DNA of 64,000 nucleotides from Lachnospiraceae bacterium MA2020 (lineage in GTDB: Bacteria > Bacillota > Clostridia > Lachnospirales > Lachnospiraceae): the NCBI GenBank assembly GCA_000746015.1, contig JQKK01000006.1:124001-188000 (forward strand). The letters run 5' to 3'. Below are positions 1-64,000 of this stretch, piece after piece. The notes under the pieces were generated by a model. It saw only the letters and a program-made list of their open reading frames with translations, ran no database searches and was not told the DNA's origin. Positions within the stretch are counted from its first letter, which is position 1, and every line of letters begins with the position of its first letter. The position numbers and the translations under genes were made by a program.

Positions 1-1163
1 AGAGCTGCAACACCCGCTACCATTGGAGATGCCATTGATGTACCGCTGCTTTTTTCATAACGTGAAATGGAAGCAGTATTTCCTGACGGAGGCACGGTTG
101 AATATATATTAGTTCCCGGAGCTGCTATATCTACCCATTCTCCATAATCAGAATAATTCGCAAGCGAATCATTACTGTCTATCGCCGCAACAGCAACCAC
201 ACCATCACAGGCAGATGGATAATTTTCTGTAGAAACCCCGCTATTGCCAGCTGATGCCACCACAGTTATACCTGCATCCACAGCTTTGTCTATAGTACTC
301 TGGAGCATATTTACAGCTGCCATGGATAATCTAGAGCTTCCGGCACTTATATTTATTACATCTACTTTTTTATCTATAGCATAGTTCAGACCACGTATAA
401 GATTCGAAATAGAAATATTATTTCCATCATGAATCTTTACCAGATACATATCAACGTCAGGAGCAATTCCGGCGCCGCCCTTTGAATTATTGCTCATTGC
501 CGCAATTATGCCCACAACATGTGTACCATGCATATACTGATTGATCGATGACGAAAGCGCAGAAACATCTTTGCTGCCGTCACCAACATTGTATGTATCA
601 ACTATCTTTGGGAAATCCTCATGACGAGTAAAAAATCCGTTGTCAAGTACTGCAACCTTTGCACCTGCCCCGGCTGTAGTATCCCATGCTTTGAACGTAT
701 TGATCTTTTCGTGATGCCACTGATCACCTATCTTTGGATCATTGCATGTAGCTTCACTCTCCACAATATCCGTATCTTCTTCCACATCATCATAACACTC
801 AAGGATATAGTTAGGAATGATCTCAGTGCTTATACTCTCTGAATAAAGATTTTCTTCCAAGGCATTTTGCAGACCATTCTTAAATTTCACAATGGCCATT
901 CTGTTCTCAAAAGAAACAAGCTCTGCACCATAGCTTTCTGCTATTTTCATAGCTTCTTCCTCAGACTCAGCCTCAAAGGTTCCCTCGTCCCCTACATAAT
1001 CGACATCACTTTCAAGCTCTTTAATCGTGTCAAGTTCATCGTAGACTATACTATTTACATCCAATGTCTCGCCAGAAGCTTCTTTACCAAACACAGTAAA
1101 AGGATTAAGCGAATTAAAAACCAAAGCCGCTGCAAGAAGCGGTGCAATACACTTCGACTTCAA
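1..1163 (-). CDS. Secreted subtilisin-like serine protease (S8), C-terminus outside window
   Basis: About 387 codons are visible and the frame runs off the left edge. The start is a TTG preceded by GGAGG at 7 nt; no better ATG is in frame. Residues 1-27 form a signal peptide, followed by an acidic propeptide (about 30-140) and a peptidase S8 domain. The catalytic triad is Asp174 in VLDNGFF, His212 in HGTHVVGI and Ser376 in GTSMASP, with the oxyanion Asn in SAGNSG near 307. The Asp motif is DNG rather than the common DTG. It is the first of three consecutive S8 genes on this strand, so it is probably part of a paralogous family of exported proteases. The substrate is unknown. Confidence 0.93.
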   Translation of the reverse strand, partial: MKSKCIAPLLAAALVFNSLNPFTVFGKEASGETLDVNSIVYDELDTIKELESDVDYVGDEGTFEAESEEEAMKIAESYGAELVSFENRMAIVKFKNGLQNALEENLYSESISTEIIPNYILECYDDVEEDTDIVESEATCNDPKIGDQWHHEKINTFKAWDTTAGAGAKVAVLDNGFFTRHEDFPKIVDTYNVGDGSKDVSALSSSINQYMHGTHVVGIIAAMSNNSKGGAGIAPDVDMYLVKIHDGNNISISNLIRGLNYAIDKKVDVINISAGSSRLSMAAVNMLQSTIDKAVDAGITVVASAGNSGVSTENYPSACDGVVAVAAIDSNDSLANYSDYGEWVDIAAPGTNIYSTVPPSGNTASISRYEKSSGTSMASPMVAGVAA

Positions 1164-1249
1164 TATTATTCCTCCAAAATTCAAATTATTACAAAAAAAT
1201 TTACAAAACACACTTAGAATAAAATATACTCAAAATTTTCCCATATGTC

Positions 1250-1292
1250 AAAATAAGGACTGATCTTATGACATAAGACCAATCCTTATTTT
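1250..1292 (-). terminator. Intrinsic terminator after second subtilase gene
   Basis: Long inverted repeat with AAAATAAGGA and TCCTTATTTT as outer arms and a further paired inner part (TCTTATG/CATAAGA). It lies 10 nt past the stop codon at 1302 and ends in U-rich sequence on the minus strand. Confidence 0.75.
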
Positions 1293-1301
1293 AGTAAATA
1301 T

Positions 1302-3512
1302 TTATTTAACCTTTACAGAAACGGTAAATTTCTTATTTGAACCATCAAGTGAAACATAGGTAAATTTGTATGTTCCCTTCTTTGCTGGTGTAAACGAAAG
1401 TACGCTTCCATCCTGATTGTATGTAAGAACTCCGTTCTTTTCAGCCTTCTTTGCAGCCTTTGTACAGAATCCAATATTGTCAGCAGGACCTGTTATGTAA
1501 TATGTATATGTTCTGCTGAAGAATCCTCTGCTGCATGTTCTCTTATAATAATAATACACATCTGTATTGTTATTAATGCTCTTGAGGCTGTTTAAGCTTA
1601 TTGTCTGTCCAACACAAGCCTGTATAGAGCATTTTGAACGGAATTTATTACCAGCAATATATCCAAAGTACTTTGTCTTAGGTATTACAACCATCGCGAT
1701 CGACTCTGAATAACCGCCATAAGTTGCAGTAAGCACTCCCATGCCTGTTGCAGCTGAAGATACTTCCAACTTGCCGTTTTTAACAGTAAATCCAGCTCCT
1801 GATACAGTCCAGGTTGTTGCACCCTTCTTATTTGCTTCTTTTATCTTTTTACCACTCTTATCACCGATGTAAAACTTAGTCTTTGCACCGGCTCCGATCG
1901 GAATTGTGGTACCGGTAGTTACCATACCAGACTTAGCTACGATGCAGAATGGCGCATTATTCTGGCTAGGTGTGCCGTTATTTCCGCTCGGTGTTACCGG
2001 GCTTGGTGACGGGCTTGGTGACGGGCTCGGTGACGGATCATCTCCAGGTTCACTATACACTGCATTTACTGCCTTAAGTGCATCTATACATCCGGTTACT
2101 GAATGTCCACCATAAGAATATGTCTTTCCATCAGTTGAAGCCTTGAGCATATTCATAACAGCATCAGGTGTACTTGCAGAATCCTTTGAAACGAGATCAT
2201 GAGACTCGTAAGCAAGTGCTGCAACACCAACAACTACAGGACATGCCATAGATGTACCATCAAGTTCTGCATATCCGCGCTTTGTGGTTGTGCAGTATGT
2301 AGAAAGAATTTTAGCACCAGGTGCAGCAAAGTTTACCCAGTCACCATAATTTGAAAAGTCTGCGAGCTGACCTGAAACAGTGCTTGCAGCAATTGATAGT
2401 ACATGATTACATGCAGCAGGATAGCTCTTTTCAGAAACACCATCATTACCGGCAGCAACGATTACAGTTATTCCCATGTTTCTGAGTGCGTCGATCTGCT
2501 TCTGGAATGCATCGATAGACTCCTGAGATATGTCAGTACCCTTCTGTGTTCCAAGGCTCATGTTTACAACATCGATACCCCAGTCCTTGCCATCTCCCTC
2601 TGTAATATAGGCAAGTCCTGCCAAAATCTTATCAAGGCTTGTCTCTCTGCCCTGGAATACCTTTATTGGATAAAGCGTTGCATCGTACGCAACACCAGCT
2701 ACACCCTCACTATTGTTTGCCTCAGCAGCTATGATACCTGCAACATGAGTACCGTGTCCCTGTGTATCATCGGCATCTGAAAGAGATGTACTCTTTGTAT
2801 ACACACTATAAGTTCCACCGATCTGATTCTTAAGATCAGGATGACCATAGTCAATACCGGTATCAACTATAGCTACCTTTACACCACTACCGGTAGCCTT
2901 GTCCCATGCGCTTTCTACATTAATAGCATCCATAGCCCACTGCTCTGAATAATAAGTATCATCGACAGTTTTAGCAATAGAAACTTCTTCAGAAGCAGCT
3001 TCTTCAGCAACAGTATCATTTGAACTGCTCTCATCCTCAGTCTTATTTATACCTGCACCCGGCTCATACTTAAAATCTGTTGCAGTACCTTCTGCCTGCA
3101 CATAATTTGTCTCATCATTGAGTGTGAATATATAGTTTGCCATAACCGGCGTATCAACACTTACGCTGGAAATCTGACATTCGATAGCATCTTTTATATC
3201 AACACCTTCAAACTTCAGAAGACCTATACCATTATCAAAAGAAGTAAGCTTTGCGCCATATGCCGCAGCTATCTTCTCGGCTTCTTCTTCACTTTCTACC
3301 TCGATAACGCCCTCGTCCTTTACATAGTCAACGTCCGGCTCAAGTCTTGAAAGTGTATCAACTTCTTCACTAAGTGCCTCAGCAGTACTGAGCACAACTG
3401 AAGAATCGTCTTTCGCATTAACACTAAAACTCTCCTCTGCTACTGCAGGAGTAACGCTTGTCATTGACAGAGCCAGTGCCAGCAGTATTGCTAATTTACC
3501 ATTCCTCTTCAT
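1302..3512 (-). CDS. Secreted subtilisin-like serine protease (S8) with Pro-Ser linker and C-terminal Ig-like region
   Basis: 736 residues from an ATG with GGAGG 5 nt upstream; a TTG four codons earlier lacks a ribosome binding site. The signal peptide ends near TPAVAEES (about 25). An acidic propeptide (30-185) precedes the S8 domain with Asp217 (DTGID), His253 (HGTHVAGI) and Ser421 (GTSMACP). A PSPSPS linker at about 490-507 connects to a roughly 230-residue C-terminal part. Its first half resembles bacterial Ig-like domains; the last part is Tyr/Lys-rich and may bind the cell wall or carbohydrate, which is inference. The gene has its own terminator and is flanked by two related proteases, so tandem duplication followed by divergence of the C-terminal modules is likely. 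Confidence 0.94.
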   Translation of the reverse strand: MKRNGKLAILLALALSMTSVTPAVAEESFSVNAKDDSSVVLSTAEALSEEVDTLSRLEPDVDYVKDEGVIEVESEEEAEKIAAAYGAKLTSFDNGIGLLKFEGVDIKDAIECQISSVSVDTPVMANYIFTLNDETNYVQAEGTATDFKYEPGAGINKTEDESSSNDTVAEEAASEEVSIAKTVDDTYYSEQWAMDAINVESAWDKATGSGVKVAIVDTGIDYGHPDLKNQIGGTYSVYTKSTSLSDADDTQGHGTHVAGIIAAEANNSEGVAGVAYDATLYPIKVFQGRETSLDKILAGLAYITEGDGKDWGIDVVNMSLGTQKGTDISQESIDAFQKQIDALRNMGITVIVAAGNDGVSEKSYPAACNHVLSIAASTVSGQLADFSNYGDWVNFAAPGAKILSTYCTTTKRGYAELDGTSMACPVVVGVAALAYESHDLVSKDSASTPDAVMNMLKASTDGKTYSYGGHSVTGCIDALKAVNAVYSEPGDDPSPSPSPSPSPSPVTPSGNNGTPSQNNAPFCIVAKSGMVTTGTTIPIGAGAKTKFYIGDKSGKKIKEANKKGATTWTVSGAGFTVKNGKLEVSSAATGMGVLTATYGGYSESIAMVVIPKTKYFGYIAGNKFRSKCSIQACVGQTISLNSLKSINNNTDVYYYYKRTCSRGFFSRTYTYYITGPADNIGFCTKAAKKAEKNGVLTYNQDGSVLSFTPAKKGTYKFTYVSLDGSNKKFTVSVKVK

Positions 3513-3540
3513 TGGGACCTCCAAATAAATGCGTATTAAA

Positions 3541-3567
3541 GTGCAAGGATAATAATTATCCTTGCAC
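3541..3567 (-). terminator. Perfect-palindrome terminator after third subtilase gene
   Basis: GTGCAAGGATAAT followed by its complement forms a 13-bp hairpin with almost no loop, about 64 nt beyond the stop at 3631. The trailing U-tract on the minus strand is short (TTTAAT), so termination may be incomplete. It sits just upstream of the next subtilase. Confidence 0.6.
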
Positions 3568-3630
3568 TAATATTTGTACATTTAGTAATACCTTAACATA
3601 TCCGTAATATTCTGTCAATTAAAATCATAT

Positions 3631-5817
3631 TCAAACGGAGATCGAACCAACATAATCCCCGCTAAACGTTAGTTTTCCAGCGTTTCCGTCATAGGTATAC
3701 ATTTTTTTATTAATTTTATGTTTCTTTCCATTTACGAACGTATACACATTTTTTAGTCCACCATTCGCAGAAAATACAAGCATTACATCCGATGCTTCAA
3801 GTTTTTTAGGCAAAATCTTCACCTCAAAACTTCTTCCTTTATATTCATTCAGAATATTTTTGTCGGATGTCGAAAGCTTTTTTATTGTTGCCGTTGCAGT
3901 TCCATTATGCTTACAGTTCGTAACCTTAAACTTCGTAACCGAAATATTTTCGCCATTATGATTTATGATCATATCAATGTCCGATGCTGTAAGTTTCTTT
4001 CCTGTGTAAGTGAGTGAACTATAATAAGTTGCCGACGAGCCGTTTCCAATCTCTACAGTGCTTCTGATCTCATTTGATAAAGTACTGTTATCACTCTCTT
4101 TTTCTGTTTCACCAGCTCCGTTGTCCGCAGCTGTATCATCAGTTAAAGAGTCAGAAGCCTTTCTGCTATCAGCTGTTCCCTCTTCATTAGGCTGTTTGTT
4201 CTCCTTCTCATTCTTTGTCTCGTCGGTATCACCTATACTATCATCCGTTTTTTCGGTCTCTTTATCATCAGTCTTTTTCTCAGGACTTTCTGACTTGTTA
4301 TCCGATACCTCTTCTTTGGAAGAATCAGAATTGTCATTCTCAGCCTTATTCTCTGACTCTGTAGTTTTATCTTCTGTAGTTTTATCTTCTGAAGTTTTAT
4401 CTTCCGTATTTTTGTCACTTTCGTCTTCAGACTCTTCTGATTCTGAAGATGGATCACTTTCTTCCGGATAATCCGGTGTTTCTGATGGAGCCTCCTCTTC
4501 CTTATTATTTTCTTCTTCATCATCTGCAGCATCATCGCTAAACAGCACATTAAAATCTATACAGCCACCGCCAAAACTCTTACCGCTAAACTGATATGTC
4601 TTGCCATCACTTGCAGATAAAAGGATTTCTCTTACCCTGTCAGAAGTTGCTGAATCACAACCATTCAGTAATTTTTCGTCAGAGGAATAAATGATCGCCA
4701 CCGCGCCCACAGCAACAGGGGCTGACATGGAAGTACCACTCTGATACTTGTATCCTCCTCCACTGTATGTTGCATAGATGCTGCTTCCCGGTGCTGCGAT
4801 ATCTATCCAGTCTCCATAATTTGAATACGAAGCGAGCTGACCTTCTTTTGTGACAGCAGCTACTGAGATCACATGATCAAGCGCTGCAGGATAATAATAC
4901 TTATCCGAACTGTAATTTCCTGCTGCAGCTACAACAGTAACGCCTTTTTCATATGCATAATCTACCGCTTCCTGCATCGCAGTTATAGTTGCCTCATCCG
5001 GAGCTGATGCACAGGCAAGACTGATATTTATAACCTTGCATCCCGCATCTACGGCTTTATGCAGACCTTTAAGCACGTTTGATATCGTAATAGTCGAGCT
5101 GGTACCGACTTTGACAGAATATATCTTAGCATCACGCGCTACACCGAATCCTCCGATACCATTGCCACAGGTTTCGGCTATTATACCCGCAACATGACTG
5201 CCGTGACCGTTTTCATCTTCAAAATCATCCCCACTTTCATATGGGACCGCCTCATAAATGTTATCAACAAGATCCTCATGATCTGAATCTATACCGGTAT
5301 CAAGCACTCCAACACGCACACCCTTTCCGGTATATCCAAATCCCCATGCAGTCTCATTATTTATCTGATCGTGAAACCATTGATTCTTCCTGCCCGGATC
5401 AGCTGATGAATCCTCATAATCCTCAAGTTCCATCAAATAATCCGGATAGATAACTGTAGACGCTTCAGAACTATCATTTGCAGCTTCTTTAATGACCTCA
5501 TCCACGCTTTTTTCAAAACTAAGCACAGCTATGCCTTCATCATAGCTTTCAAGTTCCCCGCCATACTCTCCAGCAACCTTAGCTGCCTCTTCCTCATTTT
5601 CAGCAATAAAAAAGGCCTGTCTTTCTACATAGTCAATGCCTTCTTCGAGTTCTTCAATATGTTCCGCCTGACTTTGCAGAACCTGCCTTACTTCTTCAGA
5701 TTCTTCACTGTAACTTAATGTATCGTCTATCACGGTAATCTCATCTGCCCATACAGCCTGCTGAGAAAAAACTAGTGTTGCAGATAAAAGGACCGTTAAT
5801 ATTTTCGTCCTTTTCAT
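3631..5817 (-). CDS. Secreted subtilisin-like serine protease (S8) with long acidic low-complexity linker
   Basis: 728 residues from the ATG at 5817, preceded by GGAGG 9 nt away; the open frame extends 19 codons further without a ribosome binding site. Signal peptide to about residue 25 (QQAVWADE). The S8 triad is Asp173 (DTGID), His205 (HGSHVAGI) and Ser363 (GTSMSAP). Residues about 430-580 are almost entirely Glu, Asp, Ser, Thr and Lys, with near-repeats such as EDKTTEDKTT, and look like a disordered spacer. A C-terminal module of about 130 residues follows (VEIGNGSSATYYSSLTYTGK onward). The spacer suggests the catalytic domain is held away from the cell surface. Paralogous to both neighbouring proteases. 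Confidence 0.93.
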   Translation of the reverse strand: MKRTKILTVLLSATLVFSQQAVWADEITVIDDTLSYSEESEEVRQVLQSQAEHIEELEEGIDYVERQAFFIAENEEEAAKVAGEYGGELESYDEGIAVLSFEKSVDEVIKEAANDSSEASTVIYPDYLMELEDYEDSSADPGRKNQWFHDQINNETAWGFGYTGKGVRVGVLDTGIDSDHEDLVDNIYEAVPYESGDDFEDENGHGSHVAGIIAETCGNGIGGFGVARDAKIYSVKVGTSSTITISNVLKGLHKAVDAGCKVINISLACASAPDEATITAMQEAVDYAYEKGVTVVAAAGNYSSDKYYYPAALDHVISVAAVTKEGQLASYSNYGDWIDIAAPGSSIYATYSGGGYKYQSGTSMSAPVAVGAVAIIYSSDEKLLNGCDSATSDRVREILLSASDGKTYQFSGKSFGGGCIDFNVLFSDDAADDEEENNKEEEAPSETPDYPEESDPSSESEESEDESDKNTEDKTSEDKTTEDKTTESENKAENDNSDSSKEEVSDNKSESPEKKTDDKETEKTDDSIGDTDETKNEKENKQPNEEGTADSRKASDSLTDDTAADNGAGETEKESDNSTLSNEIRSTVEIGNGSSATYYSSLTYTGKKLTASDIDMIINHNGENISVTKFKVTNCKHNGTATATIKKLSTSDKNILNEYKGRSFEVKILPKKLEASDVMLVFSANGGLKNVYTFVNGKKHKINKKMYTYDGNAGKLTFSGDYVGSISV

Positions 5818-5968
5818 CTTTTCCAACCTCCATGTTTGCGATATAATAGCTAGTGTATTGAAAAAAGAACACACGATAATACTCTACACTCTGTAGATTA
5901 ATTATACATTATAACCTTATCTATTTTGGTTCTTTTTAATATACAATTACATTTCAAATGGAGATATT

Positions 5969-7192
5969 ATGAAAAAACTTGCACCGTTTTTATTGCTATT
6001 GTCAATACTTTCACTGACAGCCTGTTCAAAAAATCAGTCTAATTCATCCCCACAGGAGACTGAATCTATAGCAGAAGAAAGCGACATTACAACCGTTACA
6101 TGGGAAAATGAAGAAGAAGATAATGACGATTCAATAGTTATCAATCCCATAGAAGATTCAGCGTCTATAGACACCAGTTCTGATGAAGACCCGACGATCT
6201 CAACTTCCGCTGAACAACAGACAGGTGGCGCTGTAAAGCTCGTTTTCGCAGGTGATATGGATTTTGATGACCGATATACAAATATGATTGCGCTCCGTTC
6301 CAGATCAAATGGAATACTTGACTGCATCGGATCTACCCTTGTAGAACGTATGAGAAATGCCGACATATGCATGATAAACAACGAATTTCCTTATTCAGAC
6401 AGAGGCACACCTCTTGCTAACAAGAAATTTACTTTCAGAGCAAAACCGGAAACCGCAGAATTTCTCAACCTTCTCGGTGTTGATATTGTCTCTTTGGCAA
6501 ACAATCACGCTTACGACCACGGTAAAGATGCCCTTCTGGATACTTTTGATACTTTGACTTCAAACGGAATCCGCTATGTAGGTGCCGGTAAGAATCTAAG
6601 TGAGGCTATGACACCTCAGTATTTTACTATCAACGGAACTGTTATATCTATAGTTGCTGCAACACAGATCGAGCGCTCATTGCCACCTGATACTGTTGAA
6701 GCTACTGAAAGTTCACCGGGAGTACTTCGAACACTCGATCCCGAAAAATTTGTCAGTGTTATCAAAAATGCAAAAGCCAATAGTGATGTCTGTATAGTAT
6801 TTGTACATTGGGGAAGCGAAAATAAATCAGATTTTGAATCTTCACAGGCAGAGCTTGCAAATGCTTATGTCGATGCCGGCGCAGATGTTATTTTAGGCGC
6901 TCATCCTCATGTGTTGCAGGGATTTGATTATATCGGAGATGTACCTGTTCTCTATAGTATGGGTAATTACTGGTTTAATTCAAAAACACTCGATACCTGC
7001 CTTGTAGAATTGAACCTCTACGATAAAAGAGTAGAATCCTTACAATTCATTCCATGTCGTCAGCACGATTGTAAAACTGAGGAAATGCTTCCGGGTACAA
7101 CGCAGGATTACGAAAGAATTCTTTCAGATATGAGAAAAATGTCAACTTCAAAAGTCAACATTGACAACGATGGATTTGTAACAAAAAAATAA
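5969..7192 (+). CDS. CapA-family metallophosphatase-like lipoprotein
   Basis: 407 residues; GGAG lies 5 nt before the ATG. The N-terminus is a lipoprotein signal with the lipobox LTAC (Cys at about 20), then an acidic Ser/Glu/Asp-rich spacer to about residue 85. The CapA domain (poly-gamma-glutamate capsule protein family, calcineurin-like fold) shows the expected metal-site motifs: FAGDMDFDD, NNEFP, LANNHAYDHG, VHWGSE and GAHPHVLQG. It is the only plus-strand gene here and diverges from the S8 genes. The partner genes for polyglutamate synthesis (capB/capC) are not in the window, so a capsule role is unproven; a cell-envelope phosphoesterase is equally possible. Confidence 0.88.
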   Translation: MKKLAPFLLLLSILSLTACSKNQSNSSPQETESIAEESDITTVTWENEEEDNDDSIVINPIEDSASIDTSSDEDPTISTSAEQQTGGAVKLVFAGDMDFDDRYTNMIALRSRSNGILDCIGSTLVERMRNADICMINNEFPYSDRGTPLANKKFTFRAKPETAEFLNLLGVDIVSLANNHAYDHGKDALLDTFDTLTSNGIRYVGAGKNLSEAMTPQYFTINGTVISIVAATQIERSLPPDTVEATESSPGVLRTLDPEKFVSVIKNAKANSDVCIVFVHWGSENKSDFESSQAELANAYVDAGADVILGAHPHVLQGFDYIGDVPVLYSMGNYWFNSKTLDTCLVELNLYDKRVESLQFIPCRQHDCKTEEMLPGTTQDYERILSDMRKMSTSKVNIDNDGFVTKK

Positions 7193-7225
7193 TCAGTAGG
7201 CCATTTGGCCTACTGATTATTTTTG
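7191..7225. terminator. Bidirectional terminator between converging genes
   Basis: Twelve-base perfect arms AATCAGTAGGCC and GGCCTACTGATT around an ATTT loop, followed by ATTTTTG on the plus strand and preceded by A-rich sequence. It overlaps the CapA stop region and serves both CapA and the pyrophosphatase gene. Confidence 0.85.
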
Positions 7226-7231
7226 CTTTTA

Positions 7232-8884
7232 TTACTGCTGTACAGCCTCAACTACTGCTGGAAGGAGCTGCTTCTTTCTTGAAACAACACCCTCAAGATT
7301 TACTGAGCTGTTCTTTGTCTCTTTTACTCCAAATGAGTTTTCAAGGATAGATGCTGCCTTCTCACCTATGCAGACAACCTCTGAAGACTCCTTAAGAATA
7401 TTTGTAAGCATGAAGTAAAGCATATCAAATCCACCCTCTTCAAGCTCTTTCTTAAGATCTGGCATGATCCTCTCTCTGATCTCATCAAGCTCCTCTGATG
7501 TCATAGCATTGATCTGACCGATACCGATAGCCTGATCGCTTACGCTGAATCTCTTGAAGTCCTGATGAATGATCTCTGTAGGTGTCTTTGATGCAAGGTT
7601 GCTTCCTGCCTTGAACATAGCACGTGCAAACTCTTCCTCATTGATACCTGCCAGGATTGCAAGAGCCTTACCAGCCTCACGATCTATATCTGTACATGTA
7701 GGTGACTTGTACAGAAGTGTATCTGAAAGGATAGCTGATACAAGAAGACCTGCTGTCTGCTTATCGATCTCTGTAGCAGTCTCGCAATACATAATATAAA
7801 CGATAGTTGCTGTACTTCCAAGTGGCTGGTTTCTGAAGTAAACAGGTCCTACTGTCTCTACAGAACCAAGTCTGTGGTGGTCAATTATCTCAAGAAGCTC
7901 TGCTTCTTCGATACCCTTTACAGCCTGACTCTTCTCGTTGTGGTCAACTAAGATAAGCTTCTTCTTCTTTGCGCCAAGGAAGTTTCGACGTGAGATCATT
8001 CCCACATAGTTATCATCCTCATCCACAACAGGGAAATAGCGGTGGTGAACCTGCGCCATAACCTGCTTGATATCCTCAACATAATCTTCAAGCTTAAATG
8101 TAACAAGATCATGATCCTTCATGAAGTAGCTGATAGGTAAGCTCTGGCTGATAAGACGGGCAGCTGTGAATGTATCATGAGGTGTTGTGATAATCTTACA
8201 ATTATGCTCCTCTGCCTGCTTAACGATAGTCTTTGCAACTTCACTTCCGCTTGTAACTACGATACAGTCAGCATTGAGCTCAACCGCACAAAGCTGCATC
8301 TCATAACGATTACCTACGATAACGATATCGCCAGGTCTTACAACTTCTTCAAGGATTTCCGGGTTTCCTGCAGCTATGACAACCTTACCGTTCTCATTTA
8401 CGATCGCATCATTGTCTCCAAGCTCCATCTTACCTTCAAGAGTCTCAACGATATTCTTGTAGCTGGTATGTGCAAGTGCAAGGATGTTAGAATCATATAT
8501 ATCCATATATGAACCTACGATATCTCCCATAGAGATAACACCGGCAAGTGCCTTGCCCTCAGTAACCGGAAGTGTTACAACGTTGTTGTCCTTCATAAGA
8601 TTCCATGCTTTTTTCATGGAAAGATCCTTCGGAACACCTTCAATCATTCTAACTTCCATGTCACAGACCTGTGTTCTTACATCTTTAACGTATCTAGGTA
8701 CTTCTACACCAAAGTGCTTAAGAACATACTGTGTTTCCTCGTTTAAGTGACCTGCTCTTACCGGCTCAAAATCCTGTCCTGTAAGATGATGCTTAAGCCT
8801 TGAATAAGCTATTGCTGAGCAAATTGAATCCGTATCAGGATTCTTGTGACCTACAATGTATACTGGTCTTGTAAAACCTTCCAT
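7232..8884 (-). CDS. ppaC: Manganese-dependent inorganic pyrophosphatase with CBS and DRTGG domains
   Basis: 550 residues, ATG with GGAGG 4 nt upstream. Family II pyrophosphatase, hydrolysing PPi to phosphate in the cytoplasm. The N-terminal DHH part has GHKNPDTDS (metal ligands); two CBS domains bracket a DRTGG domain (roughly 70-300); DHNEKSQ and EIIDHHRLG follow, and a DHHA2 domain closes the protein. Typical family II enzymes are about 310 residues; the extra 240 are the regulatory insert. In characterised CBS-pyrophosphatases this insert binds adenine nucleotides, and those with DRTGG respond to diadenosine polyphosphates. Monocistronic between a convergent terminator and the rRNA methyltransferase gene. 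Confidence 0.93.
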   Translation of the reverse strand: MEGFTRPVYIVGHKNPDTDSICSAIAYSRLKHHLTGQDFEPVRAGHLNEETQYVLKHFGVEVPRYVKDVRTQVCDMEVRMIEGVPKDLSMKKAWNLMKDNNVVTLPVTEGKALAGVISMGDIVGSYMDIYDSNILALAHTSYKNIVETLEGKMELGDNDAIVNENGKVVIAAGNPEILEEVVRPGDIVIVGNRYEMQLCAVELNADCIVVTSGSEVAKTIVKQAEEHNCKIITTPHDTFTAARLISQSLPISYFMKDHDLVTFKLEDYVEDIKQVMAQVHHRYFPVVDEDDNYVGMISRRNFLGAKKKKLILVDHNEKSQAVKGIEEAELLEIIDHHRLGSVETVGPVYFRNQPLGSTATIVYIMYCETATEIDKQTAGLLVSAILSDTLLYKSPTCTDIDREAGKALAILAGINEEEFARAMFKAGSNLASKTPTEIIHQDFKRFSVSDQAIGIGQINAMTSEELDEIRERIMPDLKKELEEGGFDMLYFMLTNILKESSEVVCIGEKAASILENSFGVKETKNSSVNLEGVVSRKKQLLPAVVEAVQQ

Positions 8885-8950
8885 GTTTCCTCCGTAAAAC
8901 TAAACCAAATAAACAAAAACTTCCATAATCTATCTTCTAACTTCCGGTAA

Positions 8951-10174
8951 TTATTCTTCTATTACCTGGAAAATATAGAATTTTAAGTAATATGACTCAT
9001 CAGCAGCCCAAAGTATCGGATGATCAGGGGCCTGAGTCCTAAACTCAACCTGTCTAAGACGCTTATGCGCACTGCGTGCAGCTTCAGCAATAGTCTTTGA
9101 AAACAGATCCGGTGCCATAAAATGTGAGCATGAACATGTAGCAAGATATCCGCCATTTTTGACAAGTCTCATGCCTCGCATGTTTATCTCTCTATAACCT
9201 TTTACAGCGTTCTTTATAGATGCTCTGTTCTTAGTGAACGCAGGCGGATCAAGGATAACCACGTCAAACTGCTCACCTTCCGCCTCGAGCTGTGGAAGAA
9301 GCTCGAATACATCTGCTGCTTCAAACTTAACTGTATCTTCAAGTCCGTTGAGTTTCGCATTCTCTCTTGCCTGCTCAACAGCAAGCTCAGAAGCATCTAC
9401 CGCCCTTACGGAAGACGCACCGGCAAGACCGGCATTAAGTGCAAAAGAGCCAGTGTGTGTAAAACAGTCAAGGACTTTTTTATCCTTGCAAAAACGCGAA
9501 ATAGCCGCTCTGTTATACTTCTGATCAAGGAAGAAGCCTGTCTTTTGTCCATTCTCAACATCAACGATGTATTTAACACCATTTTCAACTATCTGAACCT
9601 TGGTATCAAACTCTGCTCCAATGAAGCCCTTTGTTCTCTGAAGACCTTCCTTTTCGCGAACCTTAGCATCTGAGCGCTCATATACACCCTTTATGACTAT
9701 CCCATCTTCTGCAAGTACTTTCTTGCAAAGATCTATTATCATAACCTTAAATCTGTCAATACCAAGTGTAAGCGACTCAACAACCAGAACATCTTCAAAC
9801 TTATCTATTGTGATTCCCGGTAAAAAATCTGCTTCACCAAAGATAAGCCTGCATGATGAAGTATCTACAACTGACTTACGGTACTCCCATGCCTCTCGTA
9901 CTCTGCGCTCTAATAGTGAAGCTGTTATTGGCTCCTCTATTTTTCTCGAAAGTACCCTTACCGTGATCTTGGACTTGGTATTGATATAACCCCAGCCCAT
10001 AAAATATCCATCAAAATCATTTACAGCAATGACATCTCCATTATTAAACGGACCATCGATTCTGGCGATCTCATTATCAAAGACCCACGCACCGCCACTC
10101 TTGAGGAGCCTGCCTTCGCCTTTTTTCAATATGACAGTAGCTTCCGATGCCACAATAGCCTTATTATCTGCCAT
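8951..10174 (-). CDS. Class I SAM-dependent rRNA methyltransferase, RlmI-like (PUA plus Rossmann domain)
   Basis: 407 residues. The N-terminal PUA RNA-binding domain (about 8-85) is followed by an RlmI/RlmK-type cytosine-5 rRNA methyltransferase domain. Visible motifs are the SAM-binding segment DCFTHTGSFALNAG near 240, the acidic residue in RAVDASELA, and the catalytic-site segment ILDPPAFTK near 315, with a Cys-containing TCSCSHF segment near 355. In E. coli RlmI modifies C1962 of 23S rRNA; the exact target here is not shown. The ATG begins 2 nt after the putP stop codon and its ribosome binding sequence (GAGG) lies inside putP, so translation is probably coupled. Confidence 0.9.
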   Translation of the reverse strand: MADNKAIVASEATVILKKGEGRLLKSGGAWVFDNEIARIDGPFNNGDVIAVNDFDGYFMGWGYINTKSKITVRVLSRKIEEPITASLLERRVREAWEYRKSVVDTSSCRLIFGEADFLPGITIDKFEDVLVVESLTLGIDRFKVMIIDLCKKVLAEDGIVIKGVYERSDAKVREKEGLQRTKGFIGAEFDTKVQIVENGVKYIVDVENGQKTGFFLDQKYNRAAISRFCKDKKVLDCFTHTGSFALNAGLAGASSVRAVDASELAVEQARENAKLNGLEDTVKFEAADVFELLPQLEAEGEQFDVVILDPPAFTKNRASIKNAVKGYREINMRGMRLVKNGGYLATCSCSHFMAPDLFSKTIAEAARSAHKRLRQVEFRTQAPDHPILWAADESYYLKFYIFQVIEE

Positions 10175-10176
10175 AA

Positions 10177-11703
10177 TTACATAACCTCGCTTGAATTAAC
10201 CTTTTCAAAATCTTTTATCATTCCCTCATCTGGTGCCTTAGTTGCAAGGCTCACTACGACAATTGCAATAAGGCTTGCTATAAATCCAACCAGAAGTGAA
10301 TAGATACCTGTTACAGTAGATGCTGTCTTGCCATCAAATACAGCAATGTAGTCCCAGAAAAGAACCAGCAGCGCTCCTACGGCAATACCCGCTCCTGCGC
10401 CATACTTATTTGTTCTCTTCCAATAAAGTGACATAAGTACTGCAGGCCCGAATGCAGATCCAAGTCCTGCCCATGCATCAGAAACAAGTCCCATGATGGA
10501 ATTATCAGGATTCCATGCTATCACATATGCAAGTGCTGCCACGATCAGTACAACTGCACGGCTCATCCATACTGCCTGCTTATCTGTGATCTTCTTTCTG
10601 AAGAAACCAAGCCAGATATCCTCAGTAACGCTTGAAGCTGTGACAAGAAGCTGTGAATCAGCCGTTGACATGATAGCCGCAAGTATACCGCAAAGGAATA
10701 TACCTCCAATTATAGGGAGGTGGAAATCCTCAGCAAACATTTTCATTATCATAAGCATAAATACATTTTCCTGCTCACCTATAGATGCCAGATCTGTTGT
10801 AAGATATCCTCTTCCTACAACACCTATGATGCAGGCAAAAGCCAATGAAAAACCGCACCAGCCAATTCCTATAGCCTTTGCTCTTTTAAGCTCGCTCTCT
10901 GAGCTTACAGCCATGAAACGGACAAGGATATGAGGCATACCGCAGTATCCAAGTCCCCACGCAAGCTGTGAGATAATGGAAATAAAGCTTATCTTTACGC
11001 CATTTTCATGCATAGGATCAAGAAAAGCCTTTGTGTCCTGCACACCATTAGCCGCAAGTGCTCCATTAAGATCTCCGATCATAAAGAGTCCAATGATCGG
11101 AACGATCACGAGACCTATGAACATTATAGAACCCTGGATCGAGTCCGTATCACATACTGCAGAAAAACCACCAAGAAGTGTATATGTTAATATTACTATC
11201 GCTCCGACTGTGAGCGCGATGTGATAATCCATACCAAATACTGTGTTGAACAGCTTTCCGCCTGCAGATAAAGCTGATGCAGTATATACAAGGAAAAAGA
11301 TCAGTATAGCTGCAGAAGACAGCAAAAGCAGCCATCTTGACTCATCATGAAATCTGTTTTCAAAGTAGCGCGGAAGCGTGATCGAATCCGTACAAATCGT
11401 GTATCTTCTTAAACGTGTAGAAATGAAGATCCAGTTAAGGACAGTTCCCATAAACAGGCCGACCGCAATCCAGATCTGACCGGTACCAAGTGCGTATACA
11501 GAGCCGGGGAGTCCCATAAGAAGCCATCCGCTCATATCAGATGCCTGCGCTGAAAGAGCTGCAACAAATCCATTGAGCTGTCTTCCGCCAAGGAAATAAT
11601 CACCAGAACTGTTATTAGACTTCATATCCCTGAAACCTACCACTATCATCATAGCAAGGTAGAGGACAAAAGAAGCTATTATCCACTTAATTGATATAGT
11701 CAT
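10177..11703 (-). CDS. putP: Sodium/proline symporter
   Basis: 508 residues, ATG with GGAGAG 3 nt upstream. Member of the sodium:solute symporter family (SSS). About 12-13 hydrophobic segments run through the protein, and the conserved stretch near residue 45 (LSAQASDMSGWLLMGLPG) is diagnostic of PutP, as is GGFSAVCDTDSIQGSIMF near 180. Expected to import L-proline with sodium across the cytoplasmic membrane. Forms a two-gene unit with the downstream rRNA methyltransferase, driven by the promoter at 11749-11778. Confidence 0.93.
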   Translation of the reverse strand: MTISIKWIIASFVLYLAMMIVVGFRDMKSNNSSGDYFLGGRQLNGFVAALSAQASDMSGWLLMGLPGSVYALGTGQIWIAVGLFMGTVLNWIFISTRLRRYTICTDSITLPRYFENRFHDESRWLLLLSSAAILIFFLVYTASALSAGGKLFNTVFGMDYHIALTVGAIVILTYTLLGGFSAVCDTDSIQGSIMFIGLVIVPIIGLFMIGDLNGALAANGVQDTKAFLDPMHENGVKISFISIISQLAWGLGYCGMPHILVRFMAVSSESELKRAKAIGIGWCGFSLAFACIIGVVGRGYLTTDLASIGEQENVFMLMIMKMFAEDFHLPIIGGIFLCGILAAIMSTADSQLLVTASSVTEDIWLGFFRKKITDKQAVWMSRAVVLIVAALAYVIAWNPDNSIMGLVSDAWAGLGSAFGPAVLMSLYWKRTNKYGAGAGIAVGALLVLFWDYIAVFDGKTASTVTGIYSLLVGFIASLIAIVVVSLATKAPDEGMIKDFEKVNSSEVM

Positions 11704-11748
11704 ATTCTCTCCATTCCCAACTCTTCTTAAGTATAGTCATACGAGGAT

Positions 11749-11778
11749 ATTATAATAAACATTATTCTAGTACGTCAA
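11749..11778 (-). promoter_or_regulatory. SigmaA-type promoter of putP
   Basis: On the minus strand TTGACG (11778-11773) and TATAAT (11754-11749) are separated by 18 nt and lie about 45 nt before the putP ATG. The rest of the 280-nt gap toward 11985 shows only AT-rich sequence and the terminator of the neighbouring operon. Confidence 0.65.
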
Positions 11779-11929
11779 ACAAAAGTTAATTTTTTCAATA
11801 GCATTTTTTCACAGATTTTACAGGCGTTTTTAGTGATAATGCCCACTTACTTGATGTATATATTCTCACATATTTGTCTACACTTTGAATAAATATTAAT
11901 ATTAATCAATTATTTTCAATTATTTCCAC

Positions 11930-11966
11930 AAATAAAAGCACACCAGAAAACTTCCCTGATGTGCTT
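11930..11966 (-). terminator. Terminator after GH13 gene
   Basis: Arms AAGCACACCAG and CTGATGTGCTT pair with one G-T. On the minus strand the hairpin is followed by TTTTATTTG, about 20 nt past the stop codon at 11986. Confidence 0.75.
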
Positions 11967-11985
11967 AATTATTTTTTTAGATTTT

Positions 11986-14106
11986 TTATTTTTCCTTAGT
12001 CTTGCCAGCTGCCTTTTTACGAGGTGTGATCTTCTTAGCTGTATCTGCTTCCTTGTCAGCTTTCTTAGCCTTGGAAGCCGAAGCAGTAGTCTTCTTTGCT
12101 GAAGCTGCTGTCTTTTTCGCTGCAGGCTTCTTTTCATCTGCTGCCTTCTTTGTCGCAGTCTTCTTTGCAGCAGGCTTCTTAGCAGTCTTCTTTACTGCCT
12201 TTTCCTCAGCCTTCTCCTCAGCGACGTACTTTGCTCTCTCCTCCGGGAACTCTGCCAAAAGCCATACAAAGCCGTAGGAAATGATATTTACCGCGCGGGC
12301 CGGTCTTGACTCGCCAGTGATAAGATCTGTGTAATTCTCATACTCATTGATCCATGCAGTCTCGTCATGGTTGCTGAAGTTAAAGAGGGCAATAAGCTTC
12401 TGTCCCTTATAGTATCTTCCTATTCCAAGGACTGAATCATTATATGTCTCCACGATCCATACATCAGCCGCTCCATTGAATACATCATGTGATGCTCTTA
12501 TGCTCTCAAGTCTCTTAAGAGAACGGAACATTCTGCCCTGCCTTGTCATAGGGCTGTTTCTGAGCACTGCATCTTTCCAGTTCATATTTCCTCTGTGGAG
12601 ATATCTGCTGTCATCCCACTTAAGAGGATCCTCATGGTATGTATAGTCATTAAGCTGTGCTATCTCATCACCTGCATAAAGTACCGGGATACCACTCTGA
12701 GTAAACATATATGCATGAAGCATCTCATCAAGCCTCAGTGACCAGTCTAACTTGTATGGATTTCTCTCATACTCAGCAGCCTCTACTCCGCAAAGTGATG
12801 CTGTAGTACCGCAAAGTCTTGCATCACCAAGCCTTGGATCGTCATTGTACAGCTCCCCTCTGAAATCACTTCCATACATCTTACCTGTCATGCAGTCATT
12901 AAGGAATTTCTTATGAGCCACTTCCTTAACACCAAACTGACCGAGGAAGTCATAGTCAAGTCCCCAACCGATATCATCATGACATCTAAGATAATTTAAG
13001 AATGTATACTGCTTTGGAAGCGCAAATACCTGGCCGAGCTGATGCTTGAGAAGTCTTACATCATGTGTTGCAACTGTATTCCATGTAGTTGCCATTGTTG
13101 TAACATTATAAAGTATCTGGCACTCAGGCTTATCAACTGTACCAAAGTATGGAACAACCTTAGAAGGCTCCATTACTACTTCACCAAGAAGAAGTGTTCC
13201 CGGACATACTACATCACAAGCCATATGCATGATACGGCAAAGTGTATGAACTTCTGGAAGGTTACGGCATGTAGTACCGAGTTTCTTCCAGATATATGGA
13301 ACTGCATCAAGACGGACAACATCAATACCTCTGTTCATAAGGTAAAGCATATTTGCCGTCATATCGTTAAATACAGTAGGATTTGCATAGTTAAGATCCC
13401 ACTGGAAAGGATAGAATGTGGTCATTACTACCTTGTTTGCTTCACCGCACCAGCTGAAGTTTCCCGGAGCAGTCTGTGGAAATACCTGCGGAACAGTCTT
13501 TTCAAACTGATTTGGGATATCCCAGTTATCAAAGAAGAAGTATCTGTCCTGGTACTCCTTTTCACCACTGCGGGCACGTCTTGCCCACTCGTGATCCTCA
13601 CTCGTATGATTCATGACAAAGTCAAGGCATACGCTAATGCCCTTCTCATGACACTTATCTGTCAGATGCTCAAGATCTGCCATAGTACCAAGCTGTGGCT
13701 GCACCTTCCTGAAATCAGAAACAGCATATCCACCGTCACTTCTTCCCTCCGGGCTTTCAAGCAATGGCATTACATGGAGATAATTAACTCCGCACTCCTC
13801 AACGTAGTCAAGATGATCCTCAACACCCTTAAGAGTACCTGCAAACGCATTAGCGTACATCATCATTCCTGTAAGAGAGCCATCCTTATACCAGCTGTCA
13901 TCATTCATTCTCTTGAGATCCATATCTCTGAGGCTCTGCTTTCTATCCTTGTAGCTCTCATAAAGCATTGTGCAAAAGTAAGAAAACGCCTGCTCATCTC
14001 CATGATAAAGCTCTCCATAGAGCCATTTCAATTCATCGTAGTGTTTTTTCAGTCTAGTCTCAAATTCCTTGTCAAGCTCGCCTAAACCCTGTAATAAATC
14101 CGTCAT
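11986..14106 (-). CDS. GH13 amylosucrase-like glucosyltransferase with Lys/Ala-rich histone H1-like tail
   Basis: 706 residues. The ATG at 14106 follows GAGGTG and starts 8 nt after the ctpA stop; an in-frame GTG four codons earlier has no ribosome binding site. The body matches amylosucrase-type GH13 enzymes, which transfer glucose from sucrose to glucan: QWDLNYANP near 237, nucleophile Asp267 in VVRLDAVPYIW, acid/base Glu309 in LLGEVVMEP, and CHDDIGW near 377. Residues about 628-706 are quite different: roughly 80 residues rich in Lys and Ala with PAAKKTA repeats, like histone H1 tails or bacterial DNA-binding tails. The tail is in frame with no sign of a sequencing error. Whether it binds polyanions, the cell wall or nucleic acid is unknown. 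Last gene of the ftsE-ftsX-ctpA run. Confidence 0.88.
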   Translation of the reverse strand: MTDLLQGLGELDKEFETRLKKHYDELKWLYGELYHGDEQAFSYFCTMLYESYKDRKQSLRDMDLKRMNDDSWYKDGSLTGMMMYANAFAGTLKGVEDHLDYVEECGVNYLHVMPLLESPEGRSDGGYAVSDFRKVQPQLGTMADLEHLTDKCHEKGISVCLDFVMNHTSEDHEWARRARSGEKEYQDRYFFFDNWDIPNQFEKTVPQVFPQTAPGNFSWCGEANKVVMTTFYPFQWDLNYANPTVFNDMTANMLYLMNRGIDVVRLDAVPYIWKKLGTTCRNLPEVHTLCRIMHMACDVVCPGTLLLGEVVMEPSKVVPYFGTVDKPECQILYNVTTMATTWNTVATHDVRLLKHQLGQVFALPKQYTFLNYLRCHDDIGWGLDYDFLGQFGVKEVAHKKFLNDCMTGKMYGSDFRGELYNDDPRLGDARLCGTTASLCGVEAAEYERNPYKLDWSLRLDEMLHAYMFTQSGIPVLYAGDEIAQLNDYTYHEDPLKWDDSRYLHRGNMNWKDAVLRNSPMTRQGRMFRSLKRLESIRASHDVFNGAADVWIVETYNDSVLGIGRYYKGQKLIALFNFSNHDETAWINEYENYTDLITGESRPARAVNIISYGFVWLLAEFPEERAKYVAEEKAEEKAVKKTAKKPAAKKTATKKAADEKKPAAKKTAASAKKTTASASKAKKADKEADTAKKITPRKKAAGKTKEK

Positions 14107-14114
14107 ACCACACC

Positions 14115-15332
14115 TCACATTTTTGAAATCAATTCCTTAGCTTTTTCAAGCTGGTTGTCATATCTATCCTTAACATATTTGTCAGTATCAAACTCTATCT
14201 CAATATCCGGTTTAATACCTTCACCATGAATATTGTTTCCACTAGGAGTATAATACTTCCTCGTAGTAAGCTTTATCGCACTACCATCATTTAGCTGATA
14301 TACATCCTGTACAATACCCTTTCCAAATGTTGTAGTTCCAACGATCAAACCTGTTCCAGAATCCTTTATAGCGCCAGTAAGTATCTCAGAAGCACTGGCT
14401 GATCTTCTGTCTACCAGCACCACCAGCGGCATCCCCAGCTGATGCTCATCATCAGAATCCCATGACAGCTTATTGTTGTCCTTATCCATAGTATAGACTA
14501 TTAACCCCTTAGGAAGCAACGCATCTGCAATATGCACACACACATCTACATCTCCGCCAAGATTTCCTCTCAGGTCAAGGATCATCCTCTTCATTCCCTG
14601 CTTTTTAAGCTTGTCAAATCCTTCATCAAACTGTTTTTTTGTTACCTTATCAAAGCTTGCCAGGATCATATAGCCGGTATCATTATCAAGCATATTAACC
14701 GAAACCGTTACCGCATCGATAGAATCTCTGACTATAGGCAGCGTAACCACTTCCCTGTTTTCGCCTCTCAAAAACTGTATGGTCACAGTTGTACCTTTTT
14801 TTCCTCTGACCTTGCTTACAAGATCCGTCAGCGAAATATCACCTATCTTCTCTCCATCAACAGTATAGAAGATATCTCCAACCTGCACTCCGGACTTCAA
14901 CGCAGGTGAATTATCTGTCAGAGCAGCCACTTTAAACTCTTTAGTATCAGGGTCCTGAGTAATAGTAGCACCTATGCCCTCAAATGTTCCCTCTAAAGAA
15001 GTATTGTAGGATTTGAATTCATCAGCAGTATAATACTCACTGTATGGATCTCCGAGTGATTCGAACAAACCCTTATATAGTCCTTCAACTGTTGGTGTTT
15101 CCTGCAGATCATCGCTGTATTTAAGATATTTCTTATCTATCATTTTGTTGAGATTATTCAACTTTGACAAAACAGCCGGCGTGATCGCAAGATTGGACGA
15201 AACCGAATCTGAAGATGAACTTGTAAGCCCTACAAATCCAAAATATCTTGCTCCTCCAATGATGAAAACAATCAGAATAGCCGCCACAAGTCCTACTATA
15301 ACTCCAGAAGCAAAACCAAGATGTTTTTTCAT
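14115..15332 (-). CDS. ctpA: S41 C-terminal processing protease with PDZ domain
   Basis: 405 residues, ATG with GGGG-type ribosome binding site. One N-terminal transmembrane anchor (about 8-29) places the protease outside the membrane. A PDZ domain (about 110-195, GIGATITQDP to VRGKKGTTV) precedes the peptidase S41 domain. The catalytic Ser lies in RSASASEILTGAIKDSG (near 310-315) and the general-base Lys in GTTTFGKGIVQ (near 338). CtpA-type proteases cleave envelope or sporulation proteins. It follows ftsEX, an order seen in other Clostridia, and may process or control a peptidoglycan hydrolase that FtsEX activates; that link is inference. Confidence 0.92.
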   Translation of the reverse strand: MKKHLGFASGVIVGLVAAILIVFIIGGARYFGFVGLTSSSSDSVSSNLAITPAVLSKLNNLNKMIDKKYLKYSDDLQETPTVEGLYKGLFESLGDPYSEYYTADEFKSYNTSLEGTFEGIGATITQDPDTKEFKVAALTDNSPALKSGVQVGDIFYTVDGEKIGDISLTDLVSKVRGKKGTTVTIQFLRGENREVVTLPIVRDSIDAVTVSVNMLDNDTGYMILASFDKVTKKQFDEGFDKLKKQGMKRMILDLRGNLGGDVDVCVHIADALLPKGLIVYTMDKDNNKLSWDSDDEHQLGMPLVVLVDRRSASASEILTGAIKDSGTGLIVGTTTFGKGIVQDVYQLNDGSAIKLTTRKYYTPSGNNIHGEGIKPDIEIEFDTDKYVKDRYDNQLEKAKELISKM

Positions 15333-15394
15333 TTATAATTCCCCATCCATGCGCAGGCATCACCGATGCCGGTGCATTAAAATACTCTGCAAAC

Positions 15395-15428
15395 CTCAAA
15401 AGAAGAAGCTATCAATGCAGCTTCTTCT
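15395..15428 (-). terminator. Possible terminator between ftsX and ctpA
   Basis: AGAAGAAGCT and AGCTTCTTCT form a perfect 10-bp hairpin with an 8-nt loop. On the minus strand it follows the ftsX stop by 18 nt and ends in TTCTTCTTTTG. The U-tract is imperfect, so partial readthrough into ctpA is likely. Confidence 0.6.
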
Positions 15429-15446
15429 CTCAATCCGTATATTTCA

Positions 15447-16346
15447 TTAAACCTTTAGGTGTTTTTTTGCTGTAAAGAAACTTCCAAGGAAGCCTATGCC
15501 AACACCAAGGGCAATTGAAACCGGTACTAAAGTTGAAAAAATCTGATGAATATCCAAAAACCTAAGTAATGAATCCAACACCTTAAATTTATTCTGAAGA
15601 TATTCTACTACATTTACATATACAAAATAGATTGCTGTCAACGGAAGCGCTGATCCCACAAATCCAAGTATCATTCCTTCAAAAATGAACGGAGCGTGTA
15701 CCACAAAATCTGTTGCACCGATCAGCTTCATTATCGCTATTTCTTCTTTTCTTACTGTTATACCAAGTGAAACAGTATTACTGATAAGGAAAATAGATAC
15801 TGCAAGCAATATACCGATTATTCCGAGCGAAACATATGCGATAAGTGAATTGACCGATGTAAGCATACTCGCTACTATCACCGACTTGTTTACAGTCCTT
15901 ACACCATCAAGTTTTTCAATATAATCTACAAGACTGGACTGCATCGAAACATCATTCAAATAGATTTCGTAGTTTGAATCATTTTCAAGCGGGTTATCAT
16001 CTCCGAAGCTGTCAACATATTCTCCAAGGCTCTCTGCCTTAAATGACTCCCACGCCTCTTCTGCCGATATGAATACTACTTTTGAGACCTCGCCACGCTT
16101 TTTTATCTCTTCACCGATTTCTGCTATCCTCTCGTCCGAAGTACCCTCTTCAAAGAAAACAGTAACTGCAACGCCTGCCTGCGCCTGTTTTACAATATTT
16201 TGAAAATTCAAAACTACTGAATAAAGCAGCCCAAACAGGAAAACACACGACGCTATCGTTGCTATCGTTGCAAGAGAGAACAGCTTATTTCTCCAGATAT
16301 TCTTTATACCTTGTCCTATAGTGTAAAAAAATGTGTTAATCCTCAT
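15447..16346 (-). CDS. ftsX: Cell division ABC transporter permease-like protein FtsX
   Basis: 299 residues with the FtsX layout: a short cytoplasmic N-terminus, TM1 (about 22-45), a large extracellular domain (about 50-160), then three TM segments (about 170-195, 215-240, 270-290) with the FtsX/MacB-type permease motif KEEIAIMKLIGATDFVVHAP. Together with FtsE it forms a membrane complex that activates peptidoglycan hydrolases outside the cell rather than moving a substrate. The ATG overlaps the end of ftsE by 11 nt, indicating coupled translation. Confidence 0.94.
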   Translation of the reverse strand: MRINTFFYTIGQGIKNIWRNKLFSLATIATIASCVFLFGLLYSVVLNFQNIVKQAQAGVAVTVFFEEGTSDERIAEIGEEIKKRGEVSKVVFISAEEAWESFKAESLGEYVDSFGDDNPLENDSNYEIYLNDVSMQSSLVDYIEKLDGVRTVNKSVIVASMLTSVNSLIAYVSLGIIGILLAVSIFLISNTVSLGITVRKEEIAIMKLIGATDFVVHAPFIFEGMILGFVGSALPLTAIYFVYVNVVEYLQNKFKVLDSLLRFLDIHQIFSTLVPVSIALGVGIGFLGSFFTAKKHLKV

Positions 16347-17022
16347 CTATGTAACCACCTTTTTTCTGATCGCTTATAATTACGCCCTTCTTCATGGTAA
16401 TTACTCTTTTACGCATTTCATTGACTATCTCTCTGTTATGCGTTACGACAAGGACTGTTGTACCATTTTTATTTATCTGCTCCAAAAGCTTCATGATCTC
16501 CCATGAGTTTTTCGGATCAAGATTTCCCGTAGGCTCGTCAGCAAGCAGGATGCGAGGCTTATTAATGATTGCTCTCGCCAATGCAACTCTCTGCTGCTCA
16601 CCGCCGGAAAGCTCCTTCGGCTTTGACTTATACTTCTCTGCAAGACCTACAAGCGAAAGTACGCTAGGCACGTTCTTTCTGATCTCACGTCCGGGTACTG
16701 AAATGACTCTCTGTGCAAAAGCAACGTTCTCATAGACATTTCTATCCTTGAGAAGTCGGAAATCCTGGAACACAGTACCTATTCCCCTTCTGTACTTAGG
16801 TATCCTGCTATGTTTAAGTCTTGTCACATCAGTATTATTTACATAGATCTTTCCCGAAGTAGGTGTAAGCTCCTTCAAAAGCAGTTTTATCAAAGTGGAT
16901 TTTCCGGATCCACTGTCCCCTACTATAAATGCAAATTCTCCCTTTTCAATGTGCAGACTTATGTTGTTGAGTGCCGGAGCACCCTTACCATATGATTTGT
17001 TTACGTCTTCAAGTATGATCAT
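16336..17022 (-). CDS. ftsE: Cell division ATP-binding protein FtsE
   Basis: 228 residues, ATG with AAGGA 8 nt upstream. ABC ATPase with Walker A GDSGSGKST (about 36-44), Q-loop in GTVFQDFRLL, signature LSGGEQQRVALARA and Walker B RILLADEPTGNLD, and the switch His in VVTHN. The sequence FRLLKDRNVYENVAF is characteristic of FtsE. It energises FtsX in division-site peptidoglycan remodelling. The gene starts 20 nt after the upstream regulator gene and overlaps ftsX. Confidence 0.95.
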   Translation of the reverse strand: MIILEDVNKSYGKGAPALNNISLHIEKGEFAFIVGDSGSGKSTLIKLLLKELTPTSGKIYVNNTDVTRLKHSRIPKYRRGIGTVFQDFRLLKDRNVYENVAFAQRVISVPGREIRKNVPSVLSLVGLAEKYKSKPKELSGGEQQRVALARAIINKPRILLADEPTGNLDPKNSWEIMKLLEQINKNGTTVLVVTHNREIVNEMRKRVITMKKGVIISDQKKGGYIDED

Positions 17023-17042
17023 CAGTCTGTTCCTTCATGTTA

Positions 17043-18134
17043 TCAAAAATCGTATTCTTCCATGTACTTCATGTAGCGGGCTACCATCATCGCAATCTTA
17101 AATGTGATAGCATCTTCGAATATCCTAAGGTCAAGTCCTGTAACCTTCTGAAGCTTATCAAGCCTGTAGACAAGAGTATTTCTGTGAATATACAGCTGAC
17201 GGCTTGTTTCAGAAACGTTCAATGAATTTTCAAAGAACTTGTCTATTGTCGCAAGTGTCTCTTCATCAAACTGATCCGGAGACTTTCCCTGGAATATCTC
17301 TTTTATAAACATCTTACACAGAGGCAACGGAAGCTGATAGATAATACGTCCGATTCCAAGCTGGCTGTATGCAATGACATCCCTCTCAGAGAAGAATATC
17401 TTACCTACATCAAGTGCCATCTTAGCCTCTTTATACGAGCGGCTTACATCCTTTATCTCTGTGATCACTGTTCCATATGCAACTCTCACACGTGTTTTGT
17501 CATCTATTCCAAAAGCACCGATGATATCTGTTGCCGCAGACTCTATGTCTCCGATCTCATCATCGTCTGAAAGCTCTTTTACTATGATCACATCTTTTTC
17601 ATCAACCGCTGTTACAAAATCGCGTGACTTAGTACTAAAAACATTTCTTACTATCTCAAGAGCACTCGTATTGTTCTCAGTATATGTCTCTGCGATTATT
17701 ACCACGCGCTTTGCCTCTGTAGCGATATGAAGCTTCTTTGCCCTGTTGAATATATCAACAAGCAGGAGATTATCAAGAAGCAGATTTTTGATAAAATTAT
17801 CTTTATCAAATCTCTCCTTATACGCTATCAAAAGGCCTGACAACTGAAATGCAGCCATCTTGCCAACCATGTAAGCATCATCACTTCCACCATTGGCAAT
17901 AAGTGTAAACTCAAGCTGTCCATCATCATCATGGATCTTGAAGAACTGATATCCTCCAATCTCCTGGCTGTCTGCAGGTGAGGAAACAAAAGCCATGATG
18001 TCCCTCTCCGCTATGTCAAACTGCTCAAATGTAGACGCAAGTGTTTTTCCATCAGTATCAGCAACGCACATGTCGATACGAGTAATACCCTTCAGACCAT
18101 CTATTGTATTCTGAAGTATTTGGTTAGAAATCAT
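17043..18134 (-). CDS. PucR/CdaR-family transcriptional regulator
   Basis: 363 residues, ATG with GGAG 10 nt upstream. The C-terminus carries the PucR-type helix-turn-helix (about 300-350): NSLNVSETSRQLYIHRNTLV followed by YRLDKLQKVTGLDLR. A GGDEF-like linker domain typical of CdaR proteins probably fills about 120-280 (VRVAYGT segment). The N-terminal sensor segment begins with ISNQILQ and CVADTDGKTLAS, resembling a PAS or diacid-sensing region. CdaR-type proteins respond to small carboxylates or sugars; here the ligand is unknown. It sits 20 nt before ftsE, so it may be co-transcribed with it, an unusual partner for a division complex. Confidence 0.85.
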   Translation of the reverse strand: MISNQILQNTIDGLKGITRIDMCVADTDGKTLASTFEQFDIAERDIMAFVSSPADSQEIGGYQFFKIHDDDGQLEFTLIANGGSDDAYMVGKMAAFQLSGLLIAYKERFDKDNFIKNLLLDNLLLVDIFNRAKKLHIATEAKRVVIIAETYTENNTSALEIVRNVFSTKSRDFVTAVDEKDVIIVKELSDDDEIGDIESAATDIIGAFGIDDKTRVRVAYGTVITEIKDVSRSYKEAKMALDVGKIFFSERDVIAYSQLGIGRIIYQLPLPLCKMFIKEIFQGKSPDQFDEETLATIDKFFENSLNVSETSRQLYIHRNTLVYRLDKLQKVTGLDLRIFEDAITFKIAMMVARYMKYMEEYDF

Positions 18135-18240
18135 AAAATCAGCACTCCTTCTCCCTAAAAGTTACTCACCCCAACATTATTTTAATACAAAACAACAAAA
18201 AATCAAAGTAAAATATGCATTTTTTTATGCAAAATGCGTA

Positions 18241-18939
18241 TTATACTTTACTATCATTCTTTATAGACACTTCTTTGTCGTAATTTACCGCTGCTGAGTG
18301 GAAAAACTTTCTCATCAAAAATCCGCCTATACCTCCGGTTTTGACCTTTCCTTCGCCATCAGTCTTAAAAGAAAGATCCCTAAGTATGACGACCAGCTTT
18401 ACATTCATTCTTGACCTGTTTTCTGTTACAAATCTCTCCGCCTCAGGAGACGCAAGATTAAGCAGCAACACATCAGGCAATACTGTATTTATATCATTTA
18501 CTACTGCGTCATCACTGCCAACAGTCTCGTTATATACGCAAGTACCTGCTACCACAAGATCCCTGTTAAAATTCTTGAGGCCGGCAGCAAAACTATTCAT
18601 CGTATCCTCAGTCTGCGAAAGAAGGAAAATCTTCCTCTTTTCTTTTGCAAGCTTTCTGAATAACCCCTTAAGCATAAGATTGCTTTCTATCTCACGCTCT
18701 CTTCCTCTGCTGACAATGCCTCCCGCCTGCAGGATATCCGCAGTAGTACAAGGAGCCATATCCATCTCTTCGATCCTGTCTGTCAGCTCCTCCGAACTTG
18801 CAGCCATCAACAATACATCATGCGTTACAAAGTCAATCGTATTGCATTGGGCATTATTCAGATAATGTGTCACACGTCTCATGGACTCTCTCACCGAAAA
18901 ATCCTTCAGACTGACACCCATTACCGTTAATTGTCTCAT
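18241..18939 (-). CDS. WecG/TagA/CpsF-family glycosyltransferase-like protein
   Basis: 232 residues, ATG with GAGGG 4 nt upstream. GT26 (WecG/TagA/CpsF) proteins transfer N-acetylmannosamine-type sugars to undecaprenyl-linked precursors. Features that fit are the N-terminal MGVSLKDFSV, FVTHDVLLMAASSEELTDRI, the Asp in CTTADILQAGGIVS at the position of the family PDGxGVV motif, IFLLSQTEDTMN, LPDVLLLNLASPEAERFV, and the C-terminal GGIGGFLMRKFF. The usual PDG motif is degenerate (ADI), so activity may be changed. About 100 nt separate it from the regulator gene downstream. Confidence 0.75.
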   Translation of the reverse strand: MRQLTVMGVSLKDFSVRESMRRVTHYLNNAQCNTIDFVTHDVLLMAASSEELTDRIEEMDMAPCTTADILQAGGIVSRGREREIESNLMLKGLFRKLAKEKRKIFLLSQTEDTMNSFAAGLKNFNRDLVVAGTCVYNETVGSDDAVVNDINTVLPDVLLLNLASPEAERFVTENRSRMNVKLVVILRDLSFKTDGEGKVKTGGIGGFLMRKFFHSAAVNYDKEVSIKNDSKV

Positions 18940-19031
18940 CTTTCCCTCTTCTAAAAAGTCATCCCCACGATTGTATCGAAAATTATACCATAGTAACGCC
19001 TACTCTATCAACCTTTAATAAAATCAATTCC

Positions 19032-19042
19032 TATGCTATAAT
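19032..19042 (+). promoter_or_regulatory. Extended -10 promoter placed for a leaderless transcript
   Basis: TATGCTATAAT holds a consensus TATAAT (19037-19042) preceded by TGC, a full extended -10. Only 6 nt separate it from the ATG at 19049, so transcription would begin at or next to the start codon. There is no ribosome binding site between them. A -35 element is weak (TTTAAT, 19014-19019), as is usual with extended -10 promoters. Confidence 0.6.
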
Positions 19043-19048
19043 CATGGA

Positions 19049-20443
19049 ATGAAAAACGCAGACAAAAAAACAATTTCAATTTATTTTCTTTTATTATTCG
19101 GCATCATTATATACGTGTCACTTATCTTTAATGATAACCTCTGGGTTGACGAGGCTTTTACCGCAGCATTAGTACGTGGCTCATGGGGAGAAGTGTGGCA
19201 TGATACGGTAGCCGATACCCTTCCACCATTTTATAATCTTTTTGCCAAAGGCATGACAGAGATTTTGGGATACTCAGCTCCTGTCATGAAGCTTGCTTCT
19301 GTGATACCGATGATCCTTACGCTGATCATGGCAGCATTTCCTTTCAAAAAGCTTTTTGGTGCAAAAGCATCTGCTTTATTTATAATGCTGCTGATCTCGA
19401 TGCCATCCATGCTCTACTATGGTGTTGAGATACGACCTTACAGCTGGGGATTTTTCTTTGCATCCGCATCAGCATGCTCGTATTGCAGTGTTATCAGAAA
19501 CTTTTCAAAGACAAATATCACTTTTCTTGCTATTTTTACAGCGTTAAGCGGATATGCTCATCATTTTTCACTCATAGCATCAGGTATTTTATGGGTTTGG
19601 CTTTTCATATATGTAATTATTTCTCATCGAGAAAGCATCGCAGCATATTTTAAGGGAATTTTGCTGACAACCATTATATACCTGCCTTGCTTCTGTCTGG
19701 CAGTATATCAGATAAAAAATGCAAGCAGCTATTTTTCAATGTCACCGTTATCTCTCCATTCACTTTTGAGCGATATCAGGTATCCATTCGTGACAAATAT
19801 CACAATGCTTTCAGCCTCACTGCTTGCAATATTTGTCATCTGCGTACTGTCGGGACTTTTGCTTCACGATCAAAACACCTTACCTGCCATATCACTGATT
19901 GCAGTATTCTTCGCAGTGATCGGATTTGGATATGGTGCATCAGCGCTTAAGGGCTCAAGCATATTTACCGCAAGATATCTCTTTCCATCACTTGGTGCTT
20001 TTTGGATGGGCGTATCTCTCCTGCTTGAAAACCTTATCAGACATGCACCAAAGAGACTAAAGTCTATGGTTACCTCAGTACTTTTTATAATCATCATACT
20101 TACCGGATCATACGGATACTATTCACAATTCAAAAGTGAGTATGACAACTCCGTAAACCATATGAAAGAATGTTTCTCCGCCAATATCGGTCCTGATGAT
20201 GGTTACATCATATATGAGAGTGCTTATCAGATCGAGACCTGCATGAAATACTATTATCCTGATCTCAAAAAATATTCATGGAAAAATGCAGATAAGATAA
20301 AAGGTACTGCCTGGTATTTTGAAGTTGAGGGATATGAAGACAAGCTGAAAAAAGCATCTGAGCACGGATACAAAAGTGTATTTATAGATAGTTTAGCCTT
20401 TGACAGATACTCTTTTAAATTATATCGACTTGATAAAGAATGA
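19049..20443 (+). CDS. GT39/ArnT-like membrane glycosyltransferase
   Basis: 464 residues. A polytopic protein with about 9-11 hydrophobic segments up to residue 350 and a soluble C-terminal part. The first periplasmic loop contains WVDEAFTAALVRGSWGEVW followed by DTLPPFYNLF, the GT-C pattern (acidic DE after TM1, then PPFY) seen in dolichyl-phosphate-mannose and ArnT-type transferases. IRPYSWG near residue 130 also fits. Such enzymes move sugars from polyprenyl-phosphate donors onto lipids or proteins outside the membrane; acceptor and donor are unknown. No ribosome binding site precedes the ATG (see promoter entry). Confidence 0.82.
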   Translation: MKNADKKTISIYFLLLFGIIIYVSLIFNDNLWVDEAFTAALVRGSWGEVWHDTVADTLPPFYNLFAKGMTEILGYSAPVMKLASVIPMILTLIMAAFPFKKLFGAKASALFIMLLISMPSMLYYGVEIRPYSWGFFFASASACSYCSVIRNFSKTNITFLAIFTALSGYAHHFSLIASGILWVWLFIYVIISHRESIAAYFKGILLTTIIYLPCFCLAVYQIKNASSYFSMSPLSLHSLLSDIRYPFVTNITMLSASLLAIFVICVLSGLLLHDQNTLPAISLIAVFFAVIGFGYGASALKGSSIFTARYLFPSLGAFWMGVSLLLENLIRHAPKRLKSMVTSVLFIIIILTGSYGYYSQFKSEYDNSVNHMKECFSANIGPDDGYIIYESAYQIETCMKYYYPDLKKYSWKNADKIKGTAWYFEVEGYEDKLKKASEHGYKSVFIDSLAFDRYSFKLYRLDKE

Positions 20444-20449
20444 CAAAAA

Positions 20450-20485
20450 AATAAAGTCTGGAACCAAACTCCAGACTTCATTTTT
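20450..20485. terminator. Bidirectional terminator
   Basis: AAGTCTGGA and TCCAGACTT with a 7-nt loop, TTCATTTTTTC following on the plus strand and TTATTTTTTTG on the minus strand. It lies between the converging glycosyltransferase and CPBP protease genes. Confidence 0.88.
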
Positions 20486-21424
20486 TCATATCTTTAATAT
20501 TACTATAAGTGCAGAGACAAACATTGCCAGCATCGCAGGGATACTCCATATCCTTGTCTTAGCATCAACCCTGATTCCTTCTCTGTCGATCTCAAACACC
20601 GGCTCTCTGCGGAATATAGCCTTAAGCCTCAGCATACCGCCCGGCTCATTTTTCGCTATCACACGCAGAATTATGACTGCAATAAATGTCGTAATGATCG
20701 AAACACCTGCATACAGAAAGAAAACTGTCAGTATCTCTCCCTTTGTCAGAGTCAGATTTGCTGATTCCGAAAGTGCTTCCTTATATGAAAATATAGAAAA
20801 CGTAGTGGAGCCATTAATTATCATGTGCCCCAAAAAACTTGGAAGGATACTTCCTGTGATCTCAGACAATACCCCCAAAAACAACCCTATAACAAAAGCA
20901 TACAGAAACTGATTAAGGTTCATATGCATAAGTCCAAACATTACTGCCTGAATAAATATCGCCGCTTTCAACCTTCTCGATTTGCGTAAGCCGTAATAAA
21001 TAGCTCCCCTGAATACAACTTCTTCAACAAACGGACCAAAAACCGCAATAATAAAAAACATAATAATGAATTTATCACTTACTATACTATCCTGAACACT
21101 CGCAACTATGTTATCTGTAACAAGCATCGTAAGCGCATTACACATAGCCATGAGCGGCATGATAAGATATATGAAAGGTACCGTAAGCAGCAGTGTTGTC
21201 AGCTTTACTTTGTGAATTCTCATGCTTTCACTTACATCTTCATTCAGAATTGCCAAAAATACAAGCGTAGGGATTAGCATCAACAATTCACCGTACATAA
21301 GTGAAAACCTTGTTGAAACAGAAAAACCGGGAACTTTGGCATACAAAAAACGCAGACCATGGCTCCCGGCTAAAAGACTGACTATCACTACCAGGTATAA
21401 CCAACCCGATTTTTTTTGATTCAT
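20486..21424 (-). CDS. CPBP-family intramembrane metalloprotease
   Basis: 312 residues, ATG with AAGGAG 6 nt upstream. About eight hydrophobic segments. The CPBP (Abi/CAAX protease) motifs are EEVVFRGAIYYGLRK near 135, FGLMHMNLNQF near 165 and a His in LGHMIINGS near 197, which supply the Glu-Glu-His-His active site in the membrane. In Firmicutes such proteins process or protect against peptides and bacteriocins, or act in protein secretion; no peptide gene is adjacent here. Shares a terminator with the opposing glycosyltransferase gene. Confidence 0.88.
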   Translation of the reverse strand: MNQKKSGWLYLVVIVSLLAGSHGLRFLYAKVPGFSVSTRFSLMYGELLMLIPTLVFLAILNEDVSESMRIHKVKLTTLLLTVPFIYLIMPLMAMCNALTMLVTDNIVASVQDSIVSDKFIIMFFIIAVFGPFVEEVVFRGAIYYGLRKSRRLKAAIFIQAVMFGLMHMNLNQFLYAFVIGLFLGVLSEITGSILPSFLGHMIINGSTTFSIFSYKEALSESANLTLTKGEILTVFFLYAGVSIITTFIAVIILRVIAKNEPGGMLRLKAIFRREPVFEIDREGIRVDAKTRIWSIPAMLAMFVSALIVILKI

Positions 21425-21440
21425 CAGCTCTCCTTATTTA

Positions 21441-21674
21441 TTACTGGTTCATCATGAAGTTTACAAGCTTATCGATATCATCTGGCTCATAAGCTACGAT
21501 CTCGAGCTCCTTGATCACACCATCAGAAAAAATATTAGCCATAGAAACATACTGTGAAAGCTTTGACTTAAGATTAAGTCTGTCACCCTCACCTGTTACG
21601 AGCTCAACTTTACCGCTGCAGCTATCAACAACCTTGAAAAACTTATCGATGTCTGTAATATTCTGTACTTTCAT
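21441..21674 (-). CDS. Small HPr-like protein lacking the active-site histidine region
   Basis: 77 residues, ATG with AAGGGGG upstream. I do not recognise a named family. The stretch from KVELVTGEGDRLNLKSKL to ELEIVAYEPDD aligns by eye with the second half of HPr (the NxKSIM...GxEIxIxAEGxDE pattern), while the LHARPA phosphorylation motif of true HPr is absent. If the fold is HPr-like it cannot be phosphorylated at His15 and may be regulatory. Lies 17 nt upstream of the CPBP gene and 34 nt after ridA, probably in one transcript. Confidence 0.55.
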   Translation of the reverse strand: MKVQNITDIDKFFKVVDSCSGKVELVTGEGDRLNLKSKLSQYVSMANIFSDGVIKELEIVAYEPDDIDKLVNFMMNQ

Positions 21675-21707
21675 AGTTCTTAATCCCCCTTTCAGGATAG
21701 TCCTATA

Positions 21708-22091
21708 TTACTTTGTAACTTTTATCGCAATAGCTTCTATCTCAAGCTTTACGTTCTTTGGAAGTTTTGCAACTTCGACGCAGCTTCTTGCAGGAAGCAC
21801 GCCTGTAAAATATGTGGCATAGATATCATTGATCTTTGTGAAATCATCCATATTCTTGATGAAAACAGTAGTCTTGATAACATTTTCAATAGAGCTGCCT
21901 GCATCCTCTAAGAGCGCTTTCAAATTATCAAGCACCTGACGAGTCTGCTCCTCTACAGAATATCCAACTACATTTCCAGTTGAAGGAACGATAGGAATGA
22001 TACCGGATGTAAAAATAGTATCGCCAATCTCAATAGCCTGTGAATATGGTCCAATTGCTGCTGGTGCATTAGGTGTACTGATTACTTTCAT
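21708..22091 (-). CDS. ridA: RidA-family enamine/imine deaminase
   Basis: 127 residues from the ATG with GGAGG 5 nt upstream; a GTG four codons earlier is disfavoured. The whole protein is a RidA (YjgF/YER057c/UK114) domain: PNAPAAIGPYSQAIEIG at the N-terminus, SGIIPIVPSTG, and the substrate-binding Arg in PARSCVEVAKLPKN near residue 100. Hydrolyses reactive 2-aminoacrylate-type intermediates released by PLP enzymes. Eighteen nucleotides separate it from the upstream cvfB stop. Confidence 0.95.
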   Translation of the reverse strand: MKVISTPNAPAAIGPYSQAIEIGDTIFTSGIIPIVPSTGNVVGYSVEEQTRQVLDNLKALLEDAGSSIENVIKTTVFIKNMDDFTKINDIYATYFTGVLPARSCVEVAKLPKNVKLEIEAIAIKVTK

Positions 22092-22109
22092 AATATCCTC
22101 CACTATTAT

Positions 22110-22943
22110 TTATTTAAGTTTTATTGTGTCAGAGCCTATCTCGACAAGTCCCTCTTTCATAAGATGTCCAACGGCTCTCTTAAACGCATTTTTGCTCATC
22201 CCGCATTCCTGCTTGATGATCTCAGGTGAAGCCTTATCACTAAACGGAAGACTTCCTCCGCGCTGCTTAAGCATATCAAGTAAGACTTTTCCATCATCTT
22301 CCATCTGAAGATAAGCCTTTTTACGAATAGACAGATCCAGCTTGCCGTCCTCTTTAACCCTTGTCACTCTCGCATTGATGATATCTCCAGGCTTTACCTC
22401 ACCAGAAAACTCCCTGGCAGGTATAAGCGCAGAATACTTGCGGTCTACAGCCACAAATGCGCCAAAATTCCTGCTGACCTCATATACAAGGCCGGAAACC
22501 TCATCATCGATCTTATAAGGAGAATCTGTAGCAAGACGTTCATAGACTTTCATTGTAGCCGCAAGACGATTACTCTTGTCGATATACATAGCAACAAGTA
22601 CCTCGTCTCCGGTATTGACCGTATAAGTCTGCTCTTTGTAAGGAAGGAGAAGATCTCTCTCGAGCCCCATATCAAGGAATGCTCCTATCTTTGTAACTTC
22701 CTTAACCGTAAGCACTGCAATATTGCCAACTGTTATCTTTGGCATATTCACAGTAGCGATAAGTCTGTCCTTAGAGTCTCTGTAGACAAATACCTCTACA
22801 CTGCTCCCTATCACATCATCTTCCTTAAGCTGCTTCTTTGGAAGAAGGACTGCATTCTCATCTCCTGCATTTTCTGAGAGGTATGCTCCAAAATCAGCCA
22901 TACGCTCTATTTGTAGTTTTTGAATTTTTCCAAGTTGAATCAT
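22110..22943 (-). CDS. cvfB: CvfB-family S1 RNA-binding protein
   Basis: 277 residues; only a weak ribosome binding sequence (AGG 12 nt upstream). Three S1-like OB-fold segments: 1-60 (LGKIQKLQIERMADFGAYL), about 65-130 (VTKEVTKIGAFLDMGLERDL) and about 145-210 (VSGLVYEVSRNFGAFVAVD), then a winged-helix C-terminus (GVMKEGLVEIG-like end, about 215-277). This is the CvfB/YitL architecture described in Staphylococcus and Streptococcus, where it influences RNA stability and virulence gene expression. Confidence 0.88.
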   Translation of the reverse strand: MIQLGKIQKLQIERMADFGAYLSENAGDENAVLLPKKQLKEDDVIGSSVEVFVYRDSKDRLIATVNMPKITVGNIAVLTVKEVTKIGAFLDMGLERDLLLPYKEQTYTVNTGDEVLVAMYIDKSNRLAATMKVYERLATDSPYKIDDEVSGLVYEVSRNFGAFVAVDRKYSALIPAREFSGEVKPGDIINARVTRVKEDGKLDLSIRKKAYLQMEDDGKVLLDMLKQRGGSLPFSDKASPEIIKQECGMSKNAFKRAVGHLMKEGLVEIGSDTIKLK

Positions 22944-22983
22944 AAAATTATTTTACCTAAAATATAAAAAATCTTCAATATCG

Positions 22984-23015
22984 AAAAAGAGCGGTGATAT
23001 ACTCACCGCTCTTTT
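22984..23015 (-). terminator. Terminator of tRNA-Gln
   Basis: GAGCGGTGA and TCACCGCTC with a TATAC loop, flanked by A and T tracts on both sides. On the minus strand it follows the tRNA by 4 nt and ends in TTTTTC. Confidence 0.88.
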
Positions 23016-23019
23016 TTAG

Positions 23020-23092
23020 CTGGGCTAGAAGGATTCGAACCTTCGAAGTGACGGAGTCAGAGTCCGTTGCCTTACCGCTTGGCGATAGCCCA
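23020..23092 (-). tRNA. tRNA-Gln (anticodon CUG)
   Basis: Cloverleaf read on the minus strand: acceptor TGGGCTA/TAGCCCA with discriminator G, D-stem GCC/GGC around AAGCGGTAA, anticodon stem ACGGA/TCCGT with loop CTCTGAC (anticodon CTG), and T-arm AAGG-TTCGAAT-CCTT. The 3' CCA is not encoded (GCT follows). The U1-A72 end is typical of glutamine tRNA. Confidence 0.95.
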
Positions 23093-23111
23093 ATGACTTG
23101 CAACGAATGTT

Positions 23112-23140
23112 ATTATACGCATACTCTCAAAAAAAAGCAA
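23112..23140 (-). promoter_or_regulatory. SigmaA promoter of tRNA-Gln
   Basis: TTGCTT (23140-23135) and TATAAT (23117-23112) are 17 nt apart on the minus strand, with the tRNA 5' end 19 nt past the -10 element. The remaining gap toward 23231 is AT-rich with poly-A/T runs and no gene. Confidence 0.8.
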
Positions 23141-23231
23141 GTACTTTTTTAATTTTTTTCAAATTTTTTTGATAAACGACACAGCCGCAGTTAACTGTCA
23201 GCCATGCCGCTCCAAACATATTATTCAGCTG

Positions 23232-23681
23232 TTACTCTGTTGATCCGCCAACACAGCTTAAAACTTCATAAAGAAGTTTGTAGAGCTCCTTGGCTTTTTC
23301 AGGATCAAGATTAACACAACAGGTCATTTTCTCCGGAATATCGAGCGCCTTATCTCTAAGCGCCATACCTGCATCTGTTATAGATACGACCAGATTTCTC
23401 TCATCAGCTTCTGATCTCTTACGACTTACAAAGCCCTTTGATTCAAGTTTTTTCAAAAGTGGGGTGAGTGTACCGGAATCAAGGAATAACTGCTCTCCAA
23501 GTTCCTTTACATTAGTTTCTTTTTTCTCCCACAGCACAAGCATTGTAATATACTGAGTATACGTAAGATCCAGTTCATCCAAGAATGGCTTATACTTGCG
23601 CACTATCTCTTTAGAACATGCATATAGTGGGAAGCATATTTGATTTTCTATCCTCAGGCACTCGTACTTATCTTTACCCAT
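23232..23681 (-). CDS. ohrR: OhrR-type MarR-family peroxide-sensing repressor
   Basis: 149 residues. The N-terminal IENQICFPLYACSKE matches the OhrR sensing region; Cys16 in ICF is at the position of the reactive Cys15 of Bacillus OhrR. The MarR winged helix follows: YTQYITMLVLWEKKE, GEQLFLDSGTLTPLLKKLE and the wing RKRSEADERNL. Reaction of the Cys with organic peroxide releases the repressor from DNA. An OhrR-box-like palindrome overlaps its own promoter (23743-23757), so autoregulation is expected. No ohr peroxidase gene is adjacent, so its target genes must lie elsewhere. An additional Cys sits at residue 22. Confidence 0.9.
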   Translation of the reverse strand: MGKDKYECLRIENQICFPLYACSKEIVRKYKPFLDELDLTYTQYITMLVLWEKKETNVKELGEQLFLDSGTLTPLLKKLESKGFVSRKRSEADERNLVVSITDAGMALRDKALDIPEKMTCCVNLDPEKAKELYKLLYEVLSCVGGSTE

Positions 23682-23696
23682 ACAAAAAATCTCCTA

Positions 23697-23732
23697 AAAA
23701 AAATCGGCAGCCAATCTAAGGAATTGACTGCC
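23697..23732 (-). terminator. Terminator-like hairpin in the ohrR leader
   Basis: On the minus strand GGCAGTCAAT and ATTGGCTGCC pair (one G-T) and are followed by GATTTTTTTT, then immediately by the ohrR AGGAG. It lies downstream of both metI and the ohrR promoter, so it would end metI transcripts but also lies inside the ohrR leader and could attenuate it. Confidence 0.75.
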
Positions 23733-23742
23733 TATGATTGCT

Positions 23743-23779
23743 TACAATTAAATTATAAATCCACTGCCCGCAAAGTCAA
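23743..23779 (-). promoter_or_regulatory. ohrR promoter overlapped by an OhrR-box-like palindrome
   Basis: TTGACT (23779-23774) and TATAAT (23757-23752) on the minus strand are 16 nt apart. TACAATT-A-AATTATA (23743-23757) is a near-perfect inverted repeat, one base from the TACAATT/AATTGTA consensus recognised by Bacillus OhrR, and covers the -10 element. This is the expected geometry for autorepression. Confidence 0.75.
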
Positions 23780-23813
23780 GTTTTTTTCAACGTGCATGCA
23801 AGCAGCATTCATG

Positions 23814-24455
23814 TCAAGACAACTTATTATACATATGATTTCCGAGTAACTGGACAAACTGTACAAAAACAATGAGCACAAGGCTTGTTACAACAAGATA
23901 GCCAAAATCATACCTCTGGTAACCATATCTTATAGCAACGTCTCCAAGTCCTCCTGCACCTATTGCACCACCCATTGCAGAATATCCGATAAGGTTGATG
24001 ATAGTAAGTGTGATACCTGAAAGGATAGCCGGTACAGCTTCCTTAAATGCTACTCTGAATATGATCTGCGTATCAGATGCTCCAAATGCCTTTGCCGCCT
24101 CTATTACACCTGGATCAACGCTTCTTAGAGCACTCTCCATTACTCTTGCAACAAAAGGTATGGCGCTGATAGTAAGCGGAACGATAGCCGCTGTTGTACC
24201 GATAGCCTTACCTGCGATCATCCTTGTAAAAGGAATGACGATTACCATAAGTATTATAAATGGAAAACTTCTAAATACATTTACAAGGAAATCGAGTATT
24301 CCGTACACTACCTTATTTGGTCTAAGTCCATCACTTGCAGTGATAGTAAGTATAATAGCCGGTATAAAACCAATTACGACCGCAAGGACCGTAGATGCAG
24401 CCACCATCTGCAAAGTCTGCAGTGTAGCCTTTATGATCATATCTGACATTGTCAT
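23814..24455 (-). CDS. metI: Methionine ABC transporter permease MetI
   Basis: 213 residues, ATG with AGGAGG 8 nt upstream and only 3 nt after the metN stop. Five hydrophobic segments with the permease EAA-type loop EAAKAFGASDTQIIFRVAF near residue 120 and the family end segment GYSAMGGAIGAGGLGDVA. Forms the membrane channel for import of D/L-methionine with MetN. No MetQ substrate-binding lipoprotein gene is nearby in this window. Confidence 0.94.
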   Translation of the reverse strand: MTMSDMIIKATLQTLQMVAASTVLAVVIGFIPAIILTITASDGLRPNKVVYGILDFLVNVFRSFPFIILMVIVIPFTRMIAGKAIGTTAAIVPLTISAIPFVARVMESALRSVDPGVIEAAKAFGASDTQIIFRVAFKEAVPAILSGITLTIINLIGYSAMGGAIGAGGLGDVAIRYGYQRYDFGYLVVTSLVLIVFVQFVQLLGNHMYNKLS

Positions 24456-24458
24456 ATC

Positions 24459-25433
24459 TTAATCCTCCTTAATCCTTTCCCATTTTACTCCATAGCTGTC
24501 GAGCTTACTACAAACGCTGTCAGCCTTTGATGCATCAACATTTATAACAAGCGCACCAAGAGCAGTAGATCTGAAGTTTTCAATCTTTCCCCAGGCTATA
24601 GACATATCTATATCAAGCTCACGGGATATTCTTGTGATGATCGGTTCTGCTGCATTATTGCAATCATAAAAGATCTGGATGTTTTCTCCGCTCTTTGGAA
24701 GTACATCAGGCATTCCGCCAAGGAACTCCTTAACATCGTCATTAGGCATTACAAAAAGCTGCTCAGGACGTCCCTCTGCAACGATATTTCCATCCTTTAT
24801 AAATGCAACACGGCTGCAGATCTGCTTAACAACTTCCATCTGATGAGTAACTACTACTATAGTAAGATTAAGCTCCTTGTTTATCTTGAGCAAAAGATCC
24901 AAAATACCCATTGTTGTCTGAGGATCAAGAGCTGATGTTGCTTCGTCACAAAGAAGCACTTTAGGATCCATGACAAGTGCCCTTGCTATAGCTACTCTCT
25001 GTTTCTGTCCACCAGAGAGATTGGACGGGCGTTCATGTACCTTATCTGAAAGTCCTACCATATCAAGAAGTTTCAATATCTTTTCTTTATTCTTGTCCGA
25101 ATTGATATTTTCTCCGGCAAACTGAAGCGGAAGTGCTACATTATGATAAACATCTGCACGGTTTAAAAGATTGAAGTTCTGAAAAATCATACTTATATCG
25201 CGTCTGAACTCACGCATTGACTTGCCATCAAGAGATGAAACTTCCTTGCCCATGACCTTCAAACTTCCGCTCTGATAGTCCTCAAGTCCGTTCATACATC
25301 TGAGCAATGTTGACTTACCTGCTCCACTATGGCCTATGATGCCATATATCTCACCATCTTCAATATGCATTGAAATATCTTTTAACACTTCCACATTTCC
25401 GAAGCGTTTTCCCAGGTTATTGATCTGTATCAT
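24459..25433 (-). CDS. metN: Methionine ABC transporter ATP-binding protein MetN
   Basis: 324 residues from the ATG with GAGGAG 5 nt upstream; the open frame extends 58 codons further but that part has no ribosome binding site and unlikely composition. Walker A GHSGAGKST (about 37-45), signature LSGGQKQRVAIARA, Walker B VLLCDEATSALD, then a C-terminal NIL (methionine-sensing) domain of about 75 residues (ENIQIFYDCNNAAEPI to the end). The NIL domain gives methionine feedback inhibition in E. coli MetN. Operon with metI. No SAM riboswitch or T-box was recognised in the 145-nt upstream gap. Confidence 0.95.
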   Translation of the reverse strand: MIQINNLGKRFGNVEVLKDISMHIEDGEIYGIIGHSGAGKSTLLRCMNGLEDYQSGSLKVMGKEVSSLDGKSMREFRRDISMIFQNFNLLNRADVYHNVALPLQFAGENINSDKNKEKILKLLDMVGLSDKVHERPSNLSGGQKQRVAIARALVMDPKVLLCDEATSALDPQTTMGILDLLLKINKELNLTIVVVTHQMEVVKQICSRVAFIKDGNIVAEGRPEQLFVMPNDDVKEFLGGMPDVLPKSGENIQIFYDCNNAAEPIITRISRELDIDMSIAWGKIENFRSTALGALVINVDASKADSVCSKLDSYGVKWERIKED

Positions 25434-25535
25434 TGTTACTCCTCTTATATCATTAAGTATATTATCTGAATAATCATGTTTTTCCATTATAGCAACAGTT
25501 CTATGAGTTTCCAAGTAAAAAATTACGTAAAATGC

Positions 25536-25570
25536 TAAAAAGCGGAAGGGATCATTTTTTCCCTTCCGCC
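25536..25570 (-). terminator. Terminator after DUF3810 gene
   Basis: GCGGAAGGGA and TCCCTTCCGC form a 10-bp stem with an 8-nt loop; TTTTTAGC follows on the minus strand, 9 nt past the stop at 25579. Confidence 0.88.
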
Positions 25571-25578
25571 ATTTCTTT

Positions 25579-26736
25579 TTATCCTGCCTGCGCAAGCATT
25601 TCAACATTCTCAGCTTCGCGTGAATAAATCAGAAGCCCTACCACTTTGCTATAAGTAACCGAACCTTCCGGTATACCATTTGCTGCAAGAGTGATATCAA
25701 CATATGACTTTGCTGCCGCTCTGACTGTTTTAGTTGGTATAATTGCATTTTTTTCAACTTTTTCCTCAACCTTGGCAAGCATAAAAACGTTATCCTGTTT
25801 TACCCGCTTTGATATCTTTGTATAAGAAGAATAAAGTCCTGTGCACTCTGAACATGCCTCTTTAAAATCATTATTTATATAATTAAGTACACTCAGATAC
25901 CCACTATACTGAAAAAACTTATTATCAGAATTTATACATGCAACATATGCAATGAAATTTGCCTCATCTTCTTTTATAAACCCCTTCGTATGTGCAAGCT
26001 CATGACACATGGTAGATGGCATATTTATCTCAGTCATCTCAGTGTTATAATTTGCCTCCATTGTAAATGGAAAATAGTATCCTCTCATCGATTGCTGACA
26101 CATAAATTCCGAGGCAAGCAGAGGCTTTGGCACCGAATACTGTCCCAAAAGCTCATTCCACTGCAGTCCAAGATTCTGCATGGCTTTGACTGCTTCTTCA
26201 GCCATGTTTCCTGTGAATTTTGGGTTTCCATCCTCATCACGCTCTATTTCCTTCGCAAGTGCATTTACTCTTTCTACTATAAACTCTCTTGATTCTGCAA
26301 GAGTCTCAAAATCATACTCTGATTCTGATGCACCGTTTAAGTAGCTGCCCTCAAGTCCTGTGCTATGATAAAGTATGAAGCAGTTATTAGTCATAACAAA
26401 TGCTGTACCTGCAATTATAAAACCTGCCGCCTTAAAAAATCTTTCATATCCCTTTACAGATATGCCGTTAAGTCGTGATATAAAATAAGCGATCCCCGCT
26501 ATCATCATAGCCATTGCCAAAACCGCAGCCATGCACAAAAGCAATTCCCCAAGTGAAAAAGGAAAGACATTCGAAAATGAAGTCATTATATTTTGAAAAA
26601 AAGGAAAAATATGCACTCTATGCCAGTCTGCATAATCCGTTGATAACCATGCCAGCAGATTCTGCAAAATAGTCACAGTGATCAGTATAACCATAGTAAC
26701 TACATATATTTTGTGCATTCTTTCCTTTTTTCTCAT
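25579..26736 (-). CDS. DUF3810 membrane protein with HExxH metalloprotease-like motif
   Basis: 385 residues, ATG with GAGG 7 nt upstream. Three N-terminal hydrophobic segments (about 8-30, 55-85, 100-122) precede a soluble domain. The motif STMCHELAHTKGFIKEDEANF (near 240) is a gluzincin-like HExxH with a second acidic cluster, as seen in DUF3810 proteins. Function unknown; a membrane-anchored zinc protease is the natural guess, not shown. Monocistronic between metN and the riboflavin operon. Confidence 0.8.
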   Translation of the reverse strand: MRKKERMHKIYVVTMVILITVTILQNLLAWLSTDYADWHRVHIFPFFQNIMTSFSNVFPFSLGELLLCMAAVLAMAMMIAGIAYFISRLNGISVKGYERFFKAAGFIIAGTAFVMTNNCFILYHSTGLEGSYLNGASESEYDFETLAESREFIVERVNALAKEIERDEDGNPKFTGNMAEEAVKAMQNLGLQWNELLGQYSVPKPLLASEFMCQQSMRGYYFPFTMEANYNTEMTEINMPSTMCHELAHTKGFIKEDEANFIAYVACINSDNKFFQYSGYLSVLNYINNDFKEACSECTGLYSSYTKISKRVKQDNVFMLAKVEEKVEKNAIIPTKTVRAAAKSYVDITLAANGIPEGSVTYSKVVGLLIYSREAENVEMLAQAG

Positions 26737-26923
26737 AAGCCAACCTCATTTTCCAGCATTTTATACTGTTTGCTTTTTAGTACATTTAAAATATTAGCAA
26801 ATATGTATGAGTGGCTTATGACAAAATGTAAACAATTTATAAATTTTGATTAAATTTTTATTCTTATATCATTTTCTCTTATTCATATTTCACAATACCA
26901 GGTTGCTTGTCATGGGGTAATAA

Positions 26924-27397
26924 TTACAGCTCTGCTGCAAGATTTACCATTTCAATCGCACCAACCGCACAATCATATCCCTTATTGCCTACCTTGCTTC
27001 CGGCTCTTGCTATAGCCTGCTCAATATTCTCTGTAGTAACGATTCCAAACATTACCGGGATTCCACTCTCAAGCGAAACGCTTGCAATTCCCTTTGACAC
27101 CTCATTGCAGACATAGTCATAGTGGGAAGTCTGACCTCTTATGACCGTGCCAAGACATATAACAGCATCATAATCTCCGGAATTCGCCATCTTCTTTGCA
27201 ATAAGTGGTATTTCAAAAGCTCCCGGAACCCACGCTGCTGTAATGTTATTCTCCAATACACCATGTCTCACAAGGCCATCAACAGCGCCGCCAACAAGCT
27301 TATTTACGATAATTTCATTAAATCTGGCAGCTACTATGCCTACCTTCATTCCCTGCTTTGCTACAAGTTTTCCCTCTAATACGTTGATCTCTTTCAT
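26924..27397 (-). CDS. ribH: 6,7-dimethyl-8-ribityllumazine synthase
   Basis: 157 residues from the ATG with GGAG 7 nt upstream; a TTG two codons earlier is disfavoured. Condenses the ribityl-aminouracil with dihydroxybutanone phosphate. Motifs: [29 protein letters not shown], the catalytic His in [19 protein letters not shown], and [19 protein letters not shown] near the C-terminus. Last gene of the rib operon, 36 nt after ribBA. The gap 26737-26923 below it is AT-rich with no clear terminator. Confidence 0.97.
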
Positions 27398-27433
27398 TTT
27401 CAATCTCCTTAATTTTTATTTAAACGCCTGACC

Positions 27434-28645
27434 TCAGGCTAAATTTAACATGTGTCCCATCTTCTGCTGCTTTACTTTAAGATACTTATAATCATATTTC
27501 TGAGGCTCTATCTCAATTGGAACTCGCTTTTTTATCTCGATTCCAAAATCCGACAATCCATAGATCTTATCCGGATTATTAGTCATAAGACGTAGAGACT
27601 TCGCTCCCAAATCTTTAAGTATCTGCGCTCCAACCCAGTATTCACGCAGGTCAGGTGCAAATCCAAGCTTCACATTTGCCTCAACTGTATCAAATCCCTG
27701 CTCCTGAAGTGCATAAGCTTTGATCTTATTGATAAGTCCTATGCCTCTGCCCTCCTGGCGCATATAAAGAAGTATCCCCCTGCCTTCCTTCTCTATCATC
27801 TCCATAGCTTTTTCAAGCTGCAATCCGCAGTCACACTTCATTGAGCCAAAAGCATCTCCAGTCAGACACTCAGAATGAACTCTGCACAAAATGTCCTCAC
27901 CATCTCCGATATCTCCCTTTACAAGTGCTACGTGATGCTCACCTGTAATGTCATTTATATAGCCGTACATCTTAAATGTTCCATGCTGTGTCGGAAGAGT
28001 TGCCGCTGCCTCTGCAATAACATGCTTTTCATGTATCCTTATATAATCCTGCAGATCTTTTATCGTGATAAATACAAGATTATGCTCTGTCGCAAAGTCC
28101 TCAAGTTCGCTGCTTCTCATCATAGTCCCGTCTTCACGCATGATCTCACAGCACACACCCACATCCTCAAGACCTGCAAGTCTCATAAGATCTACCGTAG
28201 CCTCCGTATGACCATTTCTTACAAGTATTCCACCCTCTCTTGCAACGAGCGGAAATACATGTCCCGGCCTTCTGAAATCCTCTGCTCTTGCCTCTGGATT
28301 TACACATTCTCTCATAGTGAGACCGCGCTCTGCCGCTGATATACCCGTGGTTGTCTCTACGTGATCTATAGACACGGTAAAAGCTGTTCCGTGATTATCA
28401 GTATTATTTGTCACCATAGCATCAAAGCCGAGTTTTGCAGCCCTATCAGCGCTCATAGGAGTGCAGATGAGACCTTTTGCATAGCTTGCCATGAAATTAA
28501 TATTTTCCTGCGTAGCAAACTGAGCTGCACATATCATATCTCCCTCATTTTCTCTGTCCGGATCATCTGTACAGAGAATTATCTTTCCTTTTTTAAGCTC
28601 TTCCAAAGCTTTCTCAACTGTTGAATACTTAAATCCTTCTGCCAT
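27434..28645 (-). CDS. ribBA: Bifunctional DHBP synthase / GTP cyclohydrolase II
   Basis: 403 residues, ATG with AGGAGG 9 nt upstream. The N-terminal RibB half (about 1-200) has [12 protein letters not shown], the acidic metal site, and [19 protein letters not shown]. The C-terminal RibA half has the zinc ligands in [19 protein letters not shown] and the catalytic motif [11 protein letters not shown]. It makes both precursors of riboflavin from ribulose-5-phosphate and GTP. Second-last gene of the operon. Confidence 0.97.
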
Positions 28646-28659
28646 GTATCTTTCCCTCC

Positions 28660-29298
28660 TTAAAATCCGTTTTCTATCAAAAAATCCATCGTAAGAGTCT
28701 CCTGCTTTTTTTCTTTTCCAAGCAGCTTTGCCACATACTTAGCGATTATATCCGTCTCAATATTTACCGCATCTCCGACTGACTTATACTTCAGGATAGT
28801 CTCTGCCGCAGTATGTGGTATCACCGAAACCTTAAAGCATCTTTCATCCACATAGGCAACTGTAAGGCTTATGCCATCCAGCGTTATCGAGCCTTTTTCA
28901 ACTATTTCATAAAGCATCTCGGACGACGGCACTATGGTAAACCATATGGCATTTTCTTCTCTTGAAATGCTCTCTATCGTGCCTGTTCCATCAATATGCC
29001 CCGACACGATATGTCCACCAAATCGTGAATTTGCTCCCATTGCTCTTTCAAGATTCACCTGTGATCCGCTTCCAAGGCTTTTCAGAGAACTGCGCCTCAC
29101 GGTTTCCGCCATCACATCAGCCGTAAACTTATCACTGCCCAGAGAGGTAACTGTCAGGCAGATACCATTCACAGCAATGCTGTCTCCGATATGCGCATCC
29201 TCCAGCACCTTTTTAGCCCTGATGGCAATACTACCGGAGCTTCCCTGTATGCTCATTCTCTCGATAGTACCCATTTCTTCAACTATGCCTGTAAACAT
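28660..29298 (-). CDS. ribE: Riboflavin synthase alpha subunit
   Basis: 212 residues, ATG with GGGAGG upstream. Two lumazine-binding repeats: [15 protein letters not shown] with [17 protein letters not shown], and [13 protein letters not shown] with [15 protein letters not shown]. Dismutates two lumazines to riboflavin. The start overlaps the end of ribD by 16 nt, indicating coupled translation. Confidence 0.97.
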
Positions 29299-30389
29299 CG
29301 ATCAACCTCCCTGCGATATGTCAGCATCACATCATCACCAAATCTTTCGATATCCTTAAGCTTTAATCTATACGAATCCTCCACCTCATCTATCCCTGTT
29401 CCCTCAACAGGAAACCTGCCTTTTCCAGCAAATATCTTTGAGCCCACAAATGCTCTCACCTCGTTTACTATCCCATATTTAAGAGCAGAAGCATTTAGGG
29501 TTCCGCCGCCTTCAAGCAGGATACTGTCTATCTTCATCTCTCCTAGTTTTCTCATGAGGCACCTCAGGTCTACTCCATGGATATTCGGATCATAACAATT
29601 GATCACTTCCACCCCCACAGCTTCAAGTTCCCTTATTCTTGAAACGTCCTCATTTTTAACAGCAGATACAACTATCGTCCTCTGCTCTTTTGCCGTTTTG
29701 CATATTTGAGAATCGAGTGGTATCCGTAAACTACTGTCAGCTATTATGCGTATCGGGTCTTTGCCGCCTTCAAGTCTGCAGTTCAGCATCGGATCATCAG
29801 CAAGCACCGTCCCGATACCAGCCATTATGCCCATGCATCTGTGTCTCAACCGCTGCACCTCTGCTCTTGAAGCCTCATTCGTTATCCACTTGGATTTTCC
29901 TGTTTCTGTCGCTATCTTCCCGTCTGCCGTCATAGCATACTTCATGATCACATATGGAGTTTTCTTTGATATATAGTGAAAAAATATATCATTAAGTGCA
30001 TCGCACTCCTCTTTCATAAAGTGTCTTACAACTTCAATTCCGGCATTTTCTAAAATTTCAAAACCTTTGCCCCGCACCAGTTCATTTGGATCATCCGATC
30101 CCACGACTACTTTTTTTATGCCATTTTCAATAATCGCCTCTGTGCATGGCGGCTGTTTGCCTGTATGACAGCACGGCTCAAGCGTGCAGTACAGCGTTGC
30201 TCCGGCGGCAGGCTCAGTGAGTGACTTTATGGCGTTTCTCTCAGCATGAAGATCACCATATCTTGCATGGTAGCCTTCGCCAATTATCCTGCCATCCTTC
30301 ACTATCACTGCACCGACAAGCGGATTTGGATGGCAAAAGCCCTCTCCCTTCTTCGCCAGCTCTATAGCCCGGCACATAAATTTTTCCAT
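29283..30389 (-). CDS. ribD: Bifunctional riboflavin biosynthesis deaminase/reductase RibD
   Basis: 368 residues, ATG with AGAAGG 5 nt upstream. The deaminase half shows NPLVGAVIVKDGRIIGEGYH, HAERNAI (zinc His and catalytic Glu) and the Cys pair in CTLEPCCHTGKQPPC. The reductase half (about 145-360) has YAMTADGKIAT, GIGTVLADDPMLNCR and DSILLEGGGTLNASAL. First gene of the rib operon; transcription is controlled by the FMN riboswitch and terminator upstream. Confidence 0.97.
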   Translation of the reverse strand: MEKFMCRAIELAKKGEGFCHPNPLVGAVIVKDGRIIGEGYHARYGDLHAERNAIKSLTEPAAGATLYCTLEPCCHTGKQPPCTEAIIENGIKKVVVGSDDPNELVRGKGFEILENAGIEVVRHFMKEECDALNDIFFHYISKKTPYVIMKYAMTADGKIATETGKSKWITNEASRAEVQRLRHRCMGIMAGIGTVLADDPMLNCRLEGGKDPIRIIADSSLRIPLDSQICKTAKEQRTIVVSAVKNEDVSRIRELEAVGVEVINCYDPNIHGVDLRCLMRKLGEMKIDSILLEGGGTLNASALKYGIVNEVRAFVGSKIFAGKGRFPVEGTGIDEVEDSYRLKLKDIERFGDDVMLTYRREVDRCLQA

Positions 30390-30427
30390 TAAAACCTTCT
30401 TTCCAGGTTTTCAAGGTATTTAGGAAG

Positions 30428-30450
30428 CTGATGCACAGAAGATGCATCAG
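30428..30450 (-). promoter_or_regulatory. Hairpin between riboswitch terminator and ribD
   Basis: CTGATGC and GCATCAG with a 9-nt loop lie between the terminator and the ribD ribosome binding site, about 40 nt before the ATG. It may stabilise the read-through mRNA; no function is shown. Confidence 0.4.
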
Positions 30451-30454
30451 AAAA

Positions 30455-30492
30455 AAGAAAAACCCTGAGTCTATATATCTATAAACTCAGGG
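30455..30492 (-). terminator. Riboswitch-controlled terminator upstream of ribD
   Basis: CCCTGAGT and ACTCAGGG with additional paired loop sequence (TATAGA/TATATA region), followed by TTTTTCTTTTTT on the minus strand. Lies between the FMN riboswitch and ribD, the standard position for the expression platform. Confidence 0.9.
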
Positions 30493-30518
30493 CATAAAAC
30501 CTATACATAATATAACAA

Positions 30519-30630
30519 TTCTTCTTCCATCCAGACTATACTGTCGGTCCCGGAATCTCACCGGAGTCATGCGCTCTCACGCTAGCGGACTATACCGCCG
30601 ATCGGGAATTTCACCCTGCCCTGAAGACCT
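30519..30630 (-). promoter_or_regulatory. FMN riboswitch (RFN element)
   Basis: On the minus strand the conserved RFN segments appear in order: TTCAGGGCAGGGTGAAATTC, CGGCGGTATAGTCC, GCGAGAGC-type hairpin (GTGAGAGCGCATGACTCCGG), TGAGATTCCGGGACCGACAG and TATAGTCTGGATGGAAGAAG. FMN binding is expected to favour the downstream terminator and shut off ribDEBAH. Confidence 0.96.
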
Positions 30631-30669
30631 ATTTACTTTGTACTACCGAAAATTAGCATAACATCATTT

Positions 30670-31374
30670 TTAATTTTTTGCAACTTTTAATTTCTTTAAG
30701 TATTCCTTTTGTTCAGGACTTATCCTGTAGCTTTCGATAGACTTTTGAATAGCCTTATTGTGTGTCCAATCCGAAAGCCTTTTGCCTTCTATAAAGGGAA
30801 GCACCACGTCATACTGCTTCGCAAGTGCTGTTGCAAAATACCACGCTATCATCATATTTACGTAGTATTCTTCTGATCTTACCTTGGATACCATCTCGGG
30901 GTATTCTATATCAAAATCTTCATCAAGATAATGCTGCATCAGCATACCTATTGCAAAACGCACTGTATATGTTTCCTTAGAAGTTATCCACTCCCGGATT
31001 TTACTTAAAAGTTCGCTCTTATTCTTCTTAAATACCTTAGGAGAGAGCTGGTCGCAGGTTGCCCAGTTATCAATATAGGGCAAAAACTTCTCCAGCCGCT
31101 TTATGCACTCATCATAATCTTTGATCTCTGAAATAATAAAAGCATGAAGCTGTTTTTCGTCAAAATACTCATGCGGCAGGGTATCGAGAAAATCGCCTAT
31201 ATTGTCTTTCTTCAGCTCTTTTTTCGCCAGTTTCCTAAGCTCCGGAGTCCTGACTCCTATCACGCTGTCAGCACTTACAGTAGGTATAAGCTTAGCTTGA
31301 AAATCACGATATTTAATGTCCTGAAGACTAAATAATTCATCTTTGATCTCATCGATTATAGACTTATTTCCCAT
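30670..31374 (-). CDS. AlkD-like DNA alkylation repair protein
   Basis: 234 residues, ATG with GAGGGG 4 nt upstream. The all-helical HEAT-like DNA alkylation repair family is recognised by GVRTPELRKLAKKEL, HEYFDEKQLHAFIISEIKD, FLPYIDNWATCDQLSPKVF (the Trp/Asp site) and MIAWYFATALAKQYD. AlkD enzymes excise positively charged N3/N7-alkyl purines. The Asp in IDNWATCDQ corresponds to the catalytic position. Monocistronic, upstream of the rib operon. Confidence 0.9.
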   Translation of the reverse strand: MGNKSIIDEIKDELFSLQDIKYRDFQAKLIPTVSADSVIGVRTPELRKLAKKELKKDNIGDFLDTLPHEYFDEKQLHAFIISEIKDYDECIKRLEKFLPYIDNWATCDQLSPKVFKKNKSELLSKIREWITSKETYTVRFAIGMLMQHYLDEDFDIEYPEMVSKVRSEEYYVNMMIAWYFATALAKQYDVVLPFIEGKRLSDWTHNKAIQKSIESYRISPEQKEYLKKLKVAKN

Positions 31375-31405
31375 GTTCCCCTCCCATCATATAATGAGTT
31401 ACTTA

Positions 31406-33985
31406 TTATTCAACTACTCCTGCGTACTCATAGCCGGCTTCTTCTACTGCAGCCTTGATAGCTGCCTCATCAACATCCTTTGAATTTGTAATTGTTACAA
31501 GATTCTCCTCATGTGATGCTACTACACTGTCGATACCATCAATTGCTTCAAGAGCCTTCTTTACATGTGCCTCACAATGTCCACACATCATACCATTAAC
31601 TGTAATCTTCATTTCTCTGTTCTCCTTTTCTTTTTTATCATTTACTTTTATATCATTATCAGCATGAACATCTGCTGATCGTATGATCTCATGATCGATC
31701 GTATGCCTGACAGCCTTGTCCTTGCTTCCATCATGAACTCTAAGCCAGTTAAGCCTTAACGCATTAGAGACTACGCAAAAACTTGAAAGTCCCATAGCCG
31801 CTGCACCAAACATCGGATTCAGTGTCCAGCCGAAAGCTGCAACATAGCAGCCGGCAGCAAGAGGAATACCGATGACGTTATAGAAAAATGCCCAGAAAAG
31901 ATTTTCATGGATATTTCTAATCGTTGCTCTTGAAATCCTGATAGCTACTGCCACATCACGGATACTGCTCTTCATCAGCACAACATCCGCTGCATCTATG
32001 GCTATATCTGTTCCTGCTCCGATAGCGATTCCAACATCAGCTCGGGTAAGCGCCGGGGCATCATTTATTCCATCACCAACCATGGCAACTTTACCCACTT
32101 CCATGAGCTTTCTGATAACAGCTTCTTTTCCGTCAGGAAGTACTCCTGCAACTACTTCATCAACTCCGGCCTGCTCCGCAATTGCCTTCGCTGTGATCTC
32201 GTTATCGCCTGTCAGCATCACCACATGGATACCCATCTTCTTAAGCTCGCTAACCGCCTCAGGTGTATCCTCTTTTATTGTATCGGCAACCGCAATTACT
32301 CCGATAAGTTTATTATCTTTTGCAAAAAGAACCGGTGTCTTGCCTTGCAGAGATAATTCTTCCATAGATTTACTGTTTAATTCATCAGAACTTCTCAAAA
32401 TACCTGTAATAAATCTTGCATTTCCACCGGCTACAGAAGCGCCATCCAGCTTTGCCCTTAACCCATTTCCAGATAAAACTTCAAACTCCGTTGTCTCAAG
32501 AAGTTTGATATTTTGCTCTTTTGCATGCTCTATGATCGCTTTTGAAATAGGATGCTCGCTCTTTGATTCCAGTGCATAAGCTACTGTTAAGAGCTCGTTT
32601 TCACTTATGCCATCTGCTGGTATAGCATCCGTAACCCGCATGACACCTGTAGTTATAGTTCCGGTCTTATCAAGCGCAACTATCTGAGTTTTTCCTGTAA
32701 GCTCCTGCACTGCTGCTGTCTTAAACAGGATTCCGTTTTTGGCACCTACTCCGTTTCCAACCATTATCGCCACTGGAGTTGCAAGGCCTAAGGCACATGG
32801 ACAGCTGATCACAAGTACTGAAACTGCTCTTGCCATTGAGTATCCGAGAGACTCCCCTGCCAGCAGCCACGCTAGAAATGTGATAAGCGCTATACCGATG
32901 ACCACCGGTACAAACACGCCTGAAACTCTGTCTGCAATCTTTGCGATAGGCGCCTTAGTTGCCGCAGCGTCGCTTACCATTCGTATTATACCCGCAAGAG
33001 TGGTATCCTCGCCCACTCTGGCAGCTTCGCAGACCATATATCCTGAAGTATTTATCGTTGCAGCAGATACCTTGTCTCCAATCTGCTTTTCTACGGGAAC
33101 GCTTTCGCCCGTAAGTGCAGATTCGTTGACAGCGCTCTCTCCTTCTTTCACAATACCGTCTACGGGTATGCTGTCTCCCGGTCTTACAACAAATCTGTCT
33201 CCAACCTTTACCTCGTCTATCGCAACAGTTTTCTCTGTATCACCGTCAAGAATAACAGCCGTCTTTGGAGCCAGTTTCATGAGCGATTTCAGAGCATCAG
33301 TGGTCTTTCCCTTTGATCTCGCCTCTAGAGTTTTACCCACTGTGATCAGCGTCAGTATCGTTGCAGCAGACTCAAAATAAAATTGGTCCATGTAATACAT
33401 TACCTGATCTGTGTTTCCATCAAGCACAGCCCCTGTCATAGCAAAAAGCGCATATACACTGTAGGCATAAGAGGCTGTGGCACCTAGCGCCACCAGCGTA
33501 TCCATATTTGGAGACTTGTGAATAAGTCCCTTAAAACCGCTGATGAAAAACTTCTGATTTATCACCATTATAAATCCGGCTATCAGCAGCTGATACAGAC
33601 CCATTGCCACATGATTGCCATCAAGAAAGGTTGGCAGTGGCCAGTTCCATAACATATGTCCCATTGATACATACATCAGAGGGATCAGCAAAATGACTGA
33701 AGCTGTCAGTCGCTTTTTTAGTACCGGTGTCTCTGTATCTTTTAGTGAATCTTCATAGTTTTCAGGATTAGCACCTGTTTTGGCGGCACTTTTTAAGCTC
33801 ACGCCATAGCCGGCTGCTTCAACAGCCTTGATTATTTTTTCCGGAGATGCACTGCCCTGAACACCCATCGAGTTCGTAAGAAGGCTTACTGCACAACTCT
33901 CAACACCGTCTATGGCATTTACAGCCTTCTCAACTCTTGCCTGGCATGCAGCACAGCTCATTCCGGTAACGTTGTATTGTTCCAT
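31406..33985 (-). CDS. copA: Copper-exporting P1B-type ATPase with N- and C-terminal heavy-metal domains
   Basis: 859 residues. An HMA domain at the N-terminus (MSCAAC, Cys11 and Cys14), eight membrane helices, TGES at 292-295, the metal-transport CPC at 395-397 and the phosphorylated Asp439 in DKTGTIT, then [10 protein letters not shown] in the hinge. Unusually a second HMA domain (MMCGHCEAH) is fused at the C-terminus after a charged linker (about 770-793); that part looks like a copZ chaperone joined to the pump. Exports Cu(I) from the cytoplasm. Starts 84 nt after csoR, in one operon controlled by CsoR. Confidence 0.96.
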
Positions 33986-34069
33986 TATAATCTCATCTCC
34001 TCTTCTTGCGATTCTTGCTTTTCCATGATACCAGTGTCATTCTGAGGCTTTATGCCGAAGAATCTCCGA

Positions 34070-34408
34070 CTATTTCATCAGTTTCTGTAAAGTAGTAACC
34101 AACTCGTCTATTACTTCATCATTTCCTTCCCTAATGTTGTCAGCGACACAGGTTCTCATGTGATTGCCAAGCAGAACCTTATTAAAGCTGTTCAGCGCAC
34201 TGGTAATGGCTGAAACCTGAACAAGAATATCCGTACAGTAGGCATCATTTTCAAGCATTCTCTCAACTCCTCTTACCTGCCCTTCGATCCTTTTTAATCT
34301 ATTCATGAGGTCCTTAAACTCTTTATCATCTCTTTCCTTTGTCTTACCCGAGCAGCAGCACTCACACATCTCCGGCTTTTCTTCCTGCATATTTGAAATA
34401 TCTGACAT
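34070..34408 (-). CDS. csoR: CsoR-family copper-sensing repressor
   Basis: 112 residues, ATG with AGGAG 8 nt upstream. Four-helix CsoR/DUF156 protein: RLKRIEGQVRGVERMLE, then the Cu(I) site Cys in AYCTDILVQ, His and Cys in LLGNHMRTCVAD. An N-terminal extension carries CECCCSGK, a Cys cluster beyond the canonical site. Cu(I) binding releases DNA and allows copA transcription. Two operator palindromes flank the promoter (34427-34487). Confidence 0.95.
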   Translation of the reverse strand: MSDISNMQEEKPEMCECCCSGKTKERDDKEFKDLMNRLKRIEGQVRGVERMLENDAYCTDILVQVSAITSALNSFNKVLLGNHMRTCVADNIREGNDEVIDELVTTLQKLMK

Positions 34409-34426
34409 ACTTATTCTCCTATATTG

Positions 34427-34487
34427 TATACCCCCTTAGGGTATCTTTATATTTGTAATCATATACCCCTACAGGGTATATTGTCAA
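34427..34487 (-). promoter_or_regulatory. csoR-copA promoter with two CsoR operator palindromes
   Basis: TTGACA (34487-34482) and TATGAT (34463-34458) are 18 nt apart on the minus strand. TATACCCCTACAGGGTATA (34462-34480) fills the spacer, and a second palindrome of the same type, TATACCCCCTTAGGGTAT (34427-34444), lies downstream near the start of transcription. G/C-tract palindromes flanked by TATA are typical CsoR sites. Confidence 0.85.
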
Positions 34488-34529
34488 TTAAATTTTTTCA
34501 AATTTAAATATTTAAAATTTTTTATATAT

Positions 34530-34561
34530 GAAAAGGTGCCCTGCAATATGCAGAGCACCTT
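34530..34561 (-). terminator. Terminator after glutamate-synthase-like gene
   Basis: AAGGTGC and GCACCTT with an inner CTGCA/TGCAG pair, followed by TTTTCATA and more AT-rich sequence on the minus strand, 14 nt beyond the stop at 34575. Confidence 0.8.
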
Positions 34562-34574
34562 GATTCTGTCAGAT

Positions 34575-35987
34575 TCACTTTCCTGCGTGTGTTATCCCCG
34601 TATATGATGAGATATCACTGTCGATCGTCACAAGATTTTTCAGCGAAAGCGAGTGGATATCATCAACTCCCGATATGCGCGCGAAAGTTTTAAGCTCCTC
34701 TGTCGATACCCTTAAGTAATTTGCTACTCTCTTTGCCCCGGCCTCTACATTTAATCTTGCCCTGAGCTCAGGGTTTTGCGTAGCTATACCAACCGGACAA
34801 TTGCCACTTCCGCATATCCTGTATTGCTGACATCCAAGAGCTATCAACGCTCCGCTTGCTACGGCTACAGCATCTGCTCCCATAGCTATCGCTTTGGCAA
34901 AATCTGCCGAAACCCGCAGTCCGCCGGTAATTACAAGTGACACATCACTCTTCACTTTATCGAGATATTTTCTTGCACGCGAAAGTGCATATATGGTCGG
35001 GACAGATGTTGCCTCCCGCAGGAAAAACGGCGAAGAGCCTGTCGCTCCACCACGTCCGTCAATAGTGATAAAATCCGGCTCAGCATAAAGGCAGTATTCC
35101 AGATCTGCCTCAATATTTCCTGCTGCAAGTTTTATACCTATCGGGCGTCCTTCCGACCTTTCTCTCAGCATGTCTACCATCTTCTTAAGGTCTTCCCTTG
35201 AATTGACCTCAGCAAACTTACTCGGGCTCTGAATGTCCTCACCCACATTTTTTCCTCTTACTGCGGCAATTTCAGGTGTCACCTTTTCACCCGGGAGATG
35301 TCCTCCCATTCCGGGTTTTGTTCCCTGTCCGATCTTTATTTCGATTGCATCCGAGTTTCTAAGGTTCTCGTCCGTAACGCTGTACTTATTTGGAATGTAC
35401 TCAAAAATATATTTATATGCAGCCTGTCTTTCCTCCGGAAGTATGCCTCCCTCGCCGCTGCACATGGCAGTTTTTACGCTTGCACTTCCCATAGCAAGTG
35501 CGGTCTTCGCCTCTTTTGACAGTGCTCCAAAAGACATGTGCGAAACATATATCGGGCTTTCCAGGACCATTGGCTTTTTGGCTTTCGGTCCTATCACAGT
35601 CCTTACACTGACCTCCTCACTATCATTCAAAGGCGCAGGATAGAGCTGCGCGCCGAGCAACAGTATATCTTCCCACTTAGGCATCGGCAGAAGTGTTCCC
35701 ATAGCCGCATGCAGTGACTCACCAGAGACTGACATCTGATGTATCTCATCCATGTAGCGGGCAGTTGGATCATTGCGCACATATGCAGGATCATAATCCG
35801 GCGCACTCTTATCCCCACTCTTTGCATTTGACGTTTCAGCTACCGCTTTATTCACAGGTGGCTCTTCAAGCGGCTTAAACCTGTCGGCAGGCTGCTTACA
35901 TATCGGACAAATATCCAATTCCGAAAACGGGCGTCCTTCCTTCTCTTCATCATAAACATAACCACAGATGCTGCATACATACTTCAT
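34575..35987 (-). CDS. Glutamate synthase-like FMN-binding protein with N-terminal rubredoxin domain
   Basis: 470 residues from the ATG with GGAGG 7 nt upstream; the 41-codon upstream extension lacks a ribosome binding site. Residues 1-40 form a rubredoxin-like iron site (CSICGY and CPICKQP). The rest is the synthase domain of archaeal-type GltB: HMSFGALSKEAKTAL, GEGGILPEER, IGQGTKPGMGGHLPG, ITIDGRGGATGSSP, and a Cys cluster in CGSGNCPVGIAT that could hold a 3Fe-4S centre. Without the amidotransferase domain of GltB it needs ammonia or another amidotransferase, or performs a related redox reaction. The rubredoxin probably delivers electrons to FMN. Confidence 0.88.
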   Translation of the reverse strand: MKYVCSICGYVYDEEKEGRPFSELDICPICKQPADRFKPLEEPPVNKAVAETSNAKSGDKSAPDYDPAYVRNDPTARYMDEIHQMSVSGESLHAAMGTLLPMPKWEDILLLGAQLYPAPLNDSEEVSVRTVIGPKAKKPMVLESPIYVSHMSFGALSKEAKTALAMGSASVKTAMCSGEGGILPEERQAAYKYIFEYIPNKYSVTDENLRNSDAIEIKIGQGTKPGMGGHLPGEKVTPEIAAVRGKNVGEDIQSPSKFAEVNSREDLKKMVDMLRERSEGRPIGIKLAAGNIEADLEYCLYAEPDFITIDGRGGATGSSPFFLREATSVPTIYALSRARKYLDKVKSDVSLVITGGLRVSADFAKAIAMGADAVAVASGALIALGCQQYRICGSGNCPVGIATQNPELRARLNVEAGAKRVANYLRVSTEELKTFARISGVDDIHSLSLKNLVTIDSDISSYTGITHAGK

Positions 35988-36148
35988 GGCAATACCTCCA
36001 CTTTTATGACCTCTCCCATAATAACGCCAGAGAAAAGAACTATACGCTACCATAAAGTTTATATCGGTTGGTTTAATGAAAAAGTTTAGGCATTTTTGCG
36101 CTTTATTCAAAATAAATTTTTAAAAACATTTTCACGCATAAGCAGTAT

Positions 36149-37672
36149 TCATAGCTCAACTACTTTATCCGCAAGCTTTTCCCTAAATCTGACGTCATGC
36201 TCAACGATCAGCATCGTAGGATGATACTCTTCAATCAGTTTTTCTATCTGCATTCTCGAGAATACGTCTATATAATTGAGCGGCTCATCCCATATATACA
36301 CATGAGCCGGTGTCAAAAGACTCGATGCAATAAGTACCTTCTTCTTTTGGCCTTCAGAAAAATCCTCCATATTCTTTTCAAACTGGGCACGATCCATATC
36401 CAGCTGCCTAAGTATCGCGAGCAGAAGACTATAGTCAAGTCCCTTTTCCTTTGCATATTCCTTGATCTTTCCTCTTAGAAATGAAGTATCCTGATTGATA
36501 TAGGATATCACCAGGTTCGGAGCCACATTCAAAGTTCCACTTACCTGAACTCTACTTTTGGCATCTGCTTTCTGCGCATCAAGGATTGCTCTGATAAGTG
36601 TCGATTTTCCGCTGCCGTTCTCTCCTGTGATAAAAATCCTATCTCCCTGAGAAAGCTCAAAATTCAGATCACTCACAACATTTTTCTGTCCATCAGGGTA
36701 CTTAAGCGAAAGATCCCTGCATTCAATAAGCCTTTTCTTATAGTGTTCAAGAGGCATCACTTTTAGATCAATAGTCTCCTCAATATCGTTAAGCAACCCT
36801 TCTTTTTCTTCTATTTCCCTATATGTCCGTTTCTCAAATGACTTTACCCGTGACTGCATCTTCTTTGTCTTGGCTCCGATGTAAGCTCTTGCAGAAATAG
36901 ATCTGTCATGCTCTTTTACCGGATCAAAACCGATCTTCGAATTCTCGCTCTTTTCCGCCCATCTTGCAGTTCTGTCTGCGGCAGATTTCAATTTATCTAT
37001 TTCCTTGATATGTTTATCATTCTCTGCTTTGGAAAACGCATCTGCTCTCTGCTTATTCTCCCACCAGCTCGAAAAATTCCCCTTCTGCACCTCTATCGTC
37101 GCACGGTTCAGGACTAAAACATGGTCTATACAGGCATCTAAAAGATCTCTGTCATGTGATACTAATATAAAGCCTTTCTTCTCTGACAGATACTTTTTTA
37201 CTATATTTCTGGTCTCTTGGTCTAGGTGATTTGTGGGCTCATCTATAAGAAGAAAATCATTCTCATCCGAAAAAAGGACTGCCAGCATGATCTTAGTGCG
37301 CTCTCCAAAGCTAAGGGTTCGAAATGGCCTGTACAAAAGCTCTGCATCAATTGACAGCTTGGGAAGTTCACACATGACTCTCCACGACTCGACACCGCTT
37401 TTCCATTTCTCCATCAATTCATCAGCTGACAGATCACTCTCTTCTTCGCTGACTTTATATGGAAAATAATCAAACCTCACATTTGTTGATATGCTTCCCT
37501 TATATTCATACTTCCCCATAAGCAGATTGAGGAAAGTCGTCTTTCCCTTACCGTTTCGTCCTATAAACCCAAGTTTCCAGCCGGTATCAATCGAAAATGA
37601 AATATTCTCGAATATATTATCAAATGAACCCTCATAACCGAAGGTAAGATCATTTACGCTAATTTGTGACAT
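36149..37672 (-). CDS. Lsa-like ABC-F ribosomal protection protein
   Basis: 507 residues from the ATG with GGGAGG 5 nt upstream; the 32-codon extension in front is out of keeping with the family. Two ABC domains in one chain and no membrane part: Walker A GRNGKGKTT (about 38) and GENGSGKST (about 325), signatures LSFGERTKIML and FSEGQKKKVLI, Walker B LLIDEPTNHLD and VYIWDEPLNYID. The N-terminus and length match the Lsa/Vga group, which removes lincosamide, streptogramin A and pleuromutilin antibiotics from the ribosome. Resistance by this copy is inference. A 24-codon leader ORF ends on its start codon. Confidence 0.88.
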   Translation of the reverse strand: MSQISVNDLTFGYEGSFDNIFENISFSIDTGWKLGFIGRNGKGKTTFLNLLMGKYEYKGSISTNVRFDYFPYKVSEEESDLSADELMEKWKSGVESWRVMCELPKLSIDAELLYRPFRTLSFGERTKIMLAVLFSDENDFLLIDEPTNHLDQETRNIVKKYLSEKKGFILVSHDRDLLDACIDHVLVLNRATIEVQKGNFSSWWENKQRADAFSKAENDKHIKEIDKLKSAADRTARWAEKSENSKIGFDPVKEHDRSISARAYIGAKTKKMQSRVKSFEKRTYREIEEKEGLLNDIEETIDLKVMPLEHYKKRLIECRDLSLKYPDGQKNVVSDLNFELSQGDRIFITGENGSGKSTLIRAILDAQKADAKSRVQVSGTLNVAPNLVISYINQDTSFLRGKIKEYAKEKGLDYSLLLAILRQLDMDRAQFEKNMEDFSEGQKKKVLIASSLLTPAHVYIWDEPLNYIDVFSRMQIEKLIEEYHPTMLIVEHDVRFREKLADKVVEL

Positions 37673-37746
37673 TAATTCCTCCCAGCATTGAAATAGCCTC
37701 CCCAAACCTCTTGATGACATCGCGCTATTCCTAATTCCCTTTTCAT
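37672..37746 (-). CDS. Leader peptide overlapping the ABC-F start codon
   Basis: A 24-codon ORF beginning MKRELGIARCHQ and ending AGRN, whose TAA shares one base with the ABC-F ATG (TAATG). Its own ATG follows GGGAGAAGG at 4 nt. The ABC-F ribosome binding site lies inside the leader, 5-10 nt before the leader stop. This is the geometry of translational coupling or antibiotic-dependent stalling upstream of resistance genes, but no stalling motif is recognised and no antiterminator hairpin is obvious. Confidence 0.6.
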   Translation of the reverse strand: MKRELGIARCHQEVWGGYFNAGRN

Positions 37747-37778
37747 AATACCTTCTCCCAATAATCAAATTCTGTTGA

Positions 37779-38138
37779 TTATGAAAATTTCTTTTTCAAT
37801 GCTATCTCTGTTGGTATAATCGTCCCTACCAGTAATACTACTTGAACCATAACTATATAGAAACTAACCATCCCAATCCTATCTTCATCACTAGAAATAA
37901 AAGGTATCAAAACCAATAACGACGGTAACAATGATATAAGTCCTAGCCTATACCACAAACGACCACAATACTCATTTCCAAATTTCCAAGTATCAGCATT
38001 TCTCATAGACCTTTTAGTTCTATACCCTATTATTGCATTTATTTCTTTTGGATAGTGTTTCCACATAAACCTCCCCAGAATTATCATAAGAACAGGTGTT
38101 AAGCAATTACATACCATCATAAAACCCCAAAACCACAT
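37779..38138 (-). CDS. SdpI-like small membrane protein
   Basis: 119 residues, ATG with GGAGG 7 nt upstream. Three hydrophobic segments with the SdpI/YhfL-type motif KEINAIIGYRTKRSMRN and TWKFGNEYCGRLWYRLG, known from the SdpI immunity protein family. The C-terminal part VVLLVGTIIPTEIALKKKF occurs again as a gene remnant at 39826-39900. Monocistronic; could protect against a membrane-active peptide, but no toxin is nearby. Confidence 0.75.
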   Translation of the reverse strand: MWFWGFMMVCNCLTPVLMIILGRFMWKHYPKEINAIIGYRTKRSMRNADTWKFGNEYCGRLWYRLGLISLLPSLLVLIPFISSDEDRIGMVSFYIVMVQVVLLVGTIIPTEIALKKKFS

Positions 38139-38195
38139 TCCTTATCCTCCATAATAATCTCCAAAAAGCAAAAATCCTAGTTTAAAAATGTCTGA

Positions 38196-38753
38196 TTACA
38201 ATCTTTTATACATTAATATTTCATCTATACTTTCACCCGTATCTAAACGAAACGCATCCGGAAAGCGTCCGCATTCAACAAATCCCATCTTTTTATATAG
38301 TCCTCTTGCCGGCATATTGTCAGAAAGCACTCCTAATTCCATATATTCATATCCAACATCTTTTGCAAACTCAATTGCTCTCTCCATTAGTATTGTTCCT
38401 AAGCCATAACCATAAAATTCTTTTTTTACAGCTAGCCCAACATTACAACGGTGAGCTGTCTTTCTACCCTTTCCAACACTACGTATCGCTATATTTCCAA
38501 TAATTCTTCCTTCATGAAAAATAGAAATCATTCCCTGTCTTTCGTCATTTTCTAAAATACTCTGACGTTCTTGTTCTGCCAATATATCATTTTTAGACTG
38601 TCCTATTTCATCTCCATATCTAGACATAAAATGTGTTTCATTGGACACCTGCCTCATAAAATCAAGAAATTCTTCTGTATAACTAGATCCAATAGATGAA
38701 ATATTTAATTCTATTCCATTCCCACACGTGAACTGTTCTGATTCTAAATGCAT
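38196..38753 (-). CDS. GNAT-family N-acetyltransferase
   Basis: 185 residues, ATG with AAGGGG 6 nt upstream. GNAT fold: IGNIAIRSVGKGRKTAH then the acetyl-CoA site VKKEFYGYGLGTILMERAIEFAKDVG (key residues YGYGLGT, near 105-112) and the C-terminal ELGVLSDNMPARGLYKKMGF. Substrate unknown. Lone gene between the SdpI-like gene and a ketopantoate reductase homologue. Confidence 0.88.
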   Translation of the reverse strand: MHLESEQFTCGNGIELNISSIGSSYTEEFLDFMRQVSNETHFMSRYGDEIGQSKNDILAEQERQSILENDERQGMISIFHEGRIIGNIAIRSVGKGRKTAHRCNVGLAVKKEFYGYGLGTILMERAIEFAKDVGYEYMELGVLSDNMPARGLYKKMGFVECGRFPDAFRLDTGESIDEILMYKRL

Positions 38754-38806
38754 AATATTCCCCTTAAAAATAGAAGATTTCTTTTTAATCCGTAAACTTG
38801 AATTCT

Positions 38807-39757
38807 CTATGCAATAATGCGTTCTATGTTTTTATAAAAAATAGGAAGTTCTAATCCTTGTTTTTTCCCCTCATCATACACACATTTACAGCCATATAAA
38901 ATATCATTAACATCATTGTGCAGTGTCATGATTCGTGAAGTAAGCTCATTGGATGAAAACAGTTTCTTCATTGCGATTCCAGCAATTCCAGCAGGAATTT
39001 TATATGGCAAAAGTTCATTTTTATATAGGTTCAAATTAACACCGCGGGCCTCTACAACTTTTAATGTTTCGCGAATAGATTTTACAGCTTGCTTAAGTGC
39101 TTTAGCATCATTCATTAAATCCTTGGCCAATTTATTAGGATTATCGATTCCACCATTTCTGCCAGCTGTGGAAGTCACTCCCGCATTAATAGCCATATGA
39201 ATCCAAATCCACTCAAGCATGTCAAAAGGTATCTCTTGCTTAATATCAGCTGAATTAAAAAGAGTGATTAAATCTGAGTAATTTTCGATATTAGTCTTTT
39301 CTTCAGCCTCAAGCATTATATGATCAAATAACACACAATTAAGAATCCAATCACTCTCCATATGCCCACCGGCTGTTGGGAAAGCTATAACGTAATTAAA
39401 ATCCCCTATAATTTGTTCCACTTCTATACGTTTGTTCCAGAAATTACAAAAAAGCACAATAGTTCCTTTAATGTTTCTCTTACGAATAGTATCTAAAGCA
39501 CTCCCAAGATTCCCACTTGCTACACTAACAAATATAAAATCAAATTCATCATTTTCTTTTGCAGGCAAAACATTGTATATACCATCTTTTTCTTCACCTT
39601 TATTCTCATATCGCCCATCTAATAAATGAACAGAGATTGTAGATGGTATCTCTTTCTTACCATCTCTCAAAATGTGAAATGTTTCATGCCCCGCTTTTTG
39701 AAAAGCGTATGCATATGTTGTTCCTATTACACCTAAACCCAATATTGCCACTCTCAT
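38807..39757 (-). CDS. Ketopantoate reductase-like NAD(P)-binding protein (ApbA/PanE family)
   Basis: 316 residues, ATG with AGGAG 7 nt upstream. Rossmann start VAILGLGVIGTTYAYAFQ, then a second domain with FPTAGGHMESDWIL and WIHMAINAGVTSTAGRNGG (near 190), the expected position of the conserved helix in PanE-type enzymes. True PanE has a catalytic Lys near residue 175; here the region reads PFDMLEWIW with no clear match, so the substrate may differ. Not next to panB or panC, so a pantothenate role is uncertain. Confidence 0.78.
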   Translation of the reverse strand: MRVAILGLGVIGTTYAYAFQKAGHETFHILRDGKKEIPSTISVHLLDGRYENKGEEKDGIYNVLPAKENDEFDFIFVSVASGNLGSALDTIRKRNIKGTIVLFCNFWNKRIEVEQIIGDFNYVIAFPTAGGHMESDWILNCVLFDHIMLEAEEKTNIENYSDLITLFNSADIKQEIPFDMLEWIWIHMAINAGVTSTAGRNGGIDNPNKLAKDLMNDAKALKQAVKSIRETLKVVEARGVNLNLYKNELLPYKIPAGIAGIAMKKLFSSNELTSRIMTLHNDVNDILYGCKCVYDEGKKQGLELPIFYKNIERIIA

Positions 39758-39768
39758 GATGTCTCTCC

Positions 39769-39786
39769 TATAAACTGCGATTTATC
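39769..39786 (-). repeat. Short leader motif shared with TSUP gene
   Basis: TATAAACTGCGATTTATC (18 nt) differs at two positions from the sequence at 48711-48728. Both copies sit 10-30 nt upstream of a start codon (PanE-like gene here, TSUP gene there), which suggests a shared promoter or insertion junction. Confidence 0.4.
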
Positions 39787-39825
39787 CTTCTTTAACCTTT
39801 CTTCCCGGTGATCAAAATTTGTTGA

Positions 39826-39900
39826 TTACGAAAATTTCTTTTTCAATGCTATCTTTGTTGGTATAATCGTTCCTACCAGTAATACTACTTGAACCATAAC
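39826..39900 (-). pseudogene. C-terminal remnant of a second SdpI-like gene
   Basis: The frame encodes VMVQVVLLVGTIIPTKIALK and the stop, almost identical to the end of the SdpI-like protein at 37779. DNA similarity extends past the stop on both sides (roughly 39795-39900 against 37745-37852, including GAAAATTTCTTTTTCAATGC). Upstream the similarity ends abruptly at the repeat copy beginning at 39902, so the gene was cut there. Confidence 0.7.
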
Positions 39901-39901
39901 T

Positions 39902-40070
39902 AAAAACAAAAAAGCCAAGCTCAACGCTCGGCTTGTAGCAATTGCGAAATAATTATCTCTTTGATAACGATTAATGCTTCGAAAGTGCCGTATTTTCAGC
40001 ATTTTCAAGTCAAGTTGCTGTTTACCTGTTGTGTACGGTAGAAAGCTCAGGGCTACTGTGCACAACTGAT
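39902..40070. repeat. Structured repeat, copy A
   Basis: Contains a terminator-like hairpin AGCCAAGC/GCTCGGCT (39913-39933, minus-strand U-run TTTTTTGTTTTT) and a 14-bp hairpin 40028-40041 with 40053-40066, loop AAAGCTCAGGG. The arms are GTTGTGTACGGTAG and CTACTGTGCACAAC. See copies at 43351 and 47593. Two base pairs differ from copy C by matched changes on both arms. Lies downstream of the LuxR-type gene. Confidence 0.8.
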
Positions 40071-40149
40071 TGCATATTCATCAAACTTTCCGCTTGATGA
40101 GGCTCTTTTCACTATATCAGTTACAAAACACTTCTAGCTTAAAATACAT

Positions 40150-40389
40150 TCAGTCCTGATTATTTACAAACAATTCCTGGAATTCCTTTCTTCCCGGAAC
40201 CCACGCTTTCTCATAAATATGCGTAAAATGATTCTTAACAGTCTGCTCCGATATTCCAAGCATATATGCTATTCTTCTATTTGAAAAACCGGACACCTTC
40301 AGAAAGCCCAGCTCCAGCTCACGTCTAGTAAAGCTGTATTTCTGAGCAACTTTGAGATACTGCTGTTTTGTTATCTCATTTTTCGTCAT
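40150..40389 (-). CDS. Small LuxR-type helix-turn-helix protein
   Basis: 79 residues. The start overlaps the preceding stop as ATGA. Nearly the whole protein is a LuxR/NarL HTH: SFTRRELELGFLKVSGFSNR then RIAYMLGISEQTVKNHFTHI. No receiver or sensor domain is present, so it would be a single-domain DNA-binding protein controlled by another partner, plausibly the co-encoded membrane protein. Confidence 0.8.
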   Translation of the reverse strand: MTKNEITKQQYLKVAQKYSFTRRELELGFLKVSGFSNRRIAYMLGISEQTVKNHFTHIYEKAWVPGRKEFQELFVNNQD

Positions 40390-40859
40390 TCTCCCAGATC
40401 CATTTCTTCATTCATCTTCCGCTCTGCATTCAGCCTCAGTGGAAGAAGCAAAAACTCAATAATAACTGCATATAATCCGGCCAGAAAACAGACTGCCAAA
40501 TTGGGACCTATCGTATATGGATCGTCTAATCGTCCCATCAACAGAACTCCTGATATGATTATTGCAAAAAGAGCTGCATATATAGTAAGCTTCTGTGCCG
40601 CATCGACAGCGCCTATTATATTTTTCAGTTCTAGTAGCTTATAATCTCGTATCCCAACAGAAAATGACTTTACAAAATCTTTCCACTCTCCCATAATTAT
40701 CAGACCAGGGATAAACACTATCAGTATAAGGAATAATGATGGCAAATCCACAAACCATGCTACATCCGACAACTTAAATCCACATAAAACAATCTGACTC
40801 AAAAATACAGTAACAAATAATAACAATTCTCCAAGTATTACTGTGCGTATGTTCCTCAT
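40386..40859 (-). CDS. Reduced MotA/ExbB-like membrane protein
   Basis: 157 residues from the ATG with AAGGAGG 5 nt upstream; 34 codons of open frame in front have no ribosome binding site. Four hydrophobic segments. Two stretches resemble MotA: VDLPSLFLILIVFIPGLIIM with GEWKDFVKSFSVG, and ALFAIIISGVLLMGRLDD followed by YTIGPNLAVCFLAGLYAVII. The cytoplasmic domain between helices 2 and 3 is very short. It could be a minimal channel or a sensor that holds the LuxR-like protein; I do not recognise a named family. Translationally coupled with the LuxR-type gene. Confidence 0.6.
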   Translation of the reverse strand: MRNIRTVILGELLLFVTVFLSQIVLCGFKLSDVAWFVDLPSLFLILIVFIPGLIIMGEWKDFVKSFSVGIRDYKLLELKNIIGAVDAAQKLTIYAALFAIIISGVLLMGRLDDPYTIGPNLAVCFLAGLYAVIIEFLLLPLRLNAERKMNEEMDLGE

Positions 40860-41072
40860 AGGCGCCTCCTTTGTAAATGTCTTGATCTGCAGGTATCTTA
40901 ATATGACAATATCATATATATCACTCAAAAAATATAGTACCTTTTGATGCAAAGCACTCACCCTACATCATCTGATTGATTTATATGTGACAGCCTTCTT
41001 GTAGTTCTAAGTGCTTTGTTTTAGACATTTGTAGGAATTAAGGGTGAGCCGTTTTTATATTTATCTTCGGGT

Positions 41073-41630
41073 TTAATACACAACTATACCTATTGCTGCC
41101 GCAATACAAATCAATACGATTGGTGATATCCCAAATTTAACTATTTTCCTGGAACCAAAGTAAACAGCAACCAAAACAAGGCATACCACTACTGATTTTA
41201 TATCTGGAGAAACTAATTTTTCCTTTATAACTGTATTTTGCATGATCATGCTGAAACCCATTGCCAGGATTATCCCCATGATACATGGTTTCAATCCTCT
41301 TAGTACTGCCTGTGCATAGGGATTTTTTAACAATCCTTTCATCATGATCATTATAAGTATGATAATCACAAACGCAGGAAGGACAACTGAAAATGTTGCA
41401 ATCAAAGCCCCGGGAATCCCTGCCGTCATGCTGCCCACATATGTTGCCATGTTGACCATTATAGGTCCGGGGGTACTTTCGCTTACAGCAATCATATAGG
41501 CAAGCTGTTCATCATTGATCCAGCCATAATGCAATACCACATCTCTAATAAGCGGTATTGCCGCGTAAGCTCCGCCGAACGAAAATAAGCCAACCTTCAG
41601 AAATCCAAGGAAGAGATCAATATATATCAT
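41073..41630 (-). CDS. Chromate transporter (half-size, ChrA family)
   Basis: 185 residues. One ChrA domain with LFSFGGAYAAIPLIRDVVL near 15-30 and SESTPGPIMVNMATYVGSM near 50-70. Half-size ChrA proteins work in pairs of opposite orientation, as here with the gene upstream; the ATG overlaps its stop (ATGA). Expected to move chromate or sulfate-like anions across the membrane; resistance not shown. Confidence 0.9.
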   Translation of the reverse strand: MIYIDLFLGFLKVGLFSFGGAYAAIPLIRDVVLHYGWINDEQLAYMIAVSESTPGPIMVNMATYVGSMTAGIPGALIATFSVVLPAFVIIILIMIMMKGLLKNPYAQAVLRGLKPCIMGIILAMGFSMIMQNTVIKEKLVSPDIKSVVVCLVLVAVYFGSRKIVKFGISPIVLICIAAAIGIVVY

Positions 41631-42211
41631 AAGTTCTGTCCCTCCCTTTTCATATTATTGCTGACACAAAATGCTATAAGGCTGCAAAGACCCGCTGCAA
41701 CCATCAAAGTTATTGATGATATCTTTATCGAGAAAAGATTTACAGCCATCATAATAAGAAAAACCGTTGTCAATACAGTCATCTGAAACGGTTTCTTCGG
41801 CATCTTTGCTATCATCTTAAATGCTGCATCTAATATAAGTATGCCTACGGCAATCTTTATCCCCTTAAATGCACTGGCTATCCAATCAATTTCGAGAAAG
41901 CTGTCAAGGAACAATGAGATCAGATAGATAATAATAAATGACGGAAGAATTACTCCTACTGTTGCAGCAATCGCTCCTGCAATTCCCCTCATCTTATATC
42001 CCACATAAGTTGCACAGTTTATCGCGATCGGACCAGGTGTTGATTCAGCAATGACTGTGATATCCATCATCTCATCGTGGCTGATCCACTTTTTCTTTTC
42101 CACACAGATATCCTGTATCAGTGAAATCATGGCATAACCGCCGCCAAAAGTAAAAAGTCCGATTCTTGCAAACGTACAGAAAAGTTCAATGACCACATTT
42201 TTCTCCTTCAT
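41627..42211 (-). CDS. Chromate transporter (half-size, ChrA family)
   Basis: 194 residues. Partner of the downstream half transporter: LFTFGGGYAMISLIQDICV and AESTPGPIAINCATYVGYK carry the same family motifs. About five hydrophobic segments. Starts within the stop of the acetyltransferase gene (4-nt overlap), so the three genes are probably one transcript. Confidence 0.9.
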   Translation of the reverse strand: MKEKNVVIELFCTFARIGLFTFGGGYAMISLIQDICVEKKKWISHDEMMDITVIAESTPGPIAINCATYVGYKMRGIAGAIAATVGVILPSFIIIYLISLFLDSFLEIDWIASAFKGIKIAVGILILDAAFKMIAKMPKKPFQMTVLTTVFLIMMAVNLFSIKISSITLMVAAGLCSLIAFCVSNNMKREGQNL

Positions 42212-42738
42212 ACAGCAGTAGCCTCTTCACGAAAGATTACCGATACATGAGTGATCTTATTATCAGGATCTGCATATTCCTTCTCAAAATGCATACCTAT
42301 AGATTCTGCAGTCTTATAGGAACCGACATTTGTATATTTACAATATGAATAGAGTGCGGGATAATCCGTCTTGGCAAAAGCCCAGTCACGGACAGCGGCG
42401 GCTGCTTCTTTGGCATAGCCTTGCCGCTGCAGATCTGCACGTATGTGATAACCAATCTCGGGCAGCATTTCACCCTCAATATTCTGAAGTGTCAATCCGC
42501 AGTCTCCGATCATCTCTCCGGTATTTTTCAAGCATACAGCCCACAGTCCAAAACCATTATCACGGTAGCGGTTCATGTTTCTTTCAATCCAGCTTCTAAC
42601 CCTTTCCTCGTCAAAAATATAAGGATAATGCTGCATAATATTTGTGTCAGCAAGGACCTTGTACAATGCGTCAAAGTCGTCCATATTCATTTCGCGCAGA
42701 AACAGCCTGTCTGTTTCCAATATATTTTTTTGTTCCAT
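42208..42738 (-). CDS. RimJ/RimL-type GNAT N-acetyltransferase
   Basis: 176 residues, ATG with AGGAGAAGG upstream. Starts LETDRLFLREMNMDDFDAL, has the acetyl-CoA loop IRADLQRQGYAKEAAAAVRD (near 110-125) and the closing segment YTNVGSYKTAESIGMHFEKE. This subgroup acetylates N-termini or small amines; the target is unknown. First gene of the operon with the two ChrA halves. Confidence 0.88.
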   Translation of the reverse strand: MEQKNILETDRLFLREMNMDDFDALYKVLADTNIMQHYPYIFDEERVRSWIERNMNRYRDNGFGLWAVCLKNTGEMIGDCGLTLQNIEGEMLPEIGYHIRADLQRQGYAKEAAAAVRDWAFAKTDYPALYSYCKYTNVGSYKTAESIGMHFEKEYADPDNKITHVSVIFREEATAV

Positions 42739-42850
42739 TTAAGCCCTTCTCCTTAGTATGATTTGATTTTATTACACACCGCAATTAAATTTATAACAAT
42801 CATTCCTTATAGTACCCAATGTACTGGCAAAAAACAAGGGCGTTTTCTCT

Positions 42851-42940
42851 TCATATCACCTTCGATAATAAAGCTTTATAGGTTCTATCAATCGCAAAAG
42901 CTCCCAATGGTGCGGTTATTACTATAGGCAGGAACAAAAC
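42851..42940 (-). pseudogene. Possible C-terminal remnant of a cation/proton antiporter
   Basis: The frame ending at 42851 reads LPIVITAPLGAFAIDRTYKA then a few more residues and TGA. ITAPLGA-ID-TYKKLL resembles the end of CPA-type sodium/proton antiporters. No start codon or upstream body is present; about 27 codons remain. Confidence 0.35.
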
Positions 42941-42990
42941 ACAAAAGCTGATAACCCCTGCGTTATTTACTCGCAGAAGTCATCAGCTTT
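42940..42990 (-). terminator. Terminator after the MetE-family remnant
   Basis: AAAGCTGAT and ATCAGCTTT as outer arms, CTGCG and CGCAG inside; on the minus strand TTTTGTGTTTTG follows. It lies 38 nt beyond the remnant's stop codon. Confidence 0.7.
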
Positions 42991-43027
42991 AATAAGCGGT
43001 TCAAGTAATAATTACTTAGGGAGAACT

Positions 43028-43297
43028 TCATTCCCAAACTTCTTCAGCTATCTCTTTCACAAGTTTAAGTTTTGCCCACTGTTCTTCTTCTGTAAGCTTA
43101 TTGCCAATCTCACATGAAGCAAATCCACACTGTGGACTGAGGCACAGTCTATCAATTGGAACATACTTTGCTGCTTCATGAATTCTCTCAATAATTATCT
43201 GCTTATCCTCAAGCTTCGAAGACTTTGTTGTAATAAGACCAAGAACAACTTTCTTATCCTCTGAAATCTTGGAAAGTGGTGCAAATCTGAGCCTGTT
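43028..43297 (-). pseudogene. C-terminal fragment of a MetE-family (YxjG/YxjH-like) methionine synthase
   Basis: About 89 codons open from an in-frame TAG (43298) to the TGA at 43028: RLRFAPLSKISEDKKVVLGL, then DRLCLSPQCGFASCEIGNKL near the end. The SPQCGF segment carries the zinc-binding Cys of cobalamin-independent methionine synthase relatives. The full protein is about 370 residues, so three quarters at the N-terminal side are missing. The breakpoint at about 43298 adjoins repeat copy B. Confidence 0.85.
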
Positions 43298-43350
43298 CTA
43301 CACTTATTTTTCTATATAAACTTGTTGAAATACACCCCTACCCCAGGAAC

Positions 43351-43492
43351 AAAAAAGACCCGGTACTATTTGTACCAAGTCTTCTGAAATCTGCATCCAT
43401 ATTTTTACAAAAACTCATCTCTATGTTTCTCAATGTTTACTCGCTGTTTACCTGCTGCGTACGGTAGAAAGCTCAGGGCTACTGTATGTGGC
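43351..43492. repeat. Structured repeat, copy B
   Basis: Terminator-like hairpin GACCCGGTAC/GTACCAAGTC (43357-43381, best pairing on the minus strand, followed there by TTTTTTG) and the 14-bp hairpin 43454-43467 with 43479-43492, loop AAAGCTCAGGG. Arms are GCTGCGTACGGTAG and CTACTGTATGTGGC. The segment AGTCTTCTGAAATCTGCA is shared with copy C. Lies directly downstream of the tannase-like gene. Confidence 0.8.
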
Positions 43493-43520
43493 TGATAGCA
43501 ATTCTATTATTTCTTTAATT

Positions 43521-45437
43521 CTATTCCAAAGCAACACACTCATTTACCCATGCAATAAAGTTGCTTGTCGAATCACCACTTCTCTCTGCCATCGTATGTT
43601 CCTGCCCCCATACAAAGCTATAATCAACATTCGATCCATAATTCTGAAGGGCAAGTACAAGATTTGCTTCTGTATTTACAGCTGTGTCACTCTGCCAAAT
43701 TCCTGTGTTTATCCTGAAAAATTTAGCTACATTTGAGGTCTGATATCCTTCAGAGCCTGAAAGCAGATAGTACAAAGGAGAATACATGTTAATCCTGTAA
43801 TCCACAGTATGTCCTACAGAATCCTCTTTTGTAAGATCTTCCTCGTAATCCGACGCATATGCAGATCCTATCTCTGAAAGGATTGAAGCAAGTGTGGAGT
43901 CGAAGTGTGCACCTTCACCGTCTCCATATCCGAAAAGAGTGTTTTCCCCCTGTGTCCCGTCGAGCTGATCAAAGGCAGCAATCCCTTTTGATGCAGTTTT
44001 TACTGCCTCTGCAAAATCAGATATGCTTGTGATCTCAGCTGTATTTGTAGACTCATCATATTCAACCCATGTTCCATTGGCGTTTAATGCGTCTATGTAA
44101 TCCTGTACAGTCTCAAATGTTCCGGATATGTTAACCCCTGAATTATTCTCTGTTCTGGAAATGTCATCTATTGTAGTAAAGTCTACCTCGCCACCTTCTG
44201 TATTTCCTCCGGCAGCTGCATTTTCGCCCATCTGCCCCGGTACTCCTTCAGGCATCTCTCCGGTAAAACCTTCTCCGTTGCCATCCGGTCTTCCACCGCC
44301 AAATCCACTGTTCTCACCATCAGGCCGACCGCCTCCATGACCATGTCCGCCTCCCATGCCTCCGAATCCTCCGGAAGCGCTGGATGAATCATATGGGAAT
44401 GTGGTGTCAGCAAGGAAGTTATTAAGGGATTCCTCTATGACACTTACCATATATTCATAGTATGTTCCCGACTGGTATCTTCCATCCTCACTTTCTTCCA
44501 GCGTAAGGGTATTTCCTTCACTGTCTGTCAGTCCCAGACTGTTTATATATTCGGCATAGGCCACCGTAAGGCTGTCAGAGACACTCTGTTCTTCATCTGT
44601 AAGATCTGATCTTGTTGTTCCCATCATCCACTCATATGCTTCATCTGCTGAATCAAGGGATGTTATAGGGCACCATGCCTGAGAACCAAGAACCGAATCG
44701 CTTACTCCCTGGACAGCGCCTATTGCCTCAAGATAATCATCATAGAGTTCCGAATCACCAGTCACACCAAGAAGTGCTGACTGTGCCCCACCGCCTGACA
44801 TCCCAAATGTGAAGATGCTATCAACGTCTCCAGCAATATTCCCGTCATTATACCTTATATAACGTATGGCTGCCTTAAGGTCTGTGACTCCCGCAGGCGC
44901 ACCGGCATCACGTCCCCTGCAGCCTGCATGAACATATATGAACCCTGCATCTGTATAATCTGAGACACTGCTGTACTCTGTCATAGGGGACTGTGCTGCA
45001 TATCCGGGAGTATTTACAGGAAATACTATAGGCGCGGTTTCAGCCGTATAGCAATTTATTTCCGCAGCTGTATTCAGCGTACATGTATAGGTGCCGTCGC
45101 CATTATCTGATGCATCCATATATGCCGCAGGAACTATAACCGCAAGCTCCTCATAATCTATATCCGCAGGATTCTCGCAGTACTGTATTCCGAGCTGGTA
45201 GTACACATTATCCTCTTCATTATACTGCCATTTTGAGTTGTCAATTTGGGGCAGGTTCGTCACTATATCCTGCACCTCCGTAATACCTGTATCTGTGGCA
45301 CTTTTAGCAGCTTCATCTGTACTTTTGCTCTCTGGCACTGCATTTACGGCCGTATCTGATGTTGCCGCGCTTCCGCATGCTGTAAGCGCCATTGTAGTTC
45401 CAATAATAAGTGCTAATATATTTTTTCTTCTGATCAT
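43521..45437 (-). CDS. Tannase-like alpha/beta hydrolase lipoprotein with glycine-rich insert
   Basis: 638 residues, ATG with GGAGG 8 nt upstream. Lipoprotein signal with lipobox LTAC (Cys21). The esterase domain has the nucleophile Ser214 in FGMSGGGAQSALLG, an Asp in WQSDTAV (about 581) and a His in VWGQEHTMAE (about 614), which fits bacterial tannase (tannin acyl hydrolase). Residues about 353-416 are a Gly-rich insert (GGMGGGHGHGGGRPDG pattern) that separates the two halves. Acts outside the cell, anchored to the membrane. Lies 127 nt after a two-component system that may control it. Substrate (gallate ester or other ester) is inference. Confidence 0.8.
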   Translation of the reverse strand: MIRRKNILALIIGTTMALTACGSAATSDTAVNAVPESKSTDEAAKSATDTGITEVQDIVTNLPQIDNSKWQYNEEDNVYYQLGIQYCENPADIDYEELAVIVPAAYMDASDNGDGTYTCTLNTAAEINCYTAETAPIVFPVNTPGYAAQSPMTEYSSVSDYTDAGFIYVHAGCRGRDAGAPAGVTDLKAAIRYIRYNDGNIAGDVDSIFTFGMSGGGAQSALLGVTGDSELYDDYLEAIGAVQGVSDSVLGSQAWCPITSLDSADEAYEWMMGTTRSDLTDEEQSVSDSLTVAYAEYINSLGLTDSEGNTLTLEESEDGRYQSGTYYEYMVSVIEESLNNFLADTTFPYDSSSASGGFGGMGGGHGHGGGRPDGENSGFGGGRPDGNGEGFTGEMPEGVPGQMGENAAAGGNTEGGEVDFTTIDDISRTENNSGVNISGTFETVQDYIDALNANGTWVEYDESTNTAEITSISDFAEAVKTASKGIAAFDQLDGTQGENTLFGYGDGEGAHFDSTLASILSEIGSAYASDYEEDLTKEDSVGHTVDYRINMYSPLYYLLSGSEGYQTSNVAKFFRINTGIWQSDTAVNTEANLVLALQNYGSNVDYSFVWGQEHTMAERSGDSTSNFIAWVNECVALE

Positions 45438-45564
45438 TGTTGTTTCCTCCTGAAACGCTAATTCAATATAACCAAGGTGTTATATGCTTTTTATCTGACA
45501 TGCATATAATAAACAATGAAACTTGAAGAAAGCTTGAAGGTTTTTTTAAGAATTTATAACCTGC

Positions 45565-46833
45565 TCATTTCAGAGTTGGAATCCTGACTATAAATGTTGT
45601 AATTCCCTTATCACATTCCACACTGATTTCACCGTCATGGGCTGTCACAACAGCCTTTGCTATTGCGAGTCCAAGCCCGTAATGTCCATTAAGTTCCCTG
45701 GATGAGTCCGTTCTGTAAAATCGCTCAAATATCCTGTCCCTATCCTCTGCAGGAATCTCTTTTCCCGGATTGGATACTTTAAGCACAGCACATTGATTCT
45801 CTTCATGGAGAGTGACTAAAATCTTACCAGTACTTTCATTTGTATTTTGTTTTTTTTCAGCATGTGAAACAGCATTGTCCAAAAGTGTCGCGACCAACTG
45901 TCCCAACTGGTTAGGATCCCCTTCCAAATGGATATCCTGTTCAATATCACTCTCCAGAAGCAGGTCTCTCTCGAAAGCAGCCGAGTCAAAAGGCAGTATC
46001 CCGCCTGTAACGATTCTCGAAAAATCTACATCTTCATGTACCAACTCTACATTCTCTGTTCTTGAAAGTTCAAGAAGTCCTGTCACAAGCTCTTTCATGC
46101 GCTGGTTCTCATAAAGAATATTGTCAAGCCACCTGTTATTTCCAATCTCGCGCTGCAAAATCTCCGCATTGGCATTTACCGTTGATATAGGAGTTTTCAA
46201 CTCATGTCCTGCATCGGAGATAAACTGTTTCTGCTTCTGATATGTATCTTCGACAGGTTTCATTATCTCCTTGGATGCCTTCAAAGAAACAAAGAACAGT
46301 ATTATCAGGGCAACAGCACCAAATACAACTGTATTCATAATGAGTGTTTTCATACTGCTGTCTACCCGGGTATTATCCATCATTACCACGTAGATTCTCC
46401 CTGATGATTCATCTGAAGCGATACGATATATCATCCTTCCGCTTATTCCGCTTGCTTTCCCATCTGTTATAAGCCGCAAGGCAAGATTTTTTAGTTCTTC
46501 ATCGGTCATTACAGGCTTAACATCATTCATCACTCCAATAGCACTTCCATCAGAAGAAAATTCCGCAAGATACATGACTGCCGACTCCGCGGCAATCCTG
46601 TCTTCTGGAATCCCTGCCGCATCTTTCGGAGCTTCCTTGGGGCCATTTCCCTTGATGTAATCATCAAGAAAGATTTCAAGGATTCTTTGATTATTCCTGT
46701 ATACTGCACTGTAAGTTGTAAGTGAAATAGTCAAAAGAGTTCCTAAAAGAATCAGTGCAAGGAGCCCCATTATCGTAGCTGTGATCTTATTTTGTGAAGC
46801 CTTAAAAAGTCTGTTTCCAAGCTTTTTTGCCAT
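45565..46833 (-). CDS. Sensor histidine kinase
   Basis: 422 residues, ATG with AGGGG 5 nt upstream, 2 nt after the regulator stop. Two TM helices (about 18-40 and 166-188) enclose an extracellular sensor of about 125 residues. The cytoplasmic part has the H-box FISDAGHELKTPISTVNANA, N-box ATLLDNAVSHAEK and G-box YGLGLAIAKAVVTAHDG. HisKA-type kinase; the signal is unknown. Pairs with the OmpR-type regulator. Confidence 0.93.
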   Translation of the reverse strand: MAKKLGNRLFKASQNKITATIMGLLALILLGTLLTISLTTYSAVYRNNQRILEIFLDDYIKGNGPKEAPKDAAGIPEDRIAAESAVMYLAEFSSDGSAIGVMNDVKPVMTDEELKNLALRLITDGKASGISGRMIYRIASDESSGRIYVVMMDNTRVDSSMKTLIMNTVVFGAVALIILFFVSLKASKEIMKPVEDTYQKQKQFISDAGHELKTPISTVNANAEILQREIGNNRWLDNILYENQRMKELVTGLLELSRTENVELVHEDVDFSRIVTGGILPFDSAAFERDLLLESDIEQDIHLEGDPNQLGQLVATLLDNAVSHAEKKQNTNESTGKILVTLHEENQCAVLKVSNPGKEIPAEDRDRIFERFYRTDSSRELNGHYGLGLAIAKAVVTAHDGEISVECDKGITTFIVRIPTLK

Positions 46834-46835
46834 TC

Positions 46836-47525
46836 CTACCCCTTCTTTCGCAGTTCATATCCAAGACCGCGCACCGCCTTTATCTCCATAATTGAAGCCA
46901 AGAACTGAAGCTTTTTTCTGGTAAAAGAGATATAGACCTCCACGTTGTTATACTCAGCTTCATTGTCAAATCCCCATACCTTAACAGCGAGCTGCTCCTT
47001 TCCGATAATAGTCCCTTCATTTGCAAGGAATATCTCCATGATATGCAGTTCTTTTTCTGACAGACGTATATCCATGCCATTTTCAGTATTTATAAGCATT
47101 GATTTATTTCTATCCAGTTTAAGGTCTCCGGAAACAAGATTTCCGGTATCATCTGTCTTCTGTATGTTATTCCTGCGAAGCAGAGCTCTTACCCTTGCAA
47201 GCAGCTCTTTTGTCTCAAAGGGCTTTGTCAGGTAATCATCTGCTCCGCTATCCAGACCGCTCACTTTATCATCAGTATCTGACCTAGCAGTGAGCATTAA
47301 GATTGGAGTCTGTATGCCTTCTTTTCTCACAGTTCTGGCTATGTCAAATCCATTTATGCCAGGGAGCATGACATCAAGAATAAGCAGATCATATATGCCG
47401 CTTCTTGCCGCATCAAGTCCGCTTATTCCATCTAAAAATGCATCTGTATCATATTTTTCCTGCCTGAGGATTTCACATAACGCCTCGGACATTCTATTTT
47501 CATCTTCAACAAGCAATAGTTTCAT
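46836..47525 (-). CDS. OmpR-family response regulator
   Basis: 229 residues, ATG with GAGG 8 nt upstream. Receiver domain with the acidic pocket VEDENR, phospho-acceptor Asp in LLILDVMLPG, and Lys in DDYLTKPFETKELLARV; C-terminal winged-helix DNA-binding domain ending AVRGLGYELRKKG. Upstream of its kinase and of the tannase-like gene on the same strand; regulates them or unlinked genes. Confidence 0.95.
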   Translation of the reverse strand: MKLLLVEDENRMSEALCEILRQEKYDTDAFLDGISGLDAARSGIYDLLILDVMLPGINGFDIARTVRKEGIQTPILMLTARSDTDDKVSGLDSGADDYLTKPFETKELLARVRALLRRNNIQKTDDTGNLVSGDLKLDRNKSMLINTENGMDIRLSEKELHIMEIFLANEGTIIGKEQLAVKVWGFDNEAEYNNVEVYISFTRKKLQFLASIMEIKAVRGLGYELRKKG

Positions 47526-47978
47526 GGAATACCTCTTTAGATATTTTTATATCTCTATTGTACCAAAATATCCTTGAAGAAATATTGAAGTTCAAAAAAA
47601 ACTCGGTACAAATGTACCGAGTCTTCTGAAATCTGCAACGCAGATTGATTCACCGGGGCACTCTCGCACATAGTGCTCGAATACGTGCCCGTAAAACATC
47701 CAAAGGGATGTTTTACCTCTTTGAGAACTTTTTCACTGCCTTAAGTGCTGTGTTTGTGGCATTTTCAGGACAAGTTGCTGTTTACCTGCTGCGTACGGTA
47801 GAAAGCTCAGGGCTACTGTATGCGGCTGGTGGCAACTTTAATAACTGCGATCAAAAATAATACTCTGATTTTACTTTCTACTCATTAAATCTTTGTCTGT
47901 CTTTTGTAAGATTATCTTCTGATATAACGTGCTAACATCTCCTCCCGGTAAATTAGAAGTTGTCGATGTCTTTTAACA
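47526..47978. other. 453-nt gap: structured repeat copy C and no gene
   Basis: Holds repeat copy C (47593-47838) and AT-rich flanks. On the minus strand 47871-47969 is open with a frame containing NLPGGDVSTLYQKIILQKTD, but it has no start codon or recognised homologue. No promoter or RNA gene other than the repeat is recognised. Confidence 0.55.
47593..47838. repeat. Structured repeat, copy C (longest)
   Basis: Five hairpins in 246 nt: ACTCGGTAC/GTACCGAGT (47601-47622, minus-strand U-run TTTTTTTT), ATCTGC/GCAGAT (47631-47645), GGGGCAC/GTGCCC (47655-47690), GTAAAACATCC/GGATGTTTTAC (47691-47716), and the conserved 14-bp hairpin 47788-47801 with 47813-47826, loop AAAGCTCAGGG, enclosed by AAGTTGC/GCAACTT. 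Arms GCTGCGTACGGTAG and CTACTGTATGCGGC. Copies A and B lack the middle hairpins. Confidence 0.85.
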
Positions 47979-48695
47979 CTACAAATTCATTCCAACTAAA
48001 AATAAACCTGATATTACTAAAAGAACTATAACAATCTTTTTTACAATTCTTTCATCCAAGACTTTTGAACTCTTCATTCCAGCAAACAATCCAATAATCA
48101 TGAACGGAATAAGGGTTGCTGCTTGTTTCAATGAATCAAGCGTAAATACTCCAAGCAAATAATATGTAAAAATTCTTACTGTATTTTCAACAATAAAAAC
48201 CGCGCTTATATTGGCTTTAAATTCATCCGTTGTAGTAGTCACTCGCCCAACATAGGCAGCAAGCAACGCTCCTATCCCAAACAATCCACATAAGATGCCA
48301 GATAGTACGCCAATGATGCACAATATAATATTTGAATCCTTTGCATTTGTACATTGATATTCTCTAAAAAATATTTCAACAGCAATAAGAATAACAACGA
48401 TTCCAAAGAACACTTTTAAATATTTAACATCAACACTCTTTAAAAGTATTGCCCCAGGGATACTACCACCTAGAACCAACAATGCTAAAGGAATATAGAC
48501 TTTTTTATCAAGTTTTTTACGATTATTCCAAGTCAATATTAGATTTGTCGGGTATCCAAGTAATAATTCCACTGGAGATATATTAACGTTTGCCACTCCA
48601 AATCCTAAAATAGATGTAAAGACTAGTGTATTTGCAAAACCACAAAGTCCCTTTATAAAAAAAGCACATAGCGTGGCAATTATCCACAAAGTCAA
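47979..48695 (-). CDS. TSUP-family (TauE/SafE) transporter
   Basis: 238 residues. Start is TTG preceded by GGGGGG at 9 nt; no ATG precedes TM1. Eight hydrophobic segments with the TSUP features FIKGLCGFANTLVF at the N-terminus, IPGAILLKSVDVKYLKVFFG near 85-105, and GVLSGILCGLFGIGALLAAY near 135. Such proteins export sulfite or organosulfonates; the substrate here is unknown. The upstream motif at 48711 is shared with the PanE-like gene. Confidence 0.85.
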   Translation of the reverse strand: MTLWIIATLCAFFIKGLCGFANTLVFTSILGFGVANVNISPVELLLGYPTNLILTWNNRKKLDKKVYIPLALLVLGGSIPGAILLKSVDVKYLKVFFGIVVILIAVEIFFREYQCTNAKDSNIILCIIGVLSGILCGLFGIGALLAAYVGRVTTTTDEFKANISAVFIVENTVRIFTYYLLGVFTLDSLKQAATLIPFMIIGLFAGMKSSKVLDERIVKKIVIVLLVISGLFLVGMNL

Positions 48696-48845
48696 ACAAT
48701 AATCCCCCCTTATAAACCGCGATTTGTCTTAGTCTTTTATCCTGTAAGTTAATCTATTCAGAAATACTTAAATTTTTACTTTGTAGCAACTGTTTATAAT
48801 TATACCTATATCTACCATCCTGTTCAATATTATGTGCATAAAACA

Positions 48846-48863
48846 AGGGCGTTTTCACGCCCT
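48846..48863 (-). terminator. Small terminator-like hairpin
   Basis: AGGGCG and CGCCCT with a 6-nt loop; TTGTTTTATG follows on the minus strand. The left half (AAACAAGGGCGTTTTC) is repeated near 42832, where the second arm is missing. Confidence 0.55.
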
Positions 48864-48894
48864 GCCTATTGCACTATCAGTTATTCATCTCTCA

Positions 48895-49043
48895 GGTCTT
48901 AGATTATTCCTATTAAGATTAGGGACTTGTTGCTCTTTTCTCTGATCAACTATTGCCTGGCTTTCTCTTAGCTTTTGTAAAAGACTTGTCCTAGCCTTTT
49001 CAGCTATCTCAGGTTTCTTAGTCCTGTCCGAGGCTGAATACAA
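48895..49043 (-). pseudogene. Coding-like fragment, unknown origin
   Basis: A 49-codon open frame ending TGA at 48895, reading SDRTKKPEIAEKARTSLLQK then LRESQAIVDQRKEQQVPNL. Charged, Glu/Lys/Gln-rich, with normal codon use, so it was probably coding; it lacks a start with a ribosome binding site. It resembles C-terminal ends of mobilisation-type proteins only in composition, so no family is claimed. Confidence 0.4.
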
Positions 49044-49061
49044 TTATAGATAAAAGAAAAA

Positions 49062-49086
49062 CCCCAGAAACACTGAGTTTCTGAGG
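49062..49086 (-). terminator. Second terminator downstream of rpsI
   Basis: CCCCAGAAAC and GTTTCTGAGG with a TGA-type short loop, followed by TTTTTCTTTT on the minus strand. Confidence 0.75.
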
Positions 49087-49149
49087 TAAGCAACGAGCCA
49101 CTTCGATTTCGCTTCGCTCCATCTCAGTCGCGACAGTCGTCGCGAAAAA

Positions 49150-49192
49150 TCAAAAAAATAACGCCCTGTGAATGCAAGCATTCCAGGACGCA
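49150..49192 (-). terminator. Terminator of rplM-rpsI
   Basis: ACGCCCTG/CAGGACG arms with GAATGC/GCATTC inside, followed on the minus strand by TTATTTTTTTGATTTTTC. Lies 38 nt after the rpsI stop. Confidence 0.82.
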
Positions 49193-49229
49193 ATTTTTCG
49201 ATTTTTTGTGCCTCGTTGTTTCGCGAAGA

Positions 49230-49628
49230 TTATCTCTTTGAGAACTGTGGAGCACGACGTGCGGCTTTGAGACCGTACTTCTTTCTCTCCTTCATTCTTG
49301 GATCACGTGTAAGGAATCCTTCCTTCTTGAGAACTGGTCTGTACTCAGCATCAACCTCAAGGAGGGCACGTGAGATACCGTGACGGATAGCACCAGCCTG
49401 ACCTGTGTATCCACCGCCATATACGTTAACGAGAACATCAAATCTGCCCTCTGTCTGTGTTGCAACGAGTGGCTGACGAACGATCATCTTGAGTGTCTCA
49501 AGACCGAAATACTCGTCAATGCTCTTCTTATTTATCTTGATTTCACCATTTCCAGGTACGAGATATACTCTAGCTACAGAGCTCTTTCTTCTACCTGTTC
49601 CGTAAAACTTATTTGCTACTTTAGCCAA
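49230..49628 (-). CDS. rpsI: 30S ribosomal protein S9
   Basis: 132 residues, TTG start with GGAGG 8 nt upstream. Typical S9: [36 protein letters not shown] and the C-terminal tail [11 protein letters not shown] that reaches the P-site tRNA. Second gene of the L13-S9 operon. The rare start codon may limit its translation relative to rplM. Confidence 0.97.
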
Positions 49629-49648
49629 TGCCTTGTCCTCCTATCGAA

Positions 49649-50077
49649 TTAAAACTTGAGCTCAACCGGCTGCTGTGCTGCGTGGTTGTGTTCTGCGCCT
49701 GCGTATACGTGAAGCTTAGTATACATCTGACGTCCAAGAGGTCCCTTTGGAAGCATGCCCTTGATAGCAAGCTCAAGAACTTCCTCTGGCTTCTTAGCAA
49801 GCTTCTCACGAAGTGTCTGAGTCTTAAGACCGCCAACGTAGTCAGAATGTCTCTTGTAAACCTTCTGCTCCATCTTCTTACCAGTAACCTTAATCTTCTC
49901 AGCGTTTACGATGATAACGTAATCACCTGTATCAAGGAAAGGTGTGTAAGTAGGCTTATTCTTTCCTCTAAGAACTGCAGCAACACGAGAAGCAAGACGA
50001 CCAAGTGTCTGTCCCTCGGCATCAACAACATACCATTTTCTTTCGATGGTAGCTGGGCTAGCCATGTATGTATTCAT
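49649..50077 (-). CDS. rplM: 50S ribosomal protein L13
   Basis: 142 residues from the ATG with GGAGG 6 nt upstream; 15 codons of open frame in front belong to the leader. Motifs: [36 protein letters not shown] and [19 protein letters not shown]. First gene of the operon with rpsI. Confidence 0.97.
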
Positions 50078-50094
50078 TATTTTCCTCCAAATTA

Positions 50095-50157
50095 ACGTAA
50101 GAAATCTATTAAATCGTAACATCCTGCAATACCGGGGCTGTGGTTTGCAGCATCTGA
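50095..50157 (-). ncRNA. Probable L13 ribosomal protein leader
   Basis: Between the rplM promoter and the ATG, the minus strand folds as TGCTGCAA...TTGCAGGA around CACAGCCCCGGTA, then TTACGATTTAATAG. Firmicute rplM leaders have a conserved hairpin with a GCCCCGGTA-like loop and TGCAGGA strand that binds L13. Recognised by eye; a covariance search would decide. Confidence 0.6.
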
Positions 50158-50158
50158 T

Positions 50159-50187
50159 ATTTTACATTATCCATCAACCTCTGTCAA
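50159..50187 (-). promoter_or_regulatory. Promoter of rplM-rpsI
   Basis: TTGACA (50187-50182) and TAAAAT (50164-50159) with a 17-nt spacer on the minus strand. Confidence 0.8.
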
Positions 50188-50414
50188 GCCCTTTAAAATA
50201 GCTATTTGCAAGAATTTTCTTGACTGATTTTAAACAAGGATGTGGACGTGTAAATTACCAATAAACAAAGCTATTATACACCATATATTATTTCATAAAA
50301 AATAAAAATATCCTAAATTTTCATAAAGAAAGCATATACATTTATACAATCCAATTGCTATATTTCTCAAAAAGTGTTATTTTCAGATTTAGATGTTTTG
50401 AAAGGAAGTGCTTT
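50188..50414. other. Intergenic region between divergent rplM and HD gene
   Basis: 227 nt, strongly AT-rich, contains no gene. It should hold the plus-strand promoter of the HD/ZorA/ZorB-like set; a candidate is TTGCTA (50355) with TATTTT (50378), spacer 17 nt, and the rest shows no clear element. Confidence 0.5.
50355..50383 (+). promoter_or_regulatory. Candidate promoter of HD hydrolase gene
   Basis: TTGCTA and TATTTT are 17 nt apart and lie 32 nt before the ATG. The -10 element is weak, so this is tentative. Confidence 0.35.
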
Positions 50415-51182
50415 ATGATAAACAGACAACACGTTAAGGACACCTTTGCAGAGTATACTGACAGATATAATTCTTCAGATATAAAGGTAAAATTAAAAAT
50501 TGACCACACTTACAGGGTAGCAGAAATTGCTGACCGGATAGCCGAGAGTCTGCACCTTACCGGTCTTGACAGAGATATAGCCTGGCTCCTTGGAATGCTC
50601 CATGATGTAGGGCGCTTTGAGCAGCTCAGACGCTTCCATACCTTTATAGATGCCGACTCTGTAAATCATGCAGCATTAAGTGCTGACATCTTATTTAAAG
50701 AAGGACATATCCGCGACTACATCGATGATCTTGGAGAAGACGCACTTATCGAAAAGGCTATACGCTTACATAACGTATATAAGCTTCCGGAAAATCTTAC
50801 AATGCGTGAGCTTCTCTTTGTAAATCTTTTAAGAGATGCTGACAAAATAGATATATTAAAGGTAAATTGTGATATTCCTTTTGATGAGATATATGATTGT
50901 AGCATGGATACCTATATTCATGATAAAATATCAGATGAGGTCTTAAATGACGCTCTTTCAAAGAAGAATGTAGACAGAACACATTCAAAAACTACTGTAG
51001 ATAAGCTTGTCTGCACTATTTCTTTTGTATTTGGAATTGCATACCCAGAAAGTATCCGCTGCATAAAGGAGCAGGGTTATCTTGACGAAATGATGAATTT
51101 CAAAAGTAAAAATCCTGAGACTAGTGAAAGGATGACTATTATCCGTTCCACAGTCCATGATTATATGAACAGCAGGCTCTGA
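50415..51182 (+). CDS. HD-domain hydrolase
   Basis: 255 residues from the ATG with AAGGA 8 nt upstream; the open frame runs 20 codons further without a ribosome binding site. An HD phosphohydrolase domain: KIDHTYRVAEIADRIAESLH (near 28), GMLHDVGRFEQLRRFHTF with the HD metal pair (near 59), VNHAALSADILF and the C-terminal metal Asp in LLRDADKIDILK (near 150). HD proteins hydrolyse nucleotides or cyclic nucleotides; the substrate here is unknown. Sixty-two nucleotides before the ZorA-like gene on the same strand, so a functional link is plausible but not proven. Confidence 0.88.
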   Translation: MINRQHVKDTFAEYTDRYNSSDIKVKLKIDHTYRVAEIADRIAESLHLTGLDRDIAWLLGMLHDVGRFEQLRRFHTFIDADSVNHAALSADILFKEGHIRDYIDDLGEDALIEKAIRLHNVYKLPENLTMRELLFVNLLRDADKIDILKVNCDIPFDEIYDCSMDTYIHDKISDEVLNDALSKKNVDRTHSKTTVDKLVCTISFVFGIAYPESIRCIKEQGYLDEMMNFKSKNPETSERMTIIRSTVHDYMNSRL

Positions 51183-51207
51183 ATATAGTCAGAGCTGCAA
51201 TTACAAG

Positions 51208-51233
51208 AAAGGAAAGGCTGCTTTGGTAAGCAG
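51208..51233 (+). promoter_or_regulatory. Ribosome binding site separated from the start by a hairpin
   Basis: AAAGGAAAGG is followed by a CTGCTT/AAGCAG hairpin and 11 nt to the ATG at 51245. Linear spacing (27 nt) is too long for a normal Shine-Dalgarno; folding the hairpin brings it to about 11 nt. This could be a structural control of translation. Confidence 0.45.
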
Positions 51234-51244
51234 TCAACAAAGCT

Positions 51245-52465
51245 ATGAATAACAAAAGATGGTATGAATGGTTACTTGCGATAACATTCGCTGCAATGAT
51301 TGTAGTTTGCCTCTACCTAAACCTTTTTACAGGTCAGGCTGAGACACTGGCAAACATCATAGTCAATGTAGTAATGTTTGTGATCGTTGGATTAGTTTTC
51401 CTTAATTGTGATATAGGAAGCTTCTCTCCAACAAACAAGATTATTGATGATCTTGAGCGTGCTACAGAAAAGATCCGTTCTGATGCCATGAATTCTCATC
51501 AGTATCTCTACAAAGAGTACCGTTCCGGTAAAGTAGATCTTTTCCGCACTCCTACATTAAAGCGTCTCATGACAGATTATAATCGTGAATTTGATCGTAT
51601 CGAGCGCTCAGACAAAGTATATTACAGATGCGATATCGAAGATTATATTAACTATGACCTTACAGATGCGACCATGCACCGCAATATGCTCAACCAGGTA
51701 TCAGGTGCCATGACCGGTCTTGGAATTTTAGGAACCTTCATTGGTCTTTCGCTCGGACTTCAGGGATTCAATACCGGAACTACCGAGGAGATTACCAATA
51801 GTATCGCACCACTCATGGGTGGTATAAAGGTTGCATTCCATACTTCTATATATGGTCTTATCTTCTCACTCGTTTTTAATTACGTATTTAAGCGTAAGCT
51901 TGACGAAGCAGAGACTGCTGTACACGCTTTCCTTGATGCATTTAAGAAGTATGTCGTTCCTGATATGACTGCTCAGGGTATCAACAGACTTATCGATCTT
52001 CAGCTTCAGCAGGCTGATACTTTGAATGCCATTTCTGAATCTATGGGTGAGCGTATGTACGACAACCTTACAGGAATGATGAACATGCAGATAGGACAGC
52101 TTGACAGGACTCTTTCTGATTTCTGCAATGCAACAACAAAAAATCAGATGGATGCCCTTTCAGATGTTGTCAGAAACTTCATTGTAGAAATGAATAAATC
52201 CGTAGATGGTTCATTCACGCAGCTTGCACATACTGTTGAACAGGCGTACCTTTCACAAAGAGAAAATTCACGTCAGATGACAGAGATCCTTCAGCATACA
52301 GGCTCAACTGCCGAGAACCTTCGCGAAATAGACGAGCGCACAGCTTCCGTTGTTAAAAAGCTGGAAAACTATAACGAAAATGTAGATAATATTCAGCGCC
52401 GTATTGAAAAGAGCATTGACAAGCTTGCCAAGCTCAACGAAAAAAACATCGAGGAGATTGACTAA
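51245..52465 (+). CDS. ZorA/MotA-like proton channel protein with long cytoplasmic tail
   Basis: 406 residues. TM1 about 8-28 and TM2 about 36-55, TM3 about 153-173 (MTGLGILGTFIGLSLGLQGF) and TM4 about 195-215 (KVAFHTSIYGLIFSLVFN), which is the MotA/TolQ/ExbB pattern. Residues about 225-406 form a long Gln-, Asp- and Asn-rich helical tail (coiled coil near 370-406). Such a tail is characteristic of ZorA of the Zorya antiphage system, rather than flagellar MotA. No flagellar genes are in the window. The gene lies directly before an OmpA/MotB-like gene with a 2-nt gap. Confidence 0.82.
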   Translation: MNNKRWYEWLLAITFAAMIVVCLYLNLFTGQAETLANIIVNVVMFVIVGLVFLNCDIGSFSPTNKIIDDLERATEKIRSDAMNSHQYLYKEYRSGKVDLFRTPTLKRLMTDYNREFDRIERSDKVYYRCDIEDYINYDLTDATMHRNMLNQVSGAMTGLGILGTFIGLSLGLQGFNTGTTEEITNSIAPLMGGIKVAFHTSIYGLIFSLVFNYVFKRKLDEAETAVHAFLDAFKKYVVPDMTAQGINRLIDLQLQQADTLNAISESMGERMYDNLTGMMNMQIGQLDRTLSDFCNATTKNQMDALSDVVRNFIVEMNKSVDGSFTQLAHTVEQAYLSQRENSRQMTEILQHTGSTAENLREIDERTASVVKKLENYNENVDNIQRRIEKSIDKLAKLNEKNIEEID

Positions 52466-52467
52466 AT

Positions 52468-53382
52468 ATGGCTAACAGAGGACAAAGAAAAAGAAAGTTG
52501 GATGAAGAAACCAATTACTGGCTTTCCTACTCAGATATGATGGCTGGATTGCTGCTCTGTTTCGTCCTTGTCATCGCCTTTACGGTGCTTCACTCCAAAA
52601 TACAATATGACCTCAAGCAAAAAGAATTGCTTGGTAAAGAAAAAGAGCTCCTTGTTCAGAGTGATGAGCTTGATCTTGAAAAAGAAACTGTCTCAAGCCA
52701 GCAGGCCTTGCTCGACTCTCAGCAGAAGGCTCTCATCGCCCAGGAAGAAAAGCTTGCATCTCAGGAAGATAAACTCAATCAGCAGAGTAAACTTCTTGGA
52801 GAGCTTCAGGCACTTATGGATTCACAGCAGGAAAAGCTGGACAGTATCATCGGTGTAAGGACAGAGCTTATAAAGGCGCTCAAATCAGAGTTTAACGATT
52901 CCGCCCTTGAAGTAAGCGTAGATGAAAAAACAGGTGCTATTTCCTTTAATTCCAATATCCTGTTTGAGTACAACAAAGCTGATCTCAAATCGGGCGGTAA
53001 AGAATTCTTAGATGAATTTCTTCCGAGATATGTAAATGTACTTCTGAGTTCAAAATATAAAGATTATATCTCAGAAATAATCATTCAGGGACATACTGAT
53101 AAAAGCGGTACATACCTCTTCAATTTGGAATTGTCCCAAAAGCGTGCATACTCAGTTGCAAAATATAGTCTTGATGAAAACAATGATAATCTTTCCGATG
53201 CACAACTTGATGCGCTCAGAAATGTTGTTTCGGTAGGCGGCAGCTCATACAGCGATCCGGTATATGATTCAAACGGCGAAATTGATGCAGATGCCTCAAG
53301 ACGTGTAGAAATCCTCTTCCGACTTAAAGACGAAGAAATGATCACAGAAATGATGGAAATCCTTAATTCATCACAAGAATAA
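52468..53382 (+). CDS. ZorB/MotB-like OmpA-domain protein
   Basis: 304 residues; GAGGAG lies at the end of the preceding gene. A single TM at about 20-40 (SYSDMMAGLLLCFVLVIAF) with Asp23, the expected proton-carrying residue in MotB/ZorB stators. A coiled coil (about 50-125: LEKETVSSQQALLDSQQK pattern) leads to the OmpA peptidoglycan-binding domain (about 150-290) with IIIQGHTDKSGT and DASRRVEILFRL. Forms a stator complex with the ZorA-like protein. Confidence 0.85.
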   Translation: MANRGQRKRKLDEETNYWLSYSDMMAGLLLCFVLVIAFTVLHSKIQYDLKQKELLGKEKELLVQSDELDLEKETVSSQQALLDSQQKALIAQEEKLASQEDKLNQQSKLLGELQALMDSQQEKLDSIIGVRTELIKALKSEFNDSALEVSVDEKTGAISFNSNILFEYNKADLKSGGKEFLDEFLPRYVNVLLSSKYKDYISEIIIQGHTDKSGTYLFNLELSQKRAYSVAKYSLDENNDNLSDAQLDALRNVVSVGGSSYSDPVYDSNGEIDADASRRVEILFRLKDEEMITEMMEILNSSQE

Positions 53383-53384
53383 AG

Positions 53385-53425
53385 AATAAAGCGTACAGAG
53401 TTCTTATAAAACCCTGTACGCTTCT
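53385..53425. terminator. Bidirectional terminator
   Basis: AAGCGTACAG and CTGTACGCTT with a loop of about 15 nt, followed by CTTTAATT on plus and TTATTCTTTATTC on minus. It separates the ZorB-like gene from the converging GTPase gene. Confidence 0.78.
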
Positions 53426-53429
53426 TTAA

Positions 53430-54380
53430 TTACTGAAAATATACTACTTCTTCAGCTGCTGGTTCTGCTGACTCAACCTTTTCAGCAAAGAGAACCGGAG
53501 CTTCCTGCCCATAAGTTTTACTCATTGCCTTATCAAGCTTTGCAGTAACCATGACAAACTGCTTCTCCTTAAGTTTCTCAGTATCCGCATATTTGCATGG
53601 GAAACCAACAAACTGGATATCTTCTGCACAGCAAGTCATTGCAAATCTTCCCGGTACAAAAACATCCTTTTTGCCCTTCTTTGGCTTGTAAACTACGCCC
53701 TTGAACTTGACTGTTTTTCCAACATAATTATCAATATTTTCAAAGCAATCAAGATAGAAAATGCCAAAATCATCATCCGGAATTTCTATTACATCAGCAT
53801 TCATGTCATATGGAAGTTCTTCTTTAATGTTCTGATTGATCGTTCCATCAGTCATTTCAAAGATGACCTGAGCTGCTCTGTTTTTAGCCCTTACAGAACG
53901 CTTATAGCCTGCAAGATCCATATCTTCCTTGCATCTGTTAAATACTACAAGATCAGCATACTGGAACTGATTGAGCATCATCATTTTCATGTTTGCAAGA
54001 TATGCCTCATATGTTGAAGCATCTACCAGTGCTATGCCCTCAGCAATAAGCCACTGCTCAGGCAGCGCTTCGATTATAGTATTCTCGTCCCATGTTCCAT
54101 TACACTCAATGATAACTACTTCCGGTCTTACTTCAGCCTCAATTTCCATGAAATTGTCAAAAGTAACCTCAGATTCATCTTCAAATTTATAAACCTTGAA
54201 TCTATTCTTTCTGAGAAGTTCTTCGTCAATTTCGACTTCACCCTCTTCAAGGATTATATAAACCTTATCGCCGCCATCTTCAAACTGGCCTTCTTTCATG
54301 GTTTCTTCAATAAAACTGGTCTTACCACTTTCCAAAAAACCGGTGAACTTATAAACCGGTACTTCTCGCTTTTTGAACAT
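53430..54380 (-). CDS. CobW-like GTPase with C-terminal YcgQ/DUF1980-like domain, metal motif missing
   Basis: 316 residues, ATG with AAGGAG 6 nt upstream. N-terminal CobW-type P-loop (GFLESGKTSF) and a fold shared with the next gene, but the CxCC metal motif is absent; the equivalent region reads IIECNGTWDEN. The C-terminus (about 215-300: VGKTVKFKGVVYKPKK, then GRFAMTCCAEDIQFVGFPC) resembles the OB-like domain of TIGR03943/YcgQ proteins, which work with YcgR-type permeases. It may use GTP to deliver or sense metal without binding it in the usual way; inference. Eleven nucleotides after the upstream CobW gene. Confidence 0.75.
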   Translation of the reverse strand: MFKKREVPVYKFTGFLESGKTSFIEETMKEGQFEDGGDKVYIILEEGEVEIDEELLRKNRFKVYKFEDESEVTFDNFMEIEAEVRPEVVIIECNGTWDENTIIEALPEQWLIAEGIALVDASTYEAYLANMKMMMLNQFQYADLVVFNRCKEDMDLAGYKRSVRAKNRAAQVIFEMTDGTINQNIKEELPYDMNADVIEIPDDDFGIFYLDCFENIDNYVGKTVKFKGVVYKPKKGKKDVFVPGRFAMTCCAEDIQFVGFPCKYADTEKLKEKQFVMVTAKLDKAMSKTYGQEAPVLFAEKVESAEPAAEEVVYFQ

Positions 54381-54390
54381 TCAAAGCTCC

Positions 54391-55467
54391 TTATAATCCA
54401 AACAATTCCTTAAGCTTATCTTCCTTGATTTCTGATCCAATTACACAGATTCTTCCTGTATAATCTGCGCTGCCATGACGGATTTCAAACTCACCAGGTG
54501 TAAGATCAAAATGAAGCCATGTAGTACCATCAGTAGCAGGTACATATCCCTTTGCTCTGAGGATCATGCCATATTCATTATCCTCGGTCTTTGCAAGTGC
54601 TGTAAGTATCTCATTAAGCTTGGCCTCATCAAATTTATGTGATGTTTCCTCGCCCCAGCTTGTGAATACTTCATCTGCATCATGATCATGGTGATGATGT
54701 CCACAGCTGCAGTGCTCTCCATGCTCGTGATCGTGATGATGTTCATGATCATGGTCGTGGTCATGGTCATGATGACAATGCTCATCATGCTCATGCTCGT
54801 GATCATGGTGATGGTGCTCATGCTCATGGTGGTGCTCTACAGCCTCTTTAAGAAGTGACTCTACAAGTGTATGTCCATTCTCCATAGCAGCAAGTATCTG
54901 GTCTCCTGTAAGATCATCCCATGGTGTTGTGATGATTACAGCCTCACTGTTATGCTCACGAAGAAGCTTTGTAACCTCATCGAGTTTTTCCTGCTTCATC
55001 TTCTGAGAACGGCTTATTACGATCGTTCCGGCACTCTCAACCTGATTGTTGAAAAATTCACCAAAGTTCTTGATGTACATCTTTGCCTTGTTTCCATCAA
55101 CAACAGTAACCATGCTGTTAACTTCAAGCTCAGCTGCCTTGTCAGTATTTTCTACTGCTGCAGCAACATCAGAAAGCTTGCCAACACCTGATGGCTCAAT
55201 GATAATCCTGGCCGGATGATACTTCTCAACTACCTCACTCAAAGCCTTTCCAAAATCACCTACAAGTGAGCAGCAAATACAGCCTGAATTCATCTCTGTG
55301 ATATTAATACCAGCATCCTTCAAAAATCCGCTGTCAATTCCAATCTCACCAAACTCATTCTCAATAAGCACTACCTGCTGACCAGCAAATGATTCTGCTA
55401 TAAGCTTTTTAATAAAAGTAGTCTTACCGGCACCCAGGAATCCTGAAATTATGTCTACCTTAGTCAT
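54391..55467 (-). CDS. CobW-family GTPase with histidine-rich metal-binding region
   Basis: 358 residues from the ATG with AGGAG 8 nt upstream; the 10-codon extension lacks a site. COG0523/ZNG1-type metallochaperone GTPase: P-loop GFLGAGKTTF, metal motif GCICC in MNSGCICCSLVGDFG (near 72), then IVISRSQKMKQEKLDEV. A region near 215-270 is almost all His, Asp and Glu (HHHEHEHHHHDHEHEHDEH pattern) and should bind zinc or another metal. The C-terminal CobW_C domain ends with IRHGSADYTGRI. Overlaps the end of ysxC by 8 nt. Confidence 0.92.
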   Translation of the reverse strand: MTKVDIISGFLGAGKTTFIKKLIAESFAGQQVVLIENEFGEIGIDSGFLKDAGINITEMNSGCICCSLVGDFGKALSEVVEKYHPARIIIEPSGVGKLSDVAAAVENTDKAAELEVNSMVTVVDGNKAKMYIKNFGEFFNNQVESAGTIVISRSQKMKQEKLDEVTKLLREHNSEAVIITTPWDDLTGDQILAAMENGHTLVESLLKEAVEHHHEHEHHHHDHEHEHDEHCHHDHDHDHDHEHHHDHEHGEHCSCGHHHHDHDADEVFTSWGEETSHKFDEAKLNEILTALAKTEDNEYGMILRAKGYVPATDGTTWLHFDLTPGEFEIRHGSADYTGRICVIGSEIKEDKLKELFGL

Positions 55468-56068
55468 TTTCTGTCTCCTTACTCTGTAATATTTCATCTA
55501 TTTTAGCTAAAATTTCATCTCTTCCCGTCTTCTTTAATGCAGAAAACTTAAGAACAGTATTTGAAACCTCAGTTCCAAGCGTATTTTTAATATTATTTAT
55601 AGCCTTTTCAAGATCATTTTTACGTATTTTATCACTTTTTGTCGCTATGATAATCGGATGGAATCCTGCATGTACCATCCAGTCATACATCATCTTGTCA
55701 TCTTCAGATGGTGTACGTCTAAGATCCAACAGTAAAAATACTGCTACAAGATTCTTCGAATTAAGCAGATAATTTTCTATCATAGGTCCCCAGGATGCTC
55801 TAAAGTCCTTATGAACCTTAGCATATCCATATCCCGGAAGATCGACAAAATACAATTCCTTATTGATGTTATAAAAATTCATTGTCTGTGTCTTACCCGG
55901 AGTCGCAGAAACTCTGGCAAGTGACTTCCTGTTCATCAATGCATTTATAAGTGATGACTTACCGACATTAGAACGCCCTGCAAAAGCTATTTCCGGCAGT
56001 TTATTATTCGGCAATTTCTTGGTAGTCACACCTACGACTGTTTCAAGTTCAACATTCTTTATTACCAT
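55460..56068 (-). CDS. ysxC: Ribosome biogenesis GTPase YsxC/EngB
   Basis: 202 residues; ATG shares a base with the lon stop. Essential GTPase of the large-subunit assembly in Bacillus. Motifs: GRSNVGKSSLINALM (P-loop), DLPGYGYAKVHKDF (G3), and ATKSDKIRKNDLEKA (G4, TKSD), with SALKKTGRDEI as G5. Directly after lon in one operon; conserved order in Firmicutes. Confidence 0.96.
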   Translation of the reverse strand: MVIKNVELETVVGVTTKKLPNNKLPEIAFAGRSNVGKSSLINALMNRKSLARVSATPGKTQTMNFYNINKELYFVDLPGYGYAKVHKDFRASWGPMIENYLLNSKNLVAVFLLLDLRRTPSEDDKMMYDWMVHAGFHPIIIATKSDKIRKNDLEKAINNIKNTLGTEVSNTVLKFSALKKTGRDEILAKIDEILQSKETEND

Positions 56069-58464
56069 TACTTATCCTCTGCTGAATTTACTTCAGCTTT
56101 TTTCTTTTTCTTCTTTTCCTTTGGTGATGCATGCGGCGGCATATTGCACATTGCAGCTTTAAGAACATCCATCATTTCCGTCATGTATCTTATATCCATT
56201 CCTTCCTTAATCTCGTCAGAAATTTCATCTACATCACGTCTGTTCTTGTCGGGAACAAGTACAGTCATAATCTTAGCATTCTTTGCTGCAAGAATTTTTT
56301 CTCTAAGTCCGCCTATTGGAAGTACTCTTCCTCTTAAAGTTATTTCACCGGTCATTGCAACATCTGCCCTGACCTTTGTTTTTGTCACTGCGGAAAAGAT
56401 TGCTGTTGCCATAGTCACGCCGGCTGACGGTCCATCCTTAGGAGTTGCTCCCTCCGGAATATGTATATGGAAATCATGCTCTTTATAGTAAGACGCACTT
56501 ATCCCATAGTCTTCACTGATTGCTCTAACATAGGTCATAGCAGCCTGTGCAGACTCTTTCATGACATCTCCGAGCTGTCCTGTAAGAACCAAAAGTCCCT
56601 TTCCCGGCATGATATTCACTTCGACTTCAAGAGTCACTCCGCCTACCGCAGTCCATGCAAGACCTCTTACAATTCCAACCGAATCTTCTCCTGCCTCTTC
56701 CTCCGGAAGGTACTTCACATTTCCAAGATACTTTTCAATATTCTTTTCAGAAATCGTTACCGACTTGATATCGCCGTTATATACACTTTTCGCCACTTTC
56801 CTGCATATCTCACCGATCCGTCTTTCCAACGAGCGCACGCCAGCTTCTCTTGTATATCCGTCAATTATCTTGTGAAGCGCCGCATCAGTTACTCTGAGGT
56901 TAGATTTTTTCAAACCATTCTTCTTTATCTGCTTTGCCACAAGATGCTCTTTTGCAATGTGCATCTTCTCATTTTCAGTGTACCCTGATACCTCAACCAC
57001 TTCCATTCTGTCAAGAAGAGGTCTTGGAATTGAATCCGTAGAGTTAGCAGTTGCTATAAATAAAACATTTGAAAGATCGATAGGTACTTCTACATAATGA
57101 TCTCTAAACTCTTTATTCTGCTCTGAATCCAGTACTTCCAAAAGTGCTGACGCAGTTGCTCCTTGATAGTCTGAGCTAACTTTATCAATTTCATCCAATA
57201 AAATCAAGGGGTTATTTACACCAGCTCGCTGAAGACCTGATGCGATAACACCCGGCATAGCGCCTATATAAGTCTTTCTATGGCCCCTGATCTCAGCTTC
57301 ATCACGTACTCCACCAAGCGAAATTCTTATATATTTTCTCTGCAGAGCCTCTGCAACTGATCTGGCTATAGATGTTTTTCCGGTACCTGGTGGTCCTACA
57401 AGGCAAATTATAGGGCTCTGACCCTTTGCAGTAAGATTCTTGACTGCCAGAAACTCCAGCATTCTTTCCTTAACCTTATCAAGTCCATAATGATCACGCT
57501 CAAGAATATTTTTTGCATTTTCGAGTGATTTATTTTCTTCAGACTCTTTATTCCATGGCAGCTCCAGTAAAGTCTCGATATAAACCTGCTCTACGCCGCT
57601 CTCAGAGCTTCCGGAAGGAGTATTTCTGAATCTGTCGATTACCTTTCTTATCCTCTCCTTGACCTCATCAGGCGCATCCAGTGCCTCACATTGCTGAAGA
57701 TATTTATCAGCATCATCATCCGTATTATCTTCACCAAGCTCTTCCCTGATATATTGAAGCTGCTCTCTCAAAATATAGTTTTTCTGATCATTATTTACTT
57801 TTACCTGAATCTTGTCTGCAAGTTCAGTCTTTATCTTAGCTATCTCTATCTCATTATCAAGGATTTCTCTTACAACTTTATATCTTTCTGAAACATCTAT
57901 TGCCTCAAGCACTTTCTGCTTTTCAGTATACTCAAGAGGCATATTTGATATCACAATATCACATAATTCACCAATCTTCTTTATAGCTGCAAGCTGCTTT
58001 TCAAATGAATGTCCAACTTTAGGAAAGAAAGAAATAAAACGACTGAATCTCTCAGTTATATCACGGCACATAGCCGTATTCTCTATTTCTGAAGTATTAT
58101 CAATATCCGCAAAAACTCTGATTTCTGCCTCAACATAATCATCCTTATCATTCAATGATATAAGTTGAGCCCTATCTATAGTTTCCACCATGACACGCAT
58201 TTCATTATCCGGCATCTTTACTATCTGTCTGACTTTTGCCACCGTGCCAACTGTATATAAATCTTCTGTATCTATAGATTCCGCCTCTTCATTTTTACGC
58301 GTTACGATAAATATTTCCTGATTTCCCATCATAGCAGCATTGACTCCAGCCAGAGAGCCTCCATCTACAAGGTCAAAATGTATAATTACATTAGTTAAAA
58401 GAGTCAGACCTGCTATTACCACGCATGGCATGGTTTTTATCTCATCATTATTCTTTTTTCTCAT
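56068..58464 (-). CDS. lon: Lon ATP-dependent protease
   Basis: 798 residues, ATG with AAAAGG upstream. An N-terminal LonN substrate-binding domain, a central AAA+ domain with Walker A GPPGTGKTS and LDEIDKVSSDYQGATASALL, and a C-terminal protease with the catalytic Ser in KDGPSAGVTMATAIFSAV and Lys about 40 residues later (LPIGGLREKILAAKNA). Ends in a Lys-rich tail. Degrades misfolded and regulatory proteins. Operon with clpX upstream and ysxC downstream, each by a few nucleotides. Confidence 0.97.
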   Translation of the reverse strand: MRKKNNDEIKTMPCVVIAGLTLLTNVIIHFDLVDGGSLAGVNAAMMGNQEIFIVTRKNEEAESIDTEDLYTVGTVAKVRQIVKMPDNEMRVMVETIDRAQLISLNDKDDYVEAEIRVFADIDNTSEIENTAMCRDITERFSRFISFFPKVGHSFEKQLAAIKKIGELCDIVISNMPLEYTEKQKVLEAIDVSERYKVVREILDNEIEIAKIKTELADKIQVKVNNDQKNYILREQLQYIREELGEDNTDDDADKYLQQCEALDAPDEVKERIRKVIDRFRNTPSGSSESGVEQVYIETLLELPWNKESEENKSLENAKNILERDHYGLDKVKERMLEFLAVKNLTAKGQSPIICLVGPPGTGKTSIARSVAEALQRKYIRISLGGVRDEAEIRGHRKTYIGAMPGVIASGLQRAGVNNPLILLDEIDKVSSDYQGATASALLEVLDSEQNKEFRDHYVEVPIDLSNVLFIATANSTDSIPRPLLDRMEVVEVSGYTENEKMHIAKEHLVAKQIKKNGLKKSNLRVTDAALHKIIDGYTREAGVRSLERRIGEICRKVAKSVYNGDIKSVTISEKNIEKYLGNVKYLPEEEAGEDSVGIVRGLAWTAVGGVTLEVEVNIMPGKGLLVLTGQLGDVMKESAQAAMTYVRAISEDYGISASYYKEHDFHIHIPEGATPKDGPSAGVTMATAIFSAVTKTKVRADVAMTGEITLRGRVLPIGGLREKILAAKNAKIMTVLVPDKNRRDVDEISDEIKEGMDIRYMTEMMDVLKAAMCNMPPHASPKEKKKKKKAEVNSAEDK

Positions 58465-58533
58465 AAATTATACCTTTTATTATGAAATGACAAAAGGCGA
58501 CCTATAAAGGCCGCCAGATGTCAATGCCAGTTG

Positions 58534-59799
58534 TTATCTGGCCTCTTTTTCTATTTCCTCATAGTGAACTACAAGTGGATCACTTGAACCTTCCACTGCT
58601 TCTTTTGTCACGATAACTTCGCTGATCGTATCATCAGATGGCGCATTATACATAACATCCATCATGACAGCCTCAAGTATTGAACGAAGTCCACGTGCTC
58701 CAGTGTTTCGCTCTATTGCCTTATCAGCAATAGCCTCGACAGCACCCTTTTCAAATGTAAGCTTAACATCATCAAAGTCAAGCATCTTTTCATACTGCTT
58801 TGTGATAGCATTCTTAGGCTCTGTCAAGATACGTACCAATGCATCTCTGTCAAGATTATCAAGAGCCACATTAATAGGAAGTCTGCCTACAAGCTCAGGA
58901 ATAAGTCCAAACTTGGTAAGATCTTCCGGAAGAACCTTATGGAATGCCTCACCCACAGTCTCATCAGAATTCTTGCCTATTACAGCATTAAATCCAATAG
59001 ACTTGCGATCAAGTCTTGTCTCTATTATCTTATCAAGACCTTCAAAAGCACCACCGCAGATAAACAAGATATTAGTTGTATCTATCTGGATAAGCTCCTG
59101 ATGTGGATGCTTTCTTCCACCCTGAGGTGGAACTGAAGCAACAGTACCCTCTAAAATTTTAAGGAGTGCCTGCTGTACACCTTCTCCGGAAACATCACGT
59201 GTAATAGATACATTTTCACCCTTACGAGTAATCTTATCTACCTCATCTATATATATAATTCCTAACTGAGCTCGATCTACATCATAATCAGCAGCCTGTA
59301 TAAGCTTAAGAAGAATGTTTTCAACATCTTCTCCCACATATCCAGCCTCTGTAAGAGAGGTTGCATCTGCAATAGCAAATGGCACATTGATTATCTTCGC
59401 AAGAGTCTGTGCAAGGAGAGTCTTACCTGAACCAGTAGGACCAAGCATAAGAATATTACTCTTCTGAAGTTCTACATCAGAATTTGAATTCTCATTAGAC
59501 ATAATTCTCTTGTAGTGATTGTAAACAGCTACAGAAAGAACCTTTTTTGCTTCCTCCTGACCAATGATATATTCATTAAGGAAATCATTGATTTCCTTTG
59601 GCTTCAACAGATTTATACCGTTGCTATTGGCTCTTGCACGAGGCTCGTCATCAATTTCCTCTTCTATAATATCAGCACATATTGCAATACACTCATCACA
59701 TATATACGCACCATTTGGTCCTGCTATAAGCTTTCTTACCTGATCCTGAGTCTTATTGCAAAATGAGCATCTCACTTTGTTATCGGAATTCTTAGCCAT
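58534..59799 (-). CDS. clpX: ATP-dependent Clp protease ATP-binding subunit ClpX
   Basis: 421 residues, ATG with AGGAAG 8 nt upstream. Zinc-binding domain ([13 protein letters not shown]) at the N-terminus, AAA+ with Walker A GPTGSGKT near 120, [11 protein letters not shown] pore-adjacent region, [10 protein letters not shown], and the sensor motif [12 protein letters not shown]. Unfolds and feeds substrates to ClpP, whose gene is upstream with a 3-nt gap. Confidence 0.97.
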
Positions 59800-59802
59800 T
59801 AA

Positions 59803-60408
59803 TTAATCTTCCTTTGCTTGCTCAGCAGCCTTACGACTAACAACAATTTCATCTATAAGGCCATAAGCCTTAGCTTCTTCTGCACTCATCCAGTTATCAC
59901 GATCTGTATCATGAGAAACCTTCTCATAATCCTGTCCTGTGTTTGCTGCAAGAATCTTATTAAGCTTTTCCTTTGTCTTAAGGATATGCTCAGCTGCAAT
60001 CTGGATTTCAGTAGCCTGACCCTGTGCACCGCCCAATGGCTGATGGATCATGATCTCTGCATTAGGAAGAGCATAACGCTTACCCTTTGCACCGCCTGAA
60101 AGAAGGAATGCACCCATTGATGCTGCCATACCGATGCAGATAGTAGAAACGTCACACTTTACATAATTCATTGTATCATAAATAGCCATACCAGCTGTTA
60201 CAGAACCGCCAGGGCTATCTATGTAAAAATGAATATCCTTATCAGGATCTTCACTCTCAAGGAAAAGCATCTGAGCAACAACAAGACCTGCTGTCTGATC
60301 ATTGACTTCATCACCTAAAAAGATGATACGCTCCTTGAGCAATCTTGAATATATATCATAGGCTCTTTCGCCTCTATTACTTGTTTCTATGACTGTAGGG
60401 ACTAACAA
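59803..60408 (-). CDS. clpP: ATP-dependent Clp protease proteolytic subunit ClpP
   Basis: 201 residues. TTG start with GGAGG 8 nt upstream; no nearer ATG. The catalytic triad Ser97 (GMAASMGAF), His122 (MIHQPLGG) and Asp171 (TDRDNWM) is complete. Forms the tetradecameric chamber with ClpX. Between tig and clpX in a typical operon. Confidence 0.97.
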
Positions 60409-60446
60409 TTCTTATACCTCCCTTTCCTCTATGTTTTAGAGAACAT

Positions 60447-60468
60447 AGGGCAGCAATAATGCTGCCCT
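60447..60468 (-). terminator. Hairpin between tig and clpP
   Basis: AGGGCAGC and GCTGCCCT with a 6-nt loop, a perfect 8-bp stem. On the minus strand it is followed by ATGTTCTC, without a U-run, so it may reduce or process the transcript rather than terminate it. Confidence 0.5.
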
Positions 60469-60494
60469 GCCCTAAACTTGTTTAACTTTTTTAT

Positions 60495-61784
60495 TTATGC
60501 TTCTTCAACAGATGCAAGGATAAGATCAACAGCCTTCTGGATAGCTATATCTGAACGCATAGCCTTTGACTCTCTCTCTCCGATGATATCCTTAAGCTTA
60601 GCAACTTCCATACCGTACTGCTCAGCCATCTTATTAACTTCAGCCTCGAACTCATCATCAGATGCCTCGATCTTCTCAGCCTCAACAACAGCCTCAAGTA
60701 CAAGACGTGACTCGATGTTGTTCTTAGCCTGCTCCTTCATCTGATCCATGAGCTTATCACGTGTGATGCCTGTGTACTTCATGTACATATCCATTGAAAG
60801 ACCCTGCTGCTGAAGTCTCATAGCATAGTTATCAATGAGCTGCTCAGCCTCAGTCTCGATCATTGCCTCAGGGATATCCATGTTTGAATCATCAACGATA
60901 GCCTTGATAGCCTCATCTTCCTTCTTAGCCTTAGCATCAGCTTCCTTACGTGTTGTGATGTTCTTCTTTATATCTTCCTTGTACTCAGCTAATGTGCTGA
61001 ACTCAGAAACTTCTGAAGCGAACTCATCATCAGCTTCAGGCATCTGCTTCTCCTGAATCTTCTTGATAGTTACCTTAAATGTTGCAGCCTTGCCCTGAAG
61101 AGATGCTTCCTGATACTTCTCTGGGAATGTTACATTAACATCGCATGACTCTCCAATGTTCTTGCCGATAAGCTGCTCTTCAAAGTTATCGATAAATGAG
61201 TGTGAACCAATAGCAAGGTCATAATCTGTACCCTTACCACCGTCAAAAGCTACACCATCAACAAATCCTTCGAAGTCGATTGTTGCAATGTCCTTGTCCT
61301 GAACTGGTCTGTCAGTAACTTCAACGTTACGAGAATTACGCTCTCTCTGACGATCAACTTCAGCATTGATCTCATCTTCTGTAACCTCAACGTCAACCTT
61401 AGTAACCTTTACGCCCTTGTACTTACCAAGCTCTACTGCTGGCTTAAGAGCAACTTCAGCTGTAAAGATGAACGGCTTACCCTTCTCCATCTGTACAACA
61501 TCGATTTCCGGACGTGATACGATATCAAGCTCATCATTATTCTCAAGCTCTTTTCTGTAAGACTGAGAAATAACTTCATTAGCTGCATCTTCATAGAAAA
61601 CGCCTACGCCATACATCTTCTCGATGATGTTGCGAGGAGCCTTTCCTTTACGGAAACCAGGAATAGCAATCTTTCCTCTATTCTTCATATAAGAGCTCTG
61701 TACTGCTTTTTCGAAATCCTCGGCAGATGCTTCGATTGTAAGCTTTGCCATATTGTGCTCTAACTTTTCAACCTGTAAACTCAT
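60495..61784 (-). CDS. tig: Trigger factor
   Basis: 429 residues, ATG with GGAGG 10 nt upstream. Ribosome-binding domain with FRKGKAPRNIIEKMYG (about 44-60), a PPIase (FKBP) domain (about 160-245: ATIDFEGFVDGVAFDGGKG, LAIGSHSFIDNFEEQL), and a long helical C-terminal chaperone domain. Assists nascent chain folding. First gene of the tig-clpP-clpX-lon-ysxC cluster. Confidence 0.97.
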   Translation of the reverse strand: MSLQVEKLEHNMAKLTIEASAEDFEKAVQSSYMKNRGKIAIPGFRKGKAPRNIIEKMYGVGVFYEDAANEVISQSYRKELENNDELDIVSRPEIDVVQMEKGKPFIFTAEVALKPAVELGKYKGVKVTKVDVEVTEDEINAEVDRQRERNSRNVEVTDRPVQDKDIATIDFEGFVDGVAFDGGKGTDYDLAIGSHSFIDNFEEQLIGKNIGESCDVNVTFPEKYQEASLQGKAATFKVTIKKIQEKQMPEADDEFASEVSEFSTLAEYKEDIKKNITTRKEADAKAKKEDEAIKAIVDDSNMDIPEAMIETEAEQLIDNYAMRLQQQGLSMDMYMKYTGITRDKLMDQMKEQAKNNIESRLVLEAVVEAEKIEASDDEFEAEVNKMAEQYGMEVAKLKDIIGERESKAMRSDIAIQKAVDLILASVEEA

Positions 61785-61860
61785 TTTTTAATTTCCTCCA
61801 AACAATCAAAGATACCGTAGAGCTCCGTAAAAAGAGTACACTATCGGTCATAACTACAGA

Positions 61861-61866
61861 ATTATA
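61861..61866 (-). promoter_or_regulatory. -10 element of tig promoter (extended)
   Basis: TATAAT preceded by TGT on the minus strand, an extended -10; about 75 nt before the tig ATG. No good -35 is seen at 17 nt, as in many extended -10 promoters. Confidence 0.5.
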
Positions 61867-61941
61867 ACACAGCCGTGTGTAAATATCTAGTACAAAAGTT
61901 ATATATTACACATAATTTATATTTTAATCAAATTTTTATTT

Positions 61942-63609
61942 TTATCGATGCCCTATCCATTTATCAAAATATTTTTGATATATTGCAATGTATTTATCCA
62001 ATCCAAGTGCATATAGTTTTGATACATATGCATTCCATTCAGAATCATCGAATCCAGACTTTACCCATTCGGATTTCTTATCATTTATAAGTTTTACAAT
62101 TCCAACCTGTAAAACAGCAAGTTCCTCTGAGTCATCTTCACTCATAAGCACATTTGGATATACATATTTTGTATTCATATCTGGCGTGTATATATCTTTT
62201 ATCCATTTTAACCTATACTGGGCATCTTCCGGACAGGTGACATATTTTCCATAGTATTCATCCAATACTGCTAACGGACCTCCTACACTTTCACATTCCC
62301 TGACTTTAATTGGCGATATTTTTCCAAGAGGTGAGTGCTTCAACATCTTTTTTCCTGCTTCATTTGTACCTATCTCAAATATATCAAACTCATCGTCTTC
62401 GCCATAAGTTCCCCAATTATTCTGTATTGATTGAAACGGAAAATACATTTTATCTATCCATGCACACACCAGTGAAGGATCCTGCGCAGCAGTCGTTATC
62501 ACACACCTTCCTCTTTCAAATCCTCCTGTAAATGAGCAATTTTCCGGTGTGATATTCCTTGTATCGGCTGTGAGGGCCGGAAGGGGTATCCAGTCATCAA
62601 CATTATCAATATTAGATATATCCCAGCCGAAGCATACTCCAAATCTTCCAGACTTACCTTTAGAGACATATTCATGCCAGTTCTGAGAAAAGGAATCCGG
62701 ATCCACAAGCCCTTCCTCATATAACTTATGTAGCCATGCGATACCATTTTTATATCCCGACTGAGTAGCAGTGCACACTACTTTTTTATCATCCTTCACT
62801 GCAATGTGCCTTAGCTCATCCGTGTCGCCTATTCCCTCTCCAAATCCATTTATAAGTATGGAAGGATCCTGATTTCCATCATTTATTATGCACGACATAG
62901 GTATTATTGAATCTTTGATGCCAAACACTTTCTGCAGTTCCAATGCATTATCTTTAAATGCAATAAGTGCTTTTTCAAACTCTTCAGCTGTTTTTGGAAC
63001 TTCAATTCCAAGATAATCAAGCCACTTTTTATTAATGAAGCTCATATTTCCAACGGTCTGGATTGAAGTTTTTTCATTTCCCAGCTGCTCGATCCACGGA
63101 AAAGCCCATATGTGCCCTTCTGTATCAGTGCACATGACTCTGTACTGCGGGTATTTGTCAAAAATCTTCTTGAGGTTAGGCATACTTGTATCTATGTATT
63201 CCTCAACATGGATTATCTTTTTTTCATCCGCGTACCTCAAAAGGTCACAGTCGCGTAGTCCTGCACTAAATACAAAATCAGGAAGTCTATCTGCATTTAC
63301 ATTTTTTATTGAACTATCATCAAGGCACTTTTCAGATCTGACTACTTTCCAGTCAACATGAATATTGGTCTCAGTCTCCAATCTCTTAAATATAGTTCTA
63401 TCATTGGGATCTTCTCCAACATCCAGTGGATATCCAATAAATCCTTTTAACGTGTATCTATTTTCAAGTGGAAACTCAACACTGCTGGCACCATTGTTCA
63501 TCGCCACACTTTCATCATAGTTTGCTTCATTTCCACATCCTGCTACAAAAAAAACAATTGACGTTGCAAGTGCTGTTGCCATTAGCATTTTGACAATATG
63601 TTTTTTCAT
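61942..63609 (-). CDS. Extracellular solute-binding lipoprotein (ABC transporter family 1-like)
   Basis: 555 residues from the ATG with AAGGAAG 5 nt upstream; 11 codons of open frame in front are discounted. Lipoprotein signal with lipobox VAGC (Cys near 25). The body fits large sugar- or oligosaccharide-binding proteins of the LplA/YtcQ type: the ETNIHVDWKVV segment, NADRLPDFVFSAGLRDCDLL, and a C-terminal AALGLDKYIAIYQKYFDKW-like helix. No permease or ATPase gene is nearby in the window, so it may share a transporter encoded elsewhere. Ligand unknown. Confidence 0.85.
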   Translation of the reverse strand: MKKHIVKMLMATALATSIVFFVAGCGNEANYDESVAMNNGASSVEFPLENRYTLKGFIGYPLDVGEDPNDRTIFKRLETETNIHVDWKVVRSEKCLDDSSIKNVNADRLPDFVFSAGLRDCDLLRYADEKKIIHVEEYIDTSMPNLKKIFDKYPQYRVMCTDTEGHIWAFPWIEQLGNEKTSIQTVGNMSFINKKWLDYLGIEVPKTAEEFEKALIAFKDNALELQKVFGIKDSIIPMSCIINDGNQDPSILINGFGEGIGDTDELRHIAVKDDKKVVCTATQSGYKNGIAWLHKLYEEGLVDPDSFSQNWHEYVSKGKSGRFGVCFGWDISNIDNVDDWIPLPALTADTRNITPENCSFTGGFERGRCVITTAAQDPSLVCAWIDKMYFPFQSIQNNWGTYGEDDEFDIFEIGTNEAGKKMLKHSPLGKISPIKVRECESVGGPLAVLDEYYGKYVTCPEDAQYRLKWIKDIYTPDMNTKYVYPNVLMSEDDSEELAVLQVGIVKLINDKKSEWVKSGFDDSEWNAYVSKLYALGLDKYIAIYQKYFDKWIGHR

Positions 63610-63707
63610 GATACTCTTCCTTCCATAGTGGGTATGCCTCATTCAGACTACTTCATCCGCAACTATGCTATTATCTACAGTTTTATTTGTCAATACCATA
63701 TTGCAGC

Positions 63708-63744
63708 AAATAAAGGCCCCATGCTAAATATTACACGGGACCTT
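63708..63744 (-). terminator. Terminator of the Ig-like surface protein gene
   Basis: AAGGCCCCATG and CACGGGACCTT arms with one mismatch, followed on the minus strand by TATTTGC. Lies about 30 nt after the stop at 63776. Confidence 0.65.
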
Positions 63745-63775
63745 CATTTCGAAGTCATGCTTCGTTATAAGGTTA

Positions 63776-64000
63776 TCATAAGGTTATTGTGATGCTGTAC
63801 TTCTTTCTATTAATTTCAGCAGAAACCTTTACTTTTCCTCGTTTACTGCTCTTTACAACAACATGCCTGCCATCAGGTGAGACAGATATCTTTGCGCTCT
63901 TAGGCTTATTTGTTGTCCATACGGCTGTTGATATATCTGTTCCATCAAGGACTACCACAGTGTCATTCAGCTGCTCAGAGTGTACAGTTTTAAGCGATGG
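63776..64000 (-). CDS. C-terminal end of an Ig-like (BIG2-type) surface protein, truncated by the window
   Basis: 75 codons from the right edge to TGA at 63776; no start is visible, so the gene continues past 64000. The sequence TTNKPKSAKISVSPDGRHVV and KSSKRGKVKVSAEINRKKYS follow the pattern of bacterial Ig-like (BIG2) domains of Clostridia: an exposed W, alternating beta strands and no cysteine. Such repeats occur at the end of secreted hydrolases and adhesins. The fourth exported, wall-type protein in the window. Confidence 0.75.
   Translation of the reverse strand, partial: PSLKTVHSEQLNDTVVVLDGTDISTAVWTTNKPKSAKISVSPDGRHVVVKSSKRGKVKVSAEINRKKYSITITL

Follow-up and report, generated by a model that had tools for sequence, protein, structure and literature searches.

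Known elements at rpsI and integron arrays

Streptococci carry rpsI-targeted ICEs and IMEs, such as IMESag-rpsI with its MobV relaxase, which accrete in tandem and leave decayed CIMEs (PMC5704250, PMC5357655), and the McRImecD islands at rpsI in Macrococcus are resistance islands of 16-18 kb (PMC5341023). The locus analyzed here lies in a 64,000-nucleotide stretch of DNA from Lachnospiraceae bacterium MA2020 (the window), and holds three hairpins that are predicted to be DNA recombination sites, the far-end sites of small mobile gene cassettes. Compared by description, it resembles the streptococcal elements in its tyrosine integrase, the rpsI 3' end, a Mob-type relaxase and tandem arrays with decayed members; with McRImecD it shares a tyrosine integrase at the rpsI 3' end and direct-repeat att sites. 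Unlike the streptococcal elements, 90 of 94 left ends here lack two arm-repeat units, and the cassettes, down to ~1 kb in length, share one conserved hairpin-type site; unlike the 16-18 kb resistance islands, the units form arrays of small cassettes. Since rpsI accretion with CIMEs in streptococci and rpsI islands in Macrococcus have been described, the kind of system is already known. The part that we consider new is the restriction of the arm repeats to the right end in most cassettes, an integron-like property.

The arrays also recall integron cassette arrays (attC, IntI) and their integrase-less form (CALIN): they occupy one locus in one orientation, the site lies 3' of the gene, arrays occur without an integrase, and the sites contain inverted repeats. 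Unlike in integrons, the target is a gene end, and the integrase scores 20.2 bits with the IntI profile, whose cut-off is 265; since this is far below the cut-off, the system is not an integron. The ends of integron attC sites are RYYYAAC and GTTRRRY. Neither type of end occurs in our alignment of unique sites, where the polarity is GTTGC...GCAAC, and an attC identity was rejected on both counts. Among the matches listed from a search of the open-licence literature, no paper dealt with rpsI cassette arrays in Butyrivibrio or relatives, which is a weak negative.

The rpsI locus in the window

The three hairpin copies reported in the first-pass annotation are real, sharing an identical 27-nt centre (GTACGGTAGAAAGCTCAGGGCTACTGT) on the plus strand from positions 40033, 43459 and 47793. 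As had been noted, each comes after minus-strand genes and has terminator-like hairpins on its low-coordinate side. All three lie in the same orientation 1.4-9.2 kb downstream of rpsI, and they are the only copies in the 3.72-Mb genome at E ≤ 0.001 (two extra matches at E 0.97 are noise). The element is larger than claimed: beyond the hairpin it takes in a second inverted repeat and reaches an att core. In copy C, hairpin 1, with its conserved loop motif and inverted arm-type repeats, occupies 47773-47837 and the second inverted repeat fills the hairpin-to-core interval at 47734-47772 (neither has an assigned strand), followed by the att core at 47711-47729 on the minus strand, with 3 mismatches to AGTTCTCAAAGAGATAATC. 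Copy A (39951-40077) has the same layout: hairpin 1 at 40013-40077 and the second inverted repeat at 39974-40012, again with no strand, and a minus-strand core at 39951-39969, also with 3 mismatches to the same sequence. In the site alignment, copy B consists of hairpin 1 alone (43439-43503, no strand), fused to arm-like repeats, with neither a second inverted repeat nor an att core.

The rpsI gene itself (ribosomal protein S9) is a minus-strand ORF at 49230-49628, and is the conserved anchor of the arrays in relatives. Its 3' end is the putative target (attB) of the elements, and an exact match to the core AGTTCTCAAAGAGATAATC lies there at 49228-49246 on the minus strand, on the attL side. 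Next to it, also on the minus strand, is a remnant of the left-end terminator region of a mobilizable element (~49034-49087, bounds by eye), a sequence likewise found after rpsI in four relatives (G004, G023, G030 and G199). It is followed at 48888-49028 by the last 47 residues of a Mob_Pre relaxase (minus strand, 91% identical by tblastn). These two remnants appear to be all that is left of the mobilizable element in the window, its integrase having apparently been lost. The window genome has no close homologue of that integrase; it encodes seven other phage-type integrases, one of them ~57 kb from the array. The terminators beside the hairpins resemble those directly after rpsI in relatives, and form part of the next cassette's left end.

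Anatomy and distribution of the site

Comparison across genomes defines the anatomy, spacing and location of the site. Read in the sense of rpsI (minus in the window), an intact site consists of the hairpin (loop CCCTGAGCTTT, 11-bp arm repeats), the second short inverted repeat and a copy of the rpsI 3' end (AGTTCTCAAAGAGATAATC). Accepting up to 6 mismatches in 19, this core is present in 98 of the 115 unique sites whose flank is 115 nt or longer (6 more of the 121 unique sites have less than 115 nt downstream and were left uncounted), and in 96 of those 98 it lies exactly 63 bp after the 27-nt centre. It is absent from 17 of the 115, of which at least one is a chance match in a Mob gene.

The hairpin centre recurs far beyond chance, with exact 19-nt matches in 79 stretches of the named genome collection (~66 assemblies by contig-prefix count). 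Many of these contigs are drafts or MAGs. The stretches are titled Lachnospiraceae, including Butyrivibrio, Pseudobutyrivibrio, Oribacterium and Agathobacter. The exceptions are three MAGs under the titles Aeriscardovia, Ruminococcus and Paenibacillaceae, plus one entry labelled just Clostridiales; the other-family titles are probably binning errors. Site matches were found in 12 of 48 genomes of the genus (E ≤ 0.001) and in 16 of 397 genomes of the family sample (E ≤ 1e-4). Ten of the 27 sites in the genus set are not placeable, being on contigs other than that of rpsI; the 17 on the rpsI contig are all downstream of rpsI, at 1.4 to 25 kb and in one orientation. In 76 of 82 assignable cases, the gene preceding the site shares the strand of rpsI; this count derives from 111 sites (89 with the gene on the rpsI strand, 6 with it on the other, 16 where no ORF of 80 aa was present), reduced to 98 (76, 6 and 16) by dropping 13 rows from stretches of G-numbered genomes, some of which repeat named contigs.

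The site has no blastn match in the phage and plasmid collections (E 1e-5) and its 19-nt centre no exact match in the viral contigs, so a phage or plasmid origin was rejected. A dispersed REP-type repeat was rejected as well, since the three copies share one locus, in contrast to the many dispersed copies of REP / RAYT systems. The earlier suggestion of a mobile DNA hairpin element holds as regards mobile DNA, and can be narrowed to a mobile-DNA attachment site.

The integrase element in relatives

In G004, G023, G030 and G199, rpsI is followed by genes for an integrase, an HTH protein, an AAA_25 ATPase, a small protein and a Mob_Pre relaxase, then by cargo and the first hairpin (Pfam names from the G023 proteins). 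The integrase is a 350-aa tyrosine recombinase on the strand opposite to rpsI, and the same integrase adjoins rpsI in G029; the integrase gene of these relatives is thus next to the target gene, and direct-repeat att cores bound each unit, as in an IME/CIME accretion array. The relaxase is Mob_Pre by Pfam and scores 40 bits with the MobV model, under its cut-off of 100. Close homologues of the integrase (at least 99% identical) occur in 4 of the 48 genus genomes and none in 44, with a 30% match in G006. Related integrases (E ≤ 1e-60) are encoded in 36 of the 397 family genomes, and rpsI is within the fetched flank at 23 of 34 integrase loci; among the remaining 11, several are truncated by a contig end.

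Very probably, then, the hairpin element serves as the right-end attachment site, made up of arm repeats and core, for elements whose site-specific integration takes place at the 3' end of rpsI, and the best reading of the array is accretion of such elements, reduced to integron-like cassettes. The tyrosine integrase of an autonomous mobilizable element that also encodes HTH, AAA ATPase and Mob relaxase proteins would recombine a circular element through the core AGTTCTCAAAGAGATAATC on the circle and the same sequence at the rpsI end. Insertion would keep rpsI intact and supply a new terminator; the newest element would adjoin rpsI, with older ones pushed outward. Repeated insertion and loss of the integrase would then leave a co-oriented array in which each gene block retains a right-end site only, as in the window. 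That this integrase is the agent, and that integrase-less cassettes move in trans, we infer, as we do the insertion order and the role of the motif and hairpin discussed below.

Two observations concern other arrangements at rpsI. In G391 (L208, G391:C1:430000-449999), two integrases of the rpsI-element family lie ~11 kb apart, the first beside rpsI, and are possibly two autonomous elements in tandem. At five loci (L156, L157, L164, L166 and L169) a different insert follows the rpsI stop, starting TAAGGATTA.CTGCGAAT; that of L157 ends in ATTCGCAGATAATC, as though placed within the core end.

Structure and sequence conservation of the hairpin

The inverted repeat is real, as 90.5% of cells pair across 28 diverse sites, compared with 23-45% in slid controls (the alignment comprises 21 representatives and 7 hand-picked sites, four of the latter, L070, L089, L120 and L008, being one base off). 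The first-pass annotation had held that pairing, not sequence, is conserved. This is not borne out by the 28 sites: both sides change in 2 of 29 pairs, compared with a shuffled mean of 3.0, and the covariation score is 0.130 versus 0.125 when shuffled, with 76 of 500 shuffles reaching the observed value. The sole suggestive measure of covariation is the number of cells changed on both sides (9 versus 4.5 shuffled; reached in 9 of 500).

These data bear on a structure-specific recombination, in which the folded plus strand is the substrate, as in integron attC, and the hairpin itself is selected. The high proportion of paired cells and the two compensated pairs are in its favor, as are the better folding of the plus strand (mean z -3.06 versus -1.65, 21 representatives) and the z values below -1 of the second inverted repeat (15 of 17 distinct repeats). 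We nevertheless regard it as unlikely. The covariation score is no higher than in shuffles, and the plus-strand bias comes from three near-fixed columns of mismatches (94 ungapped sites whose core lies at 63 bp). Covariation in the second inverted repeat is convincing by eye, yet was rejected on counting, the outer stem giving 5.30 versus 4.50 shuffled, a small excess.

A further point against it is that sequence is shared with right ends that mostly have no comparable hairpin. In four of five distant right ends (all except L222, which has no motif), a motif with at most two mismatches to AGCCCTGAG lies 75-105 bp before the core; one of the five, L210, has a hairpin of 7 bp. The shuffled mean is 0.48 and none of 2000 shuffles reaches four of five at two mismatches, for a motif that was chosen post hoc. 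The result for CCTGAG at one mismatch is weak (4 of 5 distant right ends, 106 of 2000 shuffles reach it). By reading, three 11-bp repeats (NNGTARRCAGC) stand beside the integrase on the element, and the hairpin has two similar 11-bp units on one arm and a degenerate inverted copy on the other; by reading, too, the repeats of other integrase subgroups have other sequences and are found at both ends of the element. Because of the arm repeats and the presence of the motif in distant right ends mostly without a comparable hairpin, we interpret loop and arms as protein-binding sites. On the best reading, the hairpin consists of candidate protein-binding repeats of the 11-bp arm type, inverted around a conserved CCCTGAG.

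Exchange and transfer of cassettes

Comparison between genomes also shows units that run from core to core, exchange at their junctions and pass between hosts. Segments between sites range from 0.8 to 9.9 kb (40 closed segments, some double-counted as G-numbered stretches repeating named contigs). One three-gene segment of 3.1 kb, encoding an AraC-type regulator, a DUF1349 protein and an MFS transporter, is 98.5-99.7% identical from core to core in L046, L050, L073 and L120; a fifth copy (L064) stops just short of the hairpin and a sixth (L052) is cut by the locus end. It adjoins rpsI in L050 and the site of another cassette in L120 and L064, and the rpsI-element integrase was not found in L046, L050 or L120 (within up to 8 kb at each locus). 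The three host pairs measured have rpoB identities of 74.9% (L050-L120), 76.5% (L050-L052) and 76.8% (L052-L120); the L046 genome gave no rpoB match. Similarly, the side of a LysR/YeiH cargo is 97.9-100% identical in seven loci, with compared host rpoB pairs at 74.7-77.8%, and this cargo sits on the integrase element in G004, G023 and G030.

In 44 comparisons, the same cassette start abuts rpsI in one of the two genomes and a hairpin site in the other, the switch falling 10-18 bp before the core end. For 47 site pairs that have the gene side in common and differ on the far side, the point of divergence is the core in 24, the hairpin in 13 and another place in 10 (pairs in both sets of comparisons are not independent). 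The core is therefore not the sole exchange point, and the 13 divergences make the hairpin a second one, which a single crossover at the core leaves unexplained; the divergences would follow from recombination between neighbouring hairpins.

It is highly improbable that ordinary homologous recombination between repeats reshuffles the arrays with no site-specific recombination at all, even though these 13 pairs diverge in the conserved hairpin and 44 of the 48 genus genomes have no close integrase homologue. Distant hosts carry the 3.1-kb unit from core to core beside different neighbours, the switch points fall in the last 10-18 bp of the core, a short stretch for homologous recombination, and intact integrase elements occupy the rpsI end of arrays.

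At least two arm repeats occur in just 4 of 94 distinct left ends, so most cassettes have them at the right end only. All four exceptions adjoin rpsI (L126, L136, the L130/L058 group and L110); the integrase is intact in L126, L136 and L130, internally deleted in L058 and was not seen in L110. With slightly more doubt than conviction, we propose an integron-like gene-capture platform of rumen Lachnospiraceae, with a separate origin from rpsI-targeted mobilizable elements, in which integrase-less cassettes with one composite right-end site would be captured in trans, newest first, at a ribosomal-protein gene end, and shuttle between genera. Integrons are extremely rare in Firmicutes according to one report (PMC9024848); rumen Firmicutes would here have an integron-like array logic built on another recombinase system. 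As the site is conserved, cassettes can be found by pattern search, which makes it possible to map how small gene blocks move among rumen bacteria. A test of capture in trans needs just a single integrase, a 19-bp target and one ~140-bp site.

RNA and protein-coding readings

A structured RNA of the cassette transcripts (a 3'-UTR element or small RNA) can hardly be right: the site does follow the gene on its 3' side in 76 of 82 assignable instances and terminators come next, but nothing in Rfam matches it at gathering thresholds, covariation is no better than in shuffles, the better-folding strand is opposite to the genes and the site is tied to the rpsI-end copy. The small RNA family proposed in the first pass fails on the same grounds, with no Rfam family found (the search gave three other matches only, none covering the hairpin element), covariation not above shuffles and 98 of 115 sites tied to the rpsI-end copy at near-fixed spacing. 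Protein coding in the AVYLLRTVESSGLL frame, also raised at that stage, was rejected: of 94 unique sites, 45 have an in-frame stop within 137 nt, though only 3 have one inside the 22 codons of the hairpin, and substitutions are spread over the codon positions (97, 115 and 136).

Cassette cargo and other features of the window

All cargo genes of the window are on the minus strand. Cassette 1 carries a TauE/SafE-family permease (47979-48695, Pfam). Cassette 2 begins with a minus-strand left end at 47593-47710, made up of a palindromic insert (47641-47710) and an rpsI-type terminator (47593-47640). The insert, of ~70 bp at about 47641-47718 between att core and terminator, has a minus-sense fold of -31 kcal/mol; it is single-copy in the genome, and its start (CATCCCTTTGGATG) also follows cores in several relatives. 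The cargo ORFs of cassette 2 (43521-47525) encode a response regulator, a histidine kinase and a subtype A tannase, the two-component pair being named from sequence and the tannase by NCBIfam. The latter (43524-45437, minus strand, 721 bits) is a cassette cargo beside a two-component system. Cassette 3 (ORFs at 40150-42738) encodes acetyltransferase-like and chromate-transporter-like proteins, a 191-aa protein and a LuxR-type regulator (LuxR by Pfam, the others named from sequence).

A fluoride riboswitch (42967-43044, minus strand) lies in cassette 3 upstream of the acetyltransferase-like gene and two chromate-transporter-like genes, and an FMN riboswitch is present elsewhere in the window at 30515-30632 (minus strand). 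There is also a direct repeat of 115 bp (88%) at 37756-37870 and 39803-39917, the second copy being the 3' end of a 119-aa membrane-protein gene (37779-38138), a fragment beyond the core of copy A.
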